From Candidatus Angelobacter sp. Gp1-AA117 (GTDB taxonomy: Bacteria; Acidobacteriota; Terriglobia; Terriglobales; Acidobacteriaceae), in contig QHVI01000055.1 of assembly GCA_003223515.1 (NCBI GenBank), positions 1-36,315 of the forward strand: a stretch of DNA of 36,315 bases, in the 5' to 3' direction. Each line of letters opens with the position of its first letter. Position 1 is the first letter of the stretch. The translations under genes were made by a program, and so were the position numbers. Below, one piece after another: positions 1 to 36,315 of this stretch. The notes beneath the pieces are model-generated. The model made no database searches and was not told the DNA's origin. It saw nothing but the letters and a program-made list of their open reading frames with translations.

Positions 1-71
1 TCCAGCGGCTCATCATCAATCTCGAACAGAAATTCACCGGCGGCGGGGCTGGGTTTGCGTTTTCCTTTCAT
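1..71 (-). CDS. 5' end of an unidentified gene (partial)
   Basis: An ATG at 71-69 on the minus strand opens a frame of 23 codons that runs off the left window edge without a stop. The visible residues begin MKGKRKPSPAAGEFLFEI and are followed by an acidic DDEPL stretch. The basic start followed by an acidic segment does not let me name a family. The gene is divergent from mnmA, with about 170 bases between them, so the spacer probably carries promoters for both. It could also be a chance frame; only the missing part would settle that. Confidence 0.4.
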   Translation of the reverse strand, partial: MKGKRKPSPAAGEFLFEIDDEPL

Positions 72-205
72 CGTGAGTGCAATGTAACACCCATTCGGTG
101 AAATTCATCCAGTGACTTTTTGGTGACCATCTCTGCTGCCTTGGCCTCTCTCGCTGGATAACATCCGTTCTTTAAAGACGGATCACGGGGAATCGTGCAC
201 TTCTC

Positions 206-211
206 TATAAT
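206..211 (+). promoter_or_regulatory. Possible -10 box of mnmA
   Basis: A perfect TATAAT lies 34 bases upstream of the mnmA ATG in the divergent spacer. The hexamer at the expected -35 distance is a poor match to TTGACA, so only the -10 element is convincing. It is overlapped upstream by a short CACG/CGTG inverted repeat at about 184-198. Confidence 0.35.
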
Positions 212-244
212 AAGCAAATACCCCTCCCCTGCAGGGACTGACTC

Positions 245-1366
245 ATGCCAACTGAGACCATTGCCGTAGCTATGTCCGGCGGTGTGGATTCTTCCACCGT
301 CGCGGCCATGCTGCGCGCCGAGGGTTATAACGTGGTGGGGCTGACCATGCAGCTCTGGAACCAGCGCCGCCTGGCGGGCCATGAGGGAATGCCTGAGCAG
401 GTGCAGGGACGCTGCTGCTCCATCGATGACGTTTACGATGCCCGCCGTGTCGCCGAGGACCTCGGTATCCCTTACTACGTGGTCAACCACGAGGATCGTT
501 TCGAGAATGACGTGGTGCGTCCCTTTGTGCAGGAATATCTTTCAGGACGTACACCCATTCCATGCAGCCTCTGCAACAATCACCTGAAATTCGATCAGTT
601 GCTGGTGACTGCGCGCCAGATTGGGGCAGATCTGCTGGCCACCGGGCACTATGCGCGTTGTGAGTTTGACCGTGAGCGCAACCGCTGGCTGCTGAAGCGG
701 GCTGCCGATCCGGCCAAGGATCAGACCTATTTCCTGTTTGGTCTCACCCAGGAGCAGCTCAGCCGCACCCGCTTTCCGCTCGGACACATGACCAAGCCAC
801 AGGTGCGTGAGATTGCCCGCAATCATGAGTTGGCATTGGCTGAGAAACCTGATTCGCAGGAGATATGTTTCGTGCCCGGAGGCGATTACAAGCGCTTCAT
901 CGACGCTTACCTGGCGGAACAGGGCGAGTCTCTGCCTGATACTTCAGGCGAACTGGTCACCACAGATGGCAAGGTGCTGGGCCGCCATGTGGGTATCCAC
1001 AATTTCACTGTAGGCCAGCGCAAGGGACTCGGCGTAGCTACCGGCTCGCCGCTCTACGTGATTCAGATCAATGGCGAGAAGGGGCAGGTCACTGTCGGAG
1101 ACGGCGATCAGTTACTGGCCCGCTCACTGCTGGCGCACAAGCTCAACTGGATTGCCTTTGACGAGCTGCGCGAACCGGTGCGCGTCCATGCCAAGATTCG
1201 CCACCGTCACGAGCCCGCGCCTGCCGTAATCGAGAACGCTTCCAATGGCGAGGTGCGTGTGACCTTCGACGAGCCGCAGCGCGCCATCACTCCTGGCCAG
1301 GCGGTGGTTTTTTACGATCGCGATATCGTCGTGGGCGGCGGCTGGATCGCCGAGGTGGTTCGTTAG
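245..1366 (+). CDS. mnmA: tRNA-specific 2-thiouridylase MnmA
   Basis: MnmA transfers sulfur to U34 of the Lys, Glu and Gln tRNAs, using ATP to activate the base and a persulfide-relay cysteine as sulfur carrier. The 373-residue protein has the N-terminal PP-loop SGGVDSS at residues 11-17. It also has the two family cysteines in the contexts PCSLCN (Cys110) and SQEICFV (Cys208), an ATGHYAR motif near 132-138, and the KDQTYFL segment. Length is normal for the family and all expected catalytic residues are visible. The ATG at 245 places the PP-loop at the usual distance from the N terminus. The gene stands alone on the plus strand and converges on the phosphoesterase gene, with a repeat-type hairpin between the two stops. 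Confidence 0.97.
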   Translation: MPTETIAVAMSGGVDSSTVAAMLRAEGYNVVGLTMQLWNQRRLAGHEGMPEQVQGRCCSIDDVYDARRVAEDLGIPYYVVNHEDRFENDVVRPFVQEYLSGRTPIPCSLCNNHLKFDQLLVTARQIGADLLATGHYARCEFDRERNRWLLKRAADPAKDQTYFLFGLTQEQLSRTRFPLGHMTKPQVREIARNHELALAEKPDSQEICFVPGGDYKRFIDAYLAEQGESLPDTSGELVTTDGKVLGRHVGIHNFTVGQRKGLGVATGSPLYVIQINGEKGQVTVGDGDQLLARSLLAHKLNWIAFDELREPVRVHAKIRHRHEPAPAVIENASNGEVRVTFDEPQRAITPGQAVVFYDRDIVVGGGWIAEVVR

Positions 1367-1368
1367 GA

Positions 1369-1448
1369 TTAACCGCAAAGAGCGGGAAGGATGCAAAGGA
1401 AAAAATTGGCCTTGTTACCTTTGCGCTCTTGGCGTCCTTGGCGGTTAA
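1369..1448. repeat. ACCGCAAAG-type inverted repeat between convergent genes
   Basis: The left arm starts TTAACCGCAAAGAG at 1369. The right arm ends GCGGTTAA at 1441-1448, with further partly complementary blocks (GCAAAGG against CCTTTGC) inside. It forms a long imperfect hairpin between mnmA and the phosphoesterase gene and contains the phosphoesterase stop codon (1447-1445). It probably serves as a two-way terminator. Related half-sites recur near 5706, 5905, 14173, 14318, 17357, 17500 and 20220. Confidence 0.7.
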
Positions 1449-1897
1449 AGCTCGATGATCTCTCCCCGTACCATACTGTCGGTAATCTCCAGTCGTCCCA
1501 CACTGATTGGCAGCTTGAAGCGCCTTGGCCCGGCGCTGCCGGGATTGAAGTAAAGCACACCGTCTTTCATTTCCTGTTTCGGTTTGTGCGAGTGGCCGCT
1601 GATCACCACCTTGAATCCCGCTGCCTGCGGATGCAGATCGAGCGCATTCACATCATGCAAAATGTAGATACTGATTCCAGACAGTTCTATAACTTCTGTC
1701 TCAGGAAAGCTGCTGCACCAGGGTTCCTGATCGACATTGCCGCGAATGGCAGTGACCGGCGCAATTTCCTGCAGGACGGGAATAATATCTTCCGCACCAA
1801 TATCCCCGGCATGAATGATGTGCTCTGATCCCTGCAATGCCGCCACAGCTTCCGGGCGCAGCAGTCCGTGGGTATCAGAAATCACGCCGACGATCAT
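1445..1897 (-). CDS. YfcE/MJ0936-type metallophosphoesterase
   Basis: This 150-residue protein is a calcineurin-like phosphodiesterase of the compact YfcE/MJ0936 class. Members hydrolyse phosphodiesters with a two-metal centre, and the natural substrate is usually unknown. The metal-binding motifs are present in order: SDTH (Asp8, His10), GD (31-32), GNVD (53-56), His81 in ILHD, and GHSH (101-104), so it should be active. The ATG begins at the base immediately next to the TAA of the upstream permease gene, so the two are almost certainly co-transcribed and translationally coupled. The family and fold are secure; the substrate is not. Confidence 0.93.
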   Translation of the reverse strand: MIVGVISDTHGLLRPEAVAALQGSEHIIHAGDIGAEDIIPVLQEIAPVTAIRGNVDQEPWCSSFPETEVIELSGISIYILHDVNALDLHPQAAGFKVVISGHSHKPKQEMKDGVLYFNPGSAGPRRFKLPISVGRLEITDSMVRGEIIEL

Positions 1898-2761
1898 TTA
1901 TAACCCGGCCTCAATGCGAGAGCGCGGGTCCATGTAATCACGCAGCGCGTCGCCGATAAAGTTAAACGAAAGCACCGCCAGCATCACGGCAGCAGCAGGG
2001 AAGAGCACCAGGTGGGGCGCATCAAAAAGATGCGAGCGGCCATCGTTCAGCATCGATCCCCAGCTTGCCGTAGGAGGCGGAACTCCGAGGCCAAGAAAAC
2101 TCATGGTCGCTTCCGCCAGCACCGCGCCAGCCATGCCAATGGCAGCCTGCACAATGACCGGCTGGATAATGTTGGGCCAGATATGGTGGCTGACGATGCG
2201 CCAGTCGCTTGCTCCCAGTGCGCGCGCCGCCTCCACGAACTCCCGCTCTTTCACCGCCAGCACCTGGGCGCGCACCAGGCGCGCATAGCCGACCCAGCCG
2301 CCGATGCACAGCGCCAGAATCAGATTGATGATTCCGGGGCCGAGAAAAGCCACAAAGGCAATCGCCAGCAGAATGCCCGGAAAGGACAGGAACGAATTCA
2401 TGATAATGACATTGAAAAACTTATCGACGTATCCGCCGTAGTATCCAGCAATGGAGCCGAAGATAAGACCCAGCAGAAGAGAGCCAACCACCACGCTGCT
2501 GCCCACCAGCATGGAGATGCGCGCGCCATAGATCACGCGGGCGAGAATATCGCGACCCAGCTCGTCAGTACCGAACCAGTGGGCCGCGCTGGGAGGCTGC
2601 AACCGAGCAGGCAGGTTAATCATCGCGGGGTCTTGTGGAGCAATCCACGGAGCGAAGAGGGCAAACAAGACGAAGATCGCGACCAGCACCATTCCAGCCG
2701 CAGCCAGCCGGTTGCGGCGGCCAAGCGTCGCCGCCGTTGTCCATGTAGAAGCGATTGCCAT
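1898..2761 (-). CDS. DppC/OppC-type ABC transporter permease (orphan)
   Basis: The 287-residue inner-membrane permease belongs to the peptide/nickel (DppC/OppC) class, which pairs with a DppB-type permease and two ATPases to import oligopeptides or similar solutes. It has a short cytosolic N terminus, TM1 at about 22-42, the WFGTDELGRD signature near 62-71, and the EAA loop (VEAARALGASDWRIV) near 176-190. It ends with the typical FNFIGDALRDYMDPR tail. No partner permease, ATPase or binding protein lies next to it: upstream is the patatin gene and downstream the phosphoesterase. In this family stand-alone permeases are unusual, so the rest of the transporter must be encoded elsewhere or lost. 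Confidence 0.92.
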   Translation of the reverse strand: MAIASTWTTAATLGRRNRLAAAGMVLVAIFVLFALFAPWIAPQDPAMINLPARLQPPSAAHWFGTDELGRDILARVIYGARISMLVGSSVVVGSLLLGLIFGSIAGYYGGYVDKFFNVIIMNSFLSFPGILLAIAFVAFLGPGIINLILALCIGGWVGYARLVRAQVLAVKEREFVEAARALGASDWRIVSHHIWPNIIQPVIVQAAIGMAGAVLAEATMSFLGLGVPPPTASWGSMLNDGRSHLFDAPHLVLFPAAAVMLAVLSFNFIGDALRDYMDPRSRIEAGL

Positions 2762-2842
2762 TCGACTCTGATTATACGAAGGCCGGACTATTGCGCTGCG
2801 TCAATCCTTCCGTGATTTACCGCGAAAGGAAGCAAGGCTGGC

Positions 2843-5620
2843 TTATTTACCCGCTCCGGCTGCCGCTGCGGCACGGCGAATATCTTTCAGGTAATTATTC
2901 TCAACGTGATTGATGAATCCCTCGAACCCGGCATTCTGTTCCGGGTTCCAGCCATCGCACATCTCTTTGAGCGTGTGATAAGCCAGCATGCGGTAGCTTT
3001 CCGTCTGCGACTCGTCGAACCACTGATCGCCGGTGCTCTGATGCGGGAAAGCGGGATTCAAGGCATGATAAGAGCAGACATCCGGCGGTTCATTGCCCAG
3101 GAGCATGGGTTTGATGTACAGCAGGTAGCCATTTTTACGCTGCGGGTCTAAATCTTTGTAACGAATGGTGGCCAGGGAGCAGCGCTTCTTCTTCTCCAGC
3201 ATCGGGTGCATCAACGCATTCTCCCCCGGTGTATGTTCGCTGCTGAATTCAATGGGAACCTTCATATCAATGCGAATCTTGCGCAGCGCATTGCCAAAAT
3301 CCTTGTAAGCAAACTCTCCATCGGCCGCGCCATCGATCACCACCACCAGGCGGCATCCGCGTTTTACCATCTCATAGAGGCCCAGGTTCTCGAAGTGTCC
3401 ACCATCAGAGAGATAAACATAGGGACTGGTGTCATTGGTCAGCCCAAAGGCCTCTCTCACCAGGGAGTTCACAGCCGAGTTTGGACCTTCATGCCGCCAG
3501 GTATCTTTGCCGGTATCGCCGGGATTTCCCAGCCATGCTCCAAGGCGGGCATTGAAAAGGGTCATAATGAAGCCCACCAGCGGCGATGAGTAATAACCCA
3601 TATTGGGGCTGGCAGCGGCGCCGGAAATGGTGATGGCCGTGCCCAGCGACATGCCTCCGCGACCACCGTATTCCGCCGAGGAGCGAAACCCCAGCCTGGA
3701 GTTGCCGCAATGCAGCGCCGATACCGTGAAAGGTTCAGCTTTGCGCTGCTGCCAGGCCAGGCGCTTGCCGGCGACCAGATTCAGCGTGGTATTCACCACA
3801 TGGAATGGTTTCCCCGCATCCTTCAGGGCAGACATATACAGGTTGTCATTCTCACAGAACCCGGTGAACCTGTTGATCTCCGGCGCGGGATTCGATGCTC
3901 CCAGGTAAGCGCGGATCAGCCGTTCACGGTACATGGCGTGCAGTGAGAATTTGTTGATATTGATGAAGCGCGCCATGATCCAGCCAAACACCATGAAACT
4001 TGCGGCAAAGATCAGGATTGTACCCACACCCGTATTTTCCAGCACCTTAGGATGATTGCTCCAATGTATGCCGGCCAGGCGGCTCCCCAGGAGCGTCCAT
4101 TGCGTATGCAGCCGTAATGCTGTGAGCAGCCAATTCGTAAGAAGCGACAACCCCGTGAGAAAGACGACCACGAAGATCAAAGCGGCGACTTGCAAGGCCA
4201 GCATCAGGAGGTTCCCCACCGCGCCTTGTTTCGCATTTCCATCTTTCTGGCTGTCTTTTTCTTTATGCTTGCCTAATCCAAAGCCGCCCAGCGCCGTGAT
4301 GATGCCGCCCAGACCACCGGCCGCGCCGAAAGCCGAACGCAAGCGCGGGCCGAATTTCATGAGCCCCGTAGGCGCCAGCAGCACCAGGGCTGAACTGCCC
4401 GTCCAGATCACCACAAAAAGCAGCAGCCATGCGCCCGCGCGAGACAGCCATTCGCGGTCTTCATCATTCAAAATGATGCTGGTCAGCCCGACAAACAGTG
4501 TGACTGCAAGTGCCAGTGACAGCAGAAGCAATGGAGGGCCGACGGTTACAAAAACCGGCCAATGCATATAAAGCAGCAGCTTGTGTGACAGGAGCCACGC
4601 GCAAGAGGCAGTACTGATGCCGGCCAGCGCCAATGCACAGGTAAGTCCGGGAAGAAGCCGTGGTTTAGTCAGCACCTTCTTCGGGAAGCGGGCGAAATAG
4701 GCGATCCATCCGGCCAGGCATGCACCCGTAACCCATTCCACCAGTTGCCGGTATGGGAGCGTTGAGTCGCTGAATCTCTCCGGATGAGTGGCATCGCCAC
4801 CCGTGACCCATGCTTCCAGAGTGATGAAAGCCAGGCAGGCGCAAATGATGGGGCCCAGGCAATATCTCAGGAAGTCACTTTGGGAATGGTCTTGTTTGCC
4901 TACACCGGGCAGATACTTGAGAGCATTGTAAATCCCTATGGCAAGCAGTACACCTGCAGCGATTGCAAGCCCCAGTCCCAATCCATGTTTCATGTCCTGA
5001 ATCTGGTTCTGATACCATTCCGGCTCGCCCAATATTGCGAGTGAAAGAATCAGCCTTGGCAGCATGAGCGCGAATGCCAGCAACGGAACCAGCACCAGCC
5101 AGTTGAGGAACATGTTTCTGGTTACGGTTGCTACCAGTGTCCACGTATCAGAGGAAAAGAAGCCAAGCTTGGGAGAAAGATAGTTGTTGTATTCCCGCAG
5201 ATGCTGAACCGGGTCAGGCTCATGTTCCGGTATCTCAGTGGTTGTGCACAGCTTTGGCTGTACCTTATCTATGCCGCCCGCCCTGAGTTTCCATGCGGTC
5301 AGCCAGCCGCCGAGATAGCCTCCGCCGGATACCGTGGAAAGATAGTCAAACCTGCCCAGCAGCCCTTTCTCAGCCAATCCCTGCACGATGCCCAGAGCGA
5401 AGGTGGCGCTGCGAATTCCGCCTCCGGATATGCACAATGCGCTGAGTGGAGCTTCCTGTTTATCCATCTCGCGCTGCAGCTCTTTCACGCCGGAAGGATG
5501 GGGCGCTTTCACTCCGCGCAAAACCTCATATTCTCTGGCCAGGACATCATTAAAATATAGAGGTGGGGTGCTTCCATCGGCGGGGGTTGGTTGAGTTGAC
5601 AGGGTATTCTGCTCAGGCAT
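2843..5620 (-). CDS. Membrane-embedded patatin-like phospholipase
   Basis: Patatin-like enzymes are lipid acyl hydrolases with a Ser-Asp dyad. This 925-residue protein opens with the oxyanion motif SGGGIRSATFALG (residues 65-77) and the nucleophile in LSTVSGGGYLGG (Ser98). The catalytic Asp lies far downstream in YLSDGGHFENLG (Asp739). Between the two halves, roughly residues 165-550, sit about eight to ten hydrophobic spans, so the hydrolase fold is split by a large membrane domain. Large patatins of this kind are known in soil bacteria. The target lipid is unknown. The gene is monocistronic by spacing (81 bases to the permease) and its 5' side faces a repeat-rich spacer. Start ATG at 5620 gives a proline/threonine-rich disordered N terminus. 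Confidence 0.9.
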   Translation of the reverse strand: MPEQNTLSTQPTPADGSTPPLYFNDVLAREYEVLRGVKAPHPSGVKELQREMDKQEAPLSALCISGGGIRSATFALGIVQGLAEKGLLGRFDYLSTVSGGGYLGGWLTAWKLRAGGIDKVQPKLCTTTEIPEHEPDPVQHLREYNNYLSPKLGFFSSDTWTLVATVTRNMFLNWLVLVPLLAFALMLPRLILSLAILGEPEWYQNQIQDMKHGLGLGLAIAAGVLLAIGIYNALKYLPGVGKQDHSQSDFLRYCLGPIICACLAFITLEAWVTGGDATHPERFSDSTLPYRQLVEWVTGACLAGWIAYFARFPKKVLTKPRLLPGLTCALALAGISTASCAWLLSHKLLLYMHWPVFVTVGPPLLLLSLALAVTLFVGLTSIILNDEDREWLSRAGAWLLLFVVIWTGSSALVLLAPTGLMKFGPRLRSAFGAAGGLGGIITALGGFGLGKHKEKDSQKDGNAKQGAVGNLLMLALQVAALIFVVVFLTGLSLLTNWLLTALRLHTQWTLLGSRLAGIHWSNHPKVLENTGVGTILIFAASFMVFGWIMARFININKFSLHAMYRERLIRAYLGASNPAPEINRFTGFCENDNLYMSALKDAGKPFHVVNTTLNLVAGKRLAWQQRKAEPFTVSALHCGNSRLGFRSSAEYGGRGGMSLGTAITISGAAASPNMGYYSSPLVGFIMTLFNARLGAWLGNPGDTGKDTWRHEGPNSAVNSLVREAFGLTNDTSPYVYLSDGGHFENLGLYEMVKRGCRLVVVIDGAADGEFAYKDFGNALRKIRIDMKVPIEFSSEHTPGENALMHPMLEKKKRCSLATIRYKDLDPQRKNGYLLYIKPMLLGNEPPDVCSYHALNPAFPHQSTGDQWFDESQTESYRMLAYHTLKEMCDGWNPEQNAGFEGFINHVENNYLKDIRRAAAAAGAGK

Positions 5621-5943
5621 GCCGCAGACTATCTATCAAGCTTTGGTTGAAGTCAATAAGGAAAAGTATTCAGCACTCAGCGCGTAAAGCGTTTCGTGAT
5701 GTTTTACCGCAAAAGACGCGAAGGAGGCAAAGGATGCAAAAGAAGAATAAGAAGAATAAGAAGAATAAGAAGAATTAAGAAGAGCAAAGCTTGAGAGCTT
5801 GTTATAACTCTCATCTATTTAATCCTTTATTTAATCCTTAATGAATTTGCGTGTGGGATGTCAACGCAATAGAAGATCTCAAATATCTCCTCTGATGCCG
5901 TTGCGTTCTTAGCGTCATTTGCGGTGAAAATCTGGAAGGATGT
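5621..5943. repeat. Repeat-filled spacer with AAGAAGAAT tandem array
   Basis: This gene-free stretch contains four perfect copies of AAGAAGAAT at 5740-5775, preceded by a TTTACCGCAAAAGACGCG arm (about 5703) and followed by an inverted arm with GCGTCATTTGCGGT (about 5911-5925). The arms match the repeat family seen between mnmA and the phosphoesterase gene. Nothing else is apparent beyond A+T-rich sequence that probably carries the patatin promoter. Confidence 0.65.
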
Positions 5944-7074
5944 TTAGAGTGCGACGCTTTGCCGCATGGTGCGCTTTAGAGCTTCAAAGAACCGCTCATT
6001 CTGCTCTGGAGTGCCTATCGTCACCCGGATGCCGTTGGGAATGCCCCAGGGAACCAGCGACCGCACGATGATTCCTTCAGCCTGCATCCGTTTAGCCAGG
6101 AAATCGGCGTTCTCGTCGGTTTCGAAGTAGACGAAATTTGTATTGGGGGAGATGGTATGCAGTCCCAGTTCAGCAAATCTCTCCAGCAGCCATGCGGCGC
6201 CAATCGCATTGTTGGCGAGTGTTTTGCGAACATGTTCTTCGTCGCGAATCGCGCCCAGTCCTGCGGCTTCAGAGGTTGCAGAGATTGAAAAGGCGGTGCG
6301 CAGGCGAGCAAAGTACTGCAACAACTCCGGATGGCCGCACGCATATCCCAACCGGATGCCGGCCAGACCGTAAATCTTGGAAAATGTCCTGAGGACAACT
6401 ACGTTTGGCCGCCCTGCGCGCACGTAGTCCAGCGAACGCGAATAGGTCACACCCCGCAGAGTGGCGAAGTACTGGCCGAACTCATAATAGGCTTCATCCA
6501 TCACTACCAGCACGTGCCCGGGAATCTTGCGCAGAAAAGTTTCAGTAGCGTGCGCATCAAACATGCTTCCGGTGGGATTATTTGGATTCGCCAGAAACAC
6601 CACGCGAGTGTTCTCGTTGATCGCTGCGGCGATTGCATTCAGATCGTAGGCATCATTCCTGGCGGGAACAGCGATATATTCACCGAATGCCGCGCAGGTG
6701 AACAAAGGATAGCTGATGAAAGATTTCTGGCTGCTGACGCAATTCAATCCCGGCCCGGCCAGGGTGCGGCAAATGATATCGAGCAGCGCGTTAGAACCAT
6801 CCGCTACGAATATCTGCTCGGGCTGTAGATTGTGGCGCGCCGCCAACTGGCGGCGCAACTCAGTCGCGTCATTATCCGGATAAAGGTTGACCTCCGCGGC
6901 CGCAGCCCGCATGGCTTCCACGGCCAGTGGGGAAGGCCCAAGTGGATTCTCATTGGAAGCCAGCTTGAGCATACTGATGCCGGATTCCCGCTCTGCCTGC
7001 CTGATCGGTTTGCCCGGTACATAGGCGCCGAGCGCACGAACATGCTGCGAGATAAGATCAAGGATGGTTTTCAT
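5944..7074 (-). CDS. hisC: Histidinol-phosphate aminotransferase
   Basis: HisC is a PLP enzyme (fold type I) that makes histidinol phosphate from imidazole-acetol phosphate in histidine synthesis. The 376-residue protein shows LASNENPLGPSP (38-49), NPNNPTGS (163-170), the cofactor-contacting Asp in VMDEAYYEF (Asp193), the PLP-binding lysine in TFSKIYGLAGIRLGY (Lys233), and a C-terminal arginine motif in GIRVTIGTPEQNERF. Length and motifs are normal. It lies 36 bases downstream of rluB on the same strand, so it may be read from the rluB-side transcript; no other his genes are in the window. A related role with aromatic substrates is possible for this family, but HisC is the best call. Confidence 0.95.
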   Translation of the reverse strand: MKTILDLISQHVRALGAYVPGKPIRQAERESGISMLKLASNENPLGPSPLAVEAMRAAAAEVNLYPDNDATELRRQLAARHNLQPEQIFVADGSNALLDIICRTLAGPGLNCVSSQKSFISYPLFTCAAFGEYIAVPARNDAYDLNAIAAAINENTRVVFLANPNNPTGSMFDAHATETFLRKIPGHVLVVMDEAYYEFGQYFATLRGVTYSRSLDYVRAGRPNVVVLRTFSKIYGLAGIRLGYACGHPELLQYFARLRTAFSISATSEAAGLGAIRDEEHVRKTLANNAIGAAWLLERFAELGLHTISPNTNFVYFETDENADFLAKRMQAEGIIVRSLVPWGIPNGIRVTIGTPEQNERFFEALKRTMRQSVAL

Positions 7075-7110
7075 GGGCCGAAGCTTCTTTGTATCACGTG
7101 AGTAGCAGGA

Positions 7111-7938
7111 TTAGCGAATTTTCTGCCTCCGCTCTGGTTTAGGAAAGGGTTTCCTGCTTGCAGATTGCACGCCCATGCGCCGTCGATCAAAGCGCCGCAG
7201 CAACTCTACTTCTTTGGCTGTCAACTCGCGGAACTCGCCCGGTTCCACGTCGAGGGTGAGCGGGCCATAGCGCACCCGCTTGATCTTCTCTACATGATGT
7301 CCAATTTCTTCAAACATTCGCCGAATCTGACGGTTCTTGCCCTCAATCAGCGTTACCTCATACCAGGGATTCTGGCCTTGCCTGAAAATCTGAATCTGCG
7401 CCGGGGCCGTCCGCACTGATTTGTAACGGCCGCTTTCTTCCTTGCCGCCGATTCTGATTCCCTGGCGCAGCTTCTCGATGTTTTCTTCCGTGGCTCGTCC
7501 GCTGATCTTTACCAGATAAGTTTTCGGAAGGTGCGAGGCGGCGCGCGTGAGCTTGTTGGCCAACTCTCCATCATTGGTGAGCAGCAGCAGCCCTTCACTC
7601 GCGTAGTCCAGCCTGCCGATGGGATAAATTCGCTCGCCTACTTTTTTCACCAGTGACATGACAGTAGGGCGCCCTTCCGGATCAGAAACCGTAGTCACGT
7701 AGCCTTTGGGTTTATTCAGGAGAAGGTAGATGTGGCGCTCAGTGCCGCGCAGCAGCTTGCCATCGACTTTGATGTGGTCGCGCTCCGGATCAGCTTTGCT
7801 GCCCAGTTCAGAGATGATCTGTCCATTGACGGTGACGCGGCCCTGCGAAATCAGCTCTTCCGCTTTTCGCCGCGACACAATCCCCGCCGCCGCAATAATC
7901 TTTTGTAATCGCTCCAGGGGCATAAGATCTCTCGCCAA
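7111..7938 (-). CDS. rluB: 23S rRNA pseudouridine synthase, RluB/RsuA family
   Basis: This 275-residue enzyme isomerises a uridine in ribosomal RNA. It has an N-terminal S4 RNA-binding domain (about 7-65, with VSRRKAEELI and RVTVNG) and the RsuA/RluB catalytic domain with LNKPKGYVTT (74-83) and GRLDYASEGLLLLTNDGEL, where Asp111 is the nucleophile. The late motif EGKNRQIRRMFE and a basic tail (RRRMGVQSASRKPFPKPERR) fit RluB better than RsuA. The start could be the first Met or Met6; the S4 domain starts right after Met6. It follows scpB, the usual arrangement in many bacteria. The exact modified base is inferred from the family. Confidence 0.92.
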   Translation of the reverse strand: MARDLMPLERLQKIIAAAGIVSRRKAEELISQGRVTVNGQIISELGSKADPERDHIKVDGKLLRGTERHIYLLLNKPKGYVTTVSDPEGRPTVMSLVKKVGERIYPIGRLDYASEGLLLLTNDGELANKLTRAASHLPKTYLVKISGRATEENIEKLRQGIRIGGKEESGRYKSVRTAPAQIQIFRQGQNPWYEVTLIEGKNRQIRRMFEEIGHHVEKIKRVRYGPLTLDVEPGEFRELTAKEVELLRRFDRRRMGVQSASRKPFPKPERRQKIR

Positions 7939-8163
7939 AATGTTTGATGCTTAACGCAGGGAACGCATAGGCGCGCAGAGCCTTCACAGAGTGCCAAAAT
8001 TGCCATGATTGCTCATGGTCATAAGTTAGATAGCCGAAGATTGAATCACTAAAGGAATCCGATCACCCGATTTTCCGATGACCCGATCTCCCGATTCTCA
8101 ACTCCGGCAATCTCTCACCGGCGGCCACACAGATGAACTCAGCAGACACTTTCGCGGAGGACA

Positions 8164-9093
8164 CTAGCCTCCTGTACTTTCCGATGCTATTTGTCCGGCT
8201 GCTTCTTCATCCGTCCTGTCATGATGCGGATCAGAGGAGACCGTCGGCTCGGTCACATTCTGCGGCGCCTCGGCTTTGTCTTCGGCCATCTGCTCTACGC
8301 CGCCATCCTCTTCCGGAACATTGGGCACGCCGGTGGCGTCAGGAAGGGCAGTATCCTGAGCGAGGAAGAGGTCTCCCTGGTCACCGGCAGCAATCTTCTC
8401 GAACTCCTCAATGCTGGGCAGTTCGTTCAGGTCTTTCAACCCAAAACGCATCAGGAAATCTTTGGTGGTCTTGTACAGCATGGGCCTGCCCACCACCGCT
8501 TTACGGCCTGCCGTGGTGATCAGCTTGCGGTCGAGCAGCGTGCCAATGACTCCGCTGGTATCCACGCCGCGTATCTCGCTGATCTCCGGCACCGTGACCG
8601 GCTGCTTATAGGCGATCACCGCCAAAGTCTCCAGCGCCTGCAATGAGAGCCGGATAGGCGGCTTTAAACTCTTGGCAAACGAGCGCACCACATCATGGTG
8701 CTCCGGCTTGGTGGACATGCGGTAGCCATTCGCTACCTGCCGGATTTCGATTCCGTGATCTTCTTTCTCGTAACCGGCAATCAGTTCATCGAGAATGGGT
8801 TTCAGCAGCGTCCGCAGTTCGGCTTTTTCAGATTTCTCTTTGGCGGATTTCTTGCCGGAAACTTCTCCCCCAGCTTCTTCCGGCTGCGTTGCTTGTGGAC
8901 CGGTATCGGCCTCCACCGCACCTAAATGGCTTTCGCTGTTTTCCGGTGTTGTCGCTTCCGGAACGTGGCTTTCCAGGGCAGGCGCATTCTTCAGCGCCAG
9001 CAGGTCTTCTTTGAGCAGCGCCGCCATCTGGTCGAGACCAATGGGCTCTTCCGCTGCATAGATCAATGCTTCGAGTTTGGCTTTGAGAGACAC
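8164..9093 (-). CDS. scpB: Segregation and condensation protein B, with acidic insert and tail
   Basis: ScpB binds ScpA and, with SMC, forms the condensin-like complex for chromosome segregation. The protein has 309 residues, longer than the usual 190-250. The first winged helix is interrupted at about residues 33-92 by a low-complexity Glu/Ala/Thr-rich insert. The conserved core resumes with LDELIAGYEKEDHGIEIRQV, LSLQALETLAVIAYKQPVT, EIRGVDTSGVIGTLLDRKLI and GRPMLYKTTKDFL. After about residue 225 there is another acidic disordered tail. It lies downstream of scpA on the same strand but is separated from it by a 325-base repeat-filled gap. Confidence 0.95.
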   Translation of the reverse strand: MSLKAKLEALIYAAEEPIGLDQMAALLKEDLLALKNAPALESHVPEATTPENSESHLGAVEADTGPQATQPEEAGGEVSGKKSAKEKSEKAELRTLLKPILDELIAGYEKEDHGIEIRQVANGYRMSTKPEHHDVVRSFAKSLKPPIRLSLQALETLAVIAYKQPVTVPEISEIRGVDTSGVIGTLLDRKLITTAGRKAVVGRPMLYKTTKDFLMRFGLKDLNELPSIEEFEKIAAGDQGDLFLAQDTALPDATGVPNVPEEDGGVEQMAEDKAEAPQNVTEPTVSSDPHHDRTDEEAAGQIASESTGG

Positions 9094-9418
9094 AGTAGTT
9101 AGAAGTTAGTATTTAGTAGTTAGTAGTTAGCTAAAGCCGCTACATACTAACTACTCAGCACTAACAATTGTTGGTTGGCTCCTATTCCGGGCGCTCACGC
9201 ACCGGGCTAATCTCTTATCACCCTCGTTACGAGCTAAATACTACAACTCATCTCATAAATGCGCGAAAATCCACCAGGGCTGGAAGCCCATTCATTTCTT
9301 TCGCTGTAACGCGGGCCTGAAGGCCCGCTCTTCCACCATATATGCGCTAAAGCGCACATATGAGATCGCTTCTAAATACTAAATACTAAATACTAAATAC
9401 TAAATACTAAGTACTGCT
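9094..9418. repeat. scpA-scpB spacer: heptamer array and three REP-type hairpins
   Basis: The spacer carries degenerate TTAGTAGTTAG runs and their inverse (9095-9165). Three hairpins follow: GGGCT-AGCCC at 9277-9289; GCGGGCC-TGAA-GGCCCGC at 9311-9328; and an imperfect CATAT/TGCGC stem with loop TAAA at 9337-9362. Then come five perfect TAAATAC heptamers plus one variant at 9373-9414. The middle hairpin has the core typical of REP elements mobilised by Y1 transposases. No ORF is evident. The array ends five bases from the scpA stop. Confidence 0.75.
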
Positions 9419-10228
9419 TTATTTCCAATCGTCCCTTACCGCTGCGGCCTCGGTCATAATGGCGTCAAAGTTTTCGTGCTTCTTGATCAGAATCTCTCCA
9501 AAGACTTTGTCCTGCCGCAGAAGGACCGCCTGCAACCGCACCAGCTCCAGCAGCGCCAGGAATGAGGAGATCAGCGCATTCCGCGTGTGCACATGCTGCA
9601 ATAATCTTTTCAGACGGATCGGTTTATCTTCCATCAGCAGCCGCCGCCGGAAGAACTCCACCATCTGGCCCACGGTGACTGTCTCTTCGTCCACCTGAAG
9701 AATGGGGCGGCTCTTCGCGCGCTCCAGAATCTGCTGGAAAGTGCGTATCAGGTCTACAACGTCAGCCGCCAGCTCCGGCTCGGTGCCTTCCGCATCTTTG
9801 AATTCCTTGAGCGATGGATTGCTGACCACCGCCTCTTCGATCTGCTGCTTCTGCAACAGCATCTGGGCTGCGTTCTTGAAGCGCTCGTGCTCCAGCAATC
9901 TCTGCACCAGTTCTTCGCGCGGGTCGTCCTGCTGGTCAGCCGGCAGGTCAGGATCGCGCGGCAAAAGCATCTTGCTCTTAATGTGAATGAGCAATGAAGC
10001 CATGTAGATGAATTCTGCGGCCACGTTCACGTCAAGCTGCTTGAGGTTCTCTACATAAGAGAGATACTGGGCGGTGATTTTGGCGATGGGAATATCGTAG
10101 ATGTCGATATCCTGCCTGCGAATCAGATCAAGCAGCAGGTCCAGTGGCCCATCGTAGATTTGCCCTACAGTGACGGCAAAGGGGAACTCACTATTGGCGT
10201 TCTTCCCGGTTTGAGAGACGTCGGACAT
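9419..10228 (-). CDS. scpA: Segregation and condensation protein A
   Basis: ScpA is the kleisin subunit that bridges the SMC heads and binds ScpB. The start chosen is the ATG at 10228 (MSDVSQTGK), giving 269 residues. A longer frame reaches 10357, but its extra 43 codons run through three palindromes that look non-coding, and the conserved region only begins with YDGPLDLLLDLIRRQDIDIYDIP. Other kleisin features are ITAQYLSYVENLKQLDVNVAAEF and IKSKMLLPRD in the N-terminal half and a C-terminal winged helix (LEDKPIRL to EILIKKHENFD region). No clear Shine-Dalgarno precedes the chosen ATG. The gene lies between trpS and scpB on one strand. Confidence 0.93.
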   Translation of the reverse strand: MSDVSQTGKNANSEFPFAVTVGQIYDGPLDLLLDLIRRQDIDIYDIPIAKITAQYLSYVENLKQLDVNVAAEFIYMASLLIHIKSKMLLPRDPDLPADQQDDPREELVQRLLEHERFKNAAQMLLQKQQIEEAVVSNPSLKEFKDAEGTEPELAADVVDLIRTFQQILERAKSRPILQVDEETVTVGQMVEFFRRRLLMEDKPIRLKRLLQHVHTRNALISSFLALLELVRLQAVLLRQDKVFGEILIKKHENFDAIMTEAAAVRDDWK

Positions 10229-10245
10229 TTGGTAATTAAGTAATC

Positions 10246-10282
10246 GGTAGTGGGTCAGTTTCCGCGAAACTGACCCACTACC
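10246..10282. repeat. Perfect 17-bp hairpin in the scpA leader
   Basis: The arm GGTAGTGGGTCAGTTTC (10246-10262) and its exact complement (10266-10282) are separated by CGC. On the minus strand it ends 18 bases before the scpA ATG, so it would fold in the leader mRNA. Part of the arm (CTGACCCACTACC) recurs at about 12509-12521. Confidence 0.85.
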
Positions 10283-10296
10283 AGTATCAGCGTCTA

Positions 10297-10316
10297 GCGA
10301 TTCGCTCGCGAATCGC
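10297..10316. repeat. Perfect 9-bp hairpin in the scpA leader
   Basis: GCGATTCGC (10297-10305) and GCGAATCGC (10308-10316) are exact complements separated by TC. This is the second of three consecutive perfect palindromes upstream of scpA. Confidence 0.8.
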
Positions 10317-10333
10317 GGGCCTTTGGGCAGACG

Positions 10334-10352
10334 TTCATCGCGTAGCGATGAA
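10334..10352. repeat. Perfect 8-bp hairpin in the scpA leader
   Basis: TTCATCGC (10334-10341), loop GTA, and GCGATGAA (10345-10352) form the third palindrome. The adjoining GGGCAGACGTTCATCGC (10325-10341) recurs at about 12487-12503, which marks it as a dispersed repeat rather than a locus-specific operator. Confidence 0.8.
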
Positions 10353-10479
10353 TTCATCTGTCAGGCAGTGGCATTTTCGGCCAAATCGATCCACTACTGA
10401 GTAATCTGGTATTGGGTAATTTGGTTTCAAGAAGATTTTAATTTACCCAATTACCAAATTACTCAATTACCAATTTCTT

Positions 10480-11535
10480 TCAGCCGAGCATACTGCTGGC
10501 CATACGCGGCTCGTATTCCGGCGAAAGCTTCATCGCCTCGCGTACTTCCTGCATCGTGGCTTCAGCCGACGCTTTGGCGCGCTCTGATCCAGCTTCCACA
10601 ATATCCCAGGCCAGCTTCGGATCCTGCTCGAACTTTGCTCGACGCTCCTGCATAGGTGCGATGATCTTTACCAGCGAATCTGCTGCCCAGGCTTTGCAAT
10701 CAATGCATCCTATGGCTGCGGTCGTGCACCCGGCATACACATTTTTAATGGATTCCTGGTCGCTGAAGATTTTGTGCAATGATCCCACCGGACAATCATC
10801 AGGATTCCCCGGATCAGTGCGCCGCACGCGCTTCGGATCGGTCACCATCGGCTTCAGCTTCTGCCGTATCGTCGGTTCCGGGTCGCTCAGGTAGATAGCA
10901 TTGTTATATGACTTGGACATCTTGCGTCCATCGGTACCCGGCAGCTTGGGGGAAGGCGTAAGCAGAGCCTCCGGCTCGGGAAAGACGTCCTTCCCATTCC
11001 ATTTATAAAAATTATTAAAGCGGCGGACGATCTCACGCGTGAGCTCGATATGGGAGACCTGATCTTCACCCACAGGCACATAGTTGCCCTTATAGATCAC
11101 GATATCCGCCGACTGCAGCACCGGATAACCCAGAAAACCGTAGGTGCCCAGGTCCTTATCTTTAATATTGTCGCGCTGTTCCTTGTAGGTGGGCACTCGT
11201 TCCAGCCAGCCCAGCGGGGTAATCATGGAGAATAACAAGTGCAGCTCCGCATGTTGCGGCACATGCGACTGGATGAACAGCGTGCATTTTTCCGGATCAA
11301 GTCCTGATGCCAGCCAGTCAATGGCAATCTCCAGGATGCTCTGCTTCACGTTGCCGGTATCGGCATAATCTGTGGTCAGTGCGTGCCAGTCAGCGATGAA
11401 GAAGAAACACCGGTATTTTTCCTGGAGCTTGACCCAGTTGGCCAGCGCGCCCACATAGTGGCCCAGGTGCAGCTTGCCCGTAGGACGCATTCCGCTCACG
11501 ATGCGCAGATTTGGATTGCCTGAAATTTCTTTCAT
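10480..11535 (-). CDS. trpS: Tryptophanyl-tRNA synthetase
   Basis: TrpS charges tRNA-Trp through a tryptophanyl-adenylate. The 351-residue class I synthetase has the HIGH-equivalent LHLGHY at residues 22-27 after SGMRPTGK, and the KMSKS loop at 205-209 (TDGRKMSKSYNN). GEDQVSHIELTREI lies near 157-170. Length matches the bacterial family (about 330-350). The gene precedes scpA on the minus strand, but 250 bases of repeat sequence (GGTAATTGGGTAAT-like arms and three hairpins) separate them. No T-box-like leader is evident in the 55 bases upstream. Confidence 0.97.
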   Translation of the reverse strand: MKEISGNPNLRIVSGMRPTGKLHLGHYVGALANWVKLQEKYRCFFFIADWHALTTDYADTGNVKQSILEIAIDWLASGLDPEKCTLFIQSHVPQHAELHLLFSMITPLGWLERVPTYKEQRDNIKDKDLGTYGFLGYPVLQSADIVIYKGNYVPVGEDQVSHIELTREIVRRFNNFYKWNGKDVFPEPEALLTPSPKLPGTDGRKMSKSYNNAIYLSDPEPTIRQKLKPMVTDPKRVRRTDPGNPDDCPVGSLHKIFSDQESIKNVYAGCTTAAIGCIDCKAWAADSLVKIIAPMQERRAKFEQDPKLAWDIVEAGSERAKASAEATMQEVREAMKLSPEYEPRMASSMLG

Positions 11536-11590
11536 GAATAAATAGGCAGCGCCGTTCTCACAGCATTACAACTGATGTTATCACGCCTGC

Positions 11591-12403
11591 TCACTTTGAA
11601 TCTGTCGCGCTGCCCGCCTGTTGTGGCGCCATGGTCTTTACCTTGACCGGTTTTGCAGGAATCCCCACCGAGATGGTGTACGGCGGAACATCTCTAGTGG
11701 CCACACCCATCGAGCCAAGCAGGCCGTGTTCGTGCACCCGCACCCCGCTCATCACGGTTGCATGGTAGGTGATGCGCGCCCTGGGGCCGATCTCTGTCTT
11801 GCTGTTGGTCACGATCATACCGTCATTCAGGTCATGCTCGTGCGAGTAGACGTTGGCATAATCGGAAATCGAGCTGCCCGCGTGCACAATGATCTCGCCG
11901 CGGTCATCGAGCAGGACGTATTTGTGAATCGTGCAGTTATCTTCCACCGTGAGGTTGTAGCCAAAGGAGAATTCCACCCCGTGGAAAATCTTCACATTCT
12001 TGCCTATATGTTTAAAGATGTGCTTAGCCAGCAGGGCGCGCATCCTGAAGCCCAGCCAGTGGTTCAGCCCCGCCGGAGAGCGGTCAAACATCATCCAGAA
12101 CCAGATCAGCGGTTTGCGCTCGGCATACTTCTGCGCATCTACGTCCCCGTAAAATTCCGGCTCCAGGGTGCCATTGCGCGGGTCAAAGCTGTTTACCAGC
12201 GCGTGCTCGGCAAGGGGAGCATCGGGGCCTGGCTCCGTGTAAGGACGGCCCAGGTAGAGTTCATGCAGAGCGTTGCGCACTACGATACAGCGGTGCTCGA
12301 CATCGCGATTGGTGAACTGCTGGTCGAGCTGCTCGATCCATTCCAGGAACTTCTTCTCTGCCTGTGGCAGCGGATGCAAATCACGATATTCGTAGCGCGG
12401 CAT
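11591..12403 (-). CDS. Left-handed beta-helix (hexapeptide) acyltransferase-like protein
   Basis: This protein of 270 residues has a novel-looking N-terminal half (about 1-125) that I do not recognise, including GRPYTEPGPDAPLAEHALV and a hydrophobic PLIWFWMMFD segment. From about 130 onward it has the repeating I-G-K-N-V-K-I, F-G-Y-N-L-T, I-H-K-Y-V pattern of a hexapeptide-repeat beta-helix, ending VPPYTISVGIPAKPVKV, the typical tail of the maltose/xenobiotic acetyltransferase family. It probably O- or N-acetylates a sugar-like acceptor; donor and acceptor cannot be read from sequence. An AGGA ribosome site lies 7 bases before the ATG. It is 55 bases upstream of trpS on the same strand. Confidence 0.8.
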   Translation of the reverse strand: MPRYEYRDLHPLPQAEKKFLEWIEQLDQQFTNRDVEHRCIVVRNALHELYLGRPYTEPGPDAPLAEHALVNSFDPRNGTLEPEFYGDVDAQKYAERKPLIWFWMMFDRSPAGLNHWLGFRMRALLAKHIFKHIGKNVKIFHGVEFSFGYNLTVEDNCTIHKYVLLDDRGEIIVHAGSSISDYANVYSHEHDLNDGMIVTNSKTEIGPRARITYHATVMSGVRVHEHGLLGSMGVATRDVPPYTISVGIPAKPVKVKTMAPQQAGSATDSK

Positions 12404-12928
12404 GAATGGTCCTCAAAGGTTCAACTTTTCAAGAAAGAACTAATGATAAACGATGATTCGAGAACCGACGAGGACTCAGGAAATTGCGGGCAGACGTTCA
12501 TCGCCAAGCTGACCCACTACCGGAAACCAGGTCATCGAAAATCGGATCATCGGATCACCGGAAAATATGCGAGTAGTTGTTTCGACTACAGCCACGTGAG
12601 CTCCTGCTTAGAGCGATTCCAGGAAAGCTGTAGTCCAAAATGGAATGGAAATATGAGCAGTTCTTCCACGGCCCAAAGCAGAGACTAAAAGCGGCGTAGA
12701 GATCAGAGATTTCGATGGGCTATATCAATTCAGGAACCGCTCCAGGTCTGACTCCCAACATCCTGAGCACTAGAGCTAAGAGCTAAGAGCCAATAGCTAA
12801 GAAGCTATTTTCCCATTTTGGCACCCCATTTCTGAAATGAATGCTGTAAATGGCAAGCCTGGAGAAGCCATTTCGCGCGGCGGACATAACAATCGATTCT
12901 GTACCACAATTCAGGAGGTTTTCTTCTC
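12404..12928. repeat. Gene-free spacer with microrepeats
   Basis: No convincing gene is seen here. The spacer holds GGGCAGACGTTCATCGC followed by CTGACCCACTACC (about 12487-12521), both shared with the scpA leader. It also contains ATCGGATCATCGGATCACCGG-like runs (about 12540-12563), GAGCTAAGAGCTAAGAG runs (about 12773-12805), and a CATTTC-T-GAAATG palindrome at 12827-12839. The last part must contain the promoter for the secreted protein downstream. Confidence 0.6.
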
Positions 12929-13915
12929 ATGAAGCGTTTGCTTATCCCCGCTCTTCTGGCCTTGTGTCTGGTTGCGCTCCCGGCATTTTCGCAGCAATTT
13001 CCGCCGAAAGGAGACGATATAACCACTTCCCTGGGCAGTTTTCGTATTGAGGTGACGAACCCCAATTTTGCCAACTTGTTCAATGGATGCCCGGGCTATG
13101 ACTCGACGAAAAAGATATTCCAGAGCCCAACGCTCTTCGATCCGGCCACCCGCATCGGCCGCAGCGATCCCATTCTCGATGATAGTGCCGCTGACCAGAA
13201 CGGACTTCCGGTCGGCAATGACAACACACTCGTTCCTGAAAGCGCGCTCATGCCGCCCGGCAGTTTCGGCTTTGGCTCCGGGACGCGGGAAGTTCATACC
13301 GAGGTGCGCGCGCTGAAGATGACCGGCAGCGGCATGATGGTGCGCGGAGGCGTCTGGTACAACGATCCCAACAATCAAACTCCGCCATCGCGCATCAGTC
13401 CCGGTGAAGTGGAATCGCATTCCGGACCCGGAGGCCAGCCCGCCAACGATTTCCCGGCTTCCAGCTTCTTTGATGTGTTTGTGAAAGTCGATCTCCCGGC
13501 GTGCGGCGCCTTCGGCTTTCCCGGAACGACTCTCTTTAACACCATGCCCCTGATCGTGAAGAATGACAACCTCCTGTCGTTCCCGCCCAAGGTTGCGTAT
13601 CTGCACGATCCCACGGTTCTGATTCCCATCTATTTCTTTTTGCCCGGTACGGCTACGCCCCCGCCACCGAATGTACCCATCACCTGGCGCAAAGGCGACA
13701 TTCTTGGATATTTCCTGTTGGCAGGACACGGAGTCGGGTTCAGCAATTCACCCAGCGACCAGTCGCAATTCAATGGCATGATGAGCACCCAACCCGATGC
13801 CCAGTGCCCCTTGATGTGTCCGCCTCCAGCGCCCTCACCTTCACCCACATCTACAGGTACTTCCAAAACAACTGCACAACAACGAAAACTCCCCAGCGTA
13901 GCTAAACCCAAGTAG
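12929..13915 (+). CDS. Secreted protein of unknown function
   Basis: I do not recognise a family. The 328-residue protein starts with a clear Sec signal peptide (MKRLLIPALLALCLVALPAFSQ), with likely cleavage after AFS at about residue 21. The mature part is rich in Gly, Pro and Asn, with loops such as GSFGFGSGTREVHTEVRALKMTG and TAIEW-less beta-type segments suggestive of an extracellular beta protein. It ends in a Pro/Ser/Thr linker (CPPPAPSPSPTSTGT) and a basic tail. A strong AGGAGG lies 12 bases before the ATG. No neighbour shares its strand within 500 bases, so it is probably monocistronic. No catalytic motif is visible. Confidence 0.8.
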   Translation: MKRLLIPALLALCLVALPAFSQQFPPKGDDITTSLGSFRIEVTNPNFANLFNGCPGYDSTKKIFQSPTLFDPATRIGRSDPILDDSAADQNGLPVGNDNTLVPESALMPPGSFGFGSGTREVHTEVRALKMTGSGMMVRGGVWYNDPNNQTPPSRISPGEVESHSGPGGQPANDFPASSFFDVFVKVDLPACGAFGFPGTTLFNTMPLIVKNDNLLSFPPKVAYLHDPTVLIPIYFFLPGTATPPPPNVPITWRKGDILGYFLLAGHGVGFSNSPSDQSQFNGMMSTQPDAQCPLMCPPPAPSPSPTSTGTSKTTAQQRKLPSVAKPK

Positions 13916-14172
13916 GCATCCCGGTGAGACGCAGCCCATCCGCGTCTCACCGTATTCTGTTTCTCTGTGATCTCCGCTTTCCTCGTCCTGCTGAAGCCCC
14001 GTAAATGCTCATTTTTAGAAAGGGAAAATCCGCCGTTTTAAAGTTCAAGGCTTTTTTCGCCAAGATTTTCACGCTGCTTCCTTGCCTACGCTTCACTTTC
14101 GTATCAACACGAGAATCTTTTGGGAGCAACATGCTGCCAAATCCAATACACATAAATTAATTACGTTTGTTA

Positions 14173-14405
14173 CCTCTGCGTCCTTTGCGCCCTCTGCATT
14201 ACTAACGTTCGAATTCTTCTCTGTTTTCGACAGATTCTCCCGCGCAGCCAAAGGGCGGGGTGCGGTCCATAGGGCCCAACACACCGCCAAATTCAATACA
14301 CATCAACTACTTTTGTACCTCTGCGTCCTCTACGTCCTCTGCGGTAAAAGGCTTTTGGTTGTGGCTCGCCACGCTGTGGTTAAAGGTTTTGGTTTTGGCT
14401 CCGCT
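14173..14405. repeat. Long direct repeat, copy A (upstream of bioB)
   Basis: This stretch matches 17357-17578 nearly throughout, starting CCTCTGCGTCCTTTGCGCC and passing through CTAACGTTCGAATTCTTCTC, CCGCGCAGCCAA, GCGGTCCATAGGG and ACACCGCCAAATTCAATACA. By eye identity is about 85-90 percent with a few small indels. A shorter third relative of the CCAAATTCAATACA block lies just upstream at about 14140-14200. Copy A ends 36 bases before the bioB start, so it may contain the bioB promoter. Confidence 0.85.
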
Positions 14406-14441
14406 ATGCTGCATCCATCCGATTTACAATATTCGGTTCTT

Positions 14442-15398
14442 ATGCGCACCAATTGGACCCGCTCTGAAATTGCCTCCATCTACCACCAGCCGCTGCTTGA
14501 TCTTCTATTGCAGGCGCAAAAGGTGCATCGCGAACATCATCCTGCCAACCAGGTGCAGATGTGCCGTTTGCTCTCGGTGAAGACCGGTGGATGTCCGGAA
14601 GATTGCGTCTATTGCCCGCAAAGCGCCCACTATCCGACCGGAGTGAAACCGCAGCGGCTGATGGAAACCGCAGAAATTCTCGCTGCAGCCCAGCGTGCCA
14701 AATCCGAAGGAGCGACCCGCTTTTGCATGGGAGCGGCTTGGCGTCAGGCGCCGCAGGGCAGGGAATTCGATTCCATGCTCGAATCGGTGCGCGCCGTCGC
14801 TGCCCTGGGTATGGAGGTGTGCTGCACGCTCGGAATGCTGACCCAGGCTCAGGCCGCTGCGCTCAAGCAGGCCGGACTCACCGCTTACAACCATAACCTC
14901 GATACTTCGCCCGAGTTCTACGGCAACATCATCACCACGCGGACTTACCAGGAGCGGCTCGATACCATTGCTGCCGTGCGCAAGGCGGGCATCACGGTCT
15001 GCTGCGGCGGAATTCTGGGCATGGGCGAATCCGATGACGATCGCATCGGCCTGCTGCATCAGTTGGCCACGCTCGATCCTCATCCGGAAAGCGTGCCTAT
15101 CAATATGCTGGTGCGCGCTCCCGGCACACCGCTGGCCGCCCAGTCTGATCTCGATCCGCTGATCATGGTGCGGACAATAGCCACAGCGCGCATTCTCATG
15201 CCTGCTTCCATGGTGCGCCTGGCCGCCGGACGCATGCAGATGTCCCGCGAAGCCGTGGTGCTCTGCTTCCTCGCCGGAGCCAACTCCATCTTTTACGGCG
15301 AAAAACTCCTGACTACACCGAACCCGGAGCCGGATGAGGATTTCAGCCTCTTGCGTGAGGTAGGATTGGTGCCGATGGAGCGTATTTCATTGCCGTGA
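14442..15398 (+). CDS. bioB: Biotin synthase
   Basis: BioB is the radical-SAM enzyme that inserts sulfur into dethiobiotin. The start chosen is the ATG at 14442 ([19 protein letters not shown]), which aligns with the usual N terminus; upstream in-frame codons lie in repeat DNA. The 318-residue protein has the CxxxCxxC cluster motif at Cys51, Cys55 and Cys58 ([13 protein letters not shown]), [55 protein letters not shown] and [18 protein letters not shown]. These cover the SAM and [2Fe-2S] ligand regions. It ends slightly earlier than E. coli BioB, lacking the variable tail. No other bio gene is nearby. No good Shine-Dalgarno is visible. Confidence 0.96.
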
Positions 15399-15423
15399 AA
15401 ATCGCCCGCCGATCAAAAATGAA

Positions 15424-16020
15424 TCAGCTAAACAGCGGCGGTTGTAGCTTTTCCGGAGATGACTGTGGGGCCATTTTATGTGGAGTACTAATCCTGATGA
15501 AATTTCGAGGCGATTCGACGGCTTCTGATAACAGAGCTTTTCGATTTAAAGCAACAAACAACGCACAGGAGCGTGCCTGACAATTAATTGATCTTTCAGG
15601 GTTGAACTCGATATCCGTAAATCCAGCGTACTGATATAAACGCTTCAGCCAGTCGCGATGGGGAAAGGTTGCATTGACGTAGAGCCATCGTAAAAAGCTG
15701 TCTTAGGTTCAAGTGGGAAATTGAAATCCCCAAATCTGAATCCAATGAGCCGTCCAGAGCTCTGAAGGCGGTGATCTCGTTTTGCTGATTTTGGATCCAT
15801 ACGATACAAATCTGTATAAGGTCCGCCGCCTTCGAAGACTTTACTGCCCTGGAAAGCACACTCCAGAGTTATGTCTCCCACAGTGGAATGGTGCACTCTC
15901 AAATGAAATGCACTGAGATGCTGGCCTAGTGCATCGTCGGATTTTGTGGAAACCTCCAACAAAGGGAGGTACCCAGCTCTTGCTGCCGTGAGTGCTGGTC
16001 TACATCCAATCTCAAATGCT
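15424..16020 (-). pseudogene. Broken NADAR-type antitoxin (DarT1-associated family), frameshifted and N-truncated
   Basis: On the minus strand, 16010-15690 encodes AARAGYLPLLEVSTKSDD, then LECAFQGSKVFEGGGPYTDLY, SGRLIGFRFGDFNFPLEP and KTAFYD. The expected WLYVNATFPHRDWLKRLY and AGFTDIEFNPERSINCQARS follow, but in the next frame, because one base is missing at about 15686-15687 (GATGG instead of GAYTGG). After the shift the frame stays open to a TGA at 15426-15424. I recognise this as the family annotated as DarT1-associated NADAR antitoxin, whose members remove ADP-ribose from DNA modified by the DarT1 toxin. That assignment is from memory. The N-terminal part is missing: the similarity begins only about 15 bases beyond the MFS stop codon. 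No DarT-like toxin gene is adjacent. A sequencing error could explain the shift but not the missing start. Confidence 0.75.
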
Positions 16021-16032
16021 GAACCCGGTTTC

Positions 16033-17295
16033 TTACACCGCCATCTTTCCTGATACGCTGGCCTCCGGGAGTAAATCTTCAGCGCGAAATCTGGCAGGCA
16101 GGGGCAGATTTCGCAAGACCAGCACCAGCATGCAAGAAACAATGGCCAATCCCGCGCTGCCATAGAACACCCAGTTCCAGTTGCCAAATCTCTGGAAGAG
16201 CCAGGCCGCGGTGCCACCTCCCAGAATGGAGGCCACACCTTTCGCGGTGTAAAGGAACCCGTAATTGGAAGTGGCGTTGTCCGCGCCGAAGTAATCGCCA
16301 ATGATGGCGGGAAAGAGCGAGAACATGCTGCCCCAGATGAAATAGACAATGACCAGGCAAATATTGAACCAGGTGCCCGAGAGGCGGCCAACCCAGAGCA
16401 TAGCCAGCAGGCTGAAAGCCTGAAGAACAAAGGGAATGAACATGGCCATCTCCCGGCCGATGCGGTCGGAGAGCCAGCCCCAGAAGATGCGTCCGGCGCC
16501 ATTGGAGAGGCGACTGGAGGCGAGCGCGGCCGTCAGAGCCGCAGCGCTGATCTTGAAACTCTCCGCTACCGGACCACCCTGGGCTGTAAGCATCAAGCCG
16601 CCCACCGAGATCATCACGAAGGTGACATAGAGCAGATAAAAATGAGGCGTAAGCAGCATCTCCCAACTGTTGAACTGCTGGGAATTGCGCCGCAGTTTGG
16701 GCGAGACAGGCTTCTTGGCTGTAGCAGAAACCTGAAAATCAGCTCCGGGATTGTGGAGCACCTGCGCTACGATCAGAATCAAGAGGCTCTGCACGATGCC
16801 GGTGTATAGAAACGCCGTGCGATAGTTCGCGTGCTTAATGAGGTATTCAATAAAGGGTATGAAGAGGGCCGCCCCGGCGCCAAAGCCCGCAGTGATGAAC
16901 CCGGAGACAGTACCGCGTTTATCCGGAAACCATTTCAGCGCCGTGGCCACGGAGCCGCTATAGATAAAAGCAGCGCCCACGCCGGCCACCGAGTACAGGA
17001 CATAAAGCTGCATGAGCGAGTGAGCAAATGCTATGCTTGTCCAGCCGACGCCCACGAGCACTCCACCCAGGCTGAGAAAGATGCGGGGACCAAGGCGGTC
17101 GATCAGCCAGCCTTCCACGGGCGTGATCCAGGTCTCAAAGAAGATAAACAGCGTGAAGGCCCATTGAATGTCCGCGAGCCTCCAGTGTGTGTCAGCCTGC
17201 ATGGGTTTCACGAACAGAGTCCAGGCATACTGCAGGTTGGCGATCATGATCATGGCAATCACAGCGCTTGCGAATTGAGTCCACCGTTTGCTCAT
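16033..17295 (-). CDS. MFS transporter, OxlT (oxalate/formate antiporter-like) family
   Basis: A 12-helix major facilitator protein of 420 residues from the ATG at 17295, which has GAGGAT as ribosome site. A longer frame from 17316 would put that site inside the gene. Features are ANLQYAWTLFVKPMQ in TM1, WLIDRLGPRIFLSLGGVLVGVGW in the TM2-3 loop, GVGAAFIYSGSVATALKWFPDKRGTVSGF in TM4-5, and a second-half GWLSDRIGREMAMF loop. These match the oxalate/formate antiporter class, whose members exchange monocarboxylates or dicarboxylates. The downstream end abuts the NADAR remnant. The ketopantoate-reductase-like and oxalyl-CoA-synthetase-like genes lie upstream on the same strand, which supports an organic acid, possibly oxalate, as substrate. 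Confidence 0.9.
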   Translation of the reverse strand: MSKRWTQFASAVIAMIMIANLQYAWTLFVKPMQADTHWRLADIQWAFTLFIFFETWITPVEGWLIDRLGPRIFLSLGGVLVGVGWTSIAFAHSLMQLYVLYSVAGVGAAFIYSGSVATALKWFPDKRGTVSGFITAGFGAGAALFIPFIEYLIKHANYRTAFLYTGIVQSLLILIVAQVLHNPGADFQVSATAKKPVSPKLRRNSQQFNSWEMLLTPHFYLLYVTFVMISVGGLMLTAQGGPVAESFKISAAALTAALASSRLSNGAGRIFWGWLSDRIGREMAMFIPFVLQAFSLLAMLWVGRLSGTWFNICLVIVYFIWGSMFSLFPAIIGDYFGADNATSNYGFLYTAKGVASILGGGTAAWLFQRFGNWNWVFYGSAGLAIVSCMLVLVLRNLPLPARFRAEDLLPEASVSGKMAV

Positions 17296-17356
17296 ACCAT
17301 CCTCGTGATTTAGCAATTAGCAATTAGCAATTAGCTTTTGGCCCTTGGCTTTTCTT

Positions 17357-17578
17357 CCTCTGCGGCCTCTGCGTTCTCTGCATTGCTAACGTTCGAATTC
17401 TTCTCTGCTTGCGACGAATTCTCCCGCGCAGCCAAGGGCGGGTGCGGTCCATAGGGAGCAACACACCGCCAAATTCAATACATTATCAACTACTTTTGTT
17501 ACCTCTGCGCCCTCTGCGGTTAAAGCCTTTGGTTGTGGCTCGCCACGCTGCGGTTAAAGCCTTTGGTTGCGGCTCGCT
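17357..17578. repeat. Long direct repeat, copy B (between MFS gene and panE-like gene)
   Basis: Same orientation as copy A at 14173-14405 and similar over the whole length. Copy B also has a short internal duplication of GCGGTTAAAGCCTTTGGTTG (about 17513-17572). TAGCAATTAGCAATTAGC runs (17311-17336) lie just before it. The repeat fills the 304-base gap between the MFS start and the stop of the panE-like gene and would place the MFS promoter in or next to the repeat. Confidence 0.85.
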
Positions 17579-17599
17579 AGCTGCGTCCTTAGCGTTAAC

Positions 17600-18583
17600 C
17601 TAAGTTGCCCTCATGGCGGCGTGGCGCTCGGCCAGCAGCCTGGTGCACGCATACACGGTCCTCGTATATGGCATCGGCACTTCGAGATGTACGCCCAGCT
17701 CCACCACCGCGCCTACAATCGCTTCCAACTCCAGCGGCCTGCCGGCTTCCAGATCCTGAAGCATCGAGGTCTTATGCTCGCCCACTTTTTCCGCCCCGGC
17801 GATGCGCTGCTCAATGGAGACCGGCAACTCTATACCAAGACGGATGGAAAGCGCCTCGGTTTCTTTCATGATGCCGCGTATGATCTCCGCAACCTGCGGA
17901 TCGCGCACCATCTGCACCAGCGTGGCTCCAGTCAAGGCGCTGATGGGATTGAACGCCACGTTGCCGAGAATCTTTACCCAGATCTCGTTGCGTAAGTGCG
18001 TGGTGACCGGCGCGCGCAGCCCTGAAGCAATCAGCGCCTGGGCAATCTGCCGGCAACGTTCCGAGCGGCTGCCATCCGGCTCGCCCAGGGAGATGCGGTT
18101 GCCCTCGTGGTGCTTGATGACTCCGGGCTCCATGATCTCGGTGGAGAAATAAATGAGTGAGCCAACCACGCGGCGCGGCTCGATGGCTGTAGAAACCACT
18201 CCGCCGGGATCGACCTTTTCCAGATGCGTTCCGGCCAGCGGCCCGCCGTCATGCTGAAAATACCACCAGGGAATTCCGTTTTGCGTGCTGACGACGGTGG
18301 TCTCCGGCCCCAGCACCGGACGCAGTTGCGGAACCAGGGCAGGCAGTCCATGGGCCTTCACGCACAGGAAGACCACATCCATGGGGCCAGCTTCTTCAAG
18401 GTTGCCAATGATCCGGGGATGAGCGCGAAAATCATCATCGGCGCTGATGACGCGGACGCCGTTCTCCTGCATGGCGCGCAGATGAGCGCCGCGCGCGTGC
18501 AGGGTCACATCATATCCGGCGCGCGCCATCAGAGCGCCCATGTACGCCCCTACCGCGCCCGCGCCCACGATCAGGAATTTCAT
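17600..18583 (-). CDS. panE: 2-dehydropantoate 2-reductase family protein
   Basis: The ApbA/PanE family uses NADPH to reduce ketopantoate to pantoate for coenzyme A synthesis; several paralogues act on other 2-oxoacids. The 327-residue protein has the Rossmann motif GAGAVGAYMG (7-16), the TQNGIPWW segment (about 120), and the C-terminal-domain motif NEIWVKILGNVAFNPISALTG, where the Lys is the usual catalytic residue. Its ATG overlaps the stop of the upstream acyl-CoA synthetase gene (ATGA), so both are co-translated. That context suggests a role in organic acid metabolism rather than the housekeeping step, so the panE symbol is a family-level label. Confidence 0.85.
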   Translation of the reverse strand: MKFLIVGAGAVGAYMGALMARAGYDVTLHARGAHLRAMQENGVRVISADDDFRAHPRIIGNLEEAGPMDVVFLCVKAHGLPALVPQLRPVLGPETTVVSTQNGIPWWYFQHDGGPLAGTHLEKVDPGGVVSTAIEPRRVVGSLIYFSTEIMEPGVIKHHEGNRISLGEPDGSRSERCRQIAQALIASGLRAPVTTHLRNEIWVKILGNVAFNPISALTGATLVQMVRDPQVAEIIRGIMKETEALSIRLGIELPVSIEQRIAGAEKVGEHKTSMLQDLEAGRPLELEAIVGAVVELGVHLEVPMPYTRTVYACTRLLAERHAAMRAT

Positions 18584-20085
18584 TTGGGTTCACCTGAGAA
18601 AGCCGAAGCCAGGGCGCGCCGCTGGATCTTGCCGGTGGCGGTGCGTGGTATGGTCTCAACGATAAAGATCTTCTTGGGACACTTGAAGTCCGCCAGGCGC
18701 TCGCGGCAGTAGGCGAGCAGCGTGGATTCCGGCTGCGTTTCGCGCAGCACGACGGCACAGGCCACCTCTTCTCCCCAGGTGTTGTGCGGCATGCCAAAGG
18801 CCACGGCCTCAGCTACCGCCGGATGACCGAGCAGCACTTCGTCGATTTCACGCGGCGCGATCTTCTCGCCGCCCCGGTTGATCAGCTCCTTGATGCGTCC
18901 GGTAAGCGTGAGATAACCATGCTCATCGAGGAAGCCCTGGTCGCCGGTGCGGAACCATCCATTGGTAAATGATGTCGCGTTGGCTTCAGGATTGTTCTCG
19001 TATCCTTCAATCACGTTGGGCCCCTGGATCACCACTTCACCGGTCTGTCCGGGTTTGAGATGATTGCCCTTGTCGTCCATGATGCTCACGCCCACGCCAG
19101 TGCCCTGTCCTACAGAGCCGGGCTTGCGCGGCCGCGGCGGCAGAGGATTGGAGGCCATCTGGTGCGAGGCCTCGGTCATGCCGTAGGCTTCGAGCACCGG
19201 AACATCGAAGAGGCTTTCCATCTTTTCCATCACCTGCGGTGACAGCGCAGCGCTGCACGACCGCACAAAGCGCAGCCGGTCGGTGCCCTCGGGCTTCTTG
19301 TTGTCACCCATTCTGGCCAGCACAAGCTGGTGGATCGTGGGGACCGCCGAATACCATGTAACCCGGTGGTCGCGCACCGTTCTCCAATGCGATAGAGGAT
19401 TGAATTTTCCCGGAACCACCAGCGTGCCTCCGGAGAGGAACGTCGATAGCGTAGAGGCCACCAGCCCGTGTACGTGAAACAGCGGCATGGCGCATAAGGC
19501 CACGTCGTCAGGGGTGAGCGCATAAGTGTTCACGATGTTGTGGCAGGAGACGGCCAGGTTCTGGTGCTTCAAAGGGACGCGTTTCGGGCGTCCCGTGCTG
19601 CCGCTGGTGTGCAGGACCAGCGCAATGTTCTCCGGCGCAGGTTCAGCGACCGAAGCGCTCTTGGGCGCACCGGCCATGCGCACCGAACCATGCTCGTCCA
19701 TCTCCACATTAAATATAGGTATGCCACGCTCCTGGGCGGCGCGGCGGGCCTCATCAGCGCCCTCCGGCGGACAGAGCAGGACCCGGGCATTGGTATCGTC
19801 AAGATAAAAGCAGAACTCCTCGTATCTGTAGGCAGGATTCAACGGCGCAGCCGTTCCCGCAATCGAAGCCGCCAGGAAGGTCACGATAGTTGGCAGGCCG
19901 TTCGGCAACACGCTGGCCACGCGGTCACCCGGACGGATACCCGCGCCCGCCAGGCTTTCAGCCAGGCGCATGACCTGCTGGCGCAGCGATTCGTAAGAGA
20001 TCGTGGTATTCGATTCCGGAATAATCACAGCCGGAGACTGGGCAGGAGCAGCGTGCAACAGGGAGGAGAGGTTGCGAACATTCAT
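18580..20085 (-). CDS. Acyl-CoA synthetase of the Pcs60/AAE3 (oxalyl-CoA synthetase) type
   Basis: The 501-residue ANL-superfamily ligase activates a carboxylate as an acyl-adenylate and transfers it to CoA. Visible motifs are the ATP loop HTSGSTGRPKRVPL (from residue 159), PLFHVHGLVAS, TWYSAVPTIHQLVL, FVRSCSAALSPQVME, LEAYGMTEASHQMASNPLPPRPRKPGSVG, TGDQGFLDEHGYLTLTGRIKELINRGGEKI and the catalytic Lys486 in ATGKIQRR. The middle motifs are strikingly close to plant AAE3 and yeast Pcs60, which act on oxalate. That substrate is inferred from similarity and from the OxlT-like transporter nearby, not proven. It overlaps the panE-like gene by four bases. Confidence 0.88.
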   Translation of the reverse strand: MNVRNLSSLLHAAPAQSPAVIIPESNTTISYESLRQQVMRLAESLAGAGIRPGDRVASVLPNGLPTIVTFLAASIAGTAAPLNPAYRYEEFCFYLDDTNARVLLCPPEGADEARRAAQERGIPIFNVEMDEHGSVRMAGAPKSASVAEPAPENIALVLHTSGSTGRPKRVPLKHQNLAVSCHNIVNTYALTPDDVALCAMPLFHVHGLVASTLSTFLSGGTLVVPGKFNPLSHWRTVRDHRVTWYSAVPTIHQLVLARMGDNKKPEGTDRLRFVRSCSAALSPQVMEKMESLFDVPVLEAYGMTEASHQMASNPLPPRPRKPGSVGQGTGVGVSIMDDKGNHLKPGQTGEVVIQGPNVIEGYENNPEANATSFTNGWFRTGDQGFLDEHGYLTLTGRIKELINRGGEKIAPREIDEVLLGHPAVAEAVAFGMPHNTWGEEVACAVVLRETQPESTLLAYCRERLADFKCPKKIFIVETIPRTATGKIQRRALASAFSGEPK

Positions 20086-20329
20086 AGTTGGCTCTGCGTT
20101 TTGATGCGAAAACTCGGTGGATGTTTAACGGCCTGCTGGACAGGGGAGCCGCCGCCTGGAAATGATCTGGCCGTTAAAAATACCTTATTTTGTGAAATCA
20201 GGCAAAATCCTGAAAACCTTACCGCAGATGACGCTGATAACACAGATCGACTCTCGTTCAAGGCGATCCTCCTTCCATGCCGGCATATTCAATGATGCCC
20301 GGTGTTCTTGATATCATGAGTCATCCCGT

Positions 20330-20370
20330 GCGCAAGTGGCGGAATTGGCGGATGCGCCAGATTCAGGATC
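20330..20370 (+). pseudogene. 5' half of a tRNA-Leu(CAG) gene
   Basis: The sequence GCGCAAG TGGCGGAATTGGC, a D-arm, and the anticodon arm CCAGA-TTCAGGA-TC match the intact tRNA-Leu(UAG) at 20851 almost base for base, but with anticodon CAG. The match stops inside the 3' strand of the anticodon stem, and the VOC gene starts 7 bases later. The missing 3' half may be the fragment at 21083-21134. Read in frame it yields a spurious MAELADAP peptide ahead of the VOC protein. Confidence 0.75.
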
Positions 20371-20377
20371 GGAGAAC

Positions 20378-20779
20378 ATGCTCAAGCACTTTCCCCAGGC
20401 GGTTCCGGAGATTCCGGTCAGCAATGTCGAGAAAGCCGCCGAGTACTACGTGAATGTGCTCGGGTTCCATTTCGACTGGGGTAACGACCAGGGCGGGATC
20501 GGAGGCATCTCGCAGGGGAACTGCCGTATGTTCCTGACGAATGCACCGTTTTGCCGGCACTACGGGAATGGCGGGACCGTCGTGGTCTGGCTGAATCTGG
20601 AGAGCAAGCAAGAAGTTGACGAACTGTACCATCGTTGGCGGGAGGCGGGGGCGAAGGTCCTTGCTGAACCGGAAGATAAACCGTGGCATTTGCGCGAGTT
20701 CCGGGTCGCCGATCCGGATGGCAATCAATTGCGCGTGTTCTACGACTTCTCCTGGAAATTGCGCCCGGAGCAAGCGTAG
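20378..20779 (+). CDS. VOC-fold (glyoxalase/bleomycin-resistance-like) protein
   Basis: A 133-residue single vicinal-oxygen-chelate unit pair: EIPVSNVEKAAEYYVNVLGFHFDWG in the first beta-alpha-beta motif, and WHLREFRVADPDGNQLRVFYDF at the end, the family hallmark with a metal-ligand-type Glu near the C terminus. Enzymatic role is unknown; members include dioxygenases, isomerases and antibiotic-binding proteins. The start is the ATG at 20378 with GGAG just upstream. A longer frame from 20336 would translate a tRNA-Leu half-gene and is rejected. The gene sits between two tRNA-Leu sequences, which suggests arrival by recombination at the tRNA locus. Confidence 0.88.
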   Translation: MLKHFPQAVPEIPVSNVEKAAEYYVNVLGFHFDWGNDQGGIGGISQGNCRMFLTNAPFCRHYGNGGTVVVWLNLESKQEVDELYHRWREAGAKVLAEPEDKPWHLREFRVADPDGNQLRVFYDFSWKLRPEQA

Positions 20780-20850
20780 CACCCGCTATAGTTTTCGTTA
20801 CACTTGCTAAGCGCAATCCGTAGCAGTTGGCCAGTGATGATTCTAAATAT

Positions 20851-20935
<85 letters not shown>

Positions 20936-20985
20936 ACCTTTTTTCTTGTCCCGATCCCGCAAAGCGGGAGAGGGAACCCTGTTCT

Positions 20986-21010
20986 CGCAAATATCTCCAT
21001 CATATTTGCG
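20986..21010. terminator. Hairpin downstream of tRNA-Leu
   Basis: CGCAAATA (20986-20993) and TATTTGCG (21003-21010) are exact complements with a nine-base loop. Together with the CCCGC/GCGGG hairpin at 20956-20968 it could end tRNA transcription, though neither is followed by a strong T-run. Confidence 0.35.
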
Positions 21011-21082
21011 ACGCTCGTCTCTTATGTCAGGAAAGGTCGCCGGGGACGCAGGCCTGAGTCATCGGGTTAATCCGTATTCTTG

Positions 21083-21134
21083 TAGATCTGGTGGGTAAAA
21101 CCGTGGGGGTTCGAGTCCCAGCGCTTTGGCCACA
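21083..21134 (+). pseudogene. 3' half of a tRNA-Leu-like gene
   Basis: The stretch contains GATCTGG (3' anticodon stem), a variable-arm-like TGGGTAAAACCGT, and the T-arm GGGGGTTCGAGTCCC, then a decayed 3' end with GGCCA. It has no 5' half in place. Its TCTGG would pair exactly with the CCAGA of the half-gene at 20330-20370, so the two could be the separated halves of one tRNA-Leu(CAG). The acceptor strands no longer match. Confidence 0.55.
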
Positions 21135-21204
21135 CAAGCTTTGGGCGCTGTCGTCGGAGTGATCCTGCTCGATGTGGGAGTGCAGTCAGCACAGGTGACG
21201 AACC

Positions 21205-21446
21205 GAGGTTAGCCGCAATACTGTTCACTTAAGAAATCGCTGCCCGAAAGCGATGTCATTCCGAAGGCCCGTAAACTCGCGCGCGTTTTCTTCAGCGCAC
21301 GAGCCGGGCCGAGGAATCTGCTCCGCCCAATGCTTCGGTTTCACCAAACTGCAGGTAATAACACCCATATCCCGCCGTGAAAGCCTCTAATATTGACCAA
21401 CGAGGTTCAACTTTTTCTTAAGTGAACAGTATTGAGGTTAGCCGCA
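21205..21446. mobile_element. 217-bp MITE with 20-bp perfect inverted ends and 12-13 bp target duplication
   Basis: The left end AATACTGTTCACTTAAGAAA (21217-21236) is the exact reverse complement of 21414-21433. Outside both ends is the same GAGGTTAGCCGC (21205-21216 and 21434-21445), extendable to a shared A. The interior has no ORF. A non-autonomous element with a target duplication of this length fits IS4-like transposition (10-13 bp), but the mobilising transposase is not in the window. The right duplicate ends just before the stop codon of the minus-strand membrane protein gene (21450-21448). Confidence 0.9.
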
Positions 21447-21447
21447 T

Positions 21448-22677
21448 TCAATCGTTGTGAGCTTCTTTGACTTTCAGTCCGCGTTCGAAGACTTCTTTGT
21501 TTTGCGAATCTCCCAAAACGGCCTTGGCGAACTCGACATTCTCCCAAGAGACTCTATTGCGAATGTCCGGATCGATAATGACATCTGCGGGCACGGCCTG
21601 AAATCCTCGTAATCCTTCGCCGGGACGCGCAAACAAAGGATCGATCTTGGTTTTTTCGAGAATTTTGGTGAGGTCTTGCCGTATCTCGTCGATTGATGTC
21701 GCAGATTTGTGATATAGCTCGTTCGTTTTGATCGGTCCGCCCTTTTCCCGATATTTTTGGGCGATCTCCAGCACGCGCAGATATCCCTTTTCCGTCAATT
21801 CGAAGGGTTTGCTGACACTGCATCCGAAGCTGATCTGAATCTCAAAGATGCTCCTGCCGTCTTTTTCATATGGTGCCCGGATCTTTAAAGAAGCCTTGCC
21901 ACCTGCTTTCTCATACATCCAGCTTACAATAAGGGCCATGAAGAGCATACATAGCATGATTTTGAAGGAAATATTGGAGGCCCACCGGAGATCATCGTAG
22001 CGCGCATGTTTATCAAAAAAGTCTGCCAGCCATGGCAACTCCGTAAACTGCACCGCAATATAGGGAATTACTACTGCGATAGAAAGCCATGCGAGAGTAT
22101 GGAAGCCTCTTTTCCAGAAGGACTTGTATATACCGACGAGCACAAACACAAGTACCAGTACGCCTAATGCAATATCCGGACAATTCGCATACTTGCCGTC
22201 GTAAGCGAGCATAAAAATCATGTTTGTGCCGAAACCAAACATGAAGAAAATGCCCATCGAGACCCAAATAGCTCCTTGGAGCGATAGCTGAGGGAGCCTT
22301 CGAAACCATTTCGTTAACACTCGTGGTACAAACTTTTCATAAGTCTCCAACCCTGCGGTTGCGCCAAGAATAAATGCGGAATTCATTGTCGAGAATAATG
22401 TTCGGAAAAGTTTTGAGACCGTCAGAACGTTGGATGGACCTGACTGTCCGTACTGCAATACTGCCATGACGCACCAGACGACATAGGCCAAGGCCAGGAG
22501 TATGATACTAGCATCTCTGTCTGATGTCTTTAATTGGTCATCAGGGCGTTCACTCCGGTGGCCGGGGATGCCTTTTGTCCAAATCGAAAATAGGGAAACA
22601 GCGGCTATAAAAAAGACCACTGCCTGTACGAGGGAGCCAACTTCTCGGGCGCTCAGGCTCACATTTTCAGCAGTCAT
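21448..22677 (-). CDS. Seven-helix membrane protein with cytosolic winged-helix-like C domain, unknown function
   Basis: I do not recognise a named family. The 409-residue protein has seven predicted membrane spans between about residues 12 and 260 (for example GSLVQAVVFFIAAVSLFSIW, IILLALAYVVWCVMAVLQYG, IWVSMGIFFMFGFGTNMIFML, LGVLVLVFVLVGIYKSF). A soluble C-terminal part of about 150 residues follows, with FELTEKGYLRVLEIAQKYREKGGPI and SIDEIRQDLTKILEKTKIDPLF, which could be a helical or winged-helix signalling domain. The first hydrophilic loop contains SERPDDQLKTSDRD. It is transcribed away from the RelA/SpoT-like gene across a 427-base A+T-rich spacer. Base composition is clearly lower in G+C than the housekeeping genes, which fits horizontal acquisition. 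Confidence 0.75.
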   Translation of the reverse strand: MTAENVSLSAREVGSLVQAVVFFIAAVSLFSIWTKGIPGHRSERPDDQLKTSDRDASIILLALAYVVWCVMAVLQYGQSGPSNVLTVSKLFRTLFSTMNSAFILGATAGLETYEKFVPRVLTKWFRRLPQLSLQGAIWVSMGIFFMFGFGTNMIFMLAYDGKYANCPDIALGVLVLVFVLVGIYKSFWKRGFHTLAWLSIAVVIPYIAVQFTELPWLADFFDKHARYDDLRWASNISFKIMLCMLFMALIVSWMYEKAGGKASLKIRAPYEKDGRSIFEIQISFGCSVSKPFELTEKGYLRVLEIAQKYREKGGPIKTNELYHKSATSIDEIRQDLTKILEKTKIDPLFARPGEGLRGFQAVPADVIIDPDIRNRVSWENVEFAKAVLGDSQNKEVFERGLKVKEAHND

Positions 22678-23104
22678 ACTAATAACAGGGCTCCAGCAAG
22701 GATTACCCCGGTTTGAACCTTCCTCTCACGCCATTCTCACGCTTGAATGAATATGGCTCACGATCATTCTCACGATACATCAGCCCAGAAAATTCATGTT
22801 TTTCCGGTGCGAAGTGTAAGAATTTCTGATAGGTCTGTCAATAGGAGAATTGCAATTTGCCCGGAAACTACTCCCTAAATATCTAGTGGGGAGGTCGAAC
22901 TTCCCTCAATTTCATTTTCATTGGAAAACTTTAACTTTACAGCAAGATACGAGTTACGGTTTGTTATAAGCCTTTGATTTCATTGACATATGTAAAGGAT
23001 TACCTCAGAATGCTTGCGCAGACCAAAAATATATCGAGTGTTTTTTGTATCGGGGACCACACCCATATAGATTTTTGGATAAACGTGGTCTTAACAAAAC
23101 TAAT
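22678..23104. promoter_or_regulatory. Divergent A+T-rich control region of the island
   Basis: This spacer separates the minus-strand membrane protein from the RelA/SpoT-like gene. Near-duplicate CATTCTCACGCTTGAATG and GATCATTCTCACGATACATC segments lie at about 22732-22780. The rest is A+T-rich with no ORF on either strand that resembles a protein. Confidence 0.45.
22983..23011 (+). promoter_or_regulatory. Sigma-70-type promoter for the RelA/SpoT-like gene
   Basis: A perfect TTGACA (22983-22988) is followed after exactly 17 bases by CAGAAT (23006-23011), which keeps four of six -10 positions. It would give a leader of about 85 bases to the ATG at 23105. A second A+T-rich TTATAA lies at about 22964. 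Confidence 0.55.
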
Positions 23105-24220
23105 ATGGCTGTTCAGAACGAAAAACTGCGTCTGAAGTTACTTACCGAATTTGAAAATCGGCTTAAGGACTTTCATGACCTTAAGAGCATCTGCGAGCAA
23201 CTGGTCAAGCAACTGCTCGACGAAGAGAAAATCAAAGTTCATACGGTCAGCGGACGAGTCAAAGAGAAGGACAAACTGGCGGAGAAACTCTCGAAACCAG
23301 AAAAGAACTACAGTAATCTGCGTGAGATTACTGACGTAGTGGGCATACGCATCATCACGCACTTCGAGGATGAAATTTATAAGATCGGTGACTTGATTAC
23401 AAAAGAATTTACCGTTGATCCAGCCAACTCCGTTGATAAAGGCAAGATGCTGGATCCTGACAGATTTGGCTATCTTTCGCTTCACTATATCTGTTCTCTT
23501 TCTGACCATCGCTTGAAATTACGCGAATACATGCGCTTCAGGGATATAGCTTTTGAAATTCAAATACGTTCCATCTTGCAGCACACGTGGGCGGAAATTG
23601 AGCATGACCTCGGATATAAGAGCGGGACAGGGGTTCCAGACCCAATTCGCAGACGGTTTTCACGCCTTGCTGGCCTACTGGAAGTAGCCGACCAGGAGTT
23701 TGGCGCGATTCGGGACTGGCTGCACAATTATGCCGCAACCGTCAAGACGGAGGTGACTACATCCCCGGAGGAAGTGGGTATCGACAATATTTCGTTGAAA
23801 GCAATCTTCGAGCAGAACAGTGTTGTTCACGAGATAGATGAAGAGATAGCCAAAGGAAGCAATGCAAAGCTCAAGGAATACGCCGCTAGATTCATTCCGC
23901 TACTTTCCCGCGGACTTCCCCTGGTCGGAATCAATACAGTCGGGCATCTTATTGCAGAACTGATCAGACAAAGAGACTTACTCGTATATCAGGCAATAGC
24001 AAGATTTAAGGACAAAGGGCTGGAGGACTTGGATCGCGGAGTAAGTGTTCTTCAACTGCTTTGGGTTTTATTATGGTTTCAGGGAGGAGAAGAGGGCATA
24101 CTCAAAGGTCTGGCAAAGATGGGGCTGGAGGGCAGTCAACCTAATCACGCCTTCGCACATGAAATGTCGCAACAAATTAACGAATTTCAAAAAAAGGCTG
24201 GGCTTCCTAAAATATCTTGA
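23105..24220 (+). CDS. RelA/SpoT-domain alarmone synthetase-like protein without hydrolase domain
   Basis: The protein belongs to the RelA_SpoT synthetase superfamily, which moves pyrophosphate from ATP to GDP/GTP, or to tRNA and adenosine nucleotides in toxin versions. From the ATG at 23105 it has 371 residues. Synthetase motifs are visible: GRVKEKDKL (50-58), ITDVVGIRI (75-83, with the Asp that binds metal), DRFGYLSLHY (119-128), EIQIRSILQH (151-160) and TWAEIEHDLGYK (161-172). There is no HD hydrolase domain and no TGS/ACT module. Residues about 215-371 form an alpha-helical C-terminal region I cannot name. A TTG at 23045 would extend it by 20 residues. It may be a small alarmone synthetase or a ToxSAS-type toxin; its place in the island favours a conflict role. 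Confidence 0.85.
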   Translation: MAVQNEKLRLKLLTEFENRLKDFHDLKSICEQLVKQLLDEEKIKVHTVSGRVKEKDKLAEKLSKPEKNYSNLREITDVVGIRIITHFEDEIYKIGDLITKEFTVDPANSVDKGKMLDPDRFGYLSLHYICSLSDHRLKLREYMRFRDIAFEIQIRSILQHTWAEIEHDLGYKSGTGVPDPIRRRFSRLAGLLEVADQEFGAIRDWLHNYAATVKTEVTTSPEEVGIDNISLKAIFEQNSVVHEIDEEIAKGSNAKLKEYAARFIPLLSRGLPLVGINTVGHLIAELIRQRDLLVYQAIARFKDKGLEDLDRGVSVLQLLWVLLWFQGGEEGILKGLAKMGLEGSQPNHAFAHEMSQQINEFQKKAGLPKIS

Positions 24221-24479
24221 TTTGTAATTAGAGTGTGAATACACTTTTACTGGATCCCCTTAAAAAATTGCTATAAAACAGTAACTAACATCTATCCAGC
24301 TTCACTGCGGCACGACAAAGTCATTCGCTGTCGAATGACGGAGTAAACGCCAATAGCTCTTTCTGGTGAGACCTTGCACGGAAGCAGTTTGACCTAGATC
24401 GGAAGTTGCCTAGGTGCCTCTCAGACGCTAATCAAAGACTTTGCCTGAAGTCGGCATCGTGAGGCAGAAAGGATTTTCA
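24221..24479. other. Spacer with palindrome before the four-gene operon
   Basis: The spacer holds GTGT-GAAT-ACAC just after the RelA-like stop and an exact hairpin GTCATTCG-CTGT-CGAATGAC at 24320-24339. This could end the first transcript, be an operator, or be a repeat-family hairpin. The operon promoter is probably in the second half, but no box is convincing. Confidence 0.45.
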
Positions 24480-24905
24480 ATGTCAAGGAGGATTGTCTCA
24501 GCGCAATTGCAGGCCGGATCTGTATCCGCAGCCAGCGATGTAGATTCTTATTTTGACAGGCTGATTAAGTACATACCATCGGATATAGTTGCCGCCTGGA
24601 TTTTTATAAGCAGCATATTCAAGGCGAGCAAGAGCACACCATCTCAGCCGGGGCTTCTTACGCTGTGGATCACGTTTTTTGTCGGGATTGCGTTCACCGC
24701 TTTATGGACATGGTTTCAGACGGACAAACCGGCATTCCCCAAACCGGTGGCCCAGACCGTAATTACAACAATAGCTTTTGCAGTGTGGGCCTACGCTTTA
24801 GGAGGCCCGTTCCCGGAATGGATTCCCGGGTTTTACAAGCCAGTGACCGGAAGCCTTATTTTAGTCGGCTACACGCTGCTAGTTGCTCGGTTTGTTCCTA
24901 AGTAA
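24480..24905 (+). CDS. Small multi-span membrane protein, first gene of the protease-NTPase operon
   Basis: From the ATG at 24480 (AAAGGA ribosome site, 7-base spacing) the product has 141 residues. A longer TTG start at 24441 lacks such a site. After a soluble start (MSRRIVSAQLQAGSVSAASD) comes DSYFDRLIKYIPSDIVAAWIFISSIF, then two or three further spans (LLTLWITFFVGIAFTALWTWF, VAQTVITTIAFAVWAYALG, SLILVGYTLLVARF). I have a general memory of similar small proteins with a K-Y-I-P-x-x-I-V-A motif beside NTPase-based conflict genes but cannot name a family. It precedes the M29 gene by seven bases and could be the membrane-acting effector or an anchor. Confidence 0.75.
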   Translation: MSRRIVSAQLQAGSVSAASDVDSYFDRLIKYIPSDIVAAWIFISSIFKASKSTPSQPGLLTLWITFFVGIAFTALWTWFQTDKPAFPKPVAQTVITTIAFAVWAYALGGPFPEWIPGFYKPVTGSLILVGYTLLVARFVPK

Positions 24906-24912
24906 ACGGTGT

Positions 24913-26295
24913 ATGATTATGGTACGAACACACTCCCAAGCCGAGTTGAACGGCGCTATTGCCCTGCTAGTCAAATCATTAGGCCTGCGAGGGGGAGAGA
25001 CGCTCGCAGTTTTTTTTGACGAGACTTCCGAGCAGGTTTCGCAACTCATCAGCTTCGCCGCTTCTCAGCTCGGCATATTGACATTACTACGCCAGGTTTC
25101 CAGAGAGGCGCAATCCCGTTTTCTCAAAGGGGATGAACTCCCTTTGGAAGATTCCTCCGCCCTATCGGAGGCGCTAGCGGTTATCACATGCCTTGGAGAC
25201 CATACCGATGGGCTTGCCTATAGAAGGGCGTTAATTTCGTTCGGGACTTCAACGGACAAGCGGATGGCGCATATGCCAGGCGCACTCCCTGAGTTTTTCC
25301 GGGACGCGATTGATGTGGATTATGAGCCGTTGATTAGAAAATGTGATGAGTTGGCCATTGTCCTGGCGGTAGGAAGTGAAGCCGTTGTTCGCACTTACAT
25401 ACACGACGAGGGCGGGCTTCCTGTCGAAGAGCACGTATTGCGCTTTCAACTGGGCGGGATGAAACGCCTTCCGGTAATCAGCACGGGCCTGATATCGCCC
25501 GGCACGTGGGGAAATGTTCCGGGTGCGGAAACTTTCATTGCTCCCATTGAGGGAACAGCGCATGGTACCTATGTAGTGAATGGTTCCTTCACGGATTGTG
25601 TCATCTCGGGCAGATCAAGAATCCTGCTTACGTTTTCACAAGGTAATTTGAGCAAGTTTGATGGTACGCCCGATGTTCTGCCGAAGTTCGTGGAATTGAT
25701 GGAAAGCCTGCCGCGTATGCCGGAAGGGACCGTTCTCGGATTGGCTGAATTCGGGATTGGGACAAACCCGGCCGTTCAAAAGCTGGTAGGTAAGTCGCTC
25801 ATCGATGAAAAATGTCTTGGAACAGCGCATATCGCGATTGGCGGCAACATCAGCTATGGGGGCAAGCTCAATGCGCCGGCCCACGAGGATTTTGTCACCA
25901 GGTTTCCCAGCATAGAAATCGATGGGAAAATGATCCTCTATCATGGCAAGGACAAGTTTGTAGGACGGGAATGGCGCGAGAGTGTAACAGAAGTTGAGGT
26001 CGCACCGGCCGCTCTCCGCCGGAATACCCAGGTGCGCAGAACATTCACGAGCGCTGAAGTAGGCGACGAATCCCTGAAGGTGCGGCGGATATTCCGTGCA
26101 GAGCGGCTGTGCAGCTACACGGTCGGCGAACCCAGCACCAGCAAATTGTTGTCGCGGGTGTATCGCCAAATACCCAACCTGCCCGGCTTGCTCGAAGTGG
26201 GGGATCTCATCCGGAGCACGGGCATGGCTCCAGACCTGCTCGGCGCAACCTTAACTATCCTTCATCGTCACGAGTTGGTTGAATTGAAAGAGTAA
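24913..26295 (+). CDS. M29-type metallo-aminopeptidase (aminopeptidase T-like) with C-terminal helical domain
   Basis: M29 enzymes are two-metal, usually cobalt- or zinc-dependent aminopeptidases. The core here shows the family pattern: GAETFIAPIEGTAHGT (Glu206), LAEFGIGTNPAVQ (Glu279), DEKCLGTAHIAIGGN (His306) and APAHEDFV (His324, Asp326). All five expected metal ligands are therefore present and the enzyme may be active. Residues about 1-190 form the usual first domain. After about 400 a C-terminal extension (LLSRVYRQIPNLPGLLEVGDLI to HRHELVELKE) resembles a winged helix. The product has 460 residues from the ATG at 24913; a second ATG lies at 24919. It is two bases from the next gene's GTG. 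Such a peptidase beside NTPases is unusual. Confidence 0.8.
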   Translation: MIMVRTHSQAELNGAIALLVKSLGLRGGETLAVFFDETSEQVSQLISFAASQLGILTLLRQVSREAQSRFLKGDELPLEDSSALSEALAVITCLGDHTDGLAYRRALISFGTSTDKRMAHMPGALPEFFRDAIDVDYEPLIRKCDELAIVLAVGSEAVVRTYIHDEGGLPVEEHVLRFQLGGMKRLPVISTGLISPGTWGNVPGAETFIAPIEGTAHGTYVVNGSFTDCVISGRSRILLTFSQGNLSKFDGTPDVLPKFVELMESLPRMPEGTVLGLAEFGIGTNPAVQKLVGKSLIDEKCLGTAHIAIGGNISYGGKLNAPAHEDFVTRFPSIEIDGKMILYHGKDKFVGREWRESVTEVEVAPAALRRNTQVRRTFTSAEVGDESLKVRRIFRAERLCSYTVGEPSTSKLLSRVYRQIPNLPGLLEVGDLIRSTGMAPDLLGATLTILHRHELVELKE

Positions 26296-26297
26296 TC

Positions 26298-27899
26298 GTG
26301 TCTGATTTTATTCCTCCATCGTCGCTTATCGAGACGTTGACGGAAGAGTGCGCGTTCGACAAGCGGCGGGTCGCAAATACCGATAATTTTGAGATCCACT
26401 ATTTGGATTTGACCTCGTTGAAGTTAAAGGTCAATCCGGACAGCACGCCTTTCCTCATTCCTAAACGTTTTGCCAATATGTCTCACATAACGGCCGCGCA
26501 ATTGCATGAGCTGATTCTGGTGCTAGAAAAAGAGGTGGGCTCGGGATTCAGCGGCGGCGTCCTAGTTTTGGGGGGGATGCTCCAGACCCTGAAAAACGTC
26601 ACGCAACGAACGCTTGTCAAGAATAAGGTCGCGGTGCTGGCACGAAACCAATTTCAAGAGGCATACCAGTCAGCCAACAGCGCCGGGCTGATCTCCGCGT
26701 TGACGACGGCGCTGGTGACCGCATTAGGCCGCCAGGCTTTGTCACCTTACCATTCAACAATCCCGGCGCTGGCCGGTTCCTTTTTTGGAAGAGGTCCCAT
26801 CCTGAAGAAAGTGTTTGACATTCAGGACAACTTCACCTTTGTGGGCAACCGGCGAATCGGAAAAACCAGCCTGCTCCAGGAGATCAAGCACCGTTTGAAG
26901 ATTAGTGGGAAACCCGTCATTATTGCCGATCTGTATGGGGCGGTATGCAGCAGCACCCACGAGGTGCTGACTCAGCTATTGCGAGACATTGATCCCTCCG
27001 GCAATTATGAACGCCATTCCACCACGCAGGACATCGGCCATGTTTTCCATTCAACCGTGGCCAGGCTTGCGCGAGAATCCACGGTCGTTGTTTTCATCGA
27101 CGAAATCGACAAAATCCTGGCCTTTGATCAAAGACAGTCGAATGAGCTGATGGAGCGCTTTCGGGACGTGTTCCACAAGGCGAACAATACGCGCTTCTAT
27201 GCCGCAGGATTCCGTAACGCCAAGTCGTTAATGAATGATGTAAAAACGCCGCTGTATGGATTCACAAAAATACTGGAATTGGAAGTATTAACAAGGGCCG
27301 AATCGAAAACCATGATCGAGCTTCCCCTCCTGAATTTGGGGATTGACATTCGCAATTCGGAGATCGTCGAAGCCATTTACGGCGAGACCGCCGGCCACCC
27401 TGAATTGATCCAGATGTGCTGCGCTGAGGTCATTCGTCATGTGGATGAAACGGGTGGTATTCCCGGACCGACGGACCTTCTGACCCAGGTATTTCAGTCC
27501 GGAGATTTCAGAGAGAAGGTCTTCGGAGCCTTCCTGGCCAATACGCATGCCCCTGAACGGCTGGCCACGTATCTTCTTATGAAAAGAGGCTTCAAGCTAG
27601 GTGGAACCTTTGACAATTTCGATTTTGACATACCGACGATTGACGAGTGCCTAAGGTCGGTAGGCAAGCAAGTGGCGACAGCAGAACTGTACACCATTAC
27701 GGAAAACCTCTTGATCAGCGGAATATTGGTCAGGCGCACCGGCAGCAATCGATTCCGCTTCGCAATTCCACAGCTTGCGCGGTATTGCCAGAACTATGGT
27801 CTCGAATTCATGATCCGAAAAGCGCTCGAAGAAATAGGCAATTTACGATCATCATGGGCGGAAGTTCTCAGGGGAGAGCCCGAAAGAAAGCTGCTGTGA
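26298..27899 (+). CDS. P-loop NTPase (AAA/STAND-like) with unassigned N-terminal domain
   Basis: The start is GTG at 26298, two bases after the M29 stop, giving 533 residues. Residues 1-160 make an alpha/beta domain I do not recognise; it contains DLTSLKLKVNPDSTPFLIPKRF, a glycine-rich GSGFSGGVLVLGGMLQTLKN and KNKVAVLARNQF. The NTPase follows: SFFGRGPILKKVF (161-173, the box before Walker A typical of STAND and archaeal-ATPase types), Walker A VGNRRIGKTSLLQ (182-194), and Walker B VVVFIDEID (263-271). FYAAGFRNAKSL holds a sensor-like position, and ETAGHPELIQMCCAEV resembles the GxP-type motif of this class. A C-terminal winged helix (about 430-510) follows. A regulatory switch is the likely role; the trigger is unknown. 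Confidence 0.82.
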   Translation: MSDFIPPSSLIETLTEECAFDKRRVANTDNFEIHYLDLTSLKLKVNPDSTPFLIPKRFANMSHITAAQLHELILVLEKEVGSGFSGGVLVLGGMLQTLKNVTQRTLVKNKVAVLARNQFQEAYQSANSAGLISALTTALVTALGRQALSPYHSTIPALAGSFFGRGPILKKVFDIQDNFTFVGNRRIGKTSLLQEIKHRLKISGKPVIIADLYGAVCSSTHEVLTQLLRDIDPSGNYERHSTTQDIGHVFHSTVARLARESTVVVFIDEIDKILAFDQRQSNELMERFRDVFHKANNTRFYAAGFRNAKSLMNDVKTPLYGFTKILELEVLTRAESKTMIELPLLNLGIDIRNSEIVEAIYGETAGHPELIQMCCAEVIRHVDETGGIPGPTDLLTQVFQSGDFREKVFGAFLANTHAPERLATYLLMKRGFKLGGTFDNFDFDIPTIDECLRSVGKQVATAELYTITENLLISGILVRRTGSNRFRFAIPQLARYCQNYGLEFMIRKALEEIGNLRSSWAEVLRGEPERKLL

Positions 27900-30496
27900 A
27901 CCAAGTTGCCAAGAGACTGCTTGCCAAGTGCGTCGACCCGTCACGCACTCCCTATATCGCTGTACTCGGGCCAGCAGGTTCGGGCAAGACCCTGCTGCTT
28001 AAGACACTGTTCCAGAAGCTGCGCAAAAGGCAGGGGGTGCTGCCCGTTTTCCTGAGCCTGCGCGAACTCGCGTTGAATTCTGAAGTGGAAATGCAGGCCC
28101 AATTGATCGGACAGCTGTTGCAGCAGTTGGACGAGATCGATCCCGCGGTGGCTGACAACTTAAGAGATTCAAAAAGCTCGAATCTGGCTCAATTTCTTGA
28201 ACAGCTGTGCAACTTGACCAGCAAACGAATTGTCCTTTTCCTGGACCAGTTTGACAGCGTTCCACATTTCTTCTCGCGCCACATTTCGCGGCAACTCCGG
28301 CTCCTTTACGAAAAGGCGGCTTCTGAAAAGCACTTGTCAAGGCTCGGGGTGTTTGTCGCCGGTGTGTTGAGCATCTTCCATATCAAGCGTGAAACGGATT
28401 CCGCATTTGCCTTTTTCAGCACCGAAGCGCTGCCGTCCAATCCTCTTTCCGAACGCATCTCCGCGATTGTGGACCAACTGCCTCGCGGTCTCATTATCCA
28501 CGCCAAGGCGCTGGAGTGGCTTGCCAAATACTGCGGCCCTGATCCGGCGTTTCTGAAGGGCGTTCTAGACGAGCTAAAAAACCCGGCAATCGGAAAAGGG
28601 CAGATTTCGCCACGCTTGTTATCACAAATTGCCGCACGAAAAGTGTTTGGGCACAACGTTCTCCGGGAGATCGCTCTTAACGTGTGGCGGGATTCCTATT
28701 TGTTTGAGGTTGTGAACGAACTGCTTGAAAACAAGGCGCCGGTCCCCCTGCAAGAGCCGATTGTTGATGTCTCGGCCTTCCATCTGCAGGGAGTTGTCGT
28801 AGTCGAGAACGACCGGTATTTATTTCGAAATGAGCTGATAAAGAAACATGCGGCACGCATACTGGATGTCATACGCCAATGCCATTCAACCATCACCTCG
28901 CGGCAGCTCATGCGGCTGAAAGAGAAAGCTTCGGAAACGCCTGGAGCGCATGACATCATAATCCTGGAGTCCTTGAAACGCGCCTTCAATGAGGGCAACA
29001 CCATTGCTGACGTCAAGGGCATTCTCAGGAACATCTGGAGCACCTTGCGGGCCGGCGAGGGACCAGATCTGGACATCCATTCCGAAGTCGCGCTGCCGTC
29101 CAGTGATTTGAAAACACAGAGCGCGTCCCACGTCGCTCTTGATGCCGCAATCAGACTCAGGCGCCCCGGTTTCGGCTGGGACAAGAGCCATGTCTCGATA
29201 TGTGTTCCAGTGAAACTTGCGAACCTCAACGTATTCGTGACTGCGGAGGTTGCGCGGGCGGAATTGCGGGCTGATTTTTCCGAATGGGCTTTAGCCGTAT
29301 GGATCTATTTGCTCGGCGAACTGCGCATGCCTATTATTGCCTATACTATGTTGCCGCTGATTGCCGCAGAAAAAACGTCGGACGCACAGCCTTTCAGGAG
29401 CTTGGGGAATGCTCCCTCCACACCGTCCACTAAAAAGGCCCTCAAAGTTCTTGAGAGCGTGTTCATTGAACTAGCTTTTAGTGCGGGAGACCCGAATGAT
29501 TATATGCGCGACGTGGTCGAGCGGGCACAGATGGATAGAAACATGCGCATCGCAGCATTGAGCAATATTACCGGAGCGCCGGATGCCGCAACACGCAGGC
29601 TGCTACATTGGGCCTTTGAAACCGGAAGAGCGCATGATGATCCAAGCACTCCCATCCTGCAGCGGCTCGCGATGGGCATCTTCGATGATCTAGGTATGGA
29701 GCAACGTCGGCTGCTGCTGTCTGCCCTTTTGCAGTTGCCGGCCTGTTTCAACAGCACGGCTGAACTGATAGCTTCCGACTTGGCTGTTCCTCTGCCGGCG
29801 GTGGCTTCACTCGTGCACGCTGATATTTCCAGTTTCGATGTTCCGGAGTCCGACACGCAACTGCAGGGTTTTCTGCGAAAACCTGTTGAGTTCCTAGATG
29901 TAGGTCTTCTCAACAAAGCATTGGAGCGCTCTCGCACGGTTTGCCTGATTACGCTTGCAGACAACACGCGCTTCGGCAGCGGAGTGTTTATGGAGAAGGA
30001 TTTAATCATTACAAACTATCACGTGCTGGAAACTAACGGCCAGATCGAAAGTGCGGCCAACGCAGTGAGCATCCAACTCGGATTTACAAGCGGGCAAGCT
30101 GGCGTGCCTTGCGAACTTCATAACGCCCCGATTGTTGCCTCCAGCCGAACAGCAGAATTAGATTACGTGCTTTTGCGGCTGCGATCTCCCCGACCAGACG
30201 GGCTGAAACTCTCGTCTTCCTTTGAATATAAGCCTAAATCGGCGCTGCACATCCTGCAGCATCCACGGGGCGGATCCATGAAGCTGTCACTCAGCCACAA
30301 TGGATTGGTCGAAGCTCTTCCACCCGCTGGCAAGCTCCGTTATGTGACCACGACGGCGGGGGGCTCCAGTGGCGCACCGTGCTTCGACGAAAACTGGAAT
30401 CTTATAGCCATTCACCGGGCCGAGAAGGCTACCGGGTTCGGATCTGTCCGCGAAGGTATTCTGCTGGAGTCCATTCTCGCTGACGCAAAACTTTGA
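27896..30496 (+). CDS. STAND-like NTPase fused to a C-terminal trypsin-like serine protease
   Basis: The chosen start is the GTG at 27896, which overlaps the preceding TGA (GTGA) and gives 866 residues; an ATG at 27854 would add 14. The N-terminal NTPase has Walker A GPAGSGKT (25-32) and Walker B RIVLFLDQFD near 115-124. A long helical middle part (about 300-680) has no motif I can name; its EFLDVGLLNKALERS end leads into the protease. That domain (about 690-866) has His709 in ITNYHVL, Asp756 in LDYVLLRL and Ser825 in GGSSGAPCF, so the chymotrypsin-type triad is intact. NTPase-gated trypsin-like proteases are known in bacterial conflict systems. The gene is the last of the operon. Confidence 0.85.
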   Translation: MNQVAKRLLAKCVDPSRTPYIAVLGPAGSGKTLLLKTLFQKLRKRQGVLPVFLSLRELALNSEVEMQAQLIGQLLQQLDEIDPAVADNLRDSKSSNLAQFLEQLCNLTSKRIVLFLDQFDSVPHFFSRHISRQLRLLYEKAASEKHLSRLGVFVAGVLSIFHIKRETDSAFAFFSTEALPSNPLSERISAIVDQLPRGLIIHAKALEWLAKYCGPDPAFLKGVLDELKNPAIGKGQISPRLLSQIAARKVFGHNVLREIALNVWRDSYLFEVVNELLENKAPVPLQEPIVDVSAFHLQGVVVVENDRYLFRNELIKKHAARILDVIRQCHSTITSRQLMRLKEKASETPGAHDIIILESLKRAFNEGNTIADVKGILRNIWSTLRAGEGPDLDIHSEVALPSSDLKTQSASHVALDAAIRLRRPGFGWDKSHVSICVPVKLANLNVFVTAEVARAELRADFSEWALAVWIYLLGELRMPIIAYTMLPLIAAEKTSDAQPFRSLGNAPSTPSTKKALKVLESVFIELAFSAGDPNDYMRDVVERAQMDRNMRIAALSNITGAPDAATRRLLHWAFETGRAHDDPSTPILQRLAMGIFDDLGMEQRRLLLSALLQLPACFNSTAELIASDLAVPLPAVASLVHADISSFDVPESDTQLQGFLRKPVEFLDVGLLNKALERSRTVCLITLADNTRFGSGVFMEKDLIITNYHVLETNGQIESAANAVSIQLGFTSGQAGVPCELHNAPIVASSRTAELDYVLLRLRSPRPDGLKLSSSFEYKPKSALHILQHPRGGSMKLSLSHNGLVEALPPAGKLRYVTTTAGGSSGAPCFDENWNLIAIHRAEKATGFGSVREGILLESILADAKL

Positions 30497-30522
30497 TCAC
30501 GCATCTTCCAACAGAAGAGTAA

Positions 30523-30939
30523 GCCTCGGTTGCTAGGTTAGAGTCCGCAAAAATTCGGGGTAACCACAACCACACAGCAAAAGTTTACCAAGACGCGTTG
30601 CTTCCGGAAGCATTTCTTTCAGAAAGCGGCGACAGCGGACCACGCCGTTGGGAATTTGCGGAAGCCGGCGATCTCAGTGCAAAACCTGAATGGCAAACCA
30701 CGTTTTCTGGAAGCTTTTTTCTAAAAGGCGGCGTAGCGTGGCTGGAAGGCGCTTAACTGTGGCCCTCACTGGCTGATCTCTTTTCCGCTCCCACAGTACC
30801 GGCTTTTGCGGAGCTTGGGTTCTTTACCCCGGAGACTAATTTCATCGTGGATGAGAATCGGAAGATCGAAATCAAAGCCGCCACGAGCTTGCAACTATCT
30901 CAACCGAGACAAGCCGGGCTCTGTTGTCAAAAAAGATAG
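30523..30939 (+). pseudogene. Decayed reading frame downstream of the protease-NTPase gene
   Basis: One frame is protein-like over about 135 codons but is cut by a TAA at 30754-30756 and has no good start codon. Before the stop it reads KVYQDALLPEAFLSESG, RRWEFAEAGDLSAKPEWQT and FFLKGGVAWLEGA. After it comes LWPSLADLFSAPTVPAFAEL, GFFTPETNFIVDENRKIEIK and an end at TAG 30937. I cannot assign a family. It could be the eroded end of a fifth operon gene. Confidence 0.45.
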
Positions 30940-31323
30940 GAATGCATAGATTCCTTCGACGCACCTCACGACAGGCACTTCGCTTCGCGCTATAGAACGT
31001 ATTCGGGAAACGACAGAATGGAGAGAGTATTGCTCAAACGAGACAGCCAGTTACCAATATACAAATCAGCGTTCATCAGCGGCAAAATATTCATTAAATT
31101 TGACCCCAATTCCCCTTGCATTTCTGTAGTAGCTCTACTAGTCTATTGCTGCTTCGCCCAGGCGAATGCGCAAATTTGGTCTTTGAAAACTGAATACTAT
31201 TGATTCGGCGCGCCGGGCTCATCCCCGTGTGTCTTGTGAGCCGGCAGTCCGTCACAGTGGCTGAGTGTATTCTTGTGCTTTGGGCCGGGCTGGGGCTGTT
31301 CTTTCCGCTGAGAGACATTATGT
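30940..31323. other. Spacer with no recognised gene
   Basis: Short frames exist, including one from 31018 to 31203, but none has protein-like composition, a ribosome site or a family motif. The sequence is close to A+T balance and contains no clear repeat or hairpin. It marks the right border of the island. Confidence 0.4.
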
Positions 31324-31515
31324 TCACTTACTTCTCAAGTCGGCGAAACTCCATCTCAAGTCGGCGAATCTGGCCTTCAACTCGGCGAAAAGCGATCTCA
31401 AGCCGGCGAATTCAGACCTCAACTCGGCGAACGATTTTGGTTCATCTCCAGGTATTTCATCATGATGATGGAGATAAATGGCCAATAACCTGTTGCGCAT
31501 TGCACAAATGTTCAC
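31324..31515 (-). CDS. Short heptad-repeat (coiled-coil) ORF, uncertain
   Basis: The 63-residue frame ends in four consecutive seven-residue units of the type FAELRSE, FAGLRSL, FAELKAR, FADLRWS and a further FADLR. The DNA repeats with a 21-base period (CTCAAGTCGGCGAA-like on the plus strand, about 31336-31430). Such ELRSEFA heptads build coiled coils in small proteins of phages and Acidobacteria. No ribosome site precedes the ATG at 31515, and the start region is poor, so it may be a fragment. Confidence 0.4.
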   Translation of the reverse strand: MNICAMRNRLLAIYLHHHDEIPGDEPKSFAELRSEFAGLRSLFAELKARFADLRWSFADLRSK

Positions 31516-31538
31516 GGCTGAGTGGTGACTGCTGACTG

Positions 31539-33212
31539 CTATCGCTGCGGCAGCAGACTTTCGGGTGGAACGGGCGTGAGCTGTTTGGTGATCTTCTCGC
31601 CTTCGCCCACAGTGACAGATTCTCCGAGCGATTCAACAGGCTTGAGAAACTCTGGATCAAACCAGGCAAAGGGCTCGACTTCTTCGAAGGCAAAGAGCTT
31701 GTACGAGCCCGGACGCACTCCTTTAAACACAAACGTTCCCCGATTTTCCGAAGAGGTGACGCGATATAAGCCGAGCGAGCGGCGTAGCTCATCAGCCGCG
31801 GGGACCAGAACCACGATTGCTTCGCGCGGCTGATCGTTGTCCACTACGGTGCCCGAGATTTGAGCGCCGTTGCCGGCCAGGACGATGTGGATCTGCCCCA
31901 CCGGGCCGGTCGAGGCGTTCAGGTCGCCGAGAAGAAGGTCCTGCTCACCATAAGACGCTGATTTGATCCATACATTCTCCGCTAGCTGGTCGAGGAAGAG
32001 CATCCAGATTCCGGCGGTCACACCGGGCATGTGAATGCTTCCATCGGGGCCGATCCTGCTGAAAGAGTCAAGACCGGAGACAATGTCTTCGGTGGAAACG
32101 AGCTGCACCATGACATGGGAAAGATTGGCAGCGGCCCCACCCTCCATCTCTACACGTCCACTGATGGCATACCCAGGAGAGAGAGTCAACCGGAAGTTGT
32201 CCTGGATAGCGGCGGCGGTTACTTCGATGGCTTCGCGTCCGGAGAGCACCAGCTTGTTGCTTTGCTGCGCGCCCAGCAGCAGGTATTCACCGGGAGCAAC
32301 TCCGCGAAATTCAAACCTGCCGGTGGCCGGGTCGAGGGTGGCGGTCAGACGGCCCACACCGGAGGCAGTGTTGCCCTCATTATGGGCGAGCACCACCTGC
32401 AGATGACTGCTGGAGAAATCCGGGATCGAGCTATAGACGCGTCCACGCACGGTGACGGCGCGGATGCGCTGCAGGTTGAAATCAATATCCGAAGCTTCAC
32501 CACCTTCCGGCAGAGGAACCATGGTGGCCGCCGTGGGATCGAGCACGCCGGGATAATAAAGAGGAGCGAAGGGATCAAGCATTTCAGGAACGAGCCCGCC
32601 CGTGTCCGGAAGATGGGACATCGGCGCGCCGTGCAGGGTGGCGAGCAGGTAATAGCGTCCGGCGGGAAGGCCGAAAACGCGGTATTCGCCACGATCGTTG
32701 GAACTGGCTCCGGAGACAGGCATCAACCGGCGTTTGCCGTTGGCATAACTGAAGCGCAGCACCTGAATGCCGACGCCCTGAACCGGTTCGCCTTCATTAT
32801 CGAGAGTGCGTCCGGAGATGGCTCCCAAGGGCGCCAGCTTGATGGTGATATCCCGCACCTGCTGGCGCGGAGCCAACGTCAGCACGGCGCCTGCGCCTTC
32901 CGGAGTGCGCGCGCCGTAAGGCTGACGCGCAAACCCGGGACGCTCTACCCAAAGCCGGTATGTTCCGGGCTCCACCTGGATGACGAAGTGACCTTCAGAG
33001 TCAGTATCGGTGCTGATAGGAGTGGGATTCTCGTGGGCACCGGCGGCCGACTTGATGTACATGACATGAGCATGGTTTACAGGAGCGCCGCTGACCTTGT
33101 TGAATACGGTGCCTTGCACAGTGGCCGGAGTGTTCTCCTGCGCGGCAGCTTGTGCGCAGAATCCGCACAGCAGCAGGATAGAGTTAAGTAAAACGTAATA
33201 CCTGTATGACAC
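31539..33212 (-). CDS. Secreted carboxypeptidase-regulatory-like (Cna-B/CarbopepD) repeat protein
   Basis: The 557-residue protein has a signal peptide (YVLLNSILLLCGFCAQAAAQ, cleavage near residue 25). At least three beta-sandwich units of the carboxypeptidase regulatory-like type follow, recognisable by VQGTVFNKVSGAPVNHAHV, ISGRTLDNEGEPVQGVGIQVL with YRVFGLPAGRYYLLA, and ISGTVVDNDQPREAIVVLV with GVRPGSYKLFAFEE. Proteins of this kind are abundant in Acidobacteria, where they sit outside the cell or in the envelope, sometimes as the front of TonB-dependent receptors. Here no receptor barrel follows, so it is probably a stand-alone adhesive or structural protein. It ends in VTVGEGEKITKQLTPVPPE. 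Function is otherwise unknown. Confidence 0.88.
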   Translation of the reverse strand: MSYRYYVLLNSILLLCGFCAQAAAQENTPATVQGTVFNKVSGAPVNHAHVMYIKSAAGAHENPTPISTDTDSEGHFVIQVEPGTYRLWVERPGFARQPYGARTPEGAGAVLTLAPRQQVRDITIKLAPLGAISGRTLDNEGEPVQGVGIQVLRFSYANGKRRLMPVSGASSNDRGEYRVFGLPAGRYYLLATLHGAPMSHLPDTGGLVPEMLDPFAPLYYPGVLDPTAATMVPLPEGGEASDIDFNLQRIRAVTVRGRVYSSIPDFSSSHLQVVLAHNEGNTASGVGRLTATLDPATGRFEFRGVAPGEYLLLGAQQSNKLVLSGREAIEVTAAAIQDNFRLTLSPGYAISGRVEMEGGAAANLSHVMVQLVSTEDIVSGLDSFSRIGPDGSIHMPGVTAGIWMLFLDQLAENVWIKSASYGEQDLLLGDLNASTGPVGQIHIVLAGNGAQISGTVVDNDQPREAIVVLVPAADELRRSLGLYRVTSSENRGTFVFKGVRPGSYKLFAFEEVEPFAWFDPEFLKPVESLGESVTVGEGEKITKQLTPVPPESLLPQR

Positions 33213-33500
33213 GGCTCGAAAACCTGCGCGAATTATAACCCGGCAGCGTAGCCGTGACTGCCGTGTTAAAGGAACAACGGAAATCCGAAATCAGGACAGT
33301 CGTAGAATGAAATAAATGGTAATCGGGTAATTGGTAATCTGGTAAATTGAGTGGCGCCCAGCAGACTCGCTATGCCCCACAATATTCGGAGGTTTTCATT
33401 TACTCATTTACCAACTTATTTATTTACCAATTCCCGATGACCTGATGATTCACCGATGACCCGATCTTACAAGCTGTTTCGCTCGTGTTAATCTTTACTC
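33213..33500. repeat. Spacer with GGTAAT and GATGACCCGAT microrepeats
   Basis: The spacer holds GGTAATCGGGTAATTGGTAA-type direct runs (about 33316-33345), the inverted ATTTACTCATTTACCAACTT-type runs (about 33399-33430), and GATGACCTGATGATTCACCG-type runs (about 33436-33465). These are the same families as at 8050-8095, 10395-10470 and 36072-36118. No gene is visible. Confidence 0.6.
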
Positions 33501-33728
33501 ATGGCGGTTAAGGTGATCCAGCTCGGCCAGGTGTGGCGCAATGACGAGAATGGCAATATCTTCCTGGTCACCAAGCTCTATAACGAGTTGTTCACGCAGT
33601 ATGCCATGCTGCGTCCGGCAAACTTCACTGCGCCGCAGGCCGATACCATTCGTGTGAAAGTGGCAAAGACCCCCGAAGGCGTGACCCTGCCCGGCTACAC
33701 CTTTACGCAGGATTCACAGGAGTTCTAG
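33501..33728 (+). CDS. Small conserved-looking protein of unknown function
   Basis: A 75-residue soluble protein beginning MAVKVIQLGQVWRNDENGN and ending TLPGYTFTQDSQEF. It looks like a single compact beta-rich domain. I recall no named family. It starts on ATG with a short A+T-rich upstream and its stop lies 14 bases before the DedA ATG, so the two are probably co-transcribed. Codon use is like that of the neighbours, which supports a real gene. Confidence 0.72.
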   Translation: MAVKVIQLGQVWRNDENGNIFLVTKLYNELFTQYAMLRPANFTAPQADTIRVKVAKTPEGVTLPGYTFTQDSQEF

Positions 33729-33742
33729 GCGCAAGCCATTCC

Positions 33743-34408
33743 ATGATTGAAAAAATCATTGGCAAATTGCTCGTCATCACCACCGCAGTCATTTCTTTTA
33801 GTGGTTATTGGGGCGTTCTTCTCCTGATGGCCATCGAATCTGCCTGTATTCCTTTGCCGTCGGAAATCATTATGCCCTTTGCCGGGTTTCTTGTTTATAA
33901 GGGAGGCACAACTCTTTTGTGGTTCCACACAGGCCAATTCACTCTGTTGTGGGCCGCGACTGCCGGCGCGGTGGGGTGCAATGTGGGCTCGGTGATCGCC
34001 TATGAGATTGGATATCACGGTGGGCGTCCGCTGGTGGACCGATATGGTTCAAAGCTGCTGTTGAGCCGCCATGACATTGAACTGGCGGACCGCTTCTTTC
34101 AGCGCTTCGGTTCGGCGGCGGTTTTCATCGGACGTCTGCTGCCCGTGATTCGCACCTTTATTGCATTGCCTGCCGGAATCGCGCGCATGCCCCGGCTGCG
34201 CTTTCACGTGTACACCTTTGTGGGATCGTGGCCCTGGTGCTTCGCGCTCTCATGGATCGGCATGAAGCTGGGCGAACAATGGAATAGCGATCCTCGTTTG
34301 AAGCATTGGTTGCACCGCCTGGACGTGGTGGTGCTGGCCTTCCTGGTGCTGGGCGTGACGTGGTTCGTGTGGTCACACTGGAAGAACCGCATGCGGGTGG
34401 CAGCATAG
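33743..34408 (+). CDS. DedA-family membrane protein (SNARE-associated/VTT)
   Basis: DedA proteins are inner-membrane lipid transporters or flippases, with members acting on undecaprenyl phosphate or phosphatidylethanolamine. The 221-residue protein has the family's early acidic motif in MAIESACIPLPSEIIMPFAGF (about 29-49), the GSVIAYEIGYHGGRPLVDRYG segment (about 80-100), and the signature FIGRLLPVIRTFIALPAGIARM (about 132-153) with its conserved arginines. It then ends in hydrophobic spans. The key residues are intact. The lipid carried cannot be told from sequence. It follows the small 75-residue protein closely. Confidence 0.93.
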   Translation: MIEKIIGKLLVITTAVISFSGYWGVLLLMAIESACIPLPSEIIMPFAGFLVYKGGTTLLWFHTGQFTLLWAATAGAVGCNVGSVIAYEIGYHGGRPLVDRYGSKLLLSRHDIELADRFFQRFGSAAVFIGRLLPVIRTFIALPAGIARMPRLRFHVYTFVGSWPWCFALSWIGMKLGEQWNSDPRLKHWLHRLDVVVLAFLVLGVTWFVWSHWKNRMRVAA

Positions 34409-34722
34409 ATTTTCTTAGCCGCTGATGAAGGCTGATAACGCTGATTTTGTGAGTCGCAATTGGTGGTCGAAATCTATCCGCTGGGGCTTTCCTTTTATAT
34501 TGCCTTATCTGTGCGGATGGTTTCATCTGGGTCATCAGTGTTGAGGTTTTTGGTTTTTCAGCGTGGATTAGCGTATAGGCGTATATCGGCGGCTAAGAAC
34601 CGCGCATATTTACAAAGCACCTTTAATACGAGAAGATAGCAAGTTTCCACTCAGAGCTCGTTTATTTCTGTCCAGTGCTTCAGGCCTGAGTATTCCAACG
34701 GTATAAGGATGGTCTTTTTTTG
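34409..34722. repeat. Spacer with TTAGCCGCTGAT inverted arms before ino1
   Basis: The left arm TTAGCCGCTGATGAAGGCTG (34415) and the right arm ATCGGCGGCTAAG (about 34586-34598) are complementary at their outer ends. Shorter ATCAGCG and CGGATGG pieces lie inside. This is another member of the intergenic arm-pair repeats. The last 120 bases are A+T-rich and should hold the ino1 promoter; AAGGAT at 34704-34709 may be its ribosome site. Confidence 0.5.
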
Positions 34723-36069
34723 ATGGCTAAATCTTCCACTTCAGAAACAAAACAGGGCACGCAAATCGCTCCCGCGAAAGGAAAGCTGGGGGTAATGATT
34801 CCGGGCATGGGCGCCGTGGCCACTACTTTTATGGCCGGGGTTGAAGCTGTTCGCAAGGGATATGCCGACCCCATCGGATCACTCACGCAGATGGGGACCG
34901 TGCGCCTGGGCAAGCGCACCGAAGCACGCTCGCCCAAGATCAAAGATTTTGTGCCGCTGGCCGGCCTCAATGACCTGGTGTTTACCGGTTGGGACATCTT
35001 TGAAGACGATGCCTATGATTCGGCCATTCATGCCGGAGTGATCGAAAAAGAGCTGCTCGGGAAGGTCAAGCCATTTCTGAAATCGATAACCCCGCGCCGG
35101 GCGGTATTTGATCGCAATTACGTGAAGAAGCTGGACGGCAAGCATGTGAAGAAGGGCCGCAACAAGATGGAACTGGCGGAGCAGTTGCGCGACGATATCC
35201 GCGAGTTCAAAAAGAAGTCAAAGGCTGACCGGCTGGTGATGATCTGGTGCGGCTCAACGGAAGTCTTCCTGCAGCAGAGTGAAGTACACTCTTCAGTCAA
35301 GGCTTTCGAACGCGGCCTGCAGAAGAACGACGAGAACATCGCGCCCTCCATGGTCTATGCCTACGCGGCGCTGAGCGAGGGTGTTCCCTTTGCCAATGGC
35401 GCACCGAACCTGACTGTGGACATTCCTGCCATGCTCGAACTCTCACGCCGCAACCGCGCACCGATTGCCGGAAAAGATTTCAAGACCGGGCAGACGCTGA
35501 TCAAGACCATTCTTGCGCCGGGATTCAAGGCGCGCATGATCGGCCTGCATGGCTGGTTCTCAACCAATATTCTTGGCAACCGTGATGGTGAGGTGCTCGA
35601 CGATCCCGGTTCATTCAAGACCAAGGAAGAATCGAAGCTTTCCGTGCTGGAACAGATACTCCAACCGGAGCTTTATCCCAAGCTCTACGGGAACATCCAT
35701 CACAAGGTGCGCATCAATTACTATCCGCCACGCGGGGATAACAAAGAAGGCTGGGACAACATCGACATCTTCGGCTGGCTCGGCTATCCCATGCAGATCA
35801 AGGTGGATTTCCTGTGCCGGGATTCCATCCTGGCGGCCCCGATTGTGCTTGACCTGGTGCTGTTTCTCGACCTGGCCCAGCGCAGCGAGGAACTCTGTGG
35901 ACTGGGAATTCAGGAATGGCTCAGCTTTTACCTGAAATCACCGATGACGGTGCCTGGACTGTATCCGGAGCATGACCTGTTCATCCAGTCGATGAAGCTG
36001 AAGAACACGCTGCGTCACCTGCGCGGGGAAGAGATGATTACGCACTTGGGGCTGGAGTACTACGACTGA
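34723..36069 (+). CDS. ino1: Inositol-3-phosphate synthase
   Basis: The NAD-dependent enzyme converts glucose 6-phosphate to inositol 3-phosphate, the first step to inositol lipids or inositol-derived solutes. The ATG at 34723 gives 448 residues. Motifs include GVMIPGMGAVATTFMAGV near the N terminus (NAD-binding GxGxxA-type loop), FVPLAGLNDLVFTGWDIFEDDAYD, GAPNLTVDIPAMLELSRR, the catalytic-region stretch APIAGKDFKTGQTLIKTILAP with its Lys residues, GWFSTNILGNRDGEVLDD, and FGWLGYPMQIKVDFLCRDSILAAPIVLDL. The length is shorter than the yeast enzyme, as is usual for bacteria. In Acidobacteria and Bacteroidota such genes have been linked to inositol phospholipids, but no lipid gene is adjacent here. 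An in-frame TTG directly precedes the ATG. Confidence 0.94.
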   Translation: MAKSSTSETKQGTQIAPAKGKLGVMIPGMGAVATTFMAGVEAVRKGYADPIGSLTQMGTVRLGKRTEARSPKIKDFVPLAGLNDLVFTGWDIFEDDAYDSAIHAGVIEKELLGKVKPFLKSITPRRAVFDRNYVKKLDGKHVKKGRNKMELAEQLRDDIREFKKKSKADRLVMIWCGSTEVFLQQSEVHSSVKAFERGLQKNDENIAPSMVYAYAALSEGVPFANGAPNLTVDIPAMLELSRRNRAPIAGKDFKTGQTLIKTILAPGFKARMIGLHGWFSTNILGNRDGEVLDDPGSFKTKEESKLSVLEQILQPELYPKLYGNIHHKVRINYYPPRGDNKEGWDNIDIFGWLGYPMQIKVDFLCRDSILAAPIVLDLVLFLDLAQRSEELCGLGIQEWLSFYLKSPMTVPGLYPEHDLFIQSMKLKNTLRHLRGEEMITHLGLEYYD

Positions 36070-36164
36070 GGACAATTGGGTAAATGGGTAAGTTAGATCG
36101 GGTGATCAGGTGATCGGAACCCAAGAGCCAAGAGCCTTTAGTTCCTCGCACCGGGTCTAAGCCC

Positions 36165-36181
36165 ACCGCCTTTCAGGCGGT
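36165..36181. repeat. REP-type hairpin beside the Y1 transposase gene
   Basis: ACCGCC-TTTCA-GGCGGT is an exact six-pair stem, 33 bases before the transposase ATG. Its loop-side CCTTTCAGG core resembles that of the REP hairpin at 9311-9328 read from the other strand (CCTTCAGG), which suggests a shared REP family. Confidence 0.65.
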
Positions 36182-36214
36182 CAGCTTCCAGCCAACCTGC
36201 TAGAGTAGAGCGGG

Positions 36215-36315
36215 ATGGTGGACTATCGACATAGCGGGCATGCGGTCTGGGACATTAAATATCACATCGTATGGATCACAAAGTACCGCTATAAGATTTT
36301 GCGAGGAGATATAGC
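36215..36315 (+). mobile_element. tnpA: IS200/REP-associated Y1 transposase (TnpA), 5' end only
   Basis: The ATG at 36215 opens a frame of 33 full codons running off the right edge. It reads MVDYRHSGHAVWDIKYHIVW, then ITKYRYKILRGDIA. The pattern H-x-V-x-D-x-x-Y-H-I-V-W-x-T-K-Y-R is the typical N terminus of the IS200/IS605 and RAYT single-strand transposases. The HUH pair and catalytic Tyr are beyond the window. An in-frame TAG at 36206-36208 confirms that the gene starts here. A REP hairpin lies just upstream, so it could be a domesticated RAYT rather than a full insertion sequence. Confidence 0.85.

Follow-up and report, generated by a model that had tools for sequence, protein, structure and literature searches.

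The interval between the biotin synthase gene bioB and a gene for an MFS transporter raises the question of whether it holds the remains of an antitoxin and, if so, what became of the toxin. The window, that is the whole stretch of DNA analysed here, comprises 36,315 nucleotides of contig QHVI01000055.1 of Candidatus Angelobacter sp. Gp1-AA117. A sequence-only reading of it had described two minus-strand frames between these genes, joining near 15687, and both are present as described. Our answer is that the locus is very probably a non-functional antitoxin remnant of a darT1-NADAR module, and that a 5' fragment of darT1, likewise non-functional, lies elsewhere in this genome. The features of the region are:

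14166 to 14416, plus strand: second copy of a dispersed repeat, just upstream of bioB (context)
14409 to 15398, plus strand: bioB (biotin synthase), intact, start provisional, with PF04055 and PF06968
15424 to 15686, minus strand: NADAR fragment B, in the shifted frame, PF22397 positions 143-211 of 212, with the counterpart of the catalytic D171
15687 to 15983, minus strand: NADAR fragment A, PF22397 positions 47-145, with counterparts of E. coli C7 E88, K95 and K115
15984 to 16032, minus strand: 49-nt spacer separating the MFS stop codon from the profile match, family-like at 15984-15995 by eye only and otherwise unassigned
16033 to 17298, minus strand: MFS transporter gene, intact, start provisional, PF07690 at 2.3e-58, its 3' end abutting the remnant
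17346 to 17600, plus strand: copy of the same dispersed repeat, between panE and the MFS gene (context, outside the remnant)

Each frame taken alone matches PF22397, the profile of DarT1-associated NADAR antitoxins, fragment A with an E-value of 6.5e-39 (134 bits) and fragment B with 1.9e-24 (86.8 bits), both above the cut-off of 27 bits, and so the family proposed from the letters alone is borne out. Read as one protein with an X at the junction, which was the check that had been proposed, they match positions 47-211 of 212 at 7.6e-68, and on these E-values a chance likeness can be considered excluded. The read-through also matches a solved NADAR of Geobacter lovleyi, chain 8bat_A (7.7e-44), and by profile and solved chain the remnant belongs to the same family as the G. 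lovleyi and E. coli C7 proteins. When the genome was searched with PF22397 in six frames, the two pieces were the sole matches at E <= 0.001 (A at 15687-15983 with 131.3 bits, B at 15490-15729). The general NADAR profile, PF08719, has no match anywhere in the genome, and PF22397, not PF08719, is the right model here. The fragment is recognised by neither NCBIfam nor PADLOC; the latter is no test of it, because PADLOC likewise misses the NADAR of L003, a related locus from an Acidobacteriaceae MAG. The list of open reading frames shows a misleading frame of 285 codons at this place, where the remnant is picked up immediately by a profile search.

What survives is the C-terminal four fifths of the antitoxin, about 185 codons on the minus strand. 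The extent first given, 15424-16020, stands at its lower end, where the frame of fragment B runs to a stop codon at 15426-15424; the upper end does not, as the profile match starts at 15983 (by eye perhaps at 15995), 49 nt from the MFS stop codon at 16033-16035. Homology within those 49 nt was inspected by eye and not accepted. The N terminus had been said to be missing where the MFS gene ends, and PF22397 positions 1-46, some 45 residues, are indeed absent, including the N-terminal extension ahead of the YbiA-like core; no such piece was found elsewhere in the genome, in a search run without a positive control. The remnant has no start codon, its frame A being open from within the MFS coding region, and near 15687, directly after a conserved FYD, the frame changes, so that no single continuous reading frame with a start codon exists. 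Unlike an intact DarT1-associated NADAR, the remnant thus lacks a start, about 45 N-terminal residues, a continuous frame and an adjacent toxin gene, and is a pseudogene.

In the published account, E88, K95 and D171 of the E. coli C7 NADAR are catalytic, K115 is conserved among DarT1-associated NADARs, and the N-terminal extension adjoins the active site (PMC11543638). The remnant has the same residues at all four positions as that account gives them, at L003-numbered columns 86, 93, 113 and 169, with a constant offset of 2; the correspondence comes from spacing and from an alignment that did not include E. coli C7 itself. The first three lie in fragment A and the counterpart of D171 in fragment B, and since the retained key residues are divided between two frames the locus would make no plausible working antitoxin, from which we infer that activity has been lost. 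It might still be supposed that the cell makes a shortened orphan antitoxin from the fragment as protection against incoming DarT1 elements, given that its conserved residues are kept and that continuous-frame NADARs without a detected DarT1 do exist, at 4 of 80 related loci. This we regard as highly improbable, as there is no start codon, the catalytic residues are split, and the extension placed beside the active site in the same account (PMC11543638) is missing.

The damage is otherwise slight. Across 74 distinct relatives 61 NADAR columns are conserved at >= 90%; eight of these belong to the lost N terminus and one coincides with the junction, and the other 52 of 52 are unchanged. Beyond the truncation and the frame change no disabling change was seen in the roughly 185 codons, in-frame stops included, where undamaged means from column 46 onward: homology starting at 15995 would make the invariant H43 changed or lost. 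Because the remnant is so little altered, the break looks recent on the family's own scale, or else the frame change is an artefact. The lack of in-frame stops or other disabling changes and the full set of testable columns, in a draft assembly of 206 contigs, do speak for a sequencing or assembly error in a NADAR piece that is really one continuous frame. We nevertheless consider such an error unlikely, for the five-base A run nearby does not include the site of the frame change, and correcting the frame would restore neither the start nor the 45 or so N-terminal residues, leaving the gene still broken.

The genes on either side of the remnant are intact. The MFS C terminus is similar in length to those of relatives, and bioB, which is convergent with the remnant, has its stop codon 25 nt from that of fragment B. 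Of the other genomes of the genus, eight in all, five have bioB orthologues with 79-82% identity. Five of them (G002-G006) keep acs, panE and the MFS gene together, with bioB on a separate contig; G005 has both genes close to contig ends, and their separation there rests on a different gene downstream of bioB. Past the MFS gene there is sequence in four relatives, in three of which a hairpin with a T run can be seen by eye, and here the remnant occupies that place. The bioB-MFS neighbourhood is therefore new relative to the genus genomes compared, with the remnant at the junction. When the bioB-MFS interval was compared by blastn with what follows bioB or MFS in relatives, the one match, of 20 nt (E 0.011), was taken as chance.

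As for the toxin, the locus had been called toxin-less, and this holds for the immediate surroundings: there is no adjacent darT1, as there would be in a darT1-NADAR operon, the MFS gene occupying that site. It does not hold for the genome, where looking for darT1 elsewhere, as had been suggested, recovers a fragment on another contig. The DarT profile PF14487 finds no DarT in the genome and does not report this fragment, and the L003 DarT1 protein matches PF14487 at 2.8e-20. With L003 DarT1 as the query the genome gives one match, at C133:63678-63857 on the plus strand, with 72% identity over residues 4-63 and an E-value of 1.3e-23. The feature is:

Contig C133, 63669 to 63857, plus strand: 5' fragment of darT1, the first 60 or so codons, with its ATG kept at 63669

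Against a profile that we built from 53 distinct related DarT1 proteins it scores 72.9 bits, and it covers 12 of the 27 DarT1 columns conserved at >= 90%, none of which is damaged. With the 52 NADAR columns this makes 0 of 64 changed, which by our arithmetic would bound amino-acid change since the break at less than about 5% (95% bound). The likeness is to DarT1, the guanine-specific DNA ADP-ribosyltransferase of the PF14487 family; unlike a full DarT1, the piece is the N-terminal third only, and everything after about residue 63 is gone and was not found. A short FTADV stretch beyond that residue was not counted as further DarT1 likeness, as it overlaps the end of the next gene and the profile does not report it. 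The fragment lies 77 nt from the start of a gene that is presumably M20-peptidase-like, and on its 3' side 42 nt of unassigned sequence separate it from the end of a gene that is presumably, reading by eye, a methyltransferase; the latter has no close match in the genus, the best being 36% identity over part of its length. A toxin profile can therefore miss a matching toxin fragment, and PF14487 alone would have been misread as indicating no trace of the toxin. Near this piece are two very similar tandem genes (L132:14173-15723 and 15855-17390, of 516 and 511 codons) that appear by eye to encode membrane proteins.

Whether the two fragments belong together can be judged from related loci, of which 226 were found and 80 kept, chosen by NADAR similarity. 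A DarT1-like frame occurs somewhere in the fetched stretch at 76 of the 80, by a profile built from these same loci, and plain tblastn finds DarT1 in 66; with a darT1 5' piece surviving in this genome, the proposal that the locus is the scar of a lost DNA-ADP-ribosylation module is very likely right. The four loci without a detected DarT1 (L007, L009, L068 and L071) resemble the remnant in having no DarT1 beside the NADAR, and differ from it in their continuous NADAR frames. Those of L007 (5869-6516) and L009 (5869-6528) are continuous NADAR-DarT1 genes with no DarT1 detected in the stretch, and in both loci the upstream frame looks by eye to be, we assume, a serine recombinase. In L003 darT1 runs directly into NADAR, and the genes that follow are presumably conjugation genes. 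Because of this layout and of the DarT1-like frames at 76 of 80 loci, the C133 piece and the remnant would be the two opposite ends of an operon of this kind whose middle is gone.

It is likely that both pieces come from one operon. By score L003 is the nearest relative of both, among 80 loci for NADAR and 58 for DarT1, which is suggestive and no more than that, given that NADAR similarity had been the basis for choosing the loci and that the L003 toxin was the probe; ranked by percent identity, L019 and L004 come slightly ahead of L003 for NADAR. The competing view, which touches the history and not the identification of the remnant, is that the fragments stem from different modules or copies and decayed independently. 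Their GC content, 47% against 54%, counts against one operon, they lie on different contigs with different neighbours, and beyond L003 their lists of ranked relatives differ; set against this, the pieces are complementary and do not overlap, and they share the same nearest relative by score. Moreover, PF22397 was found in 0 of 60 other relatives searched (completeness 54-100%), and this search, although for NADAR only, makes two acquisitions here less likely. We regard separate origins as somewhat doubtful, though a serious competitor to the single operon.

A horizontal source for that operon would fit the wider distribution of the family. It is present on 28 of 72,556 plasmid records, of which 16 are typed as conjugative or mobilizable and the other 12 as non-mobilizable, and this occurrence is consistent with a mobile origin of the module; the L003 NADAR had no match among phage records.

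On balance we favour a history in which one horizontally acquired darT1-NADAR operon was broken by DNA rearrangement, an order of events that we infer from the two ends. After acquisition, a rearrangement through the middle of the operon would have separated its ends and disabled both genes. The 3' portion of NADAR, about 185 codons, would have stayed beside bioB and become joined to the end of the MFS gene, while about 60 codons of the 5' portion of darT1 would have stayed beside the M20-peptidase-like gene on C133. By the L003 layout the lost middle would amount to about 110 codons of darT1 and about 45 of NADAR, and the NADAR piece would additionally have suffered its frame change. No fuller copy of either gene was found in the genome by the searches made. 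It is quite possible, and we propose it tentatively, that a single chromosomal rearrangement split the operon and disabled toxin and antitoxin at once, each of the two new junctions retaining one of its ends. A single exchange would give M20-darT1'/methyltransferase and MFS/NADAR'-bioB together, the MFS and methyltransferase genes both ending at the breakpoints.

Gene order was compared between the genome's own genes and the genus genomes at an E-value of 1e-25 and >= 45% identity. The order M20-darT1-NADAR-bioB occurs in no relative, and little gene order around these genes is shared. In G004 a distance of 25 kb on one contig separates M20 from MFS; in G003, G005 and G006 the two are on different contigs. 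Between them in G004 one other own gene maps, from the distant position 12076-12933 of C133 (56% identity), and G006 has a homologue of this gene (55%) at about 3 kb from acs; these homologues could be a weak hint of an old link between the two regions.

If the single cut took place, this would be a concrete case of an addictive module dismantled without a toxin-only state. The locus bears on how toxin-antitoxin modules are lost and offers no new system or mechanism: we see in it the broken remains of a known toxin-antitoxin pair, well documented but ordinary as pseudogenes go, and a recent-looking darT1-NADAR fossil in a group whose other searched genomes are without the antitoxin family.

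Two further observations concern the surroundings. The bioB-NADAR-MFS block is flanked by two same-direction copies of the dispersed repeat, which is about 250 bp long and has at least 58 matches in the genome (40 scored of 451 first-look candidates); in the eight other genomes of the genus there are short matches only (22-44 bp) in four and none in the other four, which looks like a recent lineage-specific burst. In relatives panE and the MFS gene are nearly adjacent, where here a repeat copy lies between them. Beside a tRNA-Leu gene (20851-20935), a cluster at 21448-30496 encodes an AAA ATPase, a RelA/SpoT-domain protein (PADLOC PDC-S33, 1.6e-15), a NACHT/AAA protein carrying a trypsin-like domain at its C terminus, and unassigned proteins, and is possibly a defence island.
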